From contig JACTAT010000022.1 in the NCBI GenBank assembly GCA_014526335.1, positions 167,823 through 231,822 on the forward strand: a stretch of DNA of 64,000 bases. The letters are read 5' to 3'. The DNA comes from Chrysaora quinquecirrha. Taxonomy: Eukaryota > Cnidaria > Scyphozoa > Semaeostomeae > Pelagiidae. The position numbers and the translations under genes were made by a program. The number at the start of each line of letters is the position of its first letter. Position 1 is the stretch's first letter. This document shows positions 1 to 64,000 of the stretch, piece by piece. The notes under the pieces were generated by a model that saw only the letters and a list, made by a program, of their open reading frames with translations, had not been told where the DNA came from and ran no database searches.

Positions 1-175
1 TTGGCCAAATCACATCGAAACATTGCTCGTCAAACATTTTTGATTGCATCAAGCAAGTTTTCCAAAAATATCGCCATGCAAGTTCTGCTTGTCAAGCAAT
101 GTTTTCTTACGAGGCCAAACGGTCAGACATTGTGCGTAAAGCATATGTCAAATGTTTGACCAACAATGGTTTATC
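1..175. repeat. Fragment of AAACATTGTTTGTCAAAC palindromic element (family H)
   Basis: The stretch is built of short direct and inverted versions of 'CAAACATTG' and 'TTTGGCCA', the same words that fill 33299-33815 and 55200-55448. It looks like one end of that element, cut by the window edge. No coding potential is seen. Confidence 0.55.
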
Positions 176-286
176 GTTAAATGGCCCTACCTCAAGATTG
201 TGAAGAAGAACCTAATATGTTTTACTTACGAATAGCCTTTTTGTTTGGCAATCTACAGAGTGTAAATGTTATTAGAACTTGCTTGA

Positions 287-460
287 AGGTGCTGTGGCGT
301 CGTGGTGCAATCCAGCTGACTCGTGGTGTCAGAAGCTCAGTGTGGTCAGGGTTCGAGCCCAGCCACGGTAGCGTCACAGCCAGGGTCGAGGTCTCGATTA
401 GTTAACCTACTACTGAGATCCTAGCGACTGGCGCTAAAACACCATTTCACCTATTAGAAA
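287..460 (+). mobile_element. tRNA-derived SINE, copy 1
   Basis: The head looks like a degenerate RNA polymerase III A box near 296-312 and a good B box, GGTTCGAGCCC, near 350-360. The 3' part (about 410-455) recurs at 16895-16935 in reverse and near 49865-49910. A pol III type promoter followed by a family-specific tail is the usual structure of a tRNA-derived SINE. The nearby short open frames are not genes. Confidence 0.55.
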
Positions 461-733
461 CAGGCCAAGACAATCGACTTAGGCGGTGTATATACTCCGA
501 TGCGGCTGGAAATGCAACGGGTATATAAAAGAGTTTCTTATAAGAATACATGCTTAGTCCATTAAACTTTAAAGGGATCGACTTGTAAAGAAACCCAGTC
601 GGTGTCACATCCTCTGCAAATGTCCCCATACTTCTCAATTTTGTTTTCTTTCAGTGTCAAACTCCGTCACTATGAATCCTCCTTTGGAATCTCATGGTAT
701 GACCTTTTGAGAATATATACACTATGTAACCTA
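461..733. other. No recognised feature
   Basis: AT-rich spacer between a SINE and a MITE. I see no exon with credible splice sites and no tandem repeat. Confidence 0.4.
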
Positions 734-1143
734 TACACGCTTTTTTTTTATAAGGAACCACTTTATAAGGAACCTACATGTAGAAGGCCCGAAAATTTAA
801 AGAACTTATACTACTCAAGAGAAAATCATTAAGGAACTTTTGAATGTTGAATACTTTTATCACTGCAAATAATCAAGAATTAGAAAGCCGGTTCCATTCA
901 TTTGCAGTCGAAAATCACATAAATTGTACGTTAAGCATGTATCCAATGTTTCTTTGAGTAGTCTCGAGCTTTGCTCACATGCAAATGTCTCTCTTTTATT
1001 GTTAAGACCACTGTATGTGCAGTTAAAATTAAGGAACTATTAAGGAACTTTTGGAACTACAATTGCCTCAAAAGAGGTGCAAAAATAAGGAACTTTAAGA
1101 ACTAGGCCTTGAGGTAGGTTCCTTATAAAAAAAAAAGCGTGTA
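734..1143. mobile_element. MITE family A, copy 1
   Basis: Complete element of about 410 bp. Terminal inverted repeats begin TACACGC, a T tract, then ATAAGGAACC; the right end is the reverse complement. Inside are many short 'AAGGAACT' words in both orientations. It has no coding capacity. Related copies lie at 1869-2274, 4067-4302, 17319-17734, 32649-33054, about 37060-37430 and 44521-44851. Confidence 0.75.
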
Positions 1144-1176
1144 GACCTAAATGATTAAGAACCTAAGCAAGCTGCG

Positions 1177-1456
1177 TTAAGGCCTGGCCAAACAAGGAGA
1201 CATTTCGCGCGATATTGCCGCGCGTGACATGTCCCTTCGATGTCTCTCAGTTTCGCCAACTCGGAAACTTTGCAGCGCGCGATATAATTTGTAGCGAAAG
1301 ACACGCAGATGTTCCTGGGAGACAACAGAAACATTTATTGTCTCTGCAACTCAGGGAAAATGGTGCTGGCTTGTCTGTCGCTGGTTTAGCCACCCTGAGA
1401 GACATGCCGAGTACAATGTTGCGCGCGACTTGCCTCCTAGTTTAGCCACAGCTTAA
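1177..1456. mobile_element. TTAA-bounded MITE family I, copy 1
   Basis: Starts TTAA-GGCCTGGCCAAAC and ends GTTTAGCCACAGC-TTAA, so a TTAA tetranucleotide sits at both outer edges. The interior is rich in 'GCGCGACATGTC'-type words. TTAA target sites are characteristic of piggyBac-type elements; a link to that superfamily is an inference because no transposase is present. A second copy is at 34598-34892 and a fragment near 15705-15780. Confidence 0.6.
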
Positions 1457-1868
1457 AACTTCTTAGGTTTCTTGCGGTTTTTTACTGTTTTGAATAAAAG
1501 AGCTTTTCAACTGATATAATTATTGCTACTAGAAGTAACGGAGCGTTTCACGGAAACTTTGTTACCAGAATATAATGTTGACCATTTTTACTCACAACTC
1601 CAACATAAAATACAGTGTTTAAATGTTGAATACCGTAAATCCTCGAATTGTCCCTTTGGGGGCTTAATTTTTTTCATTATTTAAGAGGGGGCTCATACGA
1701 TGTGGGGGCATAAACGAGGGGGGCTTTAGAAATTATTCACAAAAGCATGATTTTTCCCCGACTTAGAGCTGTACTACTCCAATATGGACTCAAAAGGCTA
1801 ACACTAACATGTCAGGGATGGGAGCTTATTCAAGGGGGGGGGGGTATTAACGATTTTTTGCTCTGGAG
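1457..1868. other. No gene seen; mixed low-complexity spacer
   Basis: Contains a G run near 1837-1846 and the phrase 'ggggggcttta', with a related phrase at 2277-2330 on the far side of the next MITE. That suggests the MITE at 1869-2274 landed inside an older repeat. No exon is supported. Confidence 0.4.
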
Positions 1869-2274
1869 TACACGCGTTTTTTTATAAGGAACCACTTTAT
1901 AAGGAACCTACATGTGGAAGGCCCGAAGATTTAAAGAACTTGTACTACTAGAGAGAAAATAACTAAAGAACTTTTTATTGTTGAATAGTTTTATCACTGC
2001 AAATAATCAAGAATTAGAACGCCGGTTCCATTCTTTGCAGTCGAAAATCACATAACTTGTACGTTAAGCATTTATCAAATGTTTCCTTGAGGATTCTCGA
2101 GCTTTGCTCACATGCAAGTGTCTCTCTTTTATTGTTAAGACCACTGTATGTGCAGTTAAAATTAAGGAACTATTAAGGAAATTTTTGAACTACAATTGCC
2201 TCAAAAGAGGTCCAAAAATAAGGAACTTCAAGAACTAGGCCTTGAAGTAGGTTCCTTATAAAAAAAAGCTTGTA
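1869..2274. mobile_element. MITE family A, copy 2
   Basis: Same ends and interior as 734-1143, about 90% similar by eye; the right terminus is slightly altered (CTTGTA in place of CGTGTA). Noncoding. Confidence 0.75.
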
Positions 2275-2427
2275 GGGGCTAATTCAAGTGGAGGGCTTAC
2301 TCGAGGGGGGCAAATTCGAGAATTTACAGTATGATAATTATAAGCAGAAACATTAATATTGTTACTAACATCACGTTTGCTTACGTTGTTGTGATAATTA
2401 TTATAATTGTTTTTATTACTACTGTAG

Positions 2428-2534
2428 AACATGAAGTGAAAGACAAATTGGGTAATGTTGAATCGAGATATGAAAATTTGAAATCGGTTATGAAGAATAC
2501 AGTTGGAGAGCTGAAAGGAGATTTCTTGGGATGA
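2428..2534 (+). CDS. Candidate terminal exon, coiled-coil-like peptide
   Basis: An AG acceptor after a T-rich tract (2426-2427) is followed by a phase-1 open frame of 34 residues, starting EHEVKDKLGNVESRYENL, rich in K, E and L with heptad-like spacing, ending in TGA at 2532-2534. A perfect donor-like GTAAGT lies 6 bases after the stop, so the frame may be a decayed internal exon. It could belong with the exon at 4431-4648, which has the same composition and entry phase. Family not recognised; transcript data would be decisive. Confidence 0.35.
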
Positions 2535-2687
2535 TATTTGTAAGTAAACTAATTTGCGTGTGTTTTTAAGCTTGGTTCTCATATGTCGCAACAAGGAATG
2601 ATCCTCCGTCCACCGTACTGGCACGTGTGAAGAACACTTTTTCATTGAAACTTTCCTCAGTGAAGAAGATTCAGGACTTTATATAGA

Positions 2688-2925
2688 TACACTTTTTTTT
2701 TCAATAAGCAACTTGACTTTGGTCCAGCCCTCAAGAGTTGCTTAATATATCTAGGATTTCCGCCGTCACAGAATGCCTGGTACCCCCTAAAACCTCTTAT
2801 TTTGGCTCTTTTCTGGCTTCTCAATGTAATTGACAAGTTTGCCAGGATGTACAGTATAAAGAAAGCTATTTCACCAGAAATTTTAGCACAATCTCAGCCC
2901 TGGTTGCTTATTAAAAACCAGGGAC
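2688..2925. mobile_element. MITE family E, copy 1 (right end missing)
   Basis: Begins TACAC, a T tract, then CAATAAGCAACTTGAC and continues with the same core as 7828-8082 (in opposite orientation) and 36470-36709. It stops at 'ctggttgcttattaaaaa' without the terminal GTGTA, so it is truncated or degraded. Confidence 0.55.
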
Positions 2926-2949
2926 ACAACCATGCACCATCCAGAATCC

Positions 2950-3420
2950 ATGGAATCCACGATAAATCTTAAATCTATATAATTTTTCTCAAGAAAGCGA
3001 CTCCCTTCCCTTCTACGCTATCCCGCTCCTGTCACCAATTTGTAACGTGTGGGTTCTTTGGATAGCGCGAAGGGAAGCACAGAACACGCTTAAGCCCAAA
3101 GGCCTAAGCTAAGAAATGACTTCAACTTTTGTAACTCTAAGACTATGTGATTTATTCCAGATCAAGACGAAGACTAAGTGAATAATAATAATAACACACA
3201 AATATATAGCACTCACTAATTAGACAACACTACGATACATAACATAACACGTTGACAACAAGTACAAAGAAACACACATTTCCCAGAAAGGGAGTTACTT
3301 ACACTAACACGAGAACTGCACGCACACAACTAGACATCACGACAATTTACAGATACGAAAGGAAAAACGAAATAAATGAATGAACTAAAATAAGAAAATA
3401 ATTAATAACACAGATACATT
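2950..3420. other. No recognised feature
   Basis: Very AT- and ACA-rich spacer before a LINE fragment. It might be older retroelement or LTR sequence, but I find neither paired termini nor an open frame. Confidence 0.35.
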
Positions 3421-4066
3421 ACAATGGGAAAGTTATTTAATCAAATTCTAAACAAACGATTAAGTCACATGTTTGAAACTCATAACATTTTAGCTGATAA
3501 CTTATTGGCATTTAGAAAAGATATGAGAACCCAAACAGTGATTTGTACTAAAGACACTTATTTATAAACAATTTAATAAAAAGGAAAACTATACTGTTGT
3601 TTCGTAGACATATCGAAGGCTTTTGATAGACTATGGCGTCAAAGTTTGTTATATATATTAAGAAGTTATGGGAAAATAGGAAAATCCAAGGGAAAATGCT
3701 TAGAACCATTCAGAACCTGTATACTAATACTAAAAACAGAATACTTCTGAGTAACAATATGACAGAACAGTTTGAAATTAACATGGGAGTGAGGCAGGGA
3801 GACCCTCTAAGTTCACTTCTGTTTAATGTTGTTATGAATTATTTTTGTACCCGGTTAGCATCCAAAATCAAAATTGATTCTCCAAATACTGGATAATGAA
3901 TAAAAAAGTACCAGGTTTATTGTGGGCTGATGACATTGTTTTGATATCAAAATTCGAAACGCATTTTAACATGTTTTTGAGAAGGGTAGGGGGTGAAAAA
4001 TTGCTTCAAAGAAAGGAAGCAGGCAGGTTGAAATCGAAGCCAAGTATTCTTATTAAAATACATCTG
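3421..4066 (+). pseudogene. LINE reverse-transcriptase fragment (L1/RTE-like), broken
   Basis: Conceptual translation in shifting frames shows the RT landmarks in order: a 'MGKLFNQILNKRL' start, 'FVDISKAFDRLW' at about 3600-3636, 'GVRQGDPLSSLLFN' at about 3786-3827 and the catalytic 'LLWADDIVLIS' at about 3915-3947 (the usual Y is W). Several stops and at least one frameshift separate these blocks. The RT motif style (GVRQGDPLS) fits L1/RTE-like non-LTR elements and differs from the CR1/jockey style copy at 62.8-64 kb. It abuts a 5'-truncated MITE at about 4067. The uninterrupted stretch 3855-3950 serves as an 'empty site' for the nested insertions at 7811-8541. Confidence 0.75.
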
Positions 4067-4302
4067 CAGCCGAAAATCACATAAATTGTACGTTAAGCAT
4101 GTATCAAATGTTTCCTTGAGTATTCTCGAGCTCTGCTTACATGCAAGTGTCTCTCTTTTATTGTTAAGAGCACTGTATGTGCAGTTAAAATTAAGGAACT
4201 ATTAAAGAACTTTTCGAACTACAATTGCCTCAAAAGAGGTCCAAAAATAAGGAACTTTAAGAACTAGGCCTTGAGGTAGGTTCCTTATAAAAGAAGCGTG
4301 TA
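4067..4302. mobile_element. MITE family A, copy 3 (left half missing)
   Basis: Only the right-hand part of the family is present, ending in GGTTCCTTATAA... GCGTGTA. It starts abruptly at the junction with the LINE fragment at about 4066. Confidence 0.65.
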
Positions 4303-4430
4303 ACGAAAAAAGTGATAATTGTGTCGGCTTTACAGTATACAAATCCAACATAACTGAATGTATCCTAGTGACTTTCACTAAATACACCATGGCATTTCAC
4401 CTTCATAGAGTCTGTTCTTTTTTATTTCAG

Positions 4431-4648
4431 CCTCCGTTAAAGCAGAAGTAGAAAAACTCGTTAAAGACAACATGAAATCATCACAGCAAAAAGATTCTCT
4501 TATTATTCAGCTCCAACAGACTTTGATCATGTTATGTCAACAGCAGCTACAGAAATTTATGCCCGCTGATCAGAATTTTTCAGAGCAAACTCTGTCAACC
4601 CTTCTTCAAAAAGGACTTCTTAACCAGAACGATTCTGCCGAGGTTTGA
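4431..4648 (+). CDS. Candidate terminal exon of an unknown gene, coiled-coil rich
   Basis: A strong acceptor (pyrimidine tract plus AG at 4429-4430) is followed by a phase-1 open frame of about 72 residues ending in TGA at 4646-4648. The translation begins ASVKAEVEKLVKDNMKSS and is rich in Q, K, L and E (runs such as QLQQTL and CQQQLQ), consistent with a helical coiled coil. It has no start codon near the acceptor, so it needs upstream exons; the only nearby candidate is 2428-2534. Family not recognised. No downstream polyadenylation signal was established. Confidence 0.45.
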
Positions 4649-6184
4649 TCTTCAATGCGGTTAACTGGCTTAGTCAGTTAACTGCTTATTTCTTATTTTA
4701 TGGTTTGTTTTAATGGGTGTTGATGTTTGATTTATCTAAAAACACTATGCTTTGGTTCTGCTTTGAACTATGACAGCAGGAAGATGGCAGTCGGGAGAGG
4801 GGGGGGGGGCACAAGGACTCCACTGCCACCCAGAAGGGTATCCATTTTGATGTTTTAGAATTTGTAACTTGTTCTTATTGTTCTATCGTCCCCCAAAAAT
4901 TTTCTTCTTCTACCCACTGAAAGGGAACGGTGTTTGATCTCGTTAGGCAATGGTGTAGGGCTGGAGAAATAACAAATGGGGATCTAGAGGGGCTCTACTG
5001 AAAAATCAATTGAAGAAAAATACCACCAAAATATTAAATTATGCTGTCTTCTTTCAATAACTAAGGGGGTTCAGCCCTTCCGCAACCCCCAAGCTCTACT
5101 CCCCTATTTCATTCCAAATAACCAACCAAGTATACAGTAATAACCCACCCCAGTATAATGTTATCCACTCATTTAAATGCATAGGGTACATAGCGTGTTC
5201 AACCCTAACGCGTTATTATTGTTAATGTGTTGGGTTAAGAAGGTTAATACTGATAATCAGTTAAGATTAATGAACCACAAAATCAATTTTCCGCGTTATT
5301 TGAAGGGTCTTTACTCAAAAATCCGGACTGATGGCTAACTGTTTTCTTCCTTGGTTCTTAGAAAGCGAACAACCTCTTATGTTAACGATCCTATTTGATT
5401 CCAGTACATTTGATTTGATCCTTTACAGAGACTTGCAAACATCTACACGTTTTTATGTGCGAAGGATGAGCACATTATGTGGGGATGCGATGTCACGGAT
5501 ACAGGTATAGAGATTGTTAAATTTCCTAGGACAATCGAAAGCTAAAGCACCATGTTAACTATACCTCCTTCTTTATTGGAAACAATGACTAGATACTAAA
5601 TCTAACTACGACTACTTCTAATTATTTAATGCAGGAAACTGGGCGTGCGATGCACCGGCCCTTTGTTGCCTGCGGAACTAAATCTTGTACGGTCGGTGAT
5701 TGAAACCGAAATTGCCAAATTTCCGGGCCAATGCACCTGTCCAGCAGAAAGACTGCCAGAGAACTGAAATACAAAACAAATCATAAAATCAATAAATAAA
5801 AAGAAGGGGACAGGGAGGGAGGGAGAAGATCGCAAAAGCCTAACTTGCTTGTACGCTGTGCTAACAAGAATGAATGTGAACAGACAAAAACACACGATAG
5901 GTACTTACCAAAATACCTAGACGACACCTCATTAGTATAATATCACCCAAAGAAAGCCCGATTGTCAGTCCATCCGTCGACAGCCAATATCCAATATCCA
6001 ATATGACTTAACTTTTTGACCCAGTGCATAAACAGAACGTGTACACAAACACGGCAATTCAATGCATGTACTGTATGATGGAACAAATGGAATGGACCCT
6101 AGAGCATGGAGCCAACTGGACCCTAGAAACCCGATGACCGCCAGCAAACGTCCTAGGCAATTTTAACTGTGCTTAAATTCTAAT
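4649..6184. other. No gene recognised
   Basis: AT-rich sequence with a G run at about 4799-4809. Open frames here are short and lack domain signatures or paired splice sites. The A and G rich patch at 5800-5826 is low complexity. Confidence 0.35.
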
Positions 6185-6204
6185 TTAACCAATATGTAAG
6201 ATCA

Positions 6205-6545
6205 TTGTGATAATCATGGTTATCATCATCATCATCATCGTCATGGTCATGATCATTGTGATAATCATGGTCCTCATCATCATCATCATCGTCATGGTCA
6301 TGATCATTGTGATCATTGTGATAATCATGGTCATCAACATCAACATCATCGTCATGGTCATGATCATTGTGATAATCATGCTTATCTTCATCATCATCAT
6401 CGCCATGGTCATGATCATTGTGATAATCATGGTTATCATCATCATCATCATCGTCATGGTCATTATCATTGTGATAATCATGGTCCTCATCATCATCATC
6501 ATCGTCATGGTCATGATTATTGTGATAATCATATAATCATGATCA
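6205..6545. repeat. 51-bp minisatellite built of ATC triplets
   Basis: About six copies of a unit of roughly 51 bp, each reading GATAATCATGGT, then (ATC)n, then GTCATGGTCATGATCATTGT. Unit ends such as CATGGTCATGATCATTGTGA are well conserved while the ATC core varies. The long open frames on both strands across it (only M, I, T, V and similar) are products of the repeat, not genes. Confidence 0.8.
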
Positions 6546-6701
6546 TAATCAGTTTTGCTGCAGCTGTTGCACTGCTGGACATGGATTCATTTGTGAAATC
6601 ATTGTTTCATTGTTGCAAATTCTTGCAAACACTCTTTGGTAAGCGTTGTACCGCCATCCTTCGCACATTGCGACAGCATTGCTATGTTTCATCAAGCTAG
6701 T

Positions 6702-7810
6702 TAGACAGGGTTTTTTTCGCAACAATCTAGCAAAGAGGGTAACCTTGGGTTTTTTCAATTAAATCTACTAAAAAAAGGTCGGAGAACACGAATCCAAGAT
6801 GGGCCTTCAAAAATTTTCAACGGAAGTACCCTTAATTAACGCCTAATTAGGCCTAATTAAGTCAATCAAAAAAGTCGCACTTTTCCAAATCTGATTACTG
6901 CAATATGAAGACCTTGAAACGCTGAGTAAAATTGTCTTTGACTGTATTTCAATACGACCTACCAATTTCGAGAAAAACTCGTTTGAAATTATGATGACGT
7001 CATCACCATTATGATCAGTACAGACCTTGATTCTATTTTTCAGCTTGTATAACTTTATGAGTTGGGGTGCAATAGTCACAAAACTGCTAATTATGGGATA
7101 GATATACGCTAAGACAGCAGAATGATGATGATTGGGTGTGGTTGTGACATCATAAGGGGGCCGATGACGTCATAGGGGCAACTGACGTCATAATGGTACC
7201 AAAATGATGCCCAGTCATCCATGAGCCCAAAGGCATTATGAAGGACTACTCATGTTCGAGATTTGACGTTTTAATATTAAACCTGCTGGAAATGGCGAGA
7301 GGTCAAATTTGTTATACAGTATTCATAATGGGATTCCTATTGTTCATGCAGTGAACCCCTTTCTTCGCTTTTCCAAGCTTGCAGTGGGGCTTATTATGCT
7401 TATTATGCTGTCATACATACACGTATCGAATTGTAAGCGGTTTTTGACGATTCGACCCTATTTGTGAAGTTACGCGAGTTGACTAAAGCCCATACTGAGC
7501 CTTAGGACGATGACGTCATCATTATTTCAAACGAGTTTTTTTGAAACTGGTAGGTTGTATTGAAATACAATCAAAGACAATTTTACTCAGTGTTTCAAGA
7601 TCTACATATTGCAGTAATTAGATTTCAAAAATTGAAACTTTTTTAATTGACTTAATTAGGCATAATTAGGCGTTAATTAAGGGTACTTCCGGCGAAAATT
7701 TTTGAGGGCCCATCTTGGATTCGTGTTCTCCGACCTTTTTTTAGTAGATTTCAATTTAAAAACCCTAGGTTACCCTCTTTGCTAGATTGTTGCGGAAAAA
7801 ACCCTGTCTA
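6702..7810. mobile_element. Long-TIR nonautonomous DNA transposon, 1.1 kb
   Basis: Left end TAGACAGGGTTTTTTTCGCA and right end ...AACCCTGTCTA are inverted copies. The inverted arms extend about 300 bp each (6702-7012 and about 7506-7810), including an internal 'ATGATGACGTCATCA' block near the inner edge of both arms. The 490-bp centre holds no transposase frame. The right flank, TTAGCATCC, is the LINE sequence seen intact at 3855, so the element lies against or within LINE debris. Confidence 0.7.
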
Positions 7811-7827
7811 TTAGCATCCAAAATCAA

Positions 7828-8082
7828 TACGCTCTTTTTTTTTAATAAGCAACTGTTCAATAAGCAGCCAGGGCTGAAATTTTGTTAAAATTTCTGGTGA
7901 AATAGCTTTCTTTATACAGTGCATCGTTGCAAACTTGTCAATTACATTGAGAAGCCAGAAAAGAGCCAAAATAAGAGGTTTTAGGGGGGTACCGGTCATT
8001 CTGTGACGGCTGAAATCCTAGATATGATGAGCAACTCTTGAGGGCTGGACCAAAGTCAAGTTGCTTATTGAAAAAAAGTGTA
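7828..8082. mobile_element. MITE family E, copy 2, inserted in LINE
   Basis: Begins TACGCTC, a T tract and AATAAGCAACTGTTC; ends TTGCTTATTG, an A tract and GTGTA. The core (about 7880-8030) is the inverse of that at 2700-2920. Noncoding, about 255 bp. Confidence 0.7.
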
Positions 8083-8123
8083 TTGACTCGCCAAATATAT
8101 TGAATAAAAAAGTACCATGTTTA

Positions 8124-8539
8124 TACACCTTTTCAACTAAGAGCCTCGTTTTCAAAATTTACGAAAATTTGTTCGTACGAAAATTTTGACCCCAGATTCA
8201 GATAGAGCACCTTCATTTTAGTGTTGTAGCAAATTTTCACGATTCTAGTCCTTACGATGTTGATTTTATAGCGACGAAAAGTTTGAAAATTTATAAAGGA
8301 TTTGACCGTCAAAAATGGCTCGGGGTGAAATTTTACACCCTCAGTCATTTTTCACGGTCAAATCCTTTATAAATTTTCAAATTTTTTATCGCTATAAAAT
8401 GAACATCGTAAGGACTAGAAGCGTAAAAATTTGCCCAACCATTAAACCAAAGGTGCTGAACTCGAATCTGACGTCGAAATGCTTCTGTGACACAATTAAA
8501 AATTTTTTTGAAAACGAGGTCCTTAGTTGAAAAGGTGTA
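8124..8539. mobile_element. Foldback MITE family G, copy 1, inserted in LINE
   Basis: The 416-bp element is one long inverted repeat. Ends are TACACCTTTTCAACTAAG and its complement. At the centre (about 8305-8365) sits TTGACCGTCAAAAATGGCTC, a GGGGTGAAATTTTACACCC hairpin, then the inverted copy. Flanking bases restore the LINE when the element is removed (GTTTA/TTGTGGG). The two overlapping open frames are the two strands of the palindrome. Confidence 0.75.
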
Positions 8540-8827
8540 TTGTGGGCTGATGAAATTGTTTTAATATCAAAATCGGAGGAGGGCCTTGATGATATTATCA
8601 AAGAATTGCAGGAGTATTGTCAAACTTGACACTCTGTATAAACACAGATAAAACTTAGGTCATGATATTTAAGAAAGCTGGGAAAATGATTAAACATCAA
8701 CATTTTAAAATAAATAACAACGACATAAATCTAGTAAGATCTTATAAATATCTAGGTTTCCAACTGGAAAATAACGGCAATTTTAATGGAATAGTTGAGG
8801 ATTTGTCAAACAGAGCCAAACGTGCAC

Positions 8828-9205
8828 TACACGTTTTATAAGAAACCGGTTTATAAGAAACCTAGAACTAGACACCCCAAAAGTTAAGAAACTTTTAGAA
8901 CTAGGAGGAAGGAGTTAAGAAACTTGAGAAATTTTTGTACCAGTTTTTCAACATACTGATTTCATATTTGTGGACGTAGTGATCAATTCTCAAGCATTTC
9001 CGTGCGATTTCTCGCACCAGCATAGCTAATTCTTTGCAATACAATTATATTAATAATTTGCTTGCTATATTCACGTTTTTACTGCAATTAATTTCCATTA
9101 AATCAAGAAACTGTTAAGAAACTTTTAGAACTAAAATTGGGCCAAAAATTAAGAAACTTTTAGAACTAGGCCCCGAGCTAGGTTTCTTATAAAAAAAAAC
9201 GTGTA
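8828..9205. mobile_element. MITE family B, copy 1
   Basis: Ends TACACG, T tract, ATAAGAAACCGGTTTATAAG on the left and the complement on the right (CTTATA, A tract, CGTGTA). Internal words are 'AAGAAACTTTTAGAACTAGG'. About 378 bp, noncoding. Related pieces at about 36800-37003, 37546-37975 and 62559-62747. Confidence 0.7.
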
Positions 9206-9305
9206 CATTTCATTTCATTTCATTAATAAGGATTGCTACTTTTACAAAGCATCATCCACTACAACACTACATACTGTAAAAAAACAAGAAACAGATACCG
9301 AATTA

Positions 9306-9700
9306 CTACAATGAATCCTTTAGCTGCTCGCGCAATAGAAAAGCGTTTCTCAGGAAAGCACACAACTCTCTTAACAAACTAAGATCCTCAGCAGACAACA
9401 TGAAAACAAATTTCTCATCAGTGTTTAGTTTAACGAAATTTGGGACTTGTAAGCTAAAAACTTGCAAAAGCTTTTCACGAGGCTCGAGATATTTACTGCA
9501 TTCCAATAGAAAATGTTTTTCATTTTCTACACATTGCAGATTGCAGAACTTACAGATTCTCTCGTTTTCCGGTATTCCTGTATGTCCTGACTTCAATATT
9601 CAATTTATGGTCACTGCACCGGAATTTGGCCAGAATTTGGCGAGAATTTCTATCTTGTAGATGCAAGTAAGGTTCTGCATGGAAGCGGCGTTTAAAAAAG
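9306..9700 (-). pseudogene. LINE C-terminal zinc-knuckle fragment
   Basis: The minus-strand frame contains 'ICKFCNLQCVENEKHFLLEC' followed by KYLEPREKLL, the C-terminal C-x2-C...H-x4-C region common to L1/RTE-like retrotransposon proteins. Only the last 100 or so codons remain, ending at 9306. It is opposite in orientation to the LINE fragments just upstream, so it is a separate insertion. Confidence 0.6.
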
Positions 9701-9759
9701 TTTATATAAATTATCAATTAGTTTTTAATTCTTAATTCTTAGATAATTAATTATGTTCT

Positions 9760-10151
9760 TACACTTTTTTTTTAATAAGCAACCGCTCATTAAGCAACTA
9801 GGGCTGAACTGACCTTAACATTAAGCAACTTGAGGGCTCAATTGAATTACTGTAAGCAACTAAGAAGTCAAACAACCAAGCTTATTCTCTTTCTTGTGCT
9901 AGGAAATTGTTCTTCGTTCTTATGTTTTGCATGTTGTATTTCGTTAGCTAACGTTTTTCCACTTACTGTCTCCCAAAAGTCATGTTGTAGGCCTAACAGA
10001 TGACGATTTTCACCCGCAAGTCAGGGGTGGTTAGTACGTACAAAAAATGTTAAGCAACGTTTAAGCAACTTTGAGGGCTGAAATTTCTAAAATTTTAAGC
10101 AACTTTGAGGGCTGGACGAAAGTCAAGTTGCTTATTAAAAAAAAAAGTGTA
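9760..10151. mobile_element. MITE family E-like, copy 3
   Basis: Ends TACAC, T tract, AATAAGCAACCGCTCATTAA and the inverse ending in AGTGTA. It shares the 'AAGCAACTTGAGGGCT' words with other E copies, but its core (about 9880-10040) differs, so it is a separate subfamily. The following bases 'actgagatatctatatttttcaat' recur near 14480, marking an older host repeat. Confidence 0.65.
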
Positions 10152-10475
10152 CTGAGATATCTATATTTTTCAATAAATGTCTGGGGTGGTAGTAGGTTAG
10201 TGTAAAAGTGCAGTACTGTATATAAGAACAGCCTTTATAAGAAACACCAAGCTCAAAAATCTCCGAAACTATTTGACATACACACAAGAAAGTCCGTGAA
10301 GTCCTTGCCCGGACGGGAAACGCATTTTACAATATGTTTTTGAGAAGGAAAGGGGGGAAAGGGTGTGATAAAATGGTGGAAATTCTTGTTGAGCACAGCT
10401 AATGCCCCAATGAAATATGTTCTACAGTACAGTAGTTCTAGTTGGTTACATCAGCTGACCTGTGATCCCCAGAAG

Positions 10476-11255
10476 CACGCTAGCGAATCTATAATCACTA
10501 CTGTGGTGGATAATCACTACTGTGGTGGTACTATTTGCGTACTGTGGTGGTAGTTTCTGCGTACTGTGGTGGATAATCACTACTTGTGGTGGTTTACTAT
10601 GCTTGCGGTGGTGGCAGTTTTGGCTTACTGTGGTGGATAATCACCACTTGTGGTGGTTTACTATGCTTGCGGTGGTGGCAGTTTTGGCTTACTGTGGTGG
10701 ATAATCACTACTTGTGGTGGTTTACTATGCTTGCGGTGGTGGCAGTTTTGGAGTACTGTGGTGGATAATCACTACTGTGGTGGTATTATTTGCGTACTGT
10801 GGTGGTATTATTTGCGTACTGTGGTGGATAATCACTACTTGTGGTGGGTTATAATGCTATATGTGGTGAATACGAAATCATAGCAAAACTCTATAGATCA
10901 AGCAAGAAAAAACCACAAAATCCACCACAGTACGCCAAAACTGCCACCACCGCAAGCATAGTAAACCACCACAAGTAGTGATTATCCACCACAGTAAGCC
11001 AAAACTGCCACCACCGCAAGCATAGTAAACCACCACAAGTAGTGATTATCCACCACAGTACGCCAAAACTGCCACCACCGCAAGCATAGTAAACCACCAC
11101 AAGTGGTGATTATCCACCACAGTAAGCCAAAACTGCCACCACCGCAAGCATAGTAAACCACCACAAGTAGTGATTATCCACCACAGTACGCAGAAACTAC
11201 CACCACAGTACGCAAATAGTACCACCACAGTAGTGATTATAGATTCGCTAGCGTG
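10476..11255. mobile_element. Foldback-type element with tandem-repeat arms and 5-bp TSD
   Basis: Termini are perfect inverts: CACGCTAGCGAATCTATAAT at the left and its complement at 11236-11255. Each arm (about 370 and 340 bp) contains three or so copies of a 64-bp unit (GTGGTGGATAATCACTACTT... ) in tandem; the right arm is the reverse complement. The spacer at about 10860-10915 is short. The element is bounded by AGAAG at 10471-10475 and AGAAG at 11256-11260, a 5-bp target duplication. Tandem repeats inside long inverted arms are the hallmark of Foldback (FB/Galileo-like) elements. No transposase frame. It ends 199 bp before the start codon of the next gene. Open frames over it reflect the repeat. 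Confidence 0.8.
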
Positions 11256-11453
11256 AGAAGTGGAATTTCGCAGAACCCCCGTATTTTTCTGACTACAAGT
11301 GCTTCAAATAGTCTGTCAAACCAGTCAAACACGTAAAGCATATTGAAACTTCATCAAATCAACACTTAAGACCCTGACAATGAGGAGCCAGACTTGAAGA
11401 CCACAGCTCAAGGCACGAACGAAGAGAATACATTTTCCATTGCTGAATCCTGA

Positions 11454-11526
11454 ATGGCAAAGATGTATTGCGTTCTTTTTCTGGTGATATCTACGCTTTT
11501 TGTAATAACCAATGCACAACTTCAAG
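11454..11526 (+). CDS. Mosaic gene exon 1: signal peptide
   Basis: ATG at 11454 opens MAKMYCVLFLVISTLFVITN followed by AQLQ: a short basic start, a hydrophobic core of about 17 residues and an A-Q cleavage-like end. The donor CAAG|GTAAGC at 11526/11527 leaves phase 1, the phase used by all following domain exons. This ATG is chosen because it gives a textbook signal peptide directly followed by a strong donor. Confidence 0.75.
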
Positions 11527-14500
11527 GTAAGCTTTTAGCTTTATTCCTCAGTTTTAGTTTTATTCTGTTCATTGACATGTTGTTTTTTGCCTATCCTAAA
11601 TCCCGCTGTTTTGGCAGAATTTTTTCAAATCCTCTGAACTTCCGCCATTCTTTGACTTGACACAAAAAGCAAGCATTTTTTACCATTTGTTACATTATTT
11701 TTTTCATAAGAAACTCTTAAAAAGAAAACCTGACTCTCGAAGACTCTCGAAAATGACCCAAAACTAAGAGACTCCAGTGCTGATACGCTGTAATGTATCT
11801 AACTCAGTTACACCTAAATAGTTATATTTTTCATTGAACGTTGGGAGTGGTACTAGGTTTGTGTAGAAATGCTTCTTGCTTGTTTAATTCTTTGTTCGCT
11901 TAGAGACAAAAATCTGGGCAAACTCCACGCTGTTGTTCTAATAGAATTGTTACTATAAAAAAGGGTGCAAATATTTACTAAACAAAGAAAGTTTTCTCTT
12001 CAGTTTTCGAAATATGTTCCGTGCTTCGTTTCCCATGCTTCGCGAGAATTTTTTTCACACGCTTTGAAGCTTTGAAATATGATCGTGGTCAGAGTCAGTG
12101 TTAACAGGAGGGTTAGCAAGGGGTGGCAAGGATGACGTTCTAAAACTTGAATGAACACAATTAAGAATGTACTAATTTGTTTAAGAAGCCTCATGAGAAA
12201 ATAGACACGTCCTTTTTGTGAAAATACACGTATTTTTTTATATGAAACCCTTTTTAAGAAACCCAGACTCTCGAATAGCCAAAAATTAAGGAAACTCCAG
12301 CACTGGAAATTTTTTACATAGGAAACTTTTCACCTCAGACAGCAAAAATTGTTCTTTTAATTTCCGTGTTTCGTCTGCAATAACGCATTTCTGTGACAAG
12401 CAGACAAACAGTTAACCCATATACATTCAAATACAATCGATTAATGGGTTTGGAACATCATTCAGAAAGAATAACCATGTTGCCAATATGGATATTCAAG
12501 AATCTCTTAATAAATTTTCCTCAAAATTTGAACATTTAAGAAATTTTCAGTACTGGATCAATTTTGTATTTTCTTATAAAAAAATACGTGTAAAAAACCT
12601 CTTCTTGAATGGAATGCAGCTAAAATAAAACCTAAGAAACTTTATCCGTTAAGGAACTTCATAATTAGTTAACTTCTTTTCATGCGGTTTTGACACTTCT
12701 TGTCATACATTCTTTTTTATAAGAAACTCGTTTATAAGAACCTAAGTACTGAGATCAATATTGGTTAAGAAACTTTCAGTACAGTACTCGACCAGAAAAG
12801 ATAAGAAACTCACAGGTCTCAGCGTTCTATAGAATTAGCATCGAGAGACAAACTTTGGTTACATGTCAAGTGTCTATTTTTACAAAAAACGGCTCATGTA
12901 AACGTGAATTGTATTGCTTCTTTGTCAAATGTAAGTGTCAATACAATGTTTGGGTCGAAGTGCAAAAAATCAATCTTTTTAAAAAAAGAGTATACTGTAA
13001 ACAAAGCACTTATCATATCATCACTTATCACCCTTGTCACATTTCTAGTCACTGGCTTATCACTCTGGGATACCTCATTACCTTTTGGCATCTTCGCGAC
13101 CCTTGCTTGAAAGTTCGAATCGAACTTTTCCGTCCCATTTCGTCAGTTAGGAATTTTCGGTACAGACTCGAGGGGCTTGTCACTTCAAAACTTGCGTAAG
13201 AAATGTTGATGGGCTACAGTGGGGCCTCCGTATACACACATTTTTATGTTCGAAGAATTCGAACATATTGGAGTGGGGTGAGTGTCTCTCACTCACTCAC
13301 TCACTCACTCACTCACTCACTCACTCACTCACTCACTCACTCACTCACTCACTTACTAACTTACTAACTAACCAACGCTTGAACAATGGAAAACGTGTAA
13401 CAATAAAAAGCGACTCAAGAATGCCATTAAGGCCATTGTCCCGGTCATTGATGCGCAATTTGCGGTTTTTTCTTGACAATGGCGGGCTGCAAACGGCTTT
13501 GTCAATCTGGGGTCATGTGACAATTGTTCTTGTATTCAACCAGAGTCGTTCTTCGAACATGCCCATAGGGCCCCTATGTTTTAAAGCAAATTCGGCTTCG
13601 GCCCAATACTGAAAATTCATGACAGCCAAATTTGAAAACGGGAAAATGATCACGTGAGCATGCGCATTTTAATCATCTAATTTTTGCACGGGAACATTTT
13701 CCTGTCCATTTTCAGTCACGGGAAAACGAAGAACCAACCGAAAGGCGATTTTTTCAAATGCTTCAAGCGCGACAAATTTAAATTTTGGTTGACGCGAGGA
13801 TGCAATTGTTGAAAATTCTAGTTATCCGATTGTTTTTGCCCTGTGCACTTTTCCTGAAGAAATCAACTGGAAATCAATTTTGCCCGGTTCCTGTTCCATT
13901 TCCCGTGCCCCTTCCCGTTTCTGTTCCCGCTTCCACCGAAAAACAGGTAAGTGGAAATCCAGTGTATAAACGTCAGAAACAGACCGGAACAACTGACTTG
14001 GGCGAAATTTATGCCAAGATGCGGATCGTAATGCACCAATCAGAAAGCGAAGCCGAATCGGCATCGGGTTTTAAACACCTATCAGCTTGAAGAGTCCGAA
14101 TGATAAAACGAACTCTTCTCTCATTGTGGTTTTTTCTTGCTTTCTAGCGTCTTGCAGACATAATGGTAGGGATTTCCGTCCCGGACAGGAGACTGTAAGA
14201 AACTGCCAGCGTTGGTGAGTTGCTGTTTTACTTCTTAAAATGCTCTCAACTTCGAGATGGGTAACGGTGTTTTGGGATCAATTCAAGAAACAAAATGTTT
14301 TCTGTTTTAGCTACTGTTTGCAGTCGGGACAGTGGATCTGCAAAGGTGAATCTTGCACCAAAGGTAATTTAAAGAGTAAAAAATGTACAGTAGTGAACAA
14401 CACTCTCTGAGGCTGGTTGTTCTTAAATTTTTCTCGTTTTTGAGCCTGAAATGTTCTCAATCAGTTCTTAATTCTTCGGTTACTGAGATATCTATATTTT

Positions 14501-17500
14501 TCAATGAATGTCTGGGGTGGTAGTAGGTTAGTGTAAAAGTGCAGTATGCTTGTCTATTTCTTTGTTGGCTACACTAACTTTTTACGTTTAGTCTGACTGT
14601 CTTACTTCATGTCAAGATGATATTCTTAGGGCTTATGAAAAGGCCAGCCTCAGCTTGTTCTTAGTTTGTTCTTAAAATCTGGGCAAAGTCCAGGCTCGTG
14701 TTTCTTATAAAAATGTTCCCATAAAAGAAAAAGAGTGTATTACGAGGAAGGAAAGAGTAAGGTAAAAATTGGCATTTACAAGGAATGCGACGTTATTCCT
14801 AAAACTTATTATTGGCTTTGATGATGACTTCATCATCAATATCAACATCAACTTTGTTACCATCATCATCATAGTGATTATCATCGTGATCATTACCATC
14901 ATCATCATCATCATGATCATCATCATGATCATTTTTATAAGATAATGATTATCATAATCATCATCATCCTCACAACCTCCATCATTATCTTCATCATCAT
15001 GATCATGATCATTCATCACTCATCACCACCACAATCATCTTTACCTCTGTCATAATCGGCATAATGATCATAATCATCTTCATAAACTTCATCGTATGAT
15101 AATCATCATCATCACCACCATCCCCGCCGTCATGATCAACATGATCATCATCTTGATCATATTCATCACCATAATCATCATCACTACTACTACTACCATC
15201 CTCATTATCATGATCATGATCATCGTATCATCATCATTACTATCATCATCATAATCATCATCATCATCATTTTATCCAGCAATGGAGGCTAAAAGGAAAG
15301 GACTGACAGACCTCTATTCAACTCGACAACTAAAACCACGGCCCAGCTAATAAGTCTACTGTGAGTTTTTGTTTTCCTCGCCTTGCAGGACTGCAACTGA
15401 TTCCAAGCCATGACATCACAGTTAGGAATGGCAGCAGTGTTTACATAGTTTGTAAACATGAGAAACCTAAGACAAAATTCTTTTGGTTTGTGAATGATCG
15501 TCTTCATACAACGCCACAACGCAGGTCTCGAGATGGAGATTCGTCTGTCATTCGGTTCGATTCGAAAAAGTTTACTTCATCTATTGTTAGCGTCGTTTGT
15601 GGTGTAACATTTTCAAAAATGAAAAGAATCAAAGTTTTTATTACAAACGGTAAGGATGCATTGAAATTTTTACTACCTTTCCCTTTTGAGGTGGCTAAGT
15701 TTCTAAGGTGGCTAAACTGTGAGACATCGAGGGGACATGTTACACCCGACACTGTCTTGCGCGACATGTCTCCCCTTAAAATACAGTACATGAATTCCAA
15801 TTATCACTCATTAAACCGTAGATTGCTTTAGCTGGTTTTTTGAGCAACCATCAATTCAACTCAATTGCTATAACTGCTTCTAATGCAATAAGTCTATGAT
15901 GGCTGATCTGCCGCGCCAGGAAAGTCTCAATAATTAGATGCCTAGGCCAAAAGTTTTAACATTTTTGTGGCCGACAGCCTACGCGCTCGACCTATTAGAG
16001 CAGCTCTTTACATCGTCGTCATGTAGGTATCTTATAAAAATTTCTCAAAAGCTCCAAAATGCAAGTATAATGTCTCGTAGATACAGTAAAAATAACAGCA
16101 ACAGCCCGGGAGCTCCCGGCATCTAAAAATTCGATTGAACACACATTTTTCTCAAGTTTTTCCACTGCCGTTCAAGCGACCCTTAACAGGCTACATATTT
16201 ATATTTTCTAGAAGAAGCCTTGCCTCGTGGCTTTCCTGAAATTCATGCAAAACATCGCACTGTGGAAGTATCATCCGGAATGGAGGTCTCGTTATCGTGC
16301 CCAGCCACAGGGCATCCAGACCCTGAGATCAGCTGGTTCAAGTTTGGCCTACCTGTTGATATCAGTGACAATCGATTCAAATTAACACCAGATTCCACGC
16401 TTTTGATTTCGCGATCAGTGCCTGCAGATGGAGGGCTGTATCAATGCATGGCAACAAATAAATTGGGTTCAGTATTGTCAGACTCCACTACAGAACTTGT
16501 GGTCAACAAAGGTATGCAATTTTGTATCTTACTTGGTTACCTTTTGCCCCTGGGGGAGGGGACTTTGCTGGAGTTCGGATAGGGACGAGCAGCCCAAGAA
16601 GCCAGACGCCTACCCATATTTATACCAAATTCGTGAAAATGTATCCCCAAAATTATGCCAAATAAGTCAATTAGAATCGAACTTCACCAATAAAAATGAA
16701 AAAAAACGAAAATAAGATCGTTTTTTATAAAGTTTGTAACGATCATCGAGAAATCAAATCAATACCCTTATTTAACGAATTTTCAGAAAATTACGTTGAT
16801 ACCAAAATCATGAAAAACGATACCCTTTTTGGCGGAACGTCCCCAGTAACCAAAATATATTAGCCCCCTGGGGCTTTTTGAAGGTGAAGGTAAACATGGT
16901 GTATTTAGCGGCAGTCGCTAGGATCTCAGTTGTGGGATAACTAATTGAGATCTCGATCCTGACGCTACCGTAGCTGATGCTAGAACCTCATGCTAGATCT
17001 GGCTGAGGTTCTGACACCACGAGCCAGCTGGATTGAGCTGCGACGCTACAGCACCTTTTTATAGGCCTTCCGCAGAACAGCTACAGCCGCAGAACGAAAT
17101 TTTTTGGAAGCCTCCTATGAGAAGGCCGAAGGGCGATTCACTCCTTAGAAGTCTCGTTAACCTTTGCTACAAGTCCTATTGTTTTCTTGGAAATCCCTTG
17201 GAAGTCCTTTTGTTTTAATGGAAATTTCGTACGCTTTTTCGCAGAGTGAAAAATGGCCCTCGGAGAAGGCCATCTTTGTCAAGAAGGTTCTGTAGGGTTT
17301 TGATCAAAATTTTTAGTTTACACGCCTTTTTTTTTAAAGAACCACTTTATAAGGAACCTACATGTAGAAAGCCCGAAAATTTAAAGAAATTAAACTGCTA
17401 AAGAGAAAATCATTAAGGAACTTTTCAATGTTGAATGCATTTATTACTCTAAATAATCAAGAATTATAAAGCCGGTTCCATTCATTTGCAGTCGAAAACC

Positions 17501-20500
17501 ACATAACTTGTACGTTAAGCATTTATCAAATGTTTCCTTGAGTAGTCTCGAGCTTTGCTCACATGGGGCTCACATGCAAGTGTCTCTCTTTTATTGTTAA
17601 GACCACTGTAGGTACAGTTAAAATTAAGGAACTATTAAGGAACTTTTGGAGCTACAATTGCTTCAAAAGGGGTCCAAAAATAAGGAACTTTAAGAACTAG
17701 GCCTTGAGGTAGGTTCTTTATAAAAAAGCGTGTAGCATGAAGGTTGGCAATGCTTACATACCGGCATACTAGGGCCTATGTGTAAGGCTAGCTGAAGAAA
17801 AAGTTTTTTAGTCAACCACTTTATTCTGAATTGGTTTCTTTGCTAAAACTGTTGCTAAAACAGTCTTGCTCTCCTTTTTTAGGTGTAACTTTTCAAGTAA
17901 ATGGAGTATTGTCATTTGATGAGTCAAACACGAAGATTCCCCCAGGCAGCTGTTTATTTATTTATCTGGTAACTAAAAACAAAACACATCAATACAAGTC
18001 GGATGCTGTCACTAAGCTTCCACCATCGACATCCCCAGGGAGCCTCTACAAATTTATCGCATACTTTCAACGTAGGCCAGAACCTGGTGCATACGACCTC
18101 ATGGCAGTATTGAATTTTGGTTCATGCCGTCAGAACCAGGAGCTCAAAGATAGCATAAGAGATGGAGATGCCGTTAGCCTGGATAATTTTGGGCCGAATT
18201 TTATTAAATCCGTCGATAACGAGCTGTCCAACGTACTTTTAACTATGCAGACAATTTATAACCACCTGAGAGGTAAGGACATTTACCCATCATGCACTAT
18301 TTCAATTGTTTAACAACTTGAAATACAGTTTTGTTTAACAACTTGAAATACAGTATTGTTTAACAACGTGAAACCCATCATGCAGTTTGAAACTGTCCAC
18401 GGCCAAGGTAAAATCAACCTCGTACCCAGGGCGCTGTTGCGGGCTGAGCTAACAACAACAGCAACAACAGGTATCCTTGGGAACAAAGTTGAGGTCAAAC
18501 TTCAAGTTATTCTTATTCGTCCTTAGTCAATAGTTTAGGTCTGTTTCCGAAAATCGTATTCTAAGGAGTTTCAGGCGAAAAAAGCTTTTAAGTATTTCCA
18601 AAATTTTACCCGCTATCGCTCACGTATGATCATTCAATTAGGAAAACATACGTGGCTTTCGCCGAGGAGTGTACACTAAAGGGCCTGTTTATATGAGGGA
18701 AAACATCTCACCTGCCATATGCGGGGCTAATTGGCGAGATTTCACCTTCCTATAGAAGCTTTGTATTGTTGATTTCGTATTTATATGGCGAACCCAACAC
18801 CATCGGTATAGTGAGATTTCACCTCAACCAAGGTGAAATTTCACCCAGGCGATGTGAGTTTTCCCATGTAAACGAAATACCACCGGTACGGTGAGGTGAA
18901 TCTGATAGAATCCTAGAATCCTCGTTCCCATTTCATGGAAGCGAGACTTTTAAACACTCAGCCCCGGGGCTACCAGGTGAAGTGAAAATGCCATATAAAC
19001 AGAAGCAAAAAATTTCCCTCCTCTATCAGCTCCTGGTCTGGCGGGTGAAGCGTTTTTCTCATATAAACAGGCCCTAAAAATCTCGTAAAAATCTCGTACA
19101 CTTTCACGATAAATCTTCATGAGTCCTGCAATATGTTTTAATGTTATATATCCTATCGATCTCTTAAAAATCTGATGTTTTTTCTTCCAATGTGCTGAGG
19201 TCTTAAATTCGCTCGAGCAGGACTTTTCAAGACAACGATTGAAACGGGGCGTTCTTTAAAGACAAAATCTTAAGTTAAGATCACGTCTTCGAGAACAAAT
19301 CCAATAATTTTTGCAAGACAAGTTTCGAAATATCTAGAACACTGCCGAAGTCCTTATTAAGTCTTGAGTTGTTGTCTCAATAAATCCCAAAAATCTAAAC
19401 ACAAAATACAAATAGATTTATATATCCCATAAATCTCCTGCACCATTTTTTGAAGTGATGCACCCTGCTATGTGCTAATGCATCCAGACCAGGGGTAAAG
19501 TGTAAAGTCGACTGAGTAGCCCTGACTAGTATAGTAGACTCAAAAACGGCAACTTTACTTTGCAACTTTACACCCCTTGGCTTTCGCAAATCTTGAGCAC
19601 TTAAGATTTTTCCCGCCTTTTTTAGACATAACCTTTCTTGGGAGTGTTTCTACTGGAGCTGCTTTCGGAAAGCGTGAGAAAATCCCCCAAGGATCTTGTC
19701 TTAAAATTGGCATTGCAACGGAAGACTGTTCAACAGCGGAAACCTGTTCTAACTCTTCGATAACAACGGTCAATATGGACGGTTACGAGTTTGGTGATAG
19801 TGTCCGATTTGAGATGAAAATAAAAGGCTTCCGTCCTGGTGGTTATTTGTCCGCCGCGTTACTACAGATTGGCAAATGCGACCCTGGTTTAACAGCTTTT
19901 CAACTTGTGCATGGGAAATGTCGACTTTCAAACAAGAAGATGTTTCGTGTTAATTATGATTCCAGCAAAGTTGTAGTGGATATGAAAGCTAACTTTGCTG
20001 AGAAAATGCAGACACTATCAGGTAATATAACATTCAGACCAGCAGTCAATGAAATCCCAGCCAACTCCTGTTTGACGATTTCAGTTTCCAGAGATATAAG
20101 ATGTCATGGATTTGGCAGTTGTGGCTTGATTCAAGAGACAAAAACTACAGATTTGAAATTGGTTAATTCGGTGTTACAATATGAAGCTACGTTCGAGAAG
20201 CCCCTTGACACAGGGCTTTATCTTATTGATGCTTATGTTAATCTTGGTTGGTGCTCAAAAGACCAAAATGTCAAAAGCCATTTGAAGATTGGTGACTATG
20301 AAAGCACAGTAAGGAATACAGTGTTCCTCTTAGACAAGTATTCAGATTTGAAGCGTGATTTAGTTGTTGATTTATACAAGGGTCCTGTTTCTGGCAAAGG
20401 TCTGTATTGATTTAGTTTTATTGTATTCCGTTTGAAATACAAATTGAACTGTCTTGTCTTGTCTTGTCTTGTCTTGTATTTTCTTGTCTTGTCTTGATTT

Positions 20501-23500
20501 GTCTTGTCTTGTCTTGTCTTGTGTTGCCATGTCTTGTCTTGTCTATCTTGTCTTGTCTTGTTTAATCTTGTCTTGTCTTGCCTTGCCTTGTCTTGTCTTG
20601 TCTTGTCTTGTCTTGACTCATCTTATCCTGCCTTGTCTTGTCTTGTCTTGTTATGTCTTGTCTTGACTCATCTTATCTTCTCTTGTCTTGTCTTGTTTTG
20701 TCTTGTCTTGTCTTGTCTCGTCTTGTCTTGTCTTGTCTGTCTTCTCTTCTCTTGTCTTGTCTTGTCTGGCGTTGTCTTTTCTTGCTTATCTCTTTTTGTC
20801 TTGTCTTGTCTTGTCTTGCCATGTCTTTTCTTGTCTTGTCTTGTTTTGCCTTGTCTTGTCTATCTTGTCTTGTCTTGTCTTATCTTGTTTTTTTCTTGCT
20901 TTGTCTTGTCTTGTCTTGTCTTGTCTTGCCTTGTCTTGTCTATCTTGTCTTGTCTTGTCTTATCTTGTTTTTTCTTGCTTTGTCTTGTCTTGTCTTGCCT
21001 TGTCTTGTCTTGTCTTGCCATGTCTTTTCTTGTCTTGTTATGTCTTGTCTTGTCTTGTCTATCTTGTCTTGTCTTGTCTTATCTTGTCTTGTCTTGCCTT
21101 GTCTTGTCTTGTCTTGTCTTGTCTTGTCTTGTCTTGACTCATCTTATCCTGCCTTGTCTTGTCTTGTCTTGTCTTGTCTTGTTATGTCTTGTCTTGACTC
21201 ATCTTATCTTGTCTTGTCCTGTCCTGTCTTGTCTTGTCTTGTCTATCTTCTCTTGTCTTGTCTTGTCTTGTCTTGTCTTGTCTTGCGTTGTCCTTTCTTG
21301 TCTTGTCTCTTTTTGTTTTGTCTTGTCTTGTCTGGTCTTGTCTTGTCTTGTCTTGTTATGTCTTGTCTTGACTCATCTTATCTTGTCTTGTCTTGTCTTG
21401 TCTTGTCTTGTCTTGTCTTGTCTATCTTCTTTTGTCTTGTCTTGTCTTGTCTTGTCTTGTCTTGCGTTGTCCTTTCTTGTCTTGTCTCTTTTTGTTTTGT
21501 CTTGTCTTGTCTGGTCTTGTCTTGTCTTGTCTTGTCTCGTCTTATCTTGCATTGCCTCGTCTTGCCTTGCATCGTACATTAGATTCTTACATTCTTGCTT
21601 CCCTTGCAGCTGTAAACATCTCAGGGTCAGTTACCCTTGTTCCGCAAATTTTTCCTGGCATTCCGGCTTCATCCTGCCTCATAATACAAGTCCAAGAGCT
21701 GCAGCAGTGCAAGACCGGATCAAGTTGCATCGCTCCTTATTTTGCTGAGAAGACGATCTTTGACCCAGTTATGAGCATCGATTCAAAGATTCATTACAAG
21801 CTAACCCTCAGCAACTTAAACGGACAAAACTTTTCTATAACTGCTATTCTTAACATTGGCTGGTGCAAATATTCCGTGAAGGGAACAAAACAAACTAGAT
21901 CTGGGGACTACCATACATTTGGTCTCAATTCTTTCACGGTGAATGCAAAACAGACCACAGTAGTAAAGGATTTTTCATTGCATCAGTTTTTTGGAACTAC
22001 TAAAGGTACGATTAATAGACCATTTCGGGGTTCACGACGCCATATTCTAAGTGGGGCAAAAACCGCTCTTAATTCAATGGCGGCCTATATGAGAAAAGTT
22101 TTGAAATTCGTATTCTGAGAAAATAAACTCTCAATTTGTCTTCAATTTATCAGATTTCGATGTAAAATACACTTTTCAAACATAAAAAAAGAGTTTTTAA
22201 GCCTATGTTGATTGAAATTTAGCCTGTACTCACTATGAAGTTATGCCGGTTTTGCTCAATCGGTCATGGAAGCGCAACAGAATTTAATGTGGCATAGCGA
22301 ATTCGTAGTGAGTGCAGGCTCAATTTCAATCAACATAGGCTTAAAAACTTTTTGTTATGCTTGAAAAGTGTATTTTATATCGAAATCTGACAAATTGGAG
22401 AGAAATTGAGAGTTTATTTTCTTAAAATACGAATTTCAAAACTTTTCTCATATACTGTAGGTCGCCATTGAATTTAGAGCGGTTTTTTCTAAAATATGGA
22501 ATGGCCTTATTATTCCTTCAATTGAGCCCAAACCTTCTTAATTTCTACTCAGATGTGTTTGTAAGGCATATACAACCCTGGGGCGAAAGTTTCAGCAAAA
22601 GGAAGCGAGTAATTTTTGAGAAAATTCGCCATTCCATATTTTTCTAAAATATGGAATGGCCTTATTATTCCTTCAATTGACTCCAAACCTTCTTAATTTC
22701 TACTCAGATTTGTTTGTAAGGCATATACAACCCTAGCGGGAAGATTTCAGCAAAAGGAAGCGAGTAATTTTTGAGAAAATTCGCCATTCCATATTTTTCT
22801 AAAATATGGAATTGCCTTATTATTCCTTCAATTGACCCCAAACCTTCTTAATTTCTACTCAGATGTGTTTGTAAGGCATATACAACCCTAGCGGGAAGGT
22901 TTCAGCAAAATGAAGCGAGTAATTTTTGAGAAAATTCGCCATTCCATATTTTTCTAAAATATGGAATGCTCTGTTTTTGCTTCATTATACTTTCAAAATT
23001 AAAAATATTGTCGCAATGTGTTTGGAAATTGCTTTTCTTTTGCATTTATGCATTTTGATACCATTCCATCATTCCATTCCATCATTCCATCATTCCACTT
23101 CATCATTCCATAATCCATATTTTAGAGATAGCCATGTATTGAGTATTGTAAACCGGTCAATGATTGCTTGTAAAGCAACTGTCAAATATTTGTCCCACAA
23201 TGTTTGATCGTTTGGCCAGGGTCTAACTATGTTTGTCAAACATGTTTTGTAACTTAATAAAATAAAGAAAAGACCACGCAACTTACTGCTTTTAGAAAAT
23301 TTAAGCACGCTCTGAAGAGGCCTTGCTTGGCAGAGCAAAATATTAGCCCAAAAACATAGTTTCCTTTCGTCTCTGGCGATGCATTGTTTGAGCATCGAAT
23401 CTCAAATGTCTCACCAACAATGTTTGATCGTTTGACCTGGGCGCTATAGTGGGACCTTCGTATAATGGCAACCTGTTGTGTGGTATAAATGTTATTGTCC

Positions 23501-26500
23501 GTTTTATAGAAGTGTCCGCTATATGTAGGTTGTTTTACACAGAAATCACCCTTTGGTGACAATTTTTTGTCCATTGTTTAGAGGTGTCCGTTGCGTAAAT
23601 GTGTCCGTTAATTTATCGCTTCCACTGTAGCTTTCTTTGTTTTTTTTTGTTTCTTTTTCCAACACTGTAGGTAATCATTCACTGCAATTTTCTTTCATAT
23701 GAGGTTGTAAGCTCGAAGATTTGTCATGTCTCTTTCCTAGATAAAAACTTAAACACCATCTCAGTTCAATTCTCGCTGCAGCAGCCTTCATTGTCAGAGA
23801 TACCAAAAGATTCATGTATTTCAATACAAGACGTTGACAAAAACATCCAAGGTCCGTTTTACGTAAAGAACCTTACGCTGTCGAGCGATTTATCGATTCC
23901 TGTGAAGCTAGCTCTGCTGTCGAACAAAGAAACCCGCAGACAAAATTTCAAGGCCATTCTTAATAATGGCTGGTGTTCTGATGGTAATAGCATCCAAGGG
24001 AGGCAAATTAAAGATGGCGACTTCTCAGCTGAATTTCAGTATATTGAACAGAATCAATTGGTACGTTTAGAGAAATATGTCGACAAGAGTTCAAGTGCTT
24101 TTGAAGGACCTGGCCAAGGTATGTGTTTTACATAAAAACGTAAACCCCTTTATGAGAAACATTGCTCTATAACTTGCTGTATGGTTACTTATTTTTTCAC
24201 ACAATTCTTGTAAGTTTTTTGGAGATGCAAGCATTGCACGGAGAGCCCGCTTTGATGGTGCTTTTTCCTCCGACAGGTCGTACATAGGGTGATTCTATGC
24301 GATAGGCCACCCCCCTCCCGGAGAACACTTACTCCAAATTGCTATTCTGTGATTCTTATCATGTCTGGGATAATTTTCCACATATATACAACCCAATCTG
24401 TGAGCATATGTCAAAGCTTTACAACAAGGGGAGAACGTTTAAAAACTGTAGCTATACCATTGCGGGACCACTTTGTTTGAAAAAGCGTAACAAGTCCAGG
24501 AAAAAGTTCAGCGACACATTTCCGTAACCGAAATTGGTCTTTGAGTAGTAAAGATGTCAAACTTGCTAGAAAAAGCAGCAACATACGTACTAGGGCATTT
24601 AAAAGCTTTTTTTTTGTCTGACTTTCCTCAGACCTTAAACGTTAGAAACGGACAGAAACGTTTAGTCAGTTGTTTCGGTCTGTTTCTGCTGTTTATAATC
24701 TGAGGACGCACGGGAACGGCCCACTCTGCGAGTAGGGTTAGAGACAGGCAATGTGGGAAATAAGACTGGGAAGCCTGGACAGTCTGTAGCCTGATCAAGT
24801 AGTTCTGTTCATAGAGCATGACTGTAGTCATCAAGGTCAGTTGGTAAAGCACTGTCGTGTAAAGCCATGGGTCGTAGGTTCTAGACTTTTCCTGGTTGTA
24901 AGATTTTCGCAATTTTTGTTGAAAAATTGCTTCTCTTAAGAGAAACAATTAAGAGAACATGTAAGAGATTGATACGACCAGGATAGGTTTCGAGCTTAAG
25001 ACCCTTTTACCTTCCTGTAACAGCCAGGATCACAGGACATAAGTTCGAGACCTATCCTGGTCTAATCAGTCGCACTTTCTCTAATTAATTCTGCGATTCC
25101 TAATCCTGCCATAAAAAATCCCTACTATTTATTTATCATTTATTGTTTTCTATTTGCTAGATATATCATAGATATACCATTTATTGCTTTCTATTTGCTA
25201 ACAGAAACAGCTCTGTTCAGATTGACACTATCCTCAAAGGATGACCCAATGATAAACATGTCTGCTGGCTCCTGTATTGATGTGCTGATCACAGACTCGA
25301 GCTTTCTTGACCTTGAAGCTGTTGTTGTTTCTTCCCAATACTTCAAGTACGCTCAAGCAACATCACTCAACCGATTAGATTTGAGAATTCCAAAGGTCGG
25401 TGCAGACAGTTTCGAGTTCACGACGCACGTCATTGTTCACATGGGACATTGTTTGCAGGAAAAGTTAACAGGCGATCTTACTGGTGAAATTTTTGTTGAT
25501 GTGACCGAAGGAAAACATGTATATGATACGCCAATATTCCTTAAAGAATACGGTGAGTGATTTTCATATTTGCTACACTTGAACCGTAAGGTTCTAGCCA
25601 AACGATAAAACATTGTTTGTCAAACATTTGAAGTTTTCTTTTATTTGCTACGTTTAAACCGTTAGGCCCCAGCCAAACGATAAAACATTGTTTGTCAAAC
25701 AGTTTTATTAGGATATTAGGATTTAACTTCATTTTTTCTTGCTATTTCACTGCATATTTACAACCCATTTCACTTGTAGTTTCAGCCTCGACTAACCTCT
25801 GCACGTATGTCTCTTGCCGTTTTCATGGAAAATGCGCTATGGTCGACAACTCCCCTGAATGCAGTTGTCCAAATTGTCCTTTACTTTACGATCCCGTCTG
25901 TGCCAGCGATCAACGAACGTACGACAGTGAGTGTGCAATGAAAAGGACTGCTTGCAGGACAAGGAAGGAATTATCATTGATATACAGAGGGAAATGCGGT
26001 AAGAAGAATAAAGCCCTGTTTACACTACAAAAATCTAACCCAGGTTAACTTCAACCCGGGTCGAACCCGGGTTAGATTTTTGCAGTGTAAACAGGGCTTA
26101 ATTTTTTTGCGATAAACAGCGGAATCATTTTCGGGCATACTTAAAAGCGTTTTTTCGTCTGACACTCCTCAGAGTATGAACGTCAGAAACAGACCGAAAC
26201 AATAGACTAAGGCGGAATTTATACTCAGATGCAGCTTGAGGATTGTTTCAGAATCATTGGCAAAGCAAGACCTTTGTTTCACTTAGGGGTTTTGGAATCT
26301 GTCCACATCAAAACCAAAAGGCCAGTTCTGTGTAGATAGAAAGAGTTCGTTTTCTCACTTGGACTCTTCAAATAATTCTATTGGTCTTCCCGCTGTATCT
26401 GACCAGCTGATTGGTGTTTAAAACACAAAGTCAAATACTCCCTTTTGTTGTTGTTGATACTTTTTTGAGTAGGCTGCCATTTCTACTTTTTTCAACTAAT

Positions 26501-29500
26501 TTAGGCCTACTATGCATGCCGCATCCAGGCATGGGACCCCTAGTTTAATGTCCCTTCCGAAGGACGGCAGAGTGAGTTGTTTAGTCATCCATCTGGAAAG
26601 TCACGGATCCAGGCGCTGACCTCACACGACCAAGCTTAACTGCAGCTGTCTAACGAGAGCTGACCGAGAAGCTTGGCCAGTCACTCTTCAGAGTATAACC
26701 ATCAGAAACCGACCTACATAATTTAAGAAGATGGAATTTAAACCCAGATGTGGATCGAAAAGCACCTATAGAAAGTAGCGCTGATTGTATTTTAAACACC
26801 AATCCGGGATACAGTGGCAAGATCAATAGAATTAATTGAAGAGTCCAAGTTACAGCGAGAATTGTTTTGGCAAAGGAAGATTTCTGTCTCATTTAGGAGT
26901 TACGGAATCCATGTCAAAATCGGGATCAAAATCACAAGGCCGGTTCTGTATAGACAGAAAGAGTTTGTTTTCTCACTTGGAAGTTGGACCAGCCCAATTT
27001 TTCAAAAGGCAATGAAAAATGTCTCTTGTTTGTAGCAAACCGCATCAAACTTCCTTGTGTTGATAATATTTCCTCCATTTAAGGAAAATTCCTCAAAAGT
27101 GAAAGCACTTTCGCTTAGATTTATTCATTTTTTTCTTACCGTAGAGGATTTTACTGTTTTGAATGGAATTATGGAGCCTAGTGGAAAAGAAATGCCTCTG
27201 AACGCAAAGTGCCATCTTTTTCAGTTCAATAGTTCATCTAGAAATTGGCTCAACGATGCTAGAAGCCTACTAAACAGAACTGCCAACAGAATAAGCACGT
27301 TGAGTTCAGAATATGCAATACTAATACCTAAAGGCAATTCTGAGAATAGAGCTGTCATGTTAGCAAATGCTGGTCGCTGTCCAAAGGGGTTTGTTCAAAT
27401 ACCAAAAGAAAATGTTAATGATTATGTGTTGAAAGGAAATATAACGGAACAATCAAAGTTCACCATTTTTAAGAATATTCAAGAATAATGCCAGGCTCCA
27501 ACTTCATGAAGACAATTTTTATTTCTCTGCGTTTTTCACAAGGCACAAAATGTGATTATCGCGCTGTGTATGTTTAACAATACACATTGGACTAAATTGG
27601 TTTAATGAGATTTGCGGAGTTGAATAGTACTTCCAAGTGTAGATTTGGTTTCTTTTATCATAAACTGGTAAATGACAAAGATTTGACTTATTTCTCTTGA
27701 TCTTCAGGCCGATTGGTAACATTGTAAATTAAGCATAATTTAAGAATATTTTTAGGCTCAAAATCGAAAAATCTTAAGAATAATCGAGGTTCGGCAAAAT
27801 TAAATATTAAAAAGTGTGGTATTCGTACTATCTTTAAAATAGTTTTGTTTATTTGTGTGTTAAGCTAATGGTTTTGTATGTGCATGTATTGTGGATTGTA
27901 GAGACGATGACAACCCTGTCTGCGGCAGCGATGGTGTTACGTATCAGAACGAATGCAAGATGAAATCAAGGAACTGCTTTGAAAGAAGATCCGTGGAAGT
28001 CATGTATCCGGGAAAATGCGGTATGAAATTAGGATAATTTAAGTCTAGTAGCCGTATTCAACCAGGGTTTTGGCCTTCCAGTCCCCTTTAATACTTGCCC
28101 GAATACTTGTTATTAGTAATTATTATTATATACCCAGGGCCGTCGAAAGGTAGAGGGAACCCCGGCGTAATGTAACCGTACTGGGTCTAAAGGAGAAATT
28201 GGGGGAAACGTTAAGAGAATTTCCATTTTTGCGTGCCCCCTCACAGCCCGGGCCACGAACCTCTGACCTCTCTCTACGGCATTGTATATACCAATCAATC
28301 ATATTTTCAACAAGAGCCTCTGAAATTTCTACCTGCCTAACACAGTCCTATTTTTTTTGTAGAACCTTCTACATGCAGGCACACTAAATGCTTGTATGGA
28401 AAATGCAAACGGTTTGATAACGGTACTGAAATTTGTCAATGCGAGATGAAATGTTCCAAGATGTCCCCTTCTTGGGTCTGTGGATCGAACGGGAAAAATT
28501 ACTTCAACGACTGTGAAAGAAAGAGAGATATTTGTTTAAGCCAAAAAAACATCCCAATAGTCAGTACTGGGCGCTGTGGTAAGAAGACATTTTTATCTTG
28601 ATTCTATATTTTTTTAACGACATTATTTCTGTTAAAGTCGTATAAGCTTTGTTAAAGGCGTATCTGACCCGATTCTTAATAGAGTCGTATCTGACATGAG
28701 GCTTTTTAAAGTCATTTCCAACTTAAGTCTTGTTAAAATCGTATCTGACCTGAGACTTGTGAAGTCGTATTTGAACAGAGTCTTGTAAAAGTCGTATCTG
28801 ACATGAGACTTTTTGAAGTCGTAAGTGACTTGTTAAAGGCGTATCTGACCTGAGTCTTGTTACGTCGTACCTGACCTGAGTCCTGCTTAAGTCGTATCTA
28901 AACCGAGACTTGATAAAGCTGGAAATGACTTGTTAAAGTCGTATGCGACCTGAGACATGATAATGTTGTACGTGACCTGATGTGATACGTCTTTATTTAC
29001 TTTTTAGATCCTACCGACTAATGCCTAAGTACAACATTTTGTATCTACGAACAACCTTCACGTTTTCATCCACCTTCTACTACATTGCTGTTTTTAAACT
29101 TCTAATTCTTCTGACTTTTGTTTTTCGGAGTCTGTGAGGTGCAAAACTCAAAAGATTTCGAAAACCCAAAAGGAGCCACCCTAGTTCATTTTGGCCCAAA
29201 CATAATGCCTCATTCCCGATTGCCGTTCCCCGTTCCTTTCAAACTGTTATTTAATTAATTCATTGTTCTTTTTTATAGGTACTTCGAATAGCTTCTTATT
29301 GGGTACCATATTCCAGTCAGGTTCAGCTGAAGAAAAACGAAAAAGTAAGAAGAATATCGGATGTTTAATAATACAGAAAACTGACGACGCAAAAGCATTA
29401 GCGAGTCCGAGCAATGGGCCTACACCATTGTTGAACTCATTGAGCGATTTGCTCTTAAAAATGGATTACTCATTCATTGTAAGAAAAAATCCTGCTTCCC

Positions 29501-31172
29501 TAGCTAAATCATTGCCTAATTCAGGACTTGGTCTTTTGAACATGGATGCAATGTTAAGCAAAGTCTCGAGTTTATCTGAAGCATTAAAAGAAAGACAGAC
29601 TCCGGAGAATCTGATCATGGATTTGATGCAGAAATTAAAAGGAGGAGCTAAATTGTTGGAAAATGACTCTAAAGTTTTGTTAGGAGAATGTTCTGGTGTG
29701 GAACAAAATGAAGATAAATTCAAAAGGACAACGTTTAGCCTGCCTGATGCATCCGATTTGATATTCATTTATTATGGTAAGCAAACATGATGGCTTCTTT
29801 ATAAAAACATTGACATATTAGTAAAACATAAAGATACAATGAACATTTAAAAAAAATGATAAACATTAACATAACTATAAACAAAAACATAAACACAGAT
29901 ACAAACATCCAGTAAACACAAGCATAAACAAAAACATTAAAAAATCAGAAACATAAACATAACTAAAACATAAAGATAAGCGTAAACATACATAAAACAA
30001 ACATTAACATAAACACAAGCGTAAACATAAACATAAACATACATGAACATAAACAAAAACATAAAGATAACATAAACGTAAACATAAACATAAACGTAAA
30101 CATAAACATAAGCATAAGCCTAAACATAAAAATAACCACAAACATTAAGGTGTATATAAACATGATCATAAAGTAAACACAAGCATAAACTTAAATAAAC
30201 ATAAACATAAACATGAAAACGAGCATAAATGAAAATAAACACAAATATGAACATAACTATAAACATCTGCATAAAACATAAGCATAAAAATAAACGAAAA
30301 CATAAAGAAAACTTAAATCAAATTAATAAAGAGAAAATCAAAATTGGCATCCATAAACATTAGAAAACATTTAACATAAACATATGCATAAAGCATCGGC
30401 ATCAACATATAAATAAACAAAGAAAACCAAAACAAAAGTATAAACATAAGAAAACAAATAGACACAAAAAACAACATAAGCAACGTATACATATATATGA
30501 ACTGAAACATAAACAAAACTATGAACGTTAATACAAACTTCAGAGTAAACTTTTGTAACTCATTTTGTATCAAATTTTCATTTTTCTAGAGAAGAAATGC
30601 AATGAGAAAGATTGCAAAGACTACTCAAGATGCCACACATTTGAAAATGGCACAAGTAAATGCATATGCAAGTTGGGCTGTGAAAGAAATTTAGATCCTG
30701 TGTGCGCAAGTGATGGCATTTCGTATGATAATTTATGCATTTTGCAAAGAGAATCTTGCCTGAGGAAAGCTGGACTCACTGTTAAACATCAAGGAGAATG
30801 TGGTAGGTTGAAAAATTTCATTTTTTGAAAGTCCTAACCTAAAGCTTCTTTTCTTACACTCTCACTCTTCTGTGTATTAATCATGTAAAAAGACTAAACA
30901 CTAATACAAACTTAAACCTTTGTAACTCATTTCTTATAAGAAATTCTCTTTGTTTCTAGAGAAGACATGCAATGAAGAAGATTGCAAAGACTATTCAAGA
31001 TGCCACACGTTTGAAAATGGCACTAGTAAATGCATATGCCATTTGGGTTGTGGAAGAAATTTAGATCCTGTGTGTGCAAGTGATGGAAATTCGTATGATA
31101 ATTTATGCATTATGCAAAGAGAATCTTGCTTAAGAAAAGCTGGACTCACTGTTAAACATCAAGGAGAATGTG
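11454..31172 (+). CDS. Secreted mosaic protein: VWC-like, 2x Ig, multiple YscW-like modules, Kazal (gene span)
   Basis: Gene model read from splice context and phase. Exons: 11454-11526, 14148-14214, 14311-14363, 15389-15649, 16212-16511, 17883-18272, 19626-20399, 21610-22005, 23741-24118, 25205-25552, 25780-25998, 27145-27488. These join without a frame break into 1200 codons plus TAA. Every junction is phase 1 except the one inside the VWC-like domain (phase 2), so each domain is a removable 1-1 cassette. Further cassettes in the same phase follow at 27865-28020, 28363-28578, 29279-29776, 30590-30802 and 30960-31172; they need either skipping of the 27145 exon or a separate gene. A signal peptide with only extracellular domains implies a secreted or matrix protein, with protease-inhibitor potential from the Kazal domains. 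No transmembrane segment is seen. The 3' end is lost in the gap at 31212. Confidence 0.7.
12225..12592. mobile_element. MITE family C, copy 1
   Basis: Ends TACACGTA, T tract, ATATGAAACC at the left and ...CTTATAAAAAAATACGTGTA at the right. Interior words 'AAGGAAACT' and 'AAGAAATTTTCAGTACTGG' in both orientations. Copies at 38253-38502 and 38503-38690. Noncoding. Confidence 0.65.
12708..12990. mobile_element. MITE family D, partial copy 1
   Basis: Contains TTTTTTATAAGAAACTCGTTTATAAG and the core 'gcatcgagagacaaactttggttac', which recurs at about 31940-32010. The right terminus is not found, so the copy is truncated. Confidence 0.5.
13287..13352. repeat. (ACTC)n microsatellite
   Basis: About 16 perfect ACTC tetranucleotides in intron 1. 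A few degenerate ACTT/ACTA units follow. Confidence 0.9.
14148..14214 (+). CDS. Mosaic gene exon 2: first half of VWC-like domain
   Basis: Acceptor TTTCTAG at 14141-14147, donor TTG|GTGAGT at 14214/14215. Encodes SCRHNGRDFRPGQETVRNCQ then R and part of the next Cys codon. The pattern C-x5-F-x-PG-x-x-x-C matches the start of a von Willebrand C (VWC) type domain. Ends in phase 2, the only non-phase-1 junction in the gene, so this intron splits a domain. Confidence 0.65.
14311..14363 (+). CDS. Mosaic gene exon 3: second half of VWC-like domain
   Basis: Acceptor TTTTAG at 14305-14310, donor AAAG|GTAATT at 14363. Completes the split codon to Cys and encodes CYCLQSGQWICKGESCTK. Together with exon 2 this gives the C-x-C...G-W-x-C...C signature of the N-terminal half of a VWC domain; the usual CCP-x-C end is absent, so it is a short or partial VWC. 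Exits in phase 1. Confidence 0.65.
14815..15275. repeat. ATC/ATG-rich imperfect repeat in intron 3
   Basis: Long degenerate run of CATCAT, GATCAT and ATAATC words with no clean higher-order period. Related to 6205-6545 and 40985-41310 in composition. The minus-strand frame across it is not a gene. Confidence 0.75.
15389..15649 (+). CDS. Mosaic gene exon 4: Ig-like domain 1
   Basis: Acceptor CCTTGCAG, donor AACG|GTAAGG; 261 bases, phase 1 to 1. The translation has the Ig pattern: 'GSSVYIVCKHE' (first Cys), FFWFVNDRL (core Trp), then IRFDSKKF and VVCGVTF with the second Cys, ending KVFITN. The DxGxYxC motif before the second Cys is absent (SSIVSVVCGV), so this is a divergent Ig domain. An immunoglobulin fold in the extracellular space usually serves adhesion or binding. 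Confidence 0.7.
15700..15785. mobile_element. Fragment of MITE family I
   Basis: 'GGACATGTTACACCCGACAC...GCGCGACATGTCTCC' words match the interior of 1177-1456 and 34598-34892. It lies just after the exon 4 donor. Truncated on both sides. Confidence 0.5.
16212..16511 (+). CDS. Mosaic gene exon 5: Ig-like domain 2 (I-set)
   Basis: Acceptor TTTTCTAG, donor AAAG|GTATGC; 300 bases, phase 1 to 1. A canonical I-set domain: 'VEVSSGMEVSLSC', GHPDPEISWFKFG with the core Trp, then LTPDSTLLI and 'ADGGLYQCMATNKLG' (DxGxYxC-type motif) and a closing strand TTELVVNK. This is the best-supported domain in the gene. Confidence 0.9.
16895..17060 (-). mobile_element. tRNA-derived SINE, copy 2 (reverse orientation)
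   Basis: Reverse complement of the element at 287-460: shares 'gctaggatctcag', 'gagatctcgatcctgacgct' and 'gacaccacgagccagctgga'. The B-box region is degraded. Located in intron 5. Confidence 0.55.
17319..17734. mobile_element. MITE family A, copy 4, in intron 5
   Basis: Ends TACACGCC, T tract, and AAAAAAGCGTGTA. Core as in 734-1143 with a small internal duplication around 17564-17578 (GCTCACATGGGGCTCACATG). Noncoding. Confidence 0.75.
17883..18272 (+). CDS. Mosaic gene exon 6: YscW-like module 1
   Basis: Acceptor TTTTTAG, donor GAGAG|GTAAGG; 390 bases, phase 1 to 1. The module starts GVTFQVNGVL, carries 'IPPGSCLFIYLV' with the first Cys and 'YDLMAVLNFGSC' with the second, then RDGDAV and a tail rich in L and N. 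These landmarks (IPxxSC and G-x-C about 70 residues later) recur in the next six modules. The 'IPPGS-L-V' strand and later 'Y-x-x-x-A-x-L' strand recall the bacterial YbaY/YscW lipoprotein fold; this comparison is from memory of the pattern and needs a profile search. Confidence 0.65.
18680..19075. mobile_element. GGGCCTGTTTATATGAG MITE in intron 6
   Basis: Inverted ends GGGCCTGTTTATATGAG and CTCATATAAACAGGCCC enclose about 394 bp containing repeated 'GGTGAAATTTCACC' motifs. TAAA flanks both sides (18677-18680 and 19075-19078), a plausible 4-bp target duplication. Noncoding. Confidence 0.65.
19626..20399 (+). CDS. Mosaic gene exon 7: YscW-like modules 2 and 3 fused
   Basis: Acceptor TTTTTTAG, donor AAAG|GTCTGT (a weak donor); 774 bases, phase 1 to 1. 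Two modules lie in one exon: module 2 with 'IPQGSCLKIGIATED', an extra CSTAETC pair and 'YLSAALLQIGKC'; module 3 with 'IPANSCLTISV', an extra CHGFGSC pair and 'YLIDAYVNLGWC', then KIGDYES. At about 20013-20016 the boundary reads TCAG/GTAATA in phase 1, exactly where other modules have an intron, so an intron was probably lost here. Confidence 0.7.
20450..21580. repeat. (TCTTG)n pentanucleotide satellite in intron 7
   Basis: About 1.1 kb of TCTTG units with higher-order variation (interruptions TATC, ACTCATCTTATC, TTTTTC). A block of about 180 bp that includes ACTCATCTTATC and a TCTATCTTCT word appears several times, last at about 21180-21360 and 21365-21550. Long open frames on both strands (C, L, S, V only on the plus strand; D, K, R, T, Q on the minus) follow from the repeat having no in-frame stop; they are not genes. 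Confidence 0.9.
21610..22005 (+). CDS. Mosaic gene exon 8: YscW-like module 4
   Basis: Acceptor CCCTTGCAG directly after the satellite, donor AAAG|GTACGA; 396 bases, phase 1 to 1. Shows 'VNISGSVTLVPQIF', 'IPASSCLIIQVQEL', an extra CKTGSSC pair, 'FSITAILNIGWC' and RSGDYHTFGL. All landmarks are intact, and the extra Cys pair matches that of modules 2 and 3. Confidence 0.7.
22040..22499. mobile_element. Foldback element with 200-bp inverted arms in intron 8
   Basis: Left arm about 22040-22250 and right arm about 22290-22499 are inverted copies; matching blocks include 'CCATATTCTAAG/...TTTAGAATATGG'-type ends, 'AATAAACTCTCAATTTGTC' and 'AAGCCTATGTTGATTGAAAT'. Spacer about 40 bp. No coding capacity; the open frame running from the satellite through it is spurious. 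Confidence 0.7.
22487..22975. repeat. Tandem repeat, about 153-bp unit, three copies
   Basis: Three successive copies of a unit starting TTTTCTAAAATATGGAATGG and containing 'CTTCTTAATTTCTACTCAGA' and 'AAGCGAGTAATTTTTGAGAA', at about 22487, 22640 and 22795, with a fourth start at 22950. The copies differ at few positions. Begins at the edge of the foldback element. Confidence 0.8.
23150..23635. repeat. Mixed repeat debris in intron 8
   Basis: Contains a family H half (TGTTTGATCGTTTGGCCAGG at about 23200) and its partner near 23410-23440, then a block with repeated 'GTGTCCGTT' words at 23495-23612 that looks like a separate degraded element. No exon seen. Confidence 0.45.
23741..24118 (+). CDS. 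Mosaic gene exon 9: YscW-like module 5
   Basis: Acceptor CTTTCCTAG, donor CAAG|GTATGT; 378 bases, phase 1 to 1. Shows 'IPKDSCISIQDVDKN', then FKAILNNGWC and IKDGDFSAEF. The extra Cys pair of modules 2-4 is absent here. The strand order and spacing otherwise match module 4. Confidence 0.7.
24812..24905 (+). mobile_element. tRNA-like SINE head in intron 9
   Basis: Contains GGTCAGTTGGTAAAGC (A-box-like) followed at tRNA spacing by GGGTCGTAGGTTCTAGAC (B-box-like). No complete cloverleaf is evident, so a SINE head is more likely than a functional tRNA gene. Confidence 0.4.
25205..25552 (+). CDS. Mosaic gene exon 10: YscW-like module 6
   Basis: Acceptor GCTAACAG, donor TACG|GTGAGT; 348 bases, phase 1 to 1. 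Has 'MSAGSCIDVLITDSS' for the first Cys and 'THVIVHMGHC' for the second; the first Pro of the IPxxSC motif is replaced (MSAGSC). More divergent than modules 1-5, but the phase, length and two-Cys layout hold. Confidence 0.6.
25594..25715. repeat. Two copies of a family H fragment in intron 10
   Basis: Direct repeat of about 75 bp: 'AGCCAAACGATAAAACATTG' followed by TTTGTCAAACA occurs at about 25598 and 25672. These are the end words of the family H element at 33299-33815. Confidence 0.6.
25780..25998 (+). CDS. Mosaic gene exon 11: follistatin/Kazal domain
   Basis: Acceptor CACTTGTAG, donor TGCG|GTAAGA; 219 bases, phase 1 to 1. A second in-frame acceptor lies 6 bases further in. Encodes 'CTYVSCRFHGKCAMVDN', CSCPNCPLLYDPVCASD and 'TYDSECAMKRTAC', ending RGKC. 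The C-x-C-x2-C...PVC-x-SD...TY-x2-EC order is the follistatin-like plus Kazal arrangement of extracellular protease-inhibitor modules. The inhibitory P1 position sits in the C-P-x-x loop but I make no target call. Confidence 0.85.
26011..26099. repeat. 89-bp perfect-looking hairpin 12 bases after exon 11
   Basis: AAGCCCTGTTTACACTACAA on the left pairs with TGCAGTGTAAACAGGGCTT on the right; the inner part pairs AAAATCTAACCC with GGGTTAGATTTT. It is a compact MITE or hairpin element beginning 13 bases after the splice donor. It could affect folding around the splice site. Confidence 0.7.
26100..27144 (+). other. Intron 11 contents
   Basis: Contains two related blocks (about 26140-26470 and 26680-27000) that share 'ATTGGTGTTTAAAACA'/'ACTCTTCA', 'GAAAGAGTTCGTTTTCTCAC' type words: copies of a repeat in the same family as 13780-14110. 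A third part (26500-26640) carries a SINE-like phrase 'cggatccaggcgctgacctc'. No exon seen. Confidence 0.4.
27145..27488 (+). CDS. Mosaic gene exon 12: YscW-like module 7, ends in stop
   Basis: Acceptor TTACCGTAG, entry phase 1. Encodes EDFTVLNGIM, 'MPLNAKCHLFQFN' and 'AVMLANAGRC', then runs 'ITEQSKFTIFKNIQE' to TAA at 27486-27488. The first-Cys motif is changed (LNAKC rather than IPxxSC). No GT donor is found before the stop, so this is either the true last exon, an alternative last exon, or an internal exon that lost its donor. Ending here, the spliced frame is exactly 1200 codons. Confidence 0.55.
27865..28020 (+). CDS. Kazal exon (short form)
   Basis: Acceptor TTAAG at 27860-27864, donor TGCG|GTATGA; 156 bases, phase 1 to 1. 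Encodes ANGFVCACIVDC, then RDDDNPVCGSDGVTYQNEC and 'MYPGKC'. The C-x-C-x3-C...PVC-GSDG-x-TY motif is a clear Kazal domain, but the upstream follistatin-like third (C-x4-C-x5-C) is missing compared with 25780-25998 and 28363-28578. The missing part may be an unseen exon or deleted. Confidence 0.6.
28363..28578 (+). CDS. Kazal exon (full follistatin/Kazal)
   Basis: Acceptor TTTTTTTTGTAG, donor TGTG|GTAAGA; 216 bases, phase 1 to 1. Encodes 'CRHTKCLYGKCKRFDNGT', CQCEMKC, then SWVCGSNGKNY and 'FNDCERKRDIC', ending TGRC. The usual D of GSDG is N here. Same module type as exon 11. Confidence 0.75.
28635..28990. repeat. 27-30 bp minisatellite, GTCGTATCTGACCTGAG
   Basis: About a dozen degenerate copies of 'GTCGTATCTGACCTGAGTCT' plus TGTTAAA in the intron after the 28363 exon. 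Unit length varies from 27 to about 33 bases. Confidence 0.75.
29279..29776 (+). CDS. Exon with divergent YscW-like module 8
   Basis: Acceptor TTTTTATAG, donor TATG|GTAAGC; 498 bases, phase 1 to 1, so it is clearly built to fit the same cassette frame. Encodes 'NIGCLIIQKTDDAKALAS' for a possible first Cys strand, a long helical L/K-rich insert ('LMQKLKGGAKLLENDSKVLL') and GECSGVEQ for a possible second Cys. The similarity to modules 1-7 is weak: it may be a different domain. Longest single-module exon in the gene. Confidence 0.6.
29800..30560. repeat. (AAACAT)n degenerate hexanucleotide repeat
   Basis: About 750 bp of AAACATA, AAACATAAG and AAACACA words filling the intron between the module 8 exon and the next Kazal exon. 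Minus-strand frames rich in F, M, L and I arise from the repeat. Confidence 0.8.
30590..30802 (+). CDS. Kazal exon, tandem copy a
   Basis: Acceptor TTTTTCTAG, donor TGTG|GTAGGT; 213 bases, phase 1 to 1. Encodes 'EKKCNEKDCKDYSRCHTFEN', GTSKCICKLGC and 'LDPVCASDGISYDNLC', ending HQGEC. Full follistatin/Kazal module. About 95% identical to the next exon, including parts of the flanking intron (TTTGTAACTCATTT before, GGTTGAAAA after). Confidence 0.85.
30960..31172 (+). CDS. Kazal exon, tandem copy b
   Basis: Acceptor TGTTTCTAG, donor TGTG|GTAGGT; 213 bases, phase 1 to 1. Differs from copy a at a handful of residues (for example CHLGCGRN for CKLGCERN and IMQRE for ILQRE). Its donor is 39 bases before the 500-N gap, so further copies could lie in the gap. 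A close relative lies on the minus strand at 52474-52689. Confidence 0.85.
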
Positions 31173-31211
31173 GTAGGTTGAAAAGTTCATTTCTGAAAGT
31201 CCTAAGCTTTT

Positions 31212-31711
31212 NNNNNNNNNNNNNNNNNNNNNNNNNNNNNNNNNNNNNNNNNNNNNNNNNNNNNNNNNNNNNNNNNNNNNNNNNNNNNNNNNNNNNNNNN
31301 NNNNNNNNNNNNNNNNNNNNNNNNNNNNNNNNNNNNNNNNNNNNNNNNNNNNNNNNNNNNNNNNNNNNNNNNNNNNNNNNNNNNNNNNNNNNNNNNNNNN
31401 NNNNNNNNNNNNNNNNNNNNNNNNNNNNNNNNNNNNNNNNNNNNNNNNNNNNNNNNNNNNNNNNNNNNNNNNNNNNNNNNNNNNNNNNNNNNNNNNNNNN
31501 NNNNNNNNNNNNNNNNNNNNNNNNNNNNNNNNNNNNNNNNNNNNNNNNNNNNNNNNNNNNNNNNNNNNNNNNNNNNNNNNNNNNNNNNNNNNNNNNNNNN
31601 NNNNNNNNNNNNNNNNNNNNNNNNNNNNNNNNNNNNNNNNNNNNNNNNNNNNNNNNNNNNNNNNNNNNNNNNNNNNNNNNNNNNNNNNNNNNNNNNNNNN
31701 NNNNNNNNNNN
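31212..31711. other. Assembly gap, exactly 500 N
   Basis: A run of exactly 500 N, the placeholder size used when the true gap length is unknown. It follows two near-identical Kazal exons and precedes the gene at 32290 that lacks its first exons. Confidence 0.95.
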
Positions 31712-31819
31712 TAAGAAAAGGAAAAGACAATGTAGAACTTTAGAACTGTCCGAAGTGTATTTTCGGATTCTTAATTTTTTCAGGAGTGCTTTGACATCCA
31801 AGTCTGCACCTCCCCATAT

Positions 31820-32192
31820 ACTCTTTTATCATAAGAAACTCGTTTATAAAAAAACCCAGTACTGAGATCAATATTGGTAAAGAAACTTTCAGTACTTGAC
31901 CAAAATGATAAGAAACTCGCAGGTCTCAACTGTCTTTAGTATTAGAAAAATAGCACCGAGAAACGAACTTTTGTTACTCGTTTTAAGTGTCTATTTTTAC
32001 TAAAAAACAGCTCATGCAAACGTGAATTGTATTGCTTCCTCTATTTGTAAAATGCAAGTGTCTATCGGTTTTGGCGCTAAAAAAAATTTTATCCCTAAGA
32101 CACTGCTAAGAAACTTCCAGTACAAAAATTCTTAAAAAAATTAAGAAACTTTGGGCACTGAAAAAATCTTAGTTTCATATATAAAAGGAGTG
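31820..32192. mobile_element. MITE family D, copy 2
   Basis: Left end ACTCTTTTATCATAAGAAAC and right end TTTCATATATAAAAGGAGTG are roughly inverted. Shares its core with 12708-12990. Noncoding; in the 5' intron of the following gene. Confidence 0.55.
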
Positions 32193-32289
32193 TCAGTAAA
32201 ACCGAGGTACCGCCCCTGGGGGAATTAGGAGTTTTGAACCTTTGTCTCGACAAGTTTGTAAAGTGAGATAACTTTCCGTTCAATTTTAG

Positions 32290-32524
32290 CTTGGAGAAAA
32301 GTCGACAAGTCCATGGTTTCCCACTCACACGGCTCGGGTGTGTCCTACACCTTGACTGGTGACGCAGCTGGAGGATTGAAAATCGATGCAACAGTCACGG
32401 ACCACGGTTGCGGAAAAGGGCCTGGTTCCTACTTAGTCGTTCACATCAAAGGAGACTGGAAACAAATCATGTACACGCAAGTATTCAAAGGATCAGCCAG
32501 CTGTTGGGGCATATTTGGAAACAA
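32290..32524 (+). CDS. Paralogue A, exon 3
   Basis: Acceptor CAATTTTAG, donor AACAA|GTAAGA; 235 bases, phase 1 to 2, the same size and phases as the B exon at 41673-41907. Encodes the glycine-rich 'VSYTLTGDAAGGLKI' segment, DHGCGKGPGS and 'HIKGDWKQIMYTQVF'. Confidence 0.75.
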
Positions 32525-35251
32525 GTAAGAATTGACCGTCTTGATTCAATTTCTACATTATGGTTGTTTGGAAAAGAGTATCGTTGACGGGGGTTGTCGA
32601 GTAGAGAGATAGAAATCATTGTTAACTTGCACTGTTTACCTAAGATTCTACACGCTTTTTTTATAAGGAACCACTTTATAAGGAACCTACATGTAGAAGG
32701 CCCGAAAATTTAAAGAACTTATACTACTATAAAGAGAAAATCGTTAAGAAACTTTTGAATGTTGAATACTTTTATAATTGCAAATAATCAAGAATTAGAA
32801 AGCCGGTTCCATTCATTTGCAGTGGAAAATCACATAAATTGTACGCCAGCATGTATCCAATGTTTCCTTGAGTAGTCTCGAACTTTGCTCGCATGTAATG
32901 TCTCTCTTTTATTGTTAAGACCACTGTATGTGCAGTTAAAATTAAGGAACTATTAAGGAACTTTTGGAACTACAATTGCCTCAAAAGAGGCCTAAAAATA
33001 AGGAACTTTAAGAACTAGGCCTTGAGGTAAGTTCCTTATAAAAAAAAGCGTGTATTGGCTATCTCATTCGATCTCATTCGTTGTTCGGCTATATCCTGCC
33101 AGCTGATTGGTGCTTCGCATTTATCTGTCGCACGTTTCAGTCTACATTTGGGTATACTGTATTCCCAGCAGCCCTGAAGTTTAACTCTTGTCCAAATCTT
33201 GAACAATAAAGGGCATGGCCAAATGATCAAATGTGGCTCATCAAACATCTGAAACGTGCTCTTCAACCAATATTTTTTACCGTATGGTCACAGGCCACAT
33301 CTTAAGGCCCTGGCCAAACGATCAAACATTGTTGGTCAAACATTTGCGATTTGCTTGTCAAGCAAAATGTTTGACCGTTTGGCCACGTCCAAAACCATTG
33401 CTCGTCCAACAGTTTTTGCTCGCGTCAAGCAAAAAATGTTTTTGAACTTTTTCAAAAACATCACGCTACAAATTTTGCTTACTTTTGCTTGTCAAGCAAT
33501 TTTTGATCGTTTGGCCGCCTTTCCAACATTGCTTGTCAAACATTTCTTTTGTTATTGTCAAACTTACACAGAAACAAGGCGCTCGTGCTTGCGCATTAAC
33601 AATGACTTCGTTGCTCCAAAATGTTGGACAGCAATGTTTTTGATGTGGCCAAACGGTCAAACATTTGTTGTAAAGCAAATTTAAAATGTTTGACCAACAA
33701 TGCTTGATCATTTGGCCAGGGCCTTGCGACGTGGCAAAACGGTCAAACATTGCTTGTAAAGCAGATCTCAAATGTTTGACTGCAATGTTTGATGGTTGAT
33801 TTGGCCAAGGCCTAAGTGCTGCGTATCTGCGTATCGTTTGGCTTTGGTATTAATTCCTTACAGTATGTTATCAAGGGCCAAAAATATGGAATTCTCTTCC
33901 TGATAAAATCAGAACGGCAAGAAACACTAAGCAGTTTAAAAATTTAATCAAAACCTTGTGCATCTCTGAGACACAAACCGTGCACTTCCCAAACTTCCCC
34001 GATTTTTTTTATCTGTGTTAATGTATTTTGTGTTTTCTAGAAGATACGTTGGTTCAGCTTTCGATGCCGGTTTGGAGGTTTTTAACCCGACTTTTGGTGA
34101 CATAATTTTTGGACAGAAAAAAATGGGTTCCAGTGCAGGTATGAAGAAGTTTAGATAATTAATGCTGCAGGATCTTTACTGCTTTCAAAATCAGAGAATC
34201 AAAACTTGGCATGTTTGTAATGTTGGCATGTTTGTAATTATACAGTTGCAGGTTTATCATACTTCAAATCAATGCGCGTTTTCACCGTTTTACCTCCCTG
34301 CTGCCAACCTTGTAGCGCGTACTGCAGACTAACCGTTCCACATTGCTGACTGTTATTGCAAAAATAAAACCCAAAACGCATTCAGAGATCATTTGGCTTA
34401 AAAACTTTCAAATGAAAACCACAAGCTGTAGATTTCTCAAGTTCAGACGAGATTTTTTTCAAAGAGATGTCAATTTCATGCAAGTTGTCGATTTCATCGA
34501 AAATGGGATGGGCAGAGATATGCATTGCGAGATACAAACCAGCTGCATTGTAGTATTTGCAGCTCTCAATGTGGCATGTAGCGAAATAGGCCGACCATTA
34601 AGGCCTGGCTAAACTAGGTGACATGTCGCGGGCGACATTGTGGCGAGTGACATGTCCCCTCGATGTCTCCCAGTTTAACCACCTCGGAAACTTTGTAGCG
34701 CGCGACACAATATGTAGCAAGAGACACGCAAATTATGTTTCTGGGAGACAACAGAAACATTGCTTGTCTCCGCGACATGCAAATGACTCGGAGGCATGTT
34801 GCTCGATCGTCACTCGCATGTTTCGCCACCCTGGAAGACACGCCGAATACAGTGTCGCGCGCGACATGTCTCCTAGTTTAGCCATAGCTTTAGAAGCTGT
34901 TTCCGAAAGAGTGGGAGGAATGTAGTAAGTCTAGCCGAAAGTCACACGTGGGCCAGTTAGGGCCAGTTGTTTCTTCTATGAAACGTTTAATATCAGAACA
35001 AATCCAGTAACTCACCTGCTGATCTTTTGAAATAATGTTTTCTTTATCCTCAAGATGATGTCTTCGCTGGAAAAACTAAGGTATGCGACAACGAGAAGAC
35101 CAACTTTTGGCACCAGGTAAATGGCAGTGGCGAAAGACAAGCAACTGTGATGCTAAGAAGGAAGAGTGGCGCAAAGCATTCTGGGATACAAACAGATACG
35201 TCATGTGGTACTCCGCAATACGTCATCAAAGACATCTTTGTTTTGGAGTGA
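32290..35251 (+). CDS. Secreted protein of unknown family, paralogue A (3' three exons)
   Basis: Exons 32290-32524, 34041-34138 (or from 34044) and 35055-35251 join in frame (phases 1, 2, 1) and end in TGA. They align exon for exon with paralogue B at 41673-43355 with about 80% identity. The signal-peptide exon and exon 2 seen in B are not visible here and probably lie in the gap at 31212-31711. The product starts (in view) AWRKVDKSMVSHSHGSG and contains 'VVHIKGDWKQIMYTQVF', SCWGIFG, 'GLEVFNPTFGDIIFGQKK' and a C-terminal 'TSCGTPQYVIKDIFVLE'. No domain is recognised. An alternative is that these are the last exons of the upstream mosaic gene, since the entry phase is also 1. Confidence 0.7.
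32649..33054. mobile_element. MITE family A, copy 5, in paralogue A intron
   Basis: Complete copy: TACACGC, T tract, ATAAGGAACC to GGTTCCTTATA-like end and GCGTGTA. Absent from the matching intron of paralogue B, so it inserted after the gene duplication. Confidence 0.75.
33299..33815. mobile_element. Family H palindromic element, fullest copy
   Basis: Left end TTAAGGCCCTGGCCAAACGA and right end ...TTTGGCCAAGGCCTAA enclose many inverted and direct 'TCAAACATTG', 'TTGTCAAGCAA' words. Noncoding. The TTAA at the left end and related TTAA at 55443 suggest TTAA target preference, as in family I. Confidence 0.6.
34041..34138 (+). CDS. Paralogue A, exon 4
   Basis: Acceptor reads TTTTCTAGAAG|ATACG, a tandem NAGNAG acceptor: use of the first AG adds one codon (R). 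Donor GCAG|GTATGA. Phase 2 to 1. Encodes 'YVGSAFDAGLEVFNPTFG' and DIIFGQKKMGSS, close to the B exon at 42460-42560. Confidence 0.75.
34598..34892. mobile_element. TTAA-edged MITE family I, copy 2
   Basis: Starts TTAAGGCCTGGCTAAACTAG, ends CTAGTTTAGCCATAGCTTTA. Interior words 'GCGCGACA', 'GGGAGACAACAGAAACATTG' match 1177-1456. In the last intron of paralogue A. Confidence 0.65.
35055..35251 (+). CDS. Paralogue A, exon 5 (terminal)
   Basis: Acceptor TATCCTCAAG, phase 1, TGA at 35249-35251; 197 bases like the B exon. Encodes 'DVFAGKTKVCDNEKTNFWHQ', VNGSGERQATVML and 'TSCGTPQYVIKDIFVLE'. Two cysteines are shared with B. Confidence 0.8.
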
Positions 35252-35465
35252 TTTACGTTACGAACAGAAAAGTTTCTATGATTATTGTTGGTTCATTTCC
35301 TTTATATTTTTTTAAATATTTTAAAACATTTTGAAACATATTTTGGAACAGTTGCCTAATAATGCTTTTCATACTTTTTAAAGATAATAACAGTTTTGTT
35401 TAAAAGTCTGCCTTTTTGTCTTCAAACACTTCTTACATTCATCATGTTGGAATGTTTGAATACGG

Positions 35466-36003
35466 TAATGAAGGATGCTACTGAATAAGGTATAAAAATG
35501 AAGATCCTACTGAATAAGGTATGAAATGAAGATGCCACTGAATAAGGTATAAAAATGAAGATCCTACTGAATAAGGTATGAAATGAAGATGCCACTGAAT
35601 AAGGTATGAAATGAAGATGCTACTGAATAAGGTATAAAAATGAAGATGCCACTGAATAAGGTAAGAAATGAAGATGCCACTGAATAAGGTATGAAATGAA
35701 GATGCTACTGAATAAGGTATAAAAATGAAGATCCTACTGAATAAGGTATGAAATGAAGATGCCACTGAATAAGGTATAAAAATGAAGATCCAACTGAATA
35801 AGGTATGAAATGAAGATGCCACTGAATAAGGTATGAAATGAAGATGCTACTGAATAAGGTATAAAAATGAAGATGCCACTGAATAAGGTATGAAATGAAG
35901 ATGCCACTGAATAAGGTATGAAATGAAGATGCCACTGAATAAGGTATGAAATGATGATGCTAAATGAAATGACGATGCTACTGAATAAGGTACGAAATGA
36001 CGA
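35466..36003. repeat. 28-bp minisatellite downstream of paralogue A
   Basis: About 18 copies of a unit like TGAAATGAAGATGCTACTGA plus ATAAGGTA (28 bp; some 27-29). Starts about 215 bp after the stop codon. The same unit, more degenerate, follows paralogue B at 43744-44110. The minus-strand frames over it are repeat artefacts. Confidence 0.85.
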
Positions 36004-36229
36004 TGACTTTGTTAGCTACTTAGTTACTTAGCAGTGGTGTACAGCTGGAAAAAAAACTTGGGGGCTCTATTCAGGAAAGAATGAACGCAAATTTTAATGA
36101 TAGAATGATGTGCACCCCCCAAAGGGGTCTAGGGGCATTGCCCCTGGAAAATTTTTCAAAATACCATCTCCAAATTGGTTTAGAATGGCTTTTTTTCAAA
36201 TGAATTACGGACCTCTACTTTATCCAGAT

Positions 36230-36423
36230 TTTGATTATACGTTAATTGTTAGTCTTTTACTTATTTACTTAGTCAGTAATTAGTTAGTTCGTAAAGGTTA
36301 GTTAATAAGTTAGTTTATGACTTATTTATTTAGTTATTTAGTAAGTTAGTTAGGCTACTTAGTTAAGTTAGGTTAGTAAGTTATGGCTAGTTAGTAAGTG
36401 AGTTAGTTAGCTAGTTAGTTAGC

Positions 36424-36458
<35 letters not shown>

Positions 36459-36760
36459 CTACACATTTTTTCAATACGCAACTGGACTTTGGTCCAGCCC
36501 TCAAGAGTTACTTAACATATTTAGTATTTCAGCCCCGGCAGAATGACTGGTATCCCGTAAAACCTCTTATTTTGGCTCTTTTCTGGCTTTTCAATGTAAT
36601 TGATAAGTTTGCATTTATGTACTGTATAAAGAAAGCTATTTCACCAAAAATTTTACCATAATCTCCGCCCTAGTTGCTTCTTGACCAGTTACTTATTAAA
36701 AAAAGTGTAGTTAGTTATTTAGTTAGTTATTTAGCTAGTTAGGTTAGACCGTTAGACAGA
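36230..36760. repeat. (TTAG)n tract split by a MITE
   Basis: Degenerate then near-perfect TTAG repeats from about 36310 to 36469, interrupted by the MITE at 36470-36709, and resuming as TTAGTTATTTAGTTAG to about 36745. Confidence 0.8.
36470..36709. mobile_element. MITE family E, copy 4
   Basis: TACACA, T tract, CAATACGCAACTGGAC to TTATTAAAAAAAGTGTA. Core matches 2700-2920 in the same orientation. It sits inside the TTAG repeat, which supplies TA target sites. Confidence 0.7.
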
Positions 36761-36799
36761 CAGATAACCGGGAATTACCTGGATATCATGCATGATCTT

Positions 36800-37003
36800 G
36801 CAGTGCGGGGATTGAGAAATCGCAAGGGAATGCTTGAGAACTAATTACTACCTCCACAAATGTGAAATCAGTATGTTGGAAAACTAACCCTAAATATTTC
36901 TAAAGTTTCTTAACTCCTTCCTCGTAGTTCTAAAAGTTTCTTAACTTTTGGGTGTCTAGTTCTAGGTTTCTTATAAACCGGTTTCTTATAAAAAAAACGT
37001 GTA
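36800..37003. mobile_element. MITE family B, copy 2 (half)
   Basis: Right half only: 'GGAATGCTTGAGAACTAATT', internal AAAGTTTCTTAACTCC words and the end CTTATA, A tract, CGTGTA. The left half is missing. Confidence 0.6.
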
Positions 37004-37059
37004 TTTACAACCATAAAAAAGTAAAAACAAGGAATTGAATTTACGCACACAGTAAGGTT

Positions 37060-37430
37060 CGAAAGTAAAGAAGGCCAGAAAAATTAAAGAACTTGTACTA
37101 CTAAAGAGAAAGTCAATAAGGAACTTTTCAATGTTGAATGCTTTTATCACTACTAACAATCAAGAAATAGAAAGCCAGGTCCATTCATTTGCAGTCGAAA
37201 TTCGAAAATCACTTAAATTTTATGTTACGCACTGATCATATGTTTACTTGAGTAGTCTTGAGCTTTGCTTACATGCAAGTGTCTCTGTATAGTAGTCATG
37301 ACACTGTATGTGCTGTTAAAATAAAGGAACTATTAAGGAACTTTTGGAGCTACAATTGCCTCAAAAGGGGTCCAAAAATAAGGAACTTTAAGAACTAGGC
37401 CTTGATGTAGGTTCCTTATAGATAAAAAAG
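37060..37430. mobile_element. MITE family A, copy 6 (degraded)
   Basis: Core words 'GAACTTGTACTACTAAAGAG', 'CATTCATTTGCAGTCGAAA' and 'GAACTAGGCCTTGATGTAGG' match family A; both termini are eroded. Confidence 0.6.
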
Positions 37431-37545
37431 CATTGCAAACGTTTCTTAGAGATCCACCGTAAGGGTAAGTTTCTTATAAAAAGTTCCTTTTTAAGATTCC
37501 TTTTTTCAGAGAATTCTAAATACCATATATAAAAGTTGTTGATAT

Positions 37546-37975
37546 ACATGTTTTTTTATATACACAAGAGACCTTGCTCGGGACCTAGTACTAAAAGTTT
37601 CTCAATTTTCGGCCCAGTTTTTTCTAAAGTTTCTTACAATTTCTTAATTTAATTTAATTAAATTGCAGTTAAAACGATAGAAAACGTGAATATAGTAAAA
37701 ATCGTTAATATTATTGTATTACAAAGAAAAATTGTCAATTTGAGTTAAAATCTAAAGTAATAATGTGTCCAATCGGCACGAAAATGCTTGAGAAATAATT
37801 ACTACCTCCAATCCACGATATGTGAAATCAGTATGCTGGAAAACTGATACAAAAATTTCTAAAGTTTCTTAACTCCTTCCTCTTAGTTCTAAAAGTTTCT
37901 TAATTTTTGGGTGCCTCGTAACACTAGTACTTGGTTTCTTGTAAACTGGTTTCTTAAAAAAAGCGTGTGTATATC
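37546..37975. mobile_element. MITE family B, copy 3
   Basis: From TACATGTTTTTTTATATACA to ...GTTTCTTAAAAAAAGCGTGT with family B internal words (AAAGTTTCTTAACTCCTTCC). More diverged than copy 1. Confidence 0.55.
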
Positions 37976-38057
37976 TGTTTGTACATATCCTTCTTCTGAA
38001 CTTATTATCATTCCGGAACATAGCACCTGGACTAATTTGTTTTCACTTCTCTTTAAG

Positions 38058-38208
38058 TCATGATCGGTGGAAGCCGATTCCAAGAGTTACAGTATTTGGA
38101 AACCTTGACAATGCAGATGAAGACCATATAAAGCGAGTTGCACTTGACGAAATAAAAGAAACCCTTGGTATAGCGAAGAAACCCTTGAAGTGCTTAGTTT
38201 CTATTTAA
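38058..38208 (+). CDS. Orphan terminal exon, unknown gene
   Basis: Acceptor TTCTCTTTAAG at 38047-38057; phase 2 entry, then 49 codons to TAA at 38206-38208. The translation starts HDRWKPIPRVTVFGNLDNAD and ends PLKCLVSI; it is hydrophilic and mixed, unlike repeat-derived frames here. It has no ATG and no visible upstream exon: 35.3-38.05 kb is repeats. It could be the last exon of a gene whose other exons are out of sight or lost, or a fragment copied by a transposon. Family not recognised. Confidence 0.4.
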
Positions 38209-38252
38209 AAAGACTGTATCCCTCAGTACAAAGTTGGACACCCGATTGTCAA

Positions 38253-38502
38253 TACACTTATTTTGTTATAAGAAACTCGTTATAAGAAACCCAGATTCTC
38301 AAATGGCAAAAAATTTAAGAAACTCCAGTACTGGAAATTTCTTACGTAGGAAGCTTTTCACCTCAGACAGCGAAAGATTTTCTTTTATTTCCCGTGTTTC
38401 ATCCCTTAAAAAACTTTTTTTGTTACTCAAAGTCCGAAAATTTTAAAGAAACTTTCAGTACTGGATAAATTTTTTTAGTTTCTTATAAAATAAATACGTG
38501 TA
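38253..38502. mobile_element. MITE family C, copy 2
   Basis: TACACTTATTTTGTTATAAG to CTTATAAAATAAATACGTGTA, with internal 'AAGAAACTCCAGTACTGG' words. Noncoding. Confidence 0.65.
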
Positions 38503-38690
38503 AACAGGACACCAATATGCATTCAAATACGATCGAAAAATGGGTTTGGTTGGAACATCATTCTTGAGTGGATATTCTTCAAGAAACTCTTAAGTAGCTA
38601 TGAACTATTTTCGGTACTAAAAATCTAAAAACTTTAAGAAACTTTCAGTGCGGGGTCAATTTTTTAGTTCCTTGTAAACAAATACGTGTA
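38503..38690. mobile_element. MITE family C, copy 3 (right half)
   Basis: Directly follows copy 2. Contains 'ATTCAAATACGATCGA', seen in family C copy 1 at 12426-12440, and ends AAATACGTGTA. It may be the remainder of a copy into which copy 2 inserted. Confidence 0.55.
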
Positions 38691-38864
38691 ATACAGCCTG
38701 TTAGGTGGTACTACTGCACGTCATATGTAGTGTAGGATTACTTTAATTGCAAGGGTGCGCAAGTTGTTTACTCCTCGAAAGTAATATTGTTCTTTTGCCA
38801 AGATTAATTATAATGCTTCCATCAGTGGGGCCGTGGGGCGTGCAAGTTGCTACGTCGTTACTCT

Positions 38865-38872
38865 TATATAAG
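38865..38872 (+). promoter_or_regulatory. TATA box of paralogue B
   Basis: TATATAAG at 38865-38872. An initiator-like CTCAGTTC follows with its A at 38898, 33 bases from the box, the normal TATA-to-start spacing. The start codon at 38989 would give a 5' leader of about 91 bases. No equivalent is visible for paralogue A. Confidence 0.55.
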
Positions 38873-38988
38873 TAACAAACATTTGGCACGAAAGCTCAGT
38901 TCATACATTTTCAAGAAGAGGAAAGCACTTAAAGAAAGAAAATTCGTGATACGAAAATATACACTGGTTCATTATAAAGCAAAACAAG

Positions 38989-39059
38989 ATGTCGATGATT
39001 AAATTTTCACTTCTCATGCTTACTGCATGCATATTAGCTGCTGGAAAACCTCCTGGAGG
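38989..39059 (+). CDS. Paralogue B, exon 1: signal peptide
   Basis: ATG at 38989; MSMIKFSLLMLTACILAAGK then PPGG. Donor GGAGG|GTAAAT, phase 2. Short basic start plus a 12-residue hydrophobic core and an A-A-G end are typical of a signal peptide. An ATG two codons in (M3) is also possible. Confidence 0.75.
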
Positions 39060-42000
39060 GTAAATCAACATTTTGCTTTTTAGTGAAATGTAGTACTCGC
39101 TTTTTTTGTTAGATTCCATTTTACTCACTATGATTTACTTTTGCGTCTTTTTACTCCAATTTACTTTGTTACGTTGTTACGTTTCGTTGCATTACTTTTC
39201 TTTACTTTATATACTTCAAAATTGCGATGAATAGGGGAATCAGTATGCCCGAAAATGATTCCGCTATTCATCGCAATTTTGAAGTTTTGTACAACTCAAA
39301 GACTATTTAGTTTATATACCGTTACTTTACATAACGTTAGTTTACTTTGCTTTCATTAACTTTTCTTCACTGTACGACTCTTGATTACTTGATTGCTACT
39401 TTTATTTACACTATAAACTTTACTTTTCTTGCTTCGATCCTTTAAATTACTACAACATTTCTTGCCTTAATTCGCTTTTTTTAGCCTTTACTATGGTTTT
39501 GCTTTTCAATACACCAACTTAACTAAAATCTTAACTTTTCTTAACTTAAATTTGTTTCACTTGATTTCGATTTATTTTACTTACTTAAATATCCATCGCT
39601 TTGCTTGTCTTACTTGTCTAGAAGAGTTTATCATGGTTTGCTAGATCACTTTACCTGTCTAGGTCACTTTACTATGGTTTACGACACGTCAACTTACCTT
39701 GTCTAATTTGTAGGTAACTGATTAACTGACCTATGTTCCCAATATGTTGATTCACTTTACTTTGTCTTACTGTCTTTTCTATACGTGGACCTCGTGGGAC
39801 CTCGTACTATAAACTACGTTACTCTGTGTTACTTTCCTTTACATTGTTCGCTTATAATTATGTTCAATATTGTTCGCTAAATGCTTAGTCGTAACTCTAA
39901 TGATTTCCTCAGGAAAATGGCAACATGTCAGGGTGGTATGGAGATGGTATAGAAATACCTTGAAGTGAATAAAGTTGAGTTAATCAACAGTATCAAAGCA
40001 GCAAAACAAAGTCAGTGCAAGTCGCAAGGTAAAATTACACCCTTTTTATGTCCGAAGGACATATTAAAACGGTGTCGTGGAACGCATGTATACATAGAAA
40101 ATAGGTAGGTAGATAGGTAGATAGGCATATAGACGCTTTTTCCTGCCAAACCGCGTAACAAAAGATAAAACCACAAATGATAGGAATTAAACTTTGAAAT
40201 CGCCGTTAAGTGTTGTCGTTAGTGGGCATAATTAACAAAATGCAATTGCTTACCAAAAACATCAATTAGTATAAACTGTTAGTGTAGCGCAGTGGAATAA
40301 TGCGCTTGATTTTTGGGCTAAGGGTTGTGAGTTCGATCCACTATGCAGGAACATTCTAACATCAAGATTTTCAAAACTAAAAATTTGACACCATGATTTT
40401 CTCGCAAAAAAGCCGGCTCGGTCGAGCTTAGAAAAAAAGGTTTGACTACAATATTGCAAAATGTTGCTCGAATCTAATTTGATTTGATTTTTTGTTTTGA
40501 AATATTTTCATACAATTTGATTGGGTTGTTATTGTCAGAAGTTGCTAGAAGTCGTCTCAGGTATAAGATATTTTCGTGCTGAAGAGAGGAGGAGATTGTG
40601 GCGCAGTAGAAATTGTGGCCAAGTTAAACAGAAGAATTTTTTGCAAAACAGTTTGCGGCTTCGAGAATCATCTGAAAATGAATGACTCAAAGTTGGCAAT
40701 CAATTCTTCTAAGTGCTACTAATGATCGAATATAGTCATCTGCATAGTATGCGAATTCTTTTGATAGCTTTTGAAGGTTCTAGAATTTAATTCATCATTT
40801 GAAACGAAGATTACAGGCTTCGGTGCACTGAACGGACTCATTTGTTACATACACAGTTTAACCGATGAGTTGATGAGTTCGAATTGATTAGTACAGTATA
40901 CGTAACTACAGAATTTCGATTTTCGATTCAAAGTTTTGGGATTCTTCCAGGAAAGGTTCATCTGATCATCAATGTCATCATTCGCATTATCATCATTATG
41001 GATCACCATCATCATCATCATCATCATCATCATCACCATCACCAGTCATCGTCTTCAAAATGATCATCATTGTTTAAGAAGATGATGATCGTGTTAAAGA
41101 CGATGATGATCATGTTGAAGACGGTGATCATCATTGCCCTCTTCAACATGACCACGTATCATCATCGTCATTATCATCATCATCATTATCATCATCATCA
41201 TCATCATCGTCATAGCCATGAACATAATCATCATTCTTATCATTTTTGTCTTCTTCTTCGTCATCTTCGTCATTATTATCATCATCTTCATCGTTATTAT
41301 CATCATCATCAGCGTCCTTCGGACATTGCTACAGCGTTGCTATTTTTTATAAGAATGTTAATGGGTTCCAGAGCCTCCTCAAATAGGGTTGGGCGAAAAA
41401 AGAGAAGGAAAGGAAATAAAGGAAGGAAATTCCTTTTTTTCGAATCTTTCTTTCTCTTTTTTTCGCTTACTTTTTTATTTCTTGTTTTTGTTCGCTTACT
41501 TTTTATAAGAAAGTTTGAAATGATCCAAGTACGTGAACTTTCTGGGCTACTGTATCTCAGAAATTCAGTACTCAAACTTTCTTTACAAAAAGCAACATTT
41601 AGTAATTGAAGCAGTTACACGTGAAAGTTACACAAGTTTTCTGAAGTATGATGATTTTTCATGCAATTTTAGCTTGGAGAAAAGTGGATACGTCCATGGT
41701 TTCCAACTCACATAGCTACGGCGTGTCCTACTCCCTGATGGGAGATGGAACTGGAGGGCTGACGATCAATGCAAAAGTCACGAGCTACGGTTGCAGTAAA
41801 GGGCCTGGTTCCAATTTAGTCGTTCACATCAAAGGAGACTGGAAACAAATCATGTACACGCAAGTGTTCAACGGATCAGCCAGTTGTTGGGGGATATTTG
41901 GAAACAAGTAAGAATCGCCTGTCTTAATTTGAATTTTTACATTATGACTGTTTGGAAAGGGGTTTTGTTGACGGGGGTTTGTTGCGAAAAGAGAAAGCTA

Positions 42001-43355
42001 CTAAGTGTTAGATGTGACTTTTATATTATCCTTATTATTATTATTATAACTTAGTAACCTCGTTTTGTTAGTAGCCTCGTTTTAGTTTTGTTCGTTGATT
42101 TGAGAATACAACATGGCGCTGCGAGCAGGACCTGAACCTGCGCGGGAATACCCCATTTGATTTCAATTGTATCCCATCCCTATGAGAAGGGAGATGTTAG
42201 ATGTGACTTTTATATTATCCTTATTATTATTATTATAACTTAGTAACCTCGTTTTGTTAGTAGCCTCGTTTTAGTTTTGTTCGTTGATTTGAGAATACAA
42301 CACTAAGCAACAGTGTTTGAACTTTTGCTTTGGCGAGGTCCTAAGTGCTGTGTTTCTCTAAATTGAAGAAAGCCCCGAGACACAAACCCTCATCCCAAAA
42401 TTCTCATTGATGCAGTGTTTTAACGTTGATTCTTAGTGTATTTTGTTTTTTTCTTCAAGATACGATGGTTCCACTTTAGCTGTCGATGCCGGTTTGGAGG
42501 TTTTTAACCCGTCTTTTGGTGACATCATTTTTGGACAGAAAAAAATGGGTTCAAGTACAGGTATTAAGAAATTCAAATGATTTCTCTTATGTGCCTAATT
42601 GCCGTCCCCCCGCTAATCAATTTTTTGAAAAATTTCCAACCCCCCGCTCTTATCAGGACCCCCCCGCTTATTAAGTTTGCATTAATATTGATGTTGATAT
42701 TTTTACTAAACTCACTTTGACGTTCTTGGTGTGAAATTTCACTTGTTCACTCAATTGGTTGGTTGGAACTATGGATTTCCTTAGCTTATAAGCACTATAA
42801 GGCCCCTTGCTTTCCATTTCAGCAGTTTCCACACAATCGGACCCCCCCGTTTATTCCGACCCCACCGCCAATTAGATTCGGACGGTAGTTCCAACCCCCC
42901 TGCCTATTCCGACCCCCCAGAAATTAGGCACCTAAGAGAACAACAACAACGAAGTCACTGCTATTACGCAAGCACGAGCCCCATATTTTTAGCCTTCAGA
43001 AAAAACAACTGGACCCCCCTGTCAGGTATCAATGGGAGAACCCCCGGGACACACGTGGTCCAGTTATTTTTTACTGCAGGCTAAAAACATGGCATATGAG
43101 AACGAATCCAGCAACTCACCTATTAAACTATTGAAACAATCTTTTCTCGATTCCCTAGATGATGTCTTTGCTGGGAAAACCAAAGCATGCAGCAACGCGA
43201 AGACCAACTTTTGGCACAAGTTGAACGGCAGTGGCAAACGACAAGCAACTGTGATACTAAGAAGGAAGAATGGCGCAAAGCAGTCTGGGATACAAACAGA
43301 AACCTCATGTGGTACTCCCCAATATTACATCAACGACATTTTTGTTTTGCAGTGA
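38989..43355 (+). CDS. Secreted protein of unknown family, paralogue B, with in-frame TAG
   Basis: Five exons: 38989-39059, 39913-40028, 41673-41907, 42460-42560, 43159-43355, phases 2, 1, 2, 1; total 720 bases, 240 codons with the stop. Exon 1 is a signal peptide (MSMIKFSLLMLTACILAAGK). Exon 2 contains TAG at 39950-39952, between MEMV and KYLEVNKVEL, with intact coding on both sides. So in this assembly the gene is formally broken by one base (a CAG-to-TAG change would explain it). The rest of the frame is undamaged and is about 80% identical to paralogue A. Intron 3 carries the miniature LTR element at 42006-42302. No known domain; the mature protein has six or so cysteines and several G-rich turns. 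Confidence 0.7.
39913..40028 (+). CDS. Paralogue B, exon 2, interrupted by TAG
   Basis: Acceptor GATTTCCTCAG, donor CAAG|GTAAAA; 116 bases, phase 2 to 1. Reads MATCQGGMEMV, stop (39950-39952), then KYLEVNKVELINSIKAAKQS and QCKSQ. Moving the acceptor does not rescue the frame: the AG of the TAG itself would put the exon out of phase. Confidence 0.6.
40278..40350 (+). mobile_element. tRNA-like SINE head in paralogue B intron 2
   Basis: Contains TAGCGCAGTGGAATAATGCG, a good A box, and GTTGTGAGTTCGATCC, a good B box, at tRNA-like spacing. The sequence after it is not a tRNA acceptor arm, so a tRNA-derived SINE is the better call. Confidence 0.5.
40985..41315. repeat. ATC-rich repeats in paralogue B intron 2
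   Basis: Two stretches (about 40985-41045 and 41155-41312) of ATC/ATT triplets, separated by a palindromic 'GATGATCATGTTGAAGAC' zone. A phrase after them, 'CGTCCTTCGGACATTGCTAC', resembles 6656-6680. Confidence 0.75.
41673..41907 (+). CDS. Paralogue B, exon 3
   Basis: Acceptor CAATTTTAG, donor AACAA|GTAAGA; 235 bases, phase 1 to 2. Encodes AWRKVDTSMVSNSHSYG, 'VSYSLMGDGTGGLTI', SYGCSKGPGS and 'HIKGDWKQIMYTQVF'. Confidence 0.75.
42006..42302 (+). mobile_element. TRIM: miniature LTR retrotransposon, identical LTRs, 5-bp TSD
   Basis: Two LTRs of 108 bp (42006-42113 and 42195-42302) read as identical; both start TGTTAGATGTGAC and end GAATACAACA (TG...CA). Directly after LTR 1 is TGGCGCTGCGAGCAGGACCT, a primer-binding site: its complement reads as a tRNA 3' end with CCA, an acceptor strand and a complete T arm (stem GCAGG/CCTGC). 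Directly before LTR 2 is the polypurine tract GAGAAGGGAGA (42184-42194). The 81-bp interior encodes nothing. CTAAG flanks both sides (42001-42005, 42303-42307). All parts needed in cis for retrotransposition are present and no proteins. Orientation + from PBS and PPT. Lies in an intron of paralogue B and is absent from paralogue A. Confidence 0.9.
42460..42560 (+). CDS. Paralogue B, exon 4
   Basis: Acceptor TTTCTTCAAG, donor ACAG|GTATTA; 101 bases, phase 2 to 1. Encodes 'KYDGSTLAVDAGLEVFNPSF' and GDIIFGQKKMGSST. One residue longer than or equal to the A exon depending on the A acceptor. Confidence 0.75.
43159..43355 (+). CDS. Paralogue B, exon 5 (terminal)
   Basis: Acceptor GATTCCCTAG, phase 1, TGA at 43353-43355. 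Encodes 'DVFAGKTKACSNAKTNFWHK', LNGSGKRQATVILRR and 'TSCGTPQYYINDIFVLQ'. The same 197 bases as in A. A later duplication of 'GTTTCAAACAGCAAACGTTT' (43364 and 43538) is in the 3' region. Confidence 0.8.
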
Positions 43356-43743
43356 CTTACGTTTCAAACAGCAAACGTTTCTATGCTTATTTTTGTTTCA
43401 TTTTGTAACGTTTTTAGATATTTTAAACATTTTGAAACATATTTTTAAACAATCCTCTTATAATACTTCTTTTTAATATTGCTTGAAATTGCTTGAAATG
43501 TTAACAGTTTTGTTTAAACTGCCCTTTTTGTCTTACACGTTTCAAACAGCAAACGTTTCTATGCTTATTTTTAATTCATTTCTTTAAAGTTGTTAGATAT
43601 TTTAAGCATTTTGAAACATATTTTGAAACATTCCTCTTATGATACTTCTTTTTAATATTGCTTGAAATGTTAACAGTTTTGTTTTAAAATCTGCCGTTTT
43701 TGTCTTCAAACACTTCTTGCATTCATGTTTGAGAAATGACGAT

Positions 43744-44110
43744 GCGATTAAAGTATGGAATGAATATGCTATTGAATAAGGTATGAAATAAAGATGCCAC
43801 TGAACAAGGAATGAAATGAAGATGCTATTAAGTAAGGTATGAAATAAAGACGCTACTGAATTAGGTATGAAATGAAAATGCTGCTGAATGAGGTATAAAG
43901 TGAAGATCCTACTGAATACGGCATGAAATGAAGATGCTACTGAATTAGGTATGAAATGAAGATGCTATTGAATAAGGTATGAAAAGAAGATGCTACTGAA
44001 TAAGGTATGGAATGAAGATGCTTTTGAAAAAGGTATGAAAAGAAGATACTACAGAATAAGGTAAGGTATCAAATAAGTGCTAATGAAGACAGAATGAAAT
44101 GAAAATTCTG
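43744..44110. repeat. 28-bp minisatellite downstream of paralogue B
   Basis: About 13 degenerate copies of the unit at 35466-36003 (TGAAATGAAGATGCTACTGA ATAAGGTA). Begins about 390 bp after the stop codon. The position behind each paralogue shows the array was present before or moved with the duplication. Confidence 0.8.
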
Positions 44111-44520
44111 ATAAATAGGGTACGTAAAGGGGCTAATGATTTGAGATAAACCAATAATAACAAAAACTAGTCGCTTCAAGAATACTTTGGAAAATAAAAG
44201 ATCAACACAGAACCATGTTAAATAAATTGAATACATATAGAATCACAAATTTATCATTCTCTGTATTTTGCCAATCTGTTAAAGAAGTTCTAATCGATTA
44301 TAGATGATAAAATTTCTAAACTAACACAGATGATTTTTCGATTTTTGAATGTGCCAAAAATTTGTAAAAAAGCATCGTGAGAAAAAAATCCCACACGCCA
44401 GAATCAAGCCGTTACAAACTACCGTATAAGCTCCATTTAGCCACCCGGGGGCTCATTTCATTTTCGAAATTTTTTAAGTTTTAACCTTAGATCACATGAA
44501 ATTCGTAGTTATTCAGTAGT

Positions 44521-44851
44521 TACACGTTTTTTTTATAAGGAACACCTTTATAAGGAACTCCAGGCTAAGAAACTCTTTTTTAAAGAACAAGACGGTTTGT
44601 ACGAAGAAGGAACAGAAGTACAATATATTTCCCATCGTTCTTCCCCAGAAGGCTCCATTTATACTTAAAGTTAGAAATAAAGAATAGTTTATATGGATTT
44701 GCTGTAAAAATTAGTATTTATACATGGAACAGTAAAAGGAACAGTAACACGACAAGGAACAGTATGAGGAACTTTCAGCCTCATTTTGTTGAAAAATTAA
44801 GGAACTCGAGCCTCAACTCAGAGCAAAGGTTCCTTATGAAAAAAACGTGTA
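44521..44851. mobile_element. MITE, family A-like variant
   Basis: TACACG, T tract, ATAAGGAACACC to GGTTCCTTATGAAAAAAACGTGTA. Ends belong to family A but the core is different ('ACAGTAAAAGGAACAGTAAC'). Noncoding. Confidence 0.65.
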
Positions 44852-45404
44852 TTAGTAGTTATGAGATGCAAGTTTGGGATATTAAACACCTTACCACCTA
44901 ATCCAATCTAATTTCGTACGTTTACTACTGAACTGTCAAGTGGCCAAAATAAAAGGGGGGCTAAATAGAGAGGAGGGGCTTATTTCAGATTTCCACTTGA
45001 AAAATGGGGCTAAATAGGGACGGGGCTTACACGTTAAATTGGGGGATAAGAATTCTCCCATTTGGAAACACCTTCAGATAATTTCTTCATGTAACATAAC
45101 GAATTCTGTTTATAAGAACAGGCCTACAAGACATTACGTCTAGAGAAACCCTTTCGTCGACAGTACTGAGGATAGTACAGTGCGAACCCACAAATAGGAA
45201 CCACAAATTTAGAACTAGTGTCTCAAAATATTTTCTTGAAATATGAATGTGACCAGGAAAAACAAGGCCCAAGAAAGGTTTTACAAGCATATAAGGGTAT
45301 ACAAGGTTGGTTGAGGGTCGCTTGATAGGAATACCCTACTTGAAAGGCAGCTTATTGAAAAAAAGTGTAATGCTAATAAGCAAGCAATAAAAACAGGTTA
45401 CATG

Positions 45405-45678
45405 TTATGACTTGTTTCTCCTATATGATATAAATTTAGTAAAGCTAGATCTGAGGGCATTTCTGTTTCTGTTTCGAGTTACATAAATAGCTCTGCGATT
45501 TCTGTTGTTGCAAGACGTGGAGCAGACATGTCGTCCCTGACTTGCATCACACAAAATCGTGTCGCAATGCAAGAAGAATCCAGCATTTTTTGAGTTTCTG
45601 AAGGCCAAAGATTTGAAGGAAAAACGTTGACCGTTGCCACTTTGGGGGTACAGCTTCACAGTGGGATCCAATGGGCAT
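45405..45678 (-). CDS. ZP gene, last exon: end of ZP-C, furin-like site, stop
   Basis: Acceptor TCTTTTAG (minus), phase 2, stop TAA at 45405-45407. Encodes GCPLDPTVKLYPQ, 'FSFKSLAFRNSKNAGFFLHC', DTILCDASQGRHVCSTSC, then NNRNRRAIYV and a basic tail. The FxF(K)S-x-x-F...FxHC...C...C order is the C-terminal half of ZP-C. RNRR fits the consensus furin cleavage site that follows ZP domains. No hydrophobic anchor follows. Confidence 0.8.
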
Positions 45679-48600
45679 CTAAAAGAAGGGAAAGTTAGCT
45701 TTGCATGCTTTATCTTTAAAAAAAACTAACTTGTAAAGAAGCCAAGTTTAAATTAGGAACATTGAAGGGACAATTCAGGAACCTTGAGAATTTGTCATAG
45801 GTTCCGAACCCCGGGGGGAATTTTTTTTGACCCGGCTCTAGAATTTTCCCTCCCAAATGATACCCGGCTTTAGAAAAATCGGCGAAAAGTATACTCCAAA
45901 ATGTAAAAACACACTGCACAACATTAAAGTAACAGTCGACCCTTCAAAATGTCCCTTTTGACAACCGGCTTTGGAAAAAATAGCTTCTTTCGATACCCCG
46001 CGCTAGAAAAAAGGGGCGAAATTGATACCCGGGAAGGAGTGCACATCCCGTCAACAAGTTATGCTAAGTACTCCCTCGGGGTTCCGAACATACAAGCCGA
46101 ATTTTGTTCGAAAGTTTTCAGTTTGTAGCTAGCCTTTTACTGGTGAGATCGCGAAAAGTGTTTTTTTTACTTTCTTTCTTTACAGTTGGTAGCACTATAG
46201 CTTAAAATCCACAAACTCTTCGCTAATTCAAACCAACTGTTTTCATTGGTACACGCAGGTTTTTATAAACTACCGCTTATAAGCAACCAAGATGTATCAA
46301 CGGAGTGTTATTTATTACGTGAAGCATTTCATTGAAGGGTCATGGCTTTTATATAGCGCCGTTATCTATCACTGGACATATTCAGCAGCGCTTTACAACT
46401 ATTTACCCCTTAGCTCAGGCAATTTTCTTCTTTTTCCATTTTTGCTATACTCGATGGGGAGTATACGTCGACTCACGTGCAGCCATACAGTTGGCGCTAT
46501 GAGGGTTTTTAGGCCTTCATCACTAAGGTACCAATTTTACACCTTGGTGCGGTGTCACAGAAAGCAATAGGTTTTTAAACCTTGGAAATTTGTGCTCCCT
46601 AGCCTGGATTTGAGCCACAGATCTTGAGCCCAAATGGCGCAAGTGCTAGTCACTGCGCTGCGTTGCTCTCAATGCTCTCCTTTTAAGAAAATTTTAAGAA
46701 TGTTTGCAACTCAAAGACGGTTCAAAATAAAAAAATTCAAAAAACTTGAAATGAAAACTTACCCGTTGGCAATGAGGGAATGACTTGTAGGATTCACTGG
46801 ATCCGAATCAGGAGTGACGTAGCATTTCTCAGGAACAACAAACCAATTATCGAACTCCTTTTTCACTTTCTTGATATCAACAAAGACTTCTTCACCGACC
46901 TGAACTTCAATGGCGGTGCCTTCGGGTAAATTTCCACTAGCTGCAGTAAAAACTTCCATGACAACGTCAGCTTTAACCGGGGTCTCAACTAGAGATTTCA
47001 GTTCTGTATTGAACGAGGCAACTTCCTCATTACGAGGCTTGAAGGCTTTTGAAAATGAGGCTTTGCCTTGATTTGGAACCACGCAGACGACAGGAATCTG
47101 AATAGGTCTGAGACGGGATATTAATACGCCCGGCTTTTCAACGGTCCAGGCAAGGTTTCGATACTCAAATACATCATTTACAAGTTTCCTTGTTGTGCCA
47201 CATGACTGGTAATCTGTCTTCAGTATGAAATGCGTGCCGTTATCTTTCGCGGAGCAATTTGAGCCGTCAAATTTTAGCTGTGACGAACTGGCGTACGGTA
47301 AGAAAGTTTTTGGAACCGCTAAAACGATACCGCGTCCGGAGCAAGTCAAAGCTGGCAAACCTAGAGCGGAAATTTATTTATACATTAGCAAAAATGCAGT
47401 TTGATTGAAATATTATTGAAAGGGCTTTATATGAGCAAGTAGAATTATTGAGATATACTGTTGCGATACCCCCGTGTGATACTACCATTTGTACATTGAT
47501 TAAAGTGGTCTGTCTTGACATAAACAGGGGAGATTTCTATATGCCAGCAATCAAACAGCGGTCTTATAAATAGACTTATTACCTGAGTCCAAGTTATCGC
47601 TCATAGAAAAGAGGCTTACTTACACCAAAATGAGATCGCAGTTTGAGCTTCCAGCAACTCAATTTAATCGACTCAGGTAGCAAGTCTAGTCTTACACAGC
47701 TACAGACATTAAACGGGGATTATTTTCAATTAGATTTTTTCACAGGTGCCAAATCAAAATTGATGAGATTCAAATCTGGGCCGCATGACCAGAGAGCCAA
47801 CTACGTTTCCACTGAGCTATAGAGCTCCATGAAATCGTCAAGTAACTCTCCAAGTCATACAGCCCAAGGATCTCCTCCCATTTTGATTTTTTCGTGTTTC
47901 GGCTATGTTGAGCCTTCTCCAGCACCATACATATTTGTATATATTTAATACGAATGGCCAACACTAGGGTAGATTTTTGCACAAGAGGCATACCACAATA
48001 GATGGGATTCCAACCTGGACTGCATGACCAGAGGGCCAACGACGTTTCCTCTGAGCTATAGAGCTTAATGAAATCGTCAAGTAACTTTCCAAGTCATACA
48101 GCCCAAGGCTCTCCTCCCGTTTTGATATTTTCGTGTTTCGGCTATGTTGAGCCTTATTTTAAATTGTAATCACTTACTCTCACGTAGGCATTCAGCACAG
48201 CATTTCCCTGGCTTCCTGATCTGCTGTTTTCTCGGACAAGATAGTGCCGGACACTTCTGTTGGGTAGCAAACATTCCAAGTGCAGAGCATTCGTATTTCA
48301 GACAACCTTCTTTCCATGTTTCACCTTCAGCGTAAACGAGGCTAGTTCTTGGATCCGTGCAAGAGGCTTGCCGTGTGATTATTGGGTTCAGTTCAGCCTT
48401 GCAAAATATGTCCGAAATGTTTGTTAATGGTCCTTTTGGATTTTCCTGATAGCAAGTTGGACAACAGGTTCCTTGAAAATCAAAATTTGGTAGGAGTTAA
48501 TAAAATCTCGCTGGTAAAACTTTCTGTTCATAAAATTTGACAGAGACGGCGAGAGGGGTGGCAGGGAGGAAAAGAGAAAATTTTAAGAGTCAATACTGCT

Positions 48601-51600
48601 TGAAAAAATTATTAACGTCTGTCTATTCAGTAGTTTAGGGGTTGACATTCGATTGAGTTTTGCTTTGAGTTTTAGAGATCAGCTTCTTAAAGCTATATTG
48701 AGCTAAAAAAAAGCCATATATAAAAAGCGAAGCGATATACAGTACATACATAAAGTTATATAATTAGAATATATTGATATATATTCAAAGCGATCTATAT
48801 AAAGCTATATAACTTCTAAGCAAAGCGTAACTGGATGGAAACTAGTTTCAGTTGAGCATTTTTGAAGCATATTTGAGCATATTTTAGGCTCAAACTTTGA
48901 AATTTTTTTCAAAATATCAACCCGGAGCAACATTTGAGGTATTCTCTTAACAAAATGCGTGTAGCCAATTTGGGCGGCACGACTAGCATATTAAACAATG
49001 GAAGTACTAACCACTGTATTTATTTATATGACAACCATTTGGAAAGGGTTGTCATATAAATACAGCTTACCTTTCAAGTAAACATATTTTTCACAATTGA
49101 GACTCGGGCAGTTTGGTTCTTTACATTCGATTGTGCCTTTGGTTGGAGATAATCCAACGCAAGTGCATTTCGAGCAGCCATTCATGTTACCGTTTGACCA
49201 CGTCTCTCCAAGTTTATAAAGGTCACCTAAAAGATAAATTAATAACAAATAAAGAAATAAATAAATAAATAAATAAATAAACAAACAAACAAACAATCAA
49301 ACAACCAATCAAAACAAAACAAACATTCAAACAATTAAACAAACAAACAAACAAACAATCAAACAATAAATCAAAGCATAATAACAAACATTCAAACAAC
49401 CAAACAAACAAACAATCAAACAATCAAATAAACAAATTATTAAATAGACGAAGAAACAAACAATCAAACAAACAATCAAACAAACAAATAAATAAACAAA
49501 CATACAAACAAACAAACAATCAAACAATCAATCAAAGCATAATAACAAACATTCAAACAACCAAACAAACAAACAATCAAACAATCAAATAAACAAATTA
49601 TTAAATCGACAAAGAAACAAACAATCAAACAAACAATCAACAAATAAACAAGTAAATAAACAAACATACAGACAGTCAATCAAACAAATAAACAAACATA
49701 CCAACAATCAATCAAACAAACAAACAACCAAACAAACAGTCAATCAAACAAATAAGTAAACAAACATACAAACAACAAAACAAGCAAACAAACAAACAAA
49801 CAAATAAATAAATCAATAATAGAGGATAAAGCGCATCTCAACCAAGGTAGACGTCTCGTAAGTTCATATACTCCTGAGATCCTAGCGATTTGCGCCAAAA
49901 CACACCATTTCAAAACAAACCTGCAACCTTAATTAAATTAAAAACTTAATATGAAGTGATGCGATTCTAAGGGCGTATTTTTTTGGTCACATTCTGTTTT
50001 CAGCAGACGCCTTCTCTTTTCAGTAGACGTCAAAACGTATTTTTTTGGTACTGTCTTCTGAAAACGGCAGGTTTAGAAGGCCTCCAAAACCTTCTGCCCC
50101 CGAAGCTGGAAGATTTCGCAGACATCGCAAGGAATCTCGTTCTGAATATTGAATAGTAATTTCATAGTTAATTTCAAACCGTTAGAGATGATGTAATCTT
50201 CTTAAAAAGCTGTTCAAGTTGAAAATAATGCTGCATAAGGTAATTTAGAACGAAATGTTCACTCAGTTGGTCTATCGGTCTATCTACTCCCCTCTGTGTC
50301 ACAGTTCACAACAAAGAAAGCGCTCACTATCACGTTTGAAATGTTTTGCAATTTCGCGGGCAACCCTTTAGAAAAATCATCAGCATCCCTTAAGAACGGC
50401 GCATGCTCAAAAAATTTCACAAGCGTGGCAACCAAGGAGATGGTAGCCTTGTTGCGTCAGCCAACGAATTTCAGAAACCGTGTTTTTTTGGTACCGGAAA
50501 CTTTTTCCAGCCAAGTCTCCCGTTTTCGGAATTCAGAAAGTCTGCTGAAAACAGAAGGTTACCAAAAAAATACGCCCTAAAAAATATTTCTCACTATATA
50601 CATTTTCACTGCTTACCAGTTTTCGGGCTCTTGCAACGAATCTGAGTTGGGCACACAGGGCAACAAGAGCTGTTGATTTTCATCGGGTTTCTACATTTTA
50701 GGACAGGACACTTTTGCTCTTTACATGAAGATCTTCCACCAACCAAACAAGTACATACTTCGCATGATCTTGATGTTTTATTGACGAAAAATTTCTCCCC
50801 AACGTTATATGACTTGCCAGATGCTAGGCATTTATGTTGAATGACACAAGTTGGACAGCAGTCCGCTTCGTCCATTTGAAGAACTCCATCTTCGCATTGT
50901 TCATTAGGACAACTGATGGCAGGGCATTTAATCTGCCCGTTTTCACATCGGCAGTTTGGACAACCTACACCGTTGAACTGAAGAAGGTGCCCATGTGGAA
51001 TAAGCAGACCAAGCTCAAATTTGCATTTTTTGTCTGAAATTCAGAAGACGTGATAAATTTACTTTCATACCGATGAATCTTTAGATTAGAATTGTAAACA
51101 ATGTTTGATCGTTTCGCAAGGGCGCCAGAGCTGGCTGTTGAGCAAAAACTGGGAAGAAATGTTGAAATAACTCTAGGGTTTCAATTTAGTTTTCAAAAAA
51201 AATGATTTCAAATAAAACAAGCACACAACACAGAAACTTACTGCATATCCCTTTATGACTGACTGTAATCATTCGGTCATCAAGACAAGATGTGCTTTTC
51301 ATGACACATTCATTTGCATATGTTCTGTCATCGCTTCCACAAACTGGTTTATAGATCATCGGACATATCTTCGGACATTCGCAGACACCTTTTCCTTCTG
51401 TTTCGCGACAAACGGCGTAGTTCTTGCAAACAACGGAGTCACAAACATCTTTAGAGAAAACATAATTAATAATAAATAACAGTCAATAGGATAAAAACTT
51501 ACCTAATTTCAGTGTGACTACATAATGGGAATGGGTAGACTTATTACATGAGTAGAGTTACGCTATTGAGTTCAAAGGAATGTCTTTGTTGTTAAGATTG

Positions 51601-53314
51601 CTGTTTACGAAGAGTGGGACGAAGAATTTATGATACCAAATTCGAATCAAGCAGCCCTAATTTGGTCTAGGTGTAAAGATTTACAATCTTAGCGCTTCTT
51701 TCATTGGTTTAACAAGGGTTCAAAGTTTTAATTTTCTTGAGGGCTCAGACCAGTCGGGGTGAAGAGTTTCACCCCAAGCCATGTTTAACTCTCAAAGCCC
51801 TTATAGACTCCAGAAATCTGAACGCTCATAAAATCAATATTACAAGAACTAAGACCATGAAATTTTGTACCCAGACTAGAGTTTTTAATGTTTTATATGA
51901 CTTTAGCATCGAAATCCCAGTATCTTAAAGTTTTGGGAAATTTCAATGCTGGCAGCCTTTCGTCGAAAAGGTCTATAGACGATTTCACAACGGTATCTGT
52001 ATTGCTTCAGGGATGACCTAGGGTCCTATAGGTCCTATGGTCATAGGGTCTTGTTTTTATAATATACCTTTCACAACAGACAGCGTCGAGGGGAATTTCT
52101 TCATCTGATTTTATCACATCTATGACACATGCATGCGTCTTCTAATGGCATATAGTAAGCAGGGGCGTAGGCCTAAGGAAAACTTAGCTCTTGGTGTATG
52201 TGTTGTGTAGGCGACAGACAATTTCGGTAGCTAGCCCAAATGGCCCACATGAATGGCGGACGAATTTGGCACCGGCTCTTAGATGATTCAACTAACTGAA
52301 TCAAGTTGAACTTGGTTCAAGGCTATAAAACAAACCCAAAGATATTTGCATTTCACTTTAAAGGTAAATGCCACTTCTGCTACGCAGGCCCTGTTGCTAA
52401 AAAAAACCAAAAGTAAGAAGGGGCTGAAAAATGCCCATTCAGAGAAGAGAAGAAAATAACGGAAATCCCTTACACCTAGCACATTCTCCTTGATGTTTAA
52501 CAGTGAGTCCAGCTTTTCTTACGCAAGATTCTCTTTTCATAATGCATAAATTATCATACGAATTTCCATCACTTGCACACACAGGATCTAAATTTCTTCC
52601 ACAACCCAGCTTGCATATGCATTTACTTGTGCCATTTTCAAATGTATGGCATCTTGAATAATCTGTACATTTCTCCTTGCATGCATTTTCTAGAAAGAGA
52701 GGTAGAGAATATACCACCGATCGGACATTCCTCAACAAAGATGTTTAATGCCTGACAGGGGGGTCCAGTCAGGGCTTAAGGGGGTCAAACTTAAGGTTAA
52801 TTTTCAAGAATAGCCCGCAAATGGTAGAAAATTTTTACAATGACCCCCAAATGGTAGTGTAAGCCACTAGAACTCATGCCGTTTTGTTTCACAGCATCCA
52901 ATCCGGCAACAAAATTTTACATCAAACGTTTGCTTACATTCAAATACACAAAACGCTGCAAAATAAACTCAAAGCACCAGGAAACTAGATGCAAATGGTA
53001 GTAACTATCAGAAATATACCAAAGTTGCTGTACTATTTCTTTATGAATTTGGACATTTGGAAATCATATGGTAAGACTTTCATCGTGACTGGACCACCCT
53101 TTCAGACATTAATGGGAGTACACCCCGGCGAATAAGTCAAGGAATCGTATAAACGCTAGGAATATTTGTGTAATTCTAGGTTCGGATCTATCTTGATCCA
53201 ATCCCTTGAAAACGGGGTCTTATACATACCGCATGTCCCTTTACGACTGACTTTTATCACTCGGTCATCAAGACAAGATGTGCTCTTCATGATACATTCA
53301 TTGGCATATGTTCT
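45405..53314 (-). CDS. Secreted Kazal-VWC-ZP domain protein (gene span, 5' end in gap)
   Basis: Exons in transcript order: 53230-53314 (continues into the gap), 52474-52689, 51242-51448, 50617-51033, 49071-49226, 48178-48471, 46763-47360, 45405-45678. All joins are phase 1 except the last (phase 2). The visible product is about 748 residues: three Kazal modules, three to four VWC domains, then a complete ZP domain and a short basic tail with a furin-like RNRR. ZP domains polymerise into extracellular filaments; VWC and Kazal modules occur in matrix and BMP-regulating proteins. No transmembrane or GPI-type hydrophobic end follows the ZP domain, so the product looks secreted. The signal peptide must be in or beyond the gap at 53315-53814. 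Confidence 0.75.
45679..46762 (-). other. Last intron of the ZP gene
   Basis: Contains degraded repeats ('GATACCCGG', 'GGCTTTAGAAAAA' words at 45830-46030) and a SINE (46590-46680). No exon is seen. Confidence 0.4.
46590..46680 (-). mobile_element. tRNA-derived SINE, family 3, copy 1
   Basis: On the minus strand: AACGCAGCGCAGTGACTAGC (A box) then, at tRNA spacing, TGGCTCAAATCC (B box) and CAGGCTAGGGAGCAC. A second copy in the same orientation is at 57930-58010. Confidence 0.5.
46763..47360 (-). CDS. ZP gene exon: ZP-N and most of ZP-C
   Basis: Acceptor GCTCTAG (minus), donor GG|GTAAGT; 598 bases, phase 1 to 2. Begins GLPALTCSGRGIVLAVPK, contains SNCSAKDNGTHFILKTDY (conserved Cys plus N-glycosylation site NGT), 'YQSCGTTRKLVNDVFEYRN' (Cys then the Y-x-N strand), and PIQIPVVCVVPN, which opens ZP-C. 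Ends in the FDNWFVVPEKCYVTPDSD segment with the next conserved Cys. This is a classical ZP domain; residues of the ZP-N 'Y...N' signature are visible. Confidence 0.85.
47757..48165 (-). mobile_element. Two tRNA-derived SINE copies, family 4
   Basis: Two similar elements (about 47757-47945 and 47985-48165). On the minus strand each has GAGCTCTATAGCTCAGTGGA or similar (A box) and, about 45 bases later, CCAGRTTTGAATCTC-like B box; each ends with the shared phrase 'GGAGGAGAYCCTTGGGCTGT' in complement. Located in the ZP gene intron. Confidence 0.6.
48178..48471 (-). CDS. ZP gene exon: VWC end, linker and VWC domain
   Basis: Acceptor TTTTCAAG (minus), donor GAGA|GTAAGT; 294 bases, phase 1 to 1. 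Begins GTCCPTCYQENP, which completes the VWC domain of the previous exon, then 'CTDPRTSLVYAEGETWKEGC', LKYECSALGMFATQQKC and 'CPRKQQIRKPGKCCAEC'. The GETW-x(3-4)-C...CC-x-x-C pattern is a VWC domain. Confidence 0.75.
49071..49226 (-). CDS. ZP gene exon: VWC domain (first part)
   Basis: Acceptor TCTTTTAG (minus), donor AAAG|GTAAGC; 156 bases, phase 1 to 1. Encodes GDLYKLGETWSNGNMNGC, SKCTCVGL, 'GTIECKEPNCPSLNCEKYVY'. Its CCP-x-C end is on the next exon, which starts GTCCPTC, so the intron splits the domain in phase 1. Confidence 0.8.
49235..49820. repeat. (AAAC)n tetranucleotide array with longer units
   Basis: About 580 bp of CAAA/AAAC/AATC units; a block of about 160-170 bp containing 'CAAAGCATAATAACAAACAT' is present twice (about 49370 and 49530). 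Fills the intron between two VWC exons. Minus-strand frames rich in C, L, F and V are artefacts of the repeat. Confidence 0.85.
49822..50616 (-). other. Intron of the ZP gene with inverted ends
   Basis: A segment from about 49970 (AAGGGCGTATTTTTTTGGTC) to about 50580 (ACCAAAAAAATACGCCCTAA) is bounded by inverted repeats of 20 or so bases, containing paired 'TTTTCAGCAGAC' and 'AGTCTGCTGAAAACAGAAGG' words: another MITE-like element of about 610 bp. A SINE tail fragment precedes it (49845-49915). No exon seen. Confidence 0.5.
49970..50580. mobile_element. MITE-like element with AGGGCGTATTTTTTTGGT ends
   Basis: Inverted ends about 40 bp long: AAGGGCGTATTTTTTTGGTC at the left and the near complement at the right. 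Open frames inside show no transposase motif. Confidence 0.55.
50617..51033 (-). CDS. ZP gene exon: two VWC domains
   Basis: Acceptor AATTTCAG (minus), donor ACTG|GTAAGC; 417 bases, phase 1 to 1. First VWC: VGCPNCRCENGQIKCPAISC and 'DEADCCPTC'. Second VWC: HKCLASGKSYNVGEKF, 'CEVCTCLVGGRSSCKEQKC' and SSCCPVCPTQ. Both have the C-x-x-C-x-C...C...C...CCP-x-C order of VWC domains. The two domains lie in one exon without the intron that separates other modules. Confidence 0.85.
51242..51448 (-). CDS. ZP gene exon: Kazal domain 3
   Basis: Acceptor TTCTCTAAAG (minus), donor TGCA|GTAAGT; 207 bases, phase 1 to 1. Encodes DVCDSVVCKNYAVCRETE, 'GVCECPKICPMIYKPVCGSD' and RTYANECVMKSTSC, ending HKGIC. Full follistatin/Kazal module. 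Its last 28 codons are almost identical to the exon at 53230-53314. Confidence 0.85.
51670..51990. mobile_element. Foldback MITE family G-like, diverged copy
   Basis: Inverted arms about 51670-51760 and 51790-51900 around a GGGGTGAAGAGTTTCACCCC centre, the same centre motif as in 8124-8539 and 58122-58516. 'GGTCTAGGTGTAAAGATTTA' on the left pairs with TTTTGTACCCAGACTAG on the right. Confidence 0.55.
52000..52470 (-). other. Intron, no exon seen
   Basis: Unremarkable AT-rich intron sequence; contains the phrase 'CACTTCTGCTACGCAGGCCC' and short repeats (CCTATAGGTCCTATGGTC). No coding signal. Confidence 0.4.
52474..52689 (-). CDS. ZP gene exon: Kazal domain 2, near-copy of the + strand exons
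   Basis: Acceptor TCTTTCTAG (minus), donor AGGT|GTAAGG; 216 bases, phase 1 to 1. Encodes ENACKEKCTDYSRCHTFENG, TSKCICKLGCGRN and 'LDPVCASDGNSYDNLCIMKR', ending HQGECAR. At the DNA level about 93% identical to 30960-31172 on the opposite strand 21 kb away. The donor has moved 6 bases downstream compared with that exon, keeping phase. Confidence 0.85.
53230..53314 (-). CDS. ZP gene exon: Kazal domain 1, 3' part (5' part in gap)
   Basis: Donor TGCG|GTATGT (minus) preceded by RTYANECIMKSTSCLDDRVI and KVSRKGTC. The rest of the exon is hidden by the 500-N gap. Nearly identical to the C-terminal half of the exon at 51242-51448, so the two exons are a tandem pair. Confidence 0.8.
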
Positions 53315-53814
53315 NNNNNNNNNNNNNNNNNNNNNNNNNNNNNNNNNNNNNNNNNNNNNNNNNNNNNNNNNNNNNNNNNNNNNNNNNNNNNNNNNNNNNN
53401 NNNNNNNNNNNNNNNNNNNNNNNNNNNNNNNNNNNNNNNNNNNNNNNNNNNNNNNNNNNNNNNNNNNNNNNNNNNNNNNNNNNNNNNNNNNNNNNNNNNN
53501 NNNNNNNNNNNNNNNNNNNNNNNNNNNNNNNNNNNNNNNNNNNNNNNNNNNNNNNNNNNNNNNNNNNNNNNNNNNNNNNNNNNNNNNNNNNNNNNNNNNN
53601 NNNNNNNNNNNNNNNNNNNNNNNNNNNNNNNNNNNNNNNNNNNNNNNNNNNNNNNNNNNNNNNNNNNNNNNNNNNNNNNNNNNNNNNNNNNNNNNNNNNN
53701 NNNNNNNNNNNNNNNNNNNNNNNNNNNNNNNNNNNNNNNNNNNNNNNNNNNNNNNNNNNNNNNNNNNNNNNNNNNNNNNNNNNNNNNNNNNNNNNNNNNN
53801 NNNNNNNNNNNNNN
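53315..53814. other. Assembly gap, exactly 500 N
   Basis: A placeholder gap of unknown true size that starts in the middle of a Kazal exon. Immediately beyond it (about 53818-53920) a minus-strand open stretch ends in a donor-like GATG|GTAAGT and could be another exon, but it has no recognised motif and no start codon. Confidence 0.95.
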
Positions 53815-54329
53815 ACAAAACTTACCATCTTTGGTTCTGGTGCTTGTGAAGTGCAACAGAGTAACCAAAATAAAATCCAGTTTTTCCACAGTCAAAAATG
53901 AAAGGGCTTTCTATGTCAATGTTGTAACATTTCACTGATGAAAAAATCAAAGATCCAAATATAATAAATGCAAAATGAAATAAATTATACCGCATTTCTC
54001 TGCATAGAAGTTGAAACATATTTATTAATTTTTTGCTACTAAAACGTGGCTTGATTTCTTAGCTATTCCATATGATTATGATTACGGAAAGACTTTCGCA
54101 TTAAGATGTGGTTACTCAAACCAGAGTTCTCTATTGGCTAAAGAGTAATATCAAATACGGGGGACAGAGAAGCAATTCCATTAACTGTCCTGTTCAATAT
54201 AATACAAAGATTTACTAATTGTGTCTACTTTTTATGAAACGGCGAACGACAGAGTCGCACGTCAATCATGCTTCAACCAACTGCAGCAATACGTTACAAT
54301 TGGCTACATCCATAAAAAGTACACTACAC

Positions 54330-54860
54330 CACACTAACTAATCTATATAACGTTACACTACAGCACATTGCATCCACGCCACTATACTCCGCTACAGTAA
54401 ACTATACTAGACTACAACGTACTTCACTTTACTACACTGGACTGCCCTGCATTGCTTAACCAAACCACACCGCCCTGCAATACACTACAATACTTACTAA
54501 ACCGATACAGCATTACACTAAACTACGCCGCACGACACTACACCACACCACACTGCACCATAATACACTACACTAAATAGGCTACACTGCACTACACTAC
54601 GCTAACTGCACTACACCATACTACAATTTGCTACACTAGACTAGACTCACAAGACTACACCACAATAAACTACACTAAGCCACACAACACTACACTATAC
54701 CACACCACACTACAATAGGCTACACTGCATTGCACTACGCTACACTAACTACACTACACTATACTATAATACGCTACACTAGATTAGACTAGACTCACTT
54801 TATAACACTACACTACACTACAGTACACTACACTACACTACAATACATTCACTTCGTTAC
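54330..54860. repeat. Degenerate (CTACA)n repeat
   Basis: Over 500 bp of ACTACACT, ACACCACA and similar words, most regular at 54790-54850 (CTACACTACACTACA). No higher-order unit. Confidence 0.8.
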
Positions 54861-55199
54861 ACTACAACAACCCCCCGTCTTGAAACTAAGAATCTGGCTA
54901 ATATATAATCAAAGAAATAAGTTATTAATTTGTCAAGAAATTAAAGAGCAATTCCTTGCAGCTGTTCGTGGTAGTATCGAAGCCCAACCCAAACCTCTTA
55001 ACGTCTTGTGTTGGCAGCATACGTTTCGAGAACAATTAAACACGGAAATGTTAACTTCTGCGCTAGTTACGGAAATTTCTGTTCATTTCTGATAATGACA
55101 TTCGATGACTGTTCAGCACTTGTAGCTGTAATTAATAGTTCCCTAATGAGCTACACAACAGGCCATACGGAAATATAAGAGGCAAGTTTTTCAAGAGAA
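54861..55199. other. No gene recognised
   Basis: Unique-looking AT-rich sequence. One short open frame (54880-55092, +) has neither a domain nor convincing splice sites. Confidence 0.35.
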
Positions 55200-55448
55200 A
55201 AAGGTCCTTGCCGATCGATCAAACATTGTTTATCAAACATTTGAAATTTGTTTCTCAAATGATATACCGTTGGCCACGTCGTAAAGCATTGCTCACAAAA
55301 CATTTTTTACTTGTAAGAAGCAGTTTGAAGCTTTCAAAAAACATTGCACAGTATTTTGCGACGTAGCCAAACGGCGAAAACATTACTTGATCAGCCGATT
55401 ACTAATGTTTGACAAACAATGTTTGATTGTTTGGCCAGGGCCTTAAGA
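55200..55448. mobile_element. Family H palindromic element, copy 3
   Basis: AGGTCCTTGCCGATCGATCA to GTTTGGCCAGGGCCTTAA, with paired 'AAACATTGTTTATCAAACAT' and TGTTTGACAAACAATGTTTG words. Ends at a TTAA (55443-55446 region). Confidence 0.6.
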
Positions 55449-55861
55449 ATTTCTCAGCTTAAACGAAGTTTCTTTTTCTAGAAATTCACAGCTGACCAAC
55501 CTTTGTCAAGATAGCGTGTTCGGGGCAGGAAATATGTTGATTTTAAACTCCTTGAGCTTTCCTTGCCTTGGCTAATGATTAAGAATTTCTATACCATCAC
55601 ACATGGCCCGTTACGTTAACTTCTAAAAGCCACTAATATTAAGCATATTTCTCGTATTATAGCCTCGGATTTTTCTAAGCTGTGGTCCAAAACCAACATC
55701 CGCTCCAGCGCGAACAAATGGGCAAGATTCTACATCTTCTATGCCTGCAGACTTTCGCTGATATCTATCTGATTCTGAGTAATGATATGTTTTTGTTTGA
55801 TACCGATTTAGCAGCCCCAGAAAATCATGCAGATTTTGAATATGATGGCGAATGTTGAATG

Positions 55862-56510
55862 CATAGTGTAATGAAATGAACATGCTTTTCAATGCAGAGT
55901 GAAATTGACACAGTGTAGTATGAAATGAACATGCCGAAAATTGCAATTGAGAAGAGAACATACTGAATAATACAGTATAAATGAAATGAACATGCTGGTG
56001 AATACAGTATGAAATGAACATGATGACGATTGCAGTATAAAATGAAATGAACATGCGAAAGAATACATCTTGTATGAAATGAAATGAACATGCTGACGAA
56101 TACAATTTGAAATGATATGAACATGCCGACGAATACAGTATAAAAAGAACATGCTGACAAATTCTATAAAATAAACATTCAGGCAAATACAGTATGAAGA
56201 TTACAGTGTGAAATGATGGTGAAATGAACATGGCAACGAGGTACAGTACGAAATGAAATAAACATGCTGACGCATACAATGCGAAATGAACATGCTAAAG
56301 AATAAAGTATAATAAAGTGAAAATGCTGACGAATGTAGTATGAAATGAACATTCCGGCGAATACAGTATAAAATGCCAATCCTAACGACTACAGTACGAA
56401 ATGAAAAGAATATACGGACAAACAAAAGTACGATATAATAAACATACGCGCAAATACAGTATGAAATAAGCAGAAGCATGTTGAAGAATACAGTATGAAA
56501 TGACTGGACG
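55862..56510. repeat. 28-bp minisatellite, third array
   Basis: About 20 degenerate copies of TGAAATGAACATGCTGACGA plus ATACAGTA. The unit aligns base for base with that at 35466-36003 (TGAAATGAAGATGCTACTGA ATAAGGTA), differing at about six positions. Minus-strand frames rich in H, F, I and S are artefacts. Confidence 0.8.
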
Positions 56511-56796
56511 CGTCTTTCCGGCAAACTACCCAAACAGAACGAAATTTTGTAAAATGATAGACTGAATAGATGCATTTGATAATTCCTTCCATTTAATAAT
56601 CCTTAAGCTTCATTTGCTACAGTTTCAACAACCATATTCCATGCTTGTTGCCTTAACATGCACTCACTTAAAAAGCATACAGAACTAGTTACATACCTTG
56701 CCAAAGTGCTACTGTTAGACAAGAAATGGCAATTTTCTGGGGTCCTCATCTACATTTATACACAAAGTCACAACAGTATCACGGAAAAATGAATAA

Positions 56797-56954
56797 TTAT
56801 TTAGGCCTTAGCTTAGTTGACTTGGAAAATTCTGTCTCGAGATTTTTCAAGAATCTGAAGAAAAATATCTTCAAAGGTCCAGACAGAGCTTGATTTTGAG
56901 AGATAACTCGTCGCTTTTCTTCAGCGGTTAAATATTCATGTAGTTTCTCTTGTC
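56797..56954 (-). CDS. Terminal exon of the small minus-strand gene
   Basis: 158 bases from acceptor CAATTGCAG to TAA; 52 residues including the split codon. Contains an amphipathic start (LHEYLTAEEKRRVI) and a short aromatic patch (KIFFFRFLKNL). Not repetitive and not part of a known element in this window. Confidence 0.5.
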
Positions 56955-59638
56955 CTGCAATTGAAAGGGATGAAATTAATTATTAGTGCACCAAATGAAC
57001 ACAAGCGGCGTCTGTCAAACTTGTAAGGGATTCAATTTATGCAGCGTTTTAGCAGATGATATTTATTAGAGCCAATCGAAGAAAGAACAACTAAGGAGAA
57101 AGTTGCCAGATAGATTTGGTAGATTTGCATGATAGAATATGCCACTGATTGTTAGAAAAGCTAAGTTACGATTGAATCTTTTTTTACAAAGATACAGATA
57201 AGAAAAAAAGATATACTTATAGCAGTATCAAATGAAGATGCTAATGAATACAGTGCAAAGAGAACATGATGATGATTACATCATGAGATTAACATGCTAA
57301 TGTAATGAAAAGAGTAGGAAATGAGCATTTTGGCGAATATAACATGAAATGAACATGCTAATGAATAGAGCACAAATGAACATGCTGTAACGTATAGTGT
57401 GAAAACTGAAATAAAAATGCTAACAAATACAGTGCAAAATGAACATGCTGATGAGTACAGTATGAAATGAACATGCTGATGAATATGCTACAGTGCATGC
57501 TTAATGAATGAACATTAACATTAATTTCTCAGAAAACTTGTGATAGTAATACTTTAAATGTTGATCTTAAACCATACCAAGATAAGATCCTCTTCGATAT
57601 GCATAATGTGTGAGCTGTGCAAGTCTTCTCATGATTTCAGTGTTTGCAAGCTAAATAGAAAGTATGTATCTGTGTACCGTATATGCATTGGATTGTTCAT
57701 CAATTCAGAAGTATTCAACCTTTTGGTCAGGGCTGCATCTCTTTTATGCAATCTGATTTATAGTTCATAGTTGTTCTCCAGTACCTGGCAGCATTTCATA
57801 TCTGCTGGTGTAGCTTATTTTGAGGTCTCATTCACTCATTCTTTAATGTGATATGAGCCTGCCATTTTAAGTGTTCATCTGAGTCACAGAGAACAAGGTT
57901 TTTACACTGTTGAGCATTGCACTATAATTTGTGCTCCCTAGCCTGTTTGAATGGCAGACCTTAAGCACAAACAGTGCAAGTGCTGATCCCTACACTATGC
58001 AGCCTATTAGACGTTTAAATGGGATCTAATGCTTTATATTTAGAACGTAGCACCACATGGCTTTGCTGTAATAGCTTCAAAGAACTGATACCAAAAATAT
58101 CAACGCTCAGCTTAACTGCAATAGATCATTTCGGTAGAATTTAAATTTTTCAAAATCGCAAGATATCAATCTTTTGATGCAAAATTGTATAAAGCACCCA
58201 AAAATTAGTCTAGGTGCAAAGTTTTACTATCTCAGCGCGTGTATTATCGATTCTACGAGCGTCCAAAGTTTACGATTTTATAAGGGCTTTGACTGTGTGG
58301 GGTAAAAAGTTTCACCAAGTTCATTTTTGCGGTCAAAGCCTTTATGAAATTGGGAACTTGGAATGCTCATAAAATTAAGAACACAAGCGCTAGGACAGTG
58401 AAACTTTGTACCTAAACTAAGTTTTGGCTGCTTTATAAGATTTTTATATAAAAAACTCGATATCATGTGATTTCGAAAAATTTTAATGCTGTGTGACGTC
58501 ATACCGAAATGATCTATAACCTTAGATAAGAAAATGTAAAATATAAAATACTATATATGATGGATAAAAATAACTTCAAAGTTCGTACATGGAATACTGT
58601 CAATTAAAGCTGCTTAAGATGAAATGAAAAACTTTGTCATTCAAATGTGCTTTTCCTGAGTGGTGTTATAGATAGATGCCAAAATCGTTCCGCCGACGAG
58701 TCCAGCAACCGCTCCGGAAGACAATGAAGCGCCCATGCCAACCGCACCAGCAACTCCGGCTAAAGCACCAACATAAGACCCTCTGTCGACGCGCACTTGA
58801 TTACGATTCTTCCTAAGTCGGTAGCATCGGTCGAAATAACCATCCTCGTCGATATTAGCCGACTTGGCTCGCTGATACATCATAAGCGCTCCGGCCGGTA
58901 CACCCAAAACGGCACCAACTTTGCCGTACTTCAACGCCGTTGCCTGTATCGCTGGCCATGTCCTAGGACCACGAATCATTTGAACAGCGGGTGCAATAAT
59001 GACCATGCCCAGTAACGCAATAGATCATTTCGGTAGAATTAAAATTTTTCAAAATCGCAAGATATCAATCTTTTGATGCAAAAATCGTATAAAGCACCCA
59101 AAAATTAGTCTAGGTGTAAAGTTTTACTATCTCAGCGTGTGTACTATTGATTCTAGGAGCGTCCAAAGTTTACGATTTTATAAGGGCTTTGACCGTGTGG
59201 GGTAAAAGTTTCACCAAGTTCATTTTTTGCGGTCAAAGCCTTAATGAAATTGGGAACTTGGAATGCTCGTAAAATTAAGAACACAAGCGCTAGGACAACT
59301 TTGTACCTAAACTAAGTTTTGGCTGCTTTATAAGATTTTCATATAAAAAACTCAATATCAAGTGATTTTGAAAAATTTTAATGCTGTGTGACGTCTACCG
59401 AAATGATCTATAGAAATTGTGAATAGATCAACAACATTGGAAATATTGACAGTTACATTTATCTACAGACTACACACGCTGACAAGGCAAGCAAGACCCC
59501 ATGTGACTTTAGGTCCCCAAGTTAGGTTTCTAGGCCAGTAGAGTAGGCCTAAAAGCACTAGCTGACTCTGTATCACAATAATGAAAACTTTATTCATGCG
59601 AGATACATACGACCAGGACCAGCTTCTTTCTGCGACAT
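56797..59638 (-). CDS. Candidate two-exon gene for a 61-aa protein
   Basis: Exon 1: 59611-59638 (ATG at 59638; MSQKEAGPG, donor GGTC|GTATGT, phase 1). Exon 2: 56797-56954 (acceptor CAATTGCAG, phase 1, stop TAA at 56797-56799), encoding QEKLHEYLTAEEKRRVISQN, then QALSGPLKIFFFRFL and NLETEFSKSTKLRPK. The joined frame is 61 residues. An in-frame ATG two codons upstream (MKM) could be used. Exon 2 alone is convincing as a coding terminal exon: strong acceptor, mixed helical composition, basic C-terminus. The pairing with exon 1 is an inference from matching phase and strand. Family not recognised. The intron would contain the gene fragment and MITEs at 58.1-59.4 kb. Confidence 0.4.
57228..57490. 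repeat. 28-bp minisatellite, fourth array
   Basis: About seven degenerate copies of the 55862-56510 unit (ATGAAATGAACATGCTGATG AATACAGT), separated from that array by the exon at 56797-56954. Confidence 0.75.
57930..58010 (-). mobile_element. tRNA-derived SINE, family 3, copy 2
   Basis: Minus strand carries the same A-box/B-box layout as 46590-46680 with the shared tail GGCTAGGGAGCAC. More degraded. Confidence 0.45.
58122..58516. mobile_element. Foldback MITE family G2, left copy of a pair
   Basis: Ends TAGATCATTTCGGTAGAAT and ACCGAAATGATCTA; inverted arms meet at a GTGTGGGGTAAAAAGTTTCA centre flanked by CTTTGACTG/GGTCAAAGCC. 395 bp. Nearly identical to 59021-59410 and in the same orientation. 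Confidence 0.8.
58517..59020 (-). pseudogene. 5'-truncated copy of the 61.4-kb gene, between two MITEs
   Basis: Matches 61266-61764 at about 97%, including 3' noncoding sequence. The coding part, 58641 to about 59018, keeps the last 126 or so codons: from GMVIIAPAVQM to NTTQEKHI and the stop. The first 45 codons of the intact gene (from MKGFEYFRN to AFALL) are missing: at 59021 the match ends exactly at the edge of a MITE. An internal ATG (59006) could start a 121-aa product, but there is no evidence that it does. Best read as a gene fragment. Confidence 0.75.
59021..59410. mobile_element. Foldback MITE family G2, right copy of a pair
   Basis: Same ends and core as 58122-58516, about 96% identical, same orientation; small deletions near 59297 and 59393. 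Its left edge is the truncation point of the gene fragment. Confidence 0.8.
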
Positions 59639-59644
59639 TTTCAT

Positions 59645-61265
59645 TTCGTCATTTTGATTTTCCCCAACTTCGTTCCCAAGGATATCTGTTGTTGTTGTTG
59701 TTGTTAGCTCAGCCCGCAACAGATACCCTTGGGACCGGTTGACAAAATTTGTCAGTTTTTGGCTTGGAATAATTAGCATAAATTATGTAAATGATTCCAG
59801 TCCGTGGCTGAGGCGGCCACAGCTCTCCAACTCATCAATGAGTTTTGGAAGCTGTACAATATTTTTCCTTCGGTTACACTTGCTTTCAACGATTAATTTG
59901 AACCAACATGAAAAGAAACATGCTTCAAAGAAATCAGTAGAGAGAAATCCATGTTAGCAAGCGCTTGCTGTGGTTAGAAGTTATCATGTTTGTTAATTTT
60001 GGAAATTTCACCGCGAGTTTCTACACAAGCCAGGAACAAATCTTATTTCGTGAATTGGTTAGCTAGATTTCGACTCATTATTGCCACCAAACTTCAGTGA
60101 TTTCCTCTTTTACAAGTATCCTAATATTTCAGGTAAGAGTAATTTGTTTGAAGCCGGTAGATTTAAATTGTTAAAGATTTAAGTTAAATCATACATACAT
60201 ATTTGCTACAAAGAAGTTTGGCTTTGCTATTGCATGAATGAGATTTCTTCACTTTGAAATTGTGTTAAAAAAATGTTGCAAAAACTGACTTGATGAGAAA
60301 AAGTTCTAGCCAAAACCGTAAACAATCTTATTTTCTAAATACAAAATTTTACTGTTTTAGTTCACTTTGGCTTCTTGAAAATTATTTTTCTTTATCTTTA
60401 CCTTACCTTGCTTGCTCAAAATTTTACCGCGGGAAGGCGAGTTTAGGTACTGCTACAAACTTTCTGTAATTTCTTCGTGGAGTAGTTAAACTATAATTCG
60501 CCCTTTATCTTTCATTTTCTGTACATTCTTTCCATTCCTGTTCAGTTCAAAGCAAATTTTAGCTTTTTTTATGTCGGGTAGGAGTGGAAAAGCCCCGGGC
60601 ACAGCAGTTTTGTTTTGAAATTTCTTTCATTCGGCCGAACGCCATTTCTAATGTATGCGGACAACAAAATTCTATTGTTTGTTCTCAGCCAATCAGAATG
60701 CAGAACATCGAAACCGGTTCCAGGGTCAAATGGGGCAGCGCAGTGTTCACGTAGAGGTCCTATTTACCCTGGGTACGAGGTTGGATTTTCCCTAAAGAAA
60801 ATCAGAAAGTCAGTCAGAGCATGCGCCAGATATTATCATAATTGTCTTCCTTCCACCTTTTGGGGCAAGTTCTCCAAAACGGGGTAAGCTCCCTAAGGTA
60901 CATAAATAAGCCTATAGGGGTAAGGGGTACTGTGCTAAGGGGTTCTGTTTTGCATAATTGAAAAACAGAGAAAAGATAAAGATTTCAGAGAACAGCTAAT
61001 TCAAGCGACAACTAATCGTGTTGTTTGAACTGCAAGCCTTTGTCTTGATAAAAGGCTGCCTTGAGCCTTGCAGCGACGGTGGCTAATTAAAGCGTGACAA
61101 AGCAGCAGAAAAGTTTAAGCAAAAATTAAACGAACACTTACATCGATTTCACTATTTTCATTTTTCAAAGTTTACATGTTTATCACTGCATTTATTATTG
61201 GCTCAAAATAATTTTAATAACTGCGGCCACTGACCAGCGAAAGAAATAGTAAGTAAAGATAAAAA
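59645..61265. other. No further gene recognised
   Basis: Includes a CAACAA-type run (59690-59706, complement) with 'GTTAGCTCAGCCCGCAACAG', a phrase also present in inverted form at 18435-18475, marking a dispersed repeat. The rest is AT-rich without supported exons. The open frame at 60615-60887 has no domain. Confidence 0.4.
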
Positions 61266-61393
61266 TACCTTAGATGAGAAAATGTAAAATATAAAATGCT
61301 ATATATGATAGATAAAAATAACTTCACAGTTCGTACATGGAATACTGTCAATTAAAGCTGCTTAAGATGAAATGAAAAAGATAACTTTGTCAT

Positions 61394-61897
61394 TCAAATG
61401 TGCTTTTCCTGAGTGGTGTTATAGATAGATGCCAAAATCGTTCCGCCGACGAGTCCAGCAACCGCTCCGGAAGACAATGAAGCGCCCATGCCAACCGCAC
61501 CAGCAACTCCGGCTAAAGCACCAACATAAGACCCTCTGTCGACGCGCACTTGATTACGATTCTTCCTAAGTCGGTAGCATCGGTCGAAATAACCATCCTC
61601 GTCGATATTAGCCGACTTGGCTCGCTGATACATCATAAGCGCTCCGGCTGGTACACCCAAAACGGCACCGACTTTGCCGTACTTCAACGCCGTTGCCTGT
61701 ATTGCTGGCCATGTCCTTGGGCCACGAATCATTTGAACAGCGGGTGCAATGATGACCATGCCCAGTAACGCAAATGCTTGAACGTCTTTTACGATCACGT
61801 GATAATACATCTCCATATGGGGATGTCGTATGGTTTGCATATCGTCGTCAATCATTTTTTCGCCTAACATGTTGCGAAAGTACTCGAATCCCTTCAT
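61394..61897 (-). CDS. Glycine-rich hydrophobic protein, 167 aa, unknown function
   Basis: Single coding exon, ATG at 61897 to the stop at 61394-61396. A strong acceptor (TATTTGCAG) lies 6 bases before the ATG, so the 5' leader is on an upstream exon; this and the loss of similarity above it decide the start. Layout: an acidic/aromatic N-terminus (MKGFEYFRNMLGEK, then HPHMEMYYHV), a hydrophobic segment ALLGMVIIAPAVQ, a second 'GKVGAVLGVPAGALMMY', a charged loop RCYRLRKNRNQVRVDRGSY and a C-terminal 'GALAGVAGAVGMGASLSSGA' VAGLVGG stretch with GxxxG spacing. It is probably a membrane protein with two to three segments, perhaps mitochondrial. The pattern faintly resembles DUF1757-type proteins; that is a guess to be tested by profile search. 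Confidence 0.75.
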   Translation of the reverse strand: MKGFEYFRNMLGEKMIDDDMQTIRHPHMEMYYHVIVKDVQAFALLGMVIIAPAVQMIRGPRTWPAIQATALKYGKVGAVLGVPAGALMMYQRAKSANIDEDGYFDRCYRLRKNRNQVRVDRGSYVGALAGVAGAVGMGASLSSGAVAGLVGGTILASIYNTTQEKHI

Positions 61898-61903
61898 TGT
61901 GAT

Positions 61904-62558
61904 CTGCAAATAGAAGGAAATCAATACCATCAATATTCTAGCAGTTTTTACTTCCACCAAAATCAACAAAACCAAAAAACTTCACAACACACTACTGTAG
62001 ATGTAGATTTTACAAAAGTTGAAAGTTTAAGTTTTAAAGAATAGAAGAATATATGCAACGCCACTTTCGAAAGAAAAAAAAATCGTCTGTGACCGACGAT
62101 AATTGCTTATTCCCCTTTGAGAGCGCCTCTGTTTCGCAGATTCACTATTTTGACAGTTCCAAATTCAATAGGTTCCACGCTCTTCCGTTCCACTATTCCC
62201 AATTTCTGCGTTTTGCCCTTCTTAAACGAGTGAGATGCTCATGAAAGGAAAGAATTTTTCAAATCCTCCCTTTCAAAATATTAATTACAATCTCTAATTT
62301 CAAAATCCAAGTTTTCAAAAACATCAGATGGGTGAAAATGGATGAAAATCCATTTTAGGTTTCACGTTTCAGCAAACACAATGGTTTCCGAAACCAATGC
62401 GCTGCTTCAGTAAATCCAAAGTGAATCCATGAAAATGCGAGCGCGTTGCATGTACAAATCGCGCACACACGTAGACCGAGGGGAACCGACCTGCAAGTTA
62501 CAATCGGGTAGACTACTAATGATGTGAAGTGCCCAAAACCCCCACACTAAATTTCAGA
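61904..62558. other. No gene recognised
   Basis: Probably the first intron and upstream of the 61.4-kb gene. I cannot identify its 5' noncoding exon or promoter. Open frames here are short and unsupported. Confidence 0.35.
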
Positions 62559-62747
62559 TACACGTTTTTTTTTATAAGAAACCGGTTTATAAGAAACCTA
62601 GAACTAGACACCCCAAAAGTTAAGAAACTTTTAGAACTAAGAGGAAGGAGTTAAGAAACTTAAGACATTTTTGTGTCAGTTTTCCAACATACTGATTTCA
62701 CATTTGTGGACGTAGTAATCAATTCTCAAGCATTTCCGTGCGAAGTA
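62559..62747. mobile_element. MITE family B, copy 4, broken by a LINE
   Basis: TACACG, T tract, ATAAGAAACCGGTTTATAAG through 'AATTCTCAAGCATTTCCGTG' + CGA, where it stops. Copy 1 continues at this point with TTTCTCGCACC. The following bases are the A+T tail of a LINE. Confidence 0.7.
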
Positions 62748-64000
62748 TATAATAATAATAATAATAAAATATAAATTTTCTTCCCCAAAAGTAGATAAAT
62801 TTATTTGGTAGCGAAGGCCATGTGGCCTATACAGCCCTGGGTTACTAAAATTTACTTAAATTCAAATCTACTGTAAAACTTGTAATCATCGTACGATTTT
62901 TCGAATCCTTCTATTGATGAACTATTTACTGTATTCCAGTTAAGAGTATTCCAGTCATTCACCACTCTTTGAGAGAAAAAATTCTTTCTGATATTTGACC
63001 TGCTTCTCTTTTTAAAAAATTTCCAGTTATGACCCCTTGTAAAGTTCTGCCTTACTTCGAAGAACAAAGATGAGTCTGTGTCTATATAACCATTCAGAAT
63101 TTTGAATGTAAGAATCATATCACCACGTTGCCGCCTGTATTCTAACGATGGCAAATTCAATATGCGAAGACGATCTCCATATGCAAGGTTTTTTAATGGA
63201 GCTCACTAGTTTTGTTGCCCTTCTTTGTACAGCTTCTATTGCTTTAATATGTTTGATAAGATATGGATGCCAAATCGCTCCAGCACTTTCCAGCAGAGGA
63301 CGAACAAGGCTCTTGTATAATGACAGAAATACATTTTTTATCAATAAATTTAAATGTTCTCTTAATGGATCCCAAAACACCATTGGCTTTCTTTATACTC
63401 TCAGCTACTTGCTTATCAAATTTAAGATTTTTGTCAATATAAACACCTAGATCTTTAACGTCAGTTGCTTCTTTTATTTTAATTTCTGTATCCTTGTCTT
63501 CATCTCGAAGATAGTAGTCAATTTGTCTTTCGTATTTAGCGCCAATTTGAAGAACATGACATTTATCACCGTTTAATGGTAGCTGCCAGTCGTTAGACCA
63601 TTTGTCGATATTTGATATATCAGACTGAATTCTAGCTTCATTGTTAATGCTAGAAGAATAAAGTTTCAAATCGTCTGCAAACATCTTTACACCACAGTTA
63701 TATACATGATCTGGCAAATCATTAACGTACAAAAGAAATAGCAAGGGTCCCAGCACGCTGCCCTGTGGAACTCCACTCAATACATTACTCCACTTTGATT
63801 TATATCCGTTTAATAATACACGCTGTTTTCGATTCTCTAAAAATGATGTAATCCAGTTAAAAACATTTCCATTAATTCCATAAGACCGTACTTTATGCAG
63901 TAAACGCTGATGGGGTACCGAATCAAATGCTTTTGAAAAATCGAAATAAACTATATCAACAGAATCTCCATCATCAAGACTAGTAGTCACTTCTTCTAAG
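62748..64000 (-). pseudogene. CR1/jockey-like LINE, RT domain to 3' tail, frameshifted
   Basis: Runs off the window on its 5' side. The RT shows 'FDFSKAFDSVPHQRLL', GVPQGSVLGPLLFLLYVND and the catalytic 'KMFADDLKLYSS', then DVKDLGVYIDKNLKF. Frame breaks occur near 63250-63350 and 63130-63150, with the C-terminal part ending in VVNDWNTLNWNTVNSSS before the stop at 62852. The 3' tail (minus strand) ends in an ATT/TAT microsatellite (62748-62770), usual for non-LTR elements. It is younger-looking than the other LINE pieces, but dead by two frameshifts (or sequencing errors). Confidence 0.8.

Follow-up and report, generated by a model that had tools for sequence, protein, structure and literature searches.

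A 297-bp LTR element that is probably an integrated by-product of reverse transcription with an over-extended copy of its tRNA-Ser primer

The stretch of Chrysaora quinquecirrha DNA that we analysed, 64,000 nucleotides in all and called the window here, holds at 42006-42302 a 297-bp element with the outward shape of a terminal-repeat retrotransposon in miniature (TRIM). We think it likely that this element is a single integrated by-product of the reverse transcription of a young LTR retrotransposon of Ty3/gypsy type (here the partner), formed with an over-extended copy of the tRNA primer. With appreciably less assurance, we are inclined to go further and to suggest that over-extended primer-tRNA copies, which have been thought of as dead ends, can be completed and integrated, turning a full LTR retrotransposon in one step into a TRIM-shaped element that has all of its cis signals and keeps a genomic record of m1A58 and m3C32 of an individual primer tRNA. 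The element, the partner copies and the tRNA genes discussed here are all known from one assembly. The parts of the element and its target site are as follows, in window positions.

42001-42005, plus strand: left target site duplication, CTAAG (from the sequence)
42006-42113, plus strand: 5' LTR, 108 bp, with ends TGTT..AACA; seven young partner copies have the same LTR sequence, except that 13 bases are missing from the start of the 5' LTR in one copy
42114-42127, plus strand: 14-nt primer binding site (PBS), also present in the young partner copies; complement of tRNA-Ser positions 76-63
42114-42168, minus strand as the tRNA sense strand: copy of tRNA-Ser(UGA) positions 76 to 31 (from alignment to the tRNA and comparison with the partner)
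42128-42168, minus strand as the tRNA sense strand: tRNA-only part, 41 nt, missing from the partner at the same place (partner comparison)
42131-42132, plus strand: CC opposite tRNA positions 59 and 58, where the genes predict TT (tRNA gene comparison)
42167, plus strand: T opposite tRNA position 32, where most genes predict G (tRNA gene comparison)
42169-42194, plus strand: 26 nt that adjoin the 3' LTR in two young partner copies, at 100% identity and with the polypurine tract included (partner comparison)
42184-42194, plus strand: polypurine tract (PPT) GAGAAGGGAGA, 11 nt (from the sequence and partner comparison)
42195-42302, plus strand: 3' LTR, 108 bp, at 100% identity to its 5' counterpart (repeat comparison)
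42303-42307, plus strand: right target site duplication, CTAAG (from the sequence)

Much of this anatomy had already been read from the letters alone, and it stands up well. Repeat comparison gives 100% identity for the two 108-bp LTRs with their TG..CA ends, and the placing of the PBS directly after LTR 1, of the PPT directly before LTR 2 and of the CTAAG duplication is right to the base; the 81-bp interior (42114-42194) opens with TGGCGCTGCGAGCAGG and closes with GAGAAGGGAGA, which adjoins LTR 2. The identity of the LTRs agrees with the recent insertion proposed in the original prediction, and the exact target duplication is in keeping with a complete, LTR-ended DNA having been inserted by an integrase-type reaction. 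Might the whole structure be an artefact of assembly or a local duplication? There is just the one assembly, and 1000 N occur in two stretches elsewhere in the window, but the 5-bp target duplication is perfect, the LTR termini are exact and the bases at the junction are not found in the tRNA arrays of the genome, so that we regard such an origin as exceedingly improbable. There is no second copy of the 297-bp element elsewhere in the 64-kb window.

The interior had been described as 81 bp of noncoding sequence. The length is correct, but by alignment this is no ordinary spacer and is mostly a copy of the primer tRNA. Indeed, the complementarity to tRNA runs past the T arm recognised earlier and continues without a gap to 53 bases, 45 of which are identical to the reverse complement of human tRNA-Ser(UGA) plus CCA; none of 5000 dinucleotide shuffles reaches this score in either of two scoring schemes, and the interior beyond nt 18, where a PBS usually ends, is significant by itself (again 0/5000 shuffles). 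The human sequences were those printed in the available parts of PMC11096365 and PMC12217144, which also give seven other human tRNAs; these score 23 at best against the interior, compared with 66 for tRNA-Ser(UGA). The register runs from the CCA end through the T arm, the variable arm and the anticodon, which is UGA, to position 31-33. In total, the tRNA part covers 55 nt, comprising the 14 nt of the PBS and 41 nt unique to the element, and the sequence of the partner departs from that of the element after interior nt 14 and returns at nt 56. Since nt 1-14 are common to the partner and the tRNA, the complement of CCA alone is no proof that a mature tRNA was copied, and for the same reason the finding that CCA is encoded in none of the 667 host tRNA-Ser genes proves little. 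Rfam has no tRNA match on 41990-42320, even at an E value of 10, and none in the LTRs either; ARAGORN (bacterial code) reports no tRNA in the whole window; the interior RNA fold is nothing special (z -0.68); and the LTR-PBS junction has no exact match in the prokaryotic and viral collections. A role as a Pol III promoter, of a Helenus-like kind, was considered and dropped; the tRNA part is antisense, lies in the interior and is without the 5' part of the tRNA.

The original prediction had expected an autonomous partner, and a partner with matching ends that encodes reverse transcriptase, RNase H and integrase is present in the same genome. We searched the organism's own assembly (328 Mb, 740 contigs) with the 297-bp element, scoring 40 of 72 first-look candidates, which gave 426 matches, part of them listed, and within this scope the only full-length match is the element's own site. 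Query positions 1-122 and 164-297 return as paired matches on the same strand, 4.4-5.5 kb apart, and these are the partner elements, at 99-100% identity in seven young copies (one without the first 13 bases) and at 94-95% in one pair that is older; both partner-derived parts are 100% identical to the element in two of the copies, C290:6964402-6968827 and C124:8253085-8258590. Among the matches listed, an extra match to positions 1-122, on C2, is without a partner end, and the query from 100/103 to 161/163 matches tandem tRNA genes at 89-94% identity. A search with the LTR alone, in which all 18 of 18 candidates were scored, gave 19 matches. Two are the element's own LTRs, 14 belong to the seven young copies and are 100% identical, with one of them short of its first 13 bases, and three are at 94%; no unpaired young LTR came up.

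Pieces of two partner copies, searched apart, encode the Pfam domains RVT_1, RT_RNaseH_2, Integrase_H2C2 and rve, in the order reverse transcriptase (RT), RNase H, then the integrase zinc finger and core; no gag domain is recognised by Pfam in the 5' pieces of the partner copies searched. A protease match (RVP) lies 5' of RT in one copy, where it is weak (E 0.0039) and under the Pfam cut-off. The nearest solved structure to the RT/RNase H piece is Ty3 Gag-Pol (E 1.1e-32). Judged by the PR-RT-RNase H-IN order, its protease being weak, and by the Ty3-like RT, the partner is of Ty3/gypsy type, and its tRNA-Ser primer and short LTR may link it to the mag clade. The copies come in two sizes: C124 and the C290 copy near 0.78 Mb measure about 5.5 kb, and six others, including one truncated at its 5' end, about 4.4 kb; the reading frames are shorter in the one 4.4-kb copy examined than in the C124 copy, and the PPT is one G shorter in five young copies. 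One feature counts against a simple picture, namely that target duplications are weak or missing within young partner copies despite identical LTRs. Among eight paired copies, a clear 5-bp duplication (CACAA) is seen only at C124, the C420 copy is truncated so that its duplication is not assessable, and the remaining paired copies have none or at most 3 bp. At the C576 copy, the flanks are inverted on its two sides.

Is the element, then, simply a TRIM? By form it is one: it has two LTRs, is shorter than 1 kb (297 bp), has no coding capacity, carries a PBS after LTR 1 and a PPT before LTR 2 that are both identical to those of young partner copies (five of which have one G fewer in the PPT), and is flanked by CTAAG on both sides. 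This fits the definition, but no sign was found of a dispersed family moved in trans: the 328 Mb yield one full-length match (40 of 72 candidates scored) and no unpaired young LTR, the LTRs are undiverged from those of the partner, and the interior consists of a primer copy and a partner end. That it is an ordinary member of a TRIM family is therefore very unlikely, and it is best read as a one-off by-product. The idea that such a family is still being moved accordingly finds no support, the LTR search having returned the element's own two LTRs and those of the partner family only. An absence of other copies had been named in advance as grounds for giving up the original prediction, and for the whole element that absence is what we see; it speaks against a family, though not against the insertion. 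In short, the original prediction is partly supported, with its observation confirmed and its reading as a TRIM family member unsupported. TRIM and SMART elements share with the 297-bp element a short, gene-free LTR-PBS-PPT-LTR structure, but as described in the available text of PMC4558846 and PMC6934838 they are multicopy families, whereas we found a single copy here, with an interior made up mostly of primer tRNA. Helenus is likewise a TRIM with tRNA-like sequence, but in the part of PMC10886601 available its tRNA-like sequence lies in the LTRs, is without PBS complementarity and is attributed to a SINE insertion, and animal Helenus elements have 4-bp duplications, as against 5 bp here; in our element the similarity lies in the interior and is antisense.

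As for the host's own tRNA genes, we scanned 24 fetched array stretches (L025-L030 and L032-L049) with ARAGORN, which found 685 tRNA genes, 667 of them tRNA-Ser (305 AGA, 267 UGA, 93 CGA and 2 GGA), and most of the 667 have the 3' end that matches the element's PBS, which suits the earlier suggestion of a tRNA-Ser primer of UCN type. These tandem tRNA-Ser(UCN) arrays are very large, with a unit of about 161 bp and with AGA, UGA and CGA genes mixed within one array; some copies within them are decayed, and four tRNA-Phe genes form a small array nearby. When the 52-nt copied core is compared with the consensus of 215 full-length UGA genes, there are four differences, at position 32 (C, where the element has A), at 58 and 59 (both A, where the element has G) and, in the variable arm, at the base that closes its 5' strand (A, where the element has G). 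The nearest intact-looking gene type (L027:7715-7796 and L046:6306-6387) has the variable-arm G and differs at 32, 58 and 59 only. Another gene type (L025:7980-8061 and L037:7799-7880), the 5' half of which is degenerate, naturally has A32 and differs at the variable arm, 58 and 59, so that if such copies were the source the m3C32 mismatch would be gone and a variable-arm mismatch added.

We then have to ask whether any gene carries the changes at 58 and 59. In a survey of 630 places with at most 10 mismatches from the core, more distant places being left out of the count, G58 occurs in none, G59 in five and the two together in none. The 328 Mb contain the 16-mer that includes G58-G59 a single time, at the element, in a count of exact matches that would pass over a gene differing at yet another of the 16 bases; this search also covered a further array near C290:12.717-12.720 Mb, which lies outside the 24 stretches. 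These observations bear on whether the element has captured a tRNA gene, a tRNA pseudogene or a tRNA-derived SINE instead of copying the primer itself. The sheer size of the tRNA-Ser arrays would favour a capture, but the tRNA stretch extends the PBS in register, from nt 14 into nt 15 and exactly at the primer site, it is antisense, and its exact G58-G59 16-mer is nowhere else in the assembly, all of which leaves capture with very little probability.

The differences are also unevenly spread, since the partner-derived bases show 0/256 differences from their nearest source (two copies) while the tRNA-only bases show 3/41 (Fisher p 0.0025, or 0.019 with 2/41), and because they cluster in the tRNA copy in this way, later decay does not explain them. 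With the nearest intact-looking gene type as the source, three differences placed at random among the 52 positions would hit both 32 and 58 with a probability of 50/22100, or about 0.002, by a test chosen post hoc; with the A32 gene type, they would hit 58 with a probability of 3/52, by arithmetic likewise chosen post hoc. Positions 58 and 32 matter for what they carry in other eukaryotes, human tRNA-Ser having m1A at 58 and m3C at 32. On primer tRNAs, including tRNA-Ser, m1A58 is described as the usual stop of plus-strand strong-stop DNA, and without the methylase plus-strand synthesis extends past position 58 (PMC13191261, in the part available). An m1A followed by A is misread with a low C signal, that is, mostly as G or T (PMC4787781, in part); in the host tRNA the base after 58 is A, and the element shows G at 58. 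Similarly, m3C32 is present in >95% of human cytoplasmic tRNA-Ser (PMC11233606, in part), and the tRNA copy in the element is no longer faithful at 32 and breaks off at 31-33. The changes at 58 and 32 are thus suggestive of a trace of primer tRNA methylation, in a comparison where 59 also differs from the nearest intact-looking gene and where m1A58 and m3C32 are taken from other eukaryotes. At position 59 we know of no modification. The only explanation that we can offer for the change there, again a suggestive one, is that it adjoins the stall site at 58. A third misread site, m3C47d in the variable arm, had been adopted from human tRNA and was withdrawn, since in most host genes the base at the centre of this loop is A.

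How might such a molecule have formed? From 5' to 3', the element is composed of a partner LTR, the 14-nt partner PBS, the in-register complement of tRNA-Ser(UGA), the last 26 nt of the partner and a partner LTR, and a tRNA complement that continues in register from the PBS is what over-extension of plus-strand strong-stop DNA would leave. We propose that a plus strand started at the PPT would have copied U3-R-U5 and then the tRNA still joined to the minus strand; that it would have failed to stop at m1A58, with 58 and 59 misread, and would have gone on to m3C32, to be misread or to stop there; that its 3' end would then have moved onto the minus strand at a point 15 nt upstream of the PPT, a region expected to be single-stranded at that time; and that the PPT and the LTR would have been copied after the switch, giving a 297-bp LTR-ended DNA for integrase to insert. 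A displaced strand with a 55-nt tRNA copy that switches just upstream of the PPT would produce both the observed order and the short distance of 26 nt to the LTR. No microhomology is seen at the junction where the switch would have taken place, and the TT that ends the tRNA copy could be untemplated. For Ty3, the part of PMC5371799 available describes a first plus strong-stop DNA that copies 12 nt of the tRNA and is displaced by re-priming at the PPT, with the displaced products piling up as dead ends. The likeness to our element lies in the Ty3/gypsy type and in a displaced first product with a tRNA copy, and the difference is that the Ty3 product, with its 12 nt, accumulates in particles (PMC5371799), while here such a product was seemingly extended, completed and integrated. 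Plus-strand copying that passes the usual 18 nt of the primer tRNA, under the control of m1A58, is also described for lentiviruses and spumaviruses, but in the available part of PMC13191261 it appears as a replication intermediate or as sequence beside the PBS, whereas here 55 nt sit in an integrated element and replace the coding interior.

The main rival to this direct route has two steps. In a circle or concatemer, an LTR end with the over-extended tRNA copy would be joined to a PPT-bearing end, and a mini-RNA transcribed across that junction would undergo normal reverse transcription and integration. Such joins have some precedent, because insertions of PBS, tRNA-primer and PPT sequence are described at HIV 2-LTR junctions, one listed junction even having the order LTR, primer-derived bases, PPT, LTR; those junctions, as far as the available text of PMC5618025 goes, belong to extrachromosomal circles, whereas our element is integrated, with a target duplication and a long tRNA copy. 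A join of this kind would account for the missing microhomology. On the other hand, it needs an extra round of transcription that no sequence feature demands, and it relies on the same over-extension of the tRNA copy, differing only in how the ends met, and we consider it rather unlikely. An element of this kind has, so far as we can tell, no published counterpart: full-text searches brought up TRIM families, Helenus and work on strong-stop DNA, but no description of an integrated LTR element with a copy of the primer tRNA as its interior, which is weak evidence, most subscription papers being outside the search.

To our knowledge, it is an open question how TRIMs shed their whole coding interior yet keep exact PBS and PPT ends. 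This locus offers a concrete route, in which over-extension of the primer and a switch beside the PPT would remove all else in one event. The cis signals for replication being present, the element could have founded a TRIM family, but no further copy was found. What we seem to see is a TRIM-shaped element at its birth, and perhaps also a fossil of tRNA methylation. A further suggestion is that m1A58 serves as a strong stop, as established in HIV, for animal Ty3/gypsy elements primed by tRNA-Ser too, and that the cells where insertions arise may leave legible marks of their tRNA modification in the genome.

As regards its surroundings, the element plausibly lies within an intron, judging from the flanking sequence. 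Positions 41690-41910 encode a stretch 60-69% identical to five database proteins, which is followed by a donor-like GTAAG, and coding sequence seemingly resumes near 42461 (by eye). An exon region is duplicated in the window (32250-32612 and 41632-41997, 83% identical); the paralogous exon at 32250-32612 was tried as an empty site and proved uninformative, with the homology ending about 8 bp before the insertion point. The window also encodes Kazal and zona pellucida domains, with a weak Ig match under the Pfam cut-off, and a reading frame with a reverse transcriptase domain lies on the minus strand at 63244-63990. Long palindromic (self-inverted) stretches with 83-89% identity occur at 10510-11240 and 22058-22487, and 20504-21748 holds long low-complexity frames with repeated CLVLS-type peptides, apparently a simple repeat.
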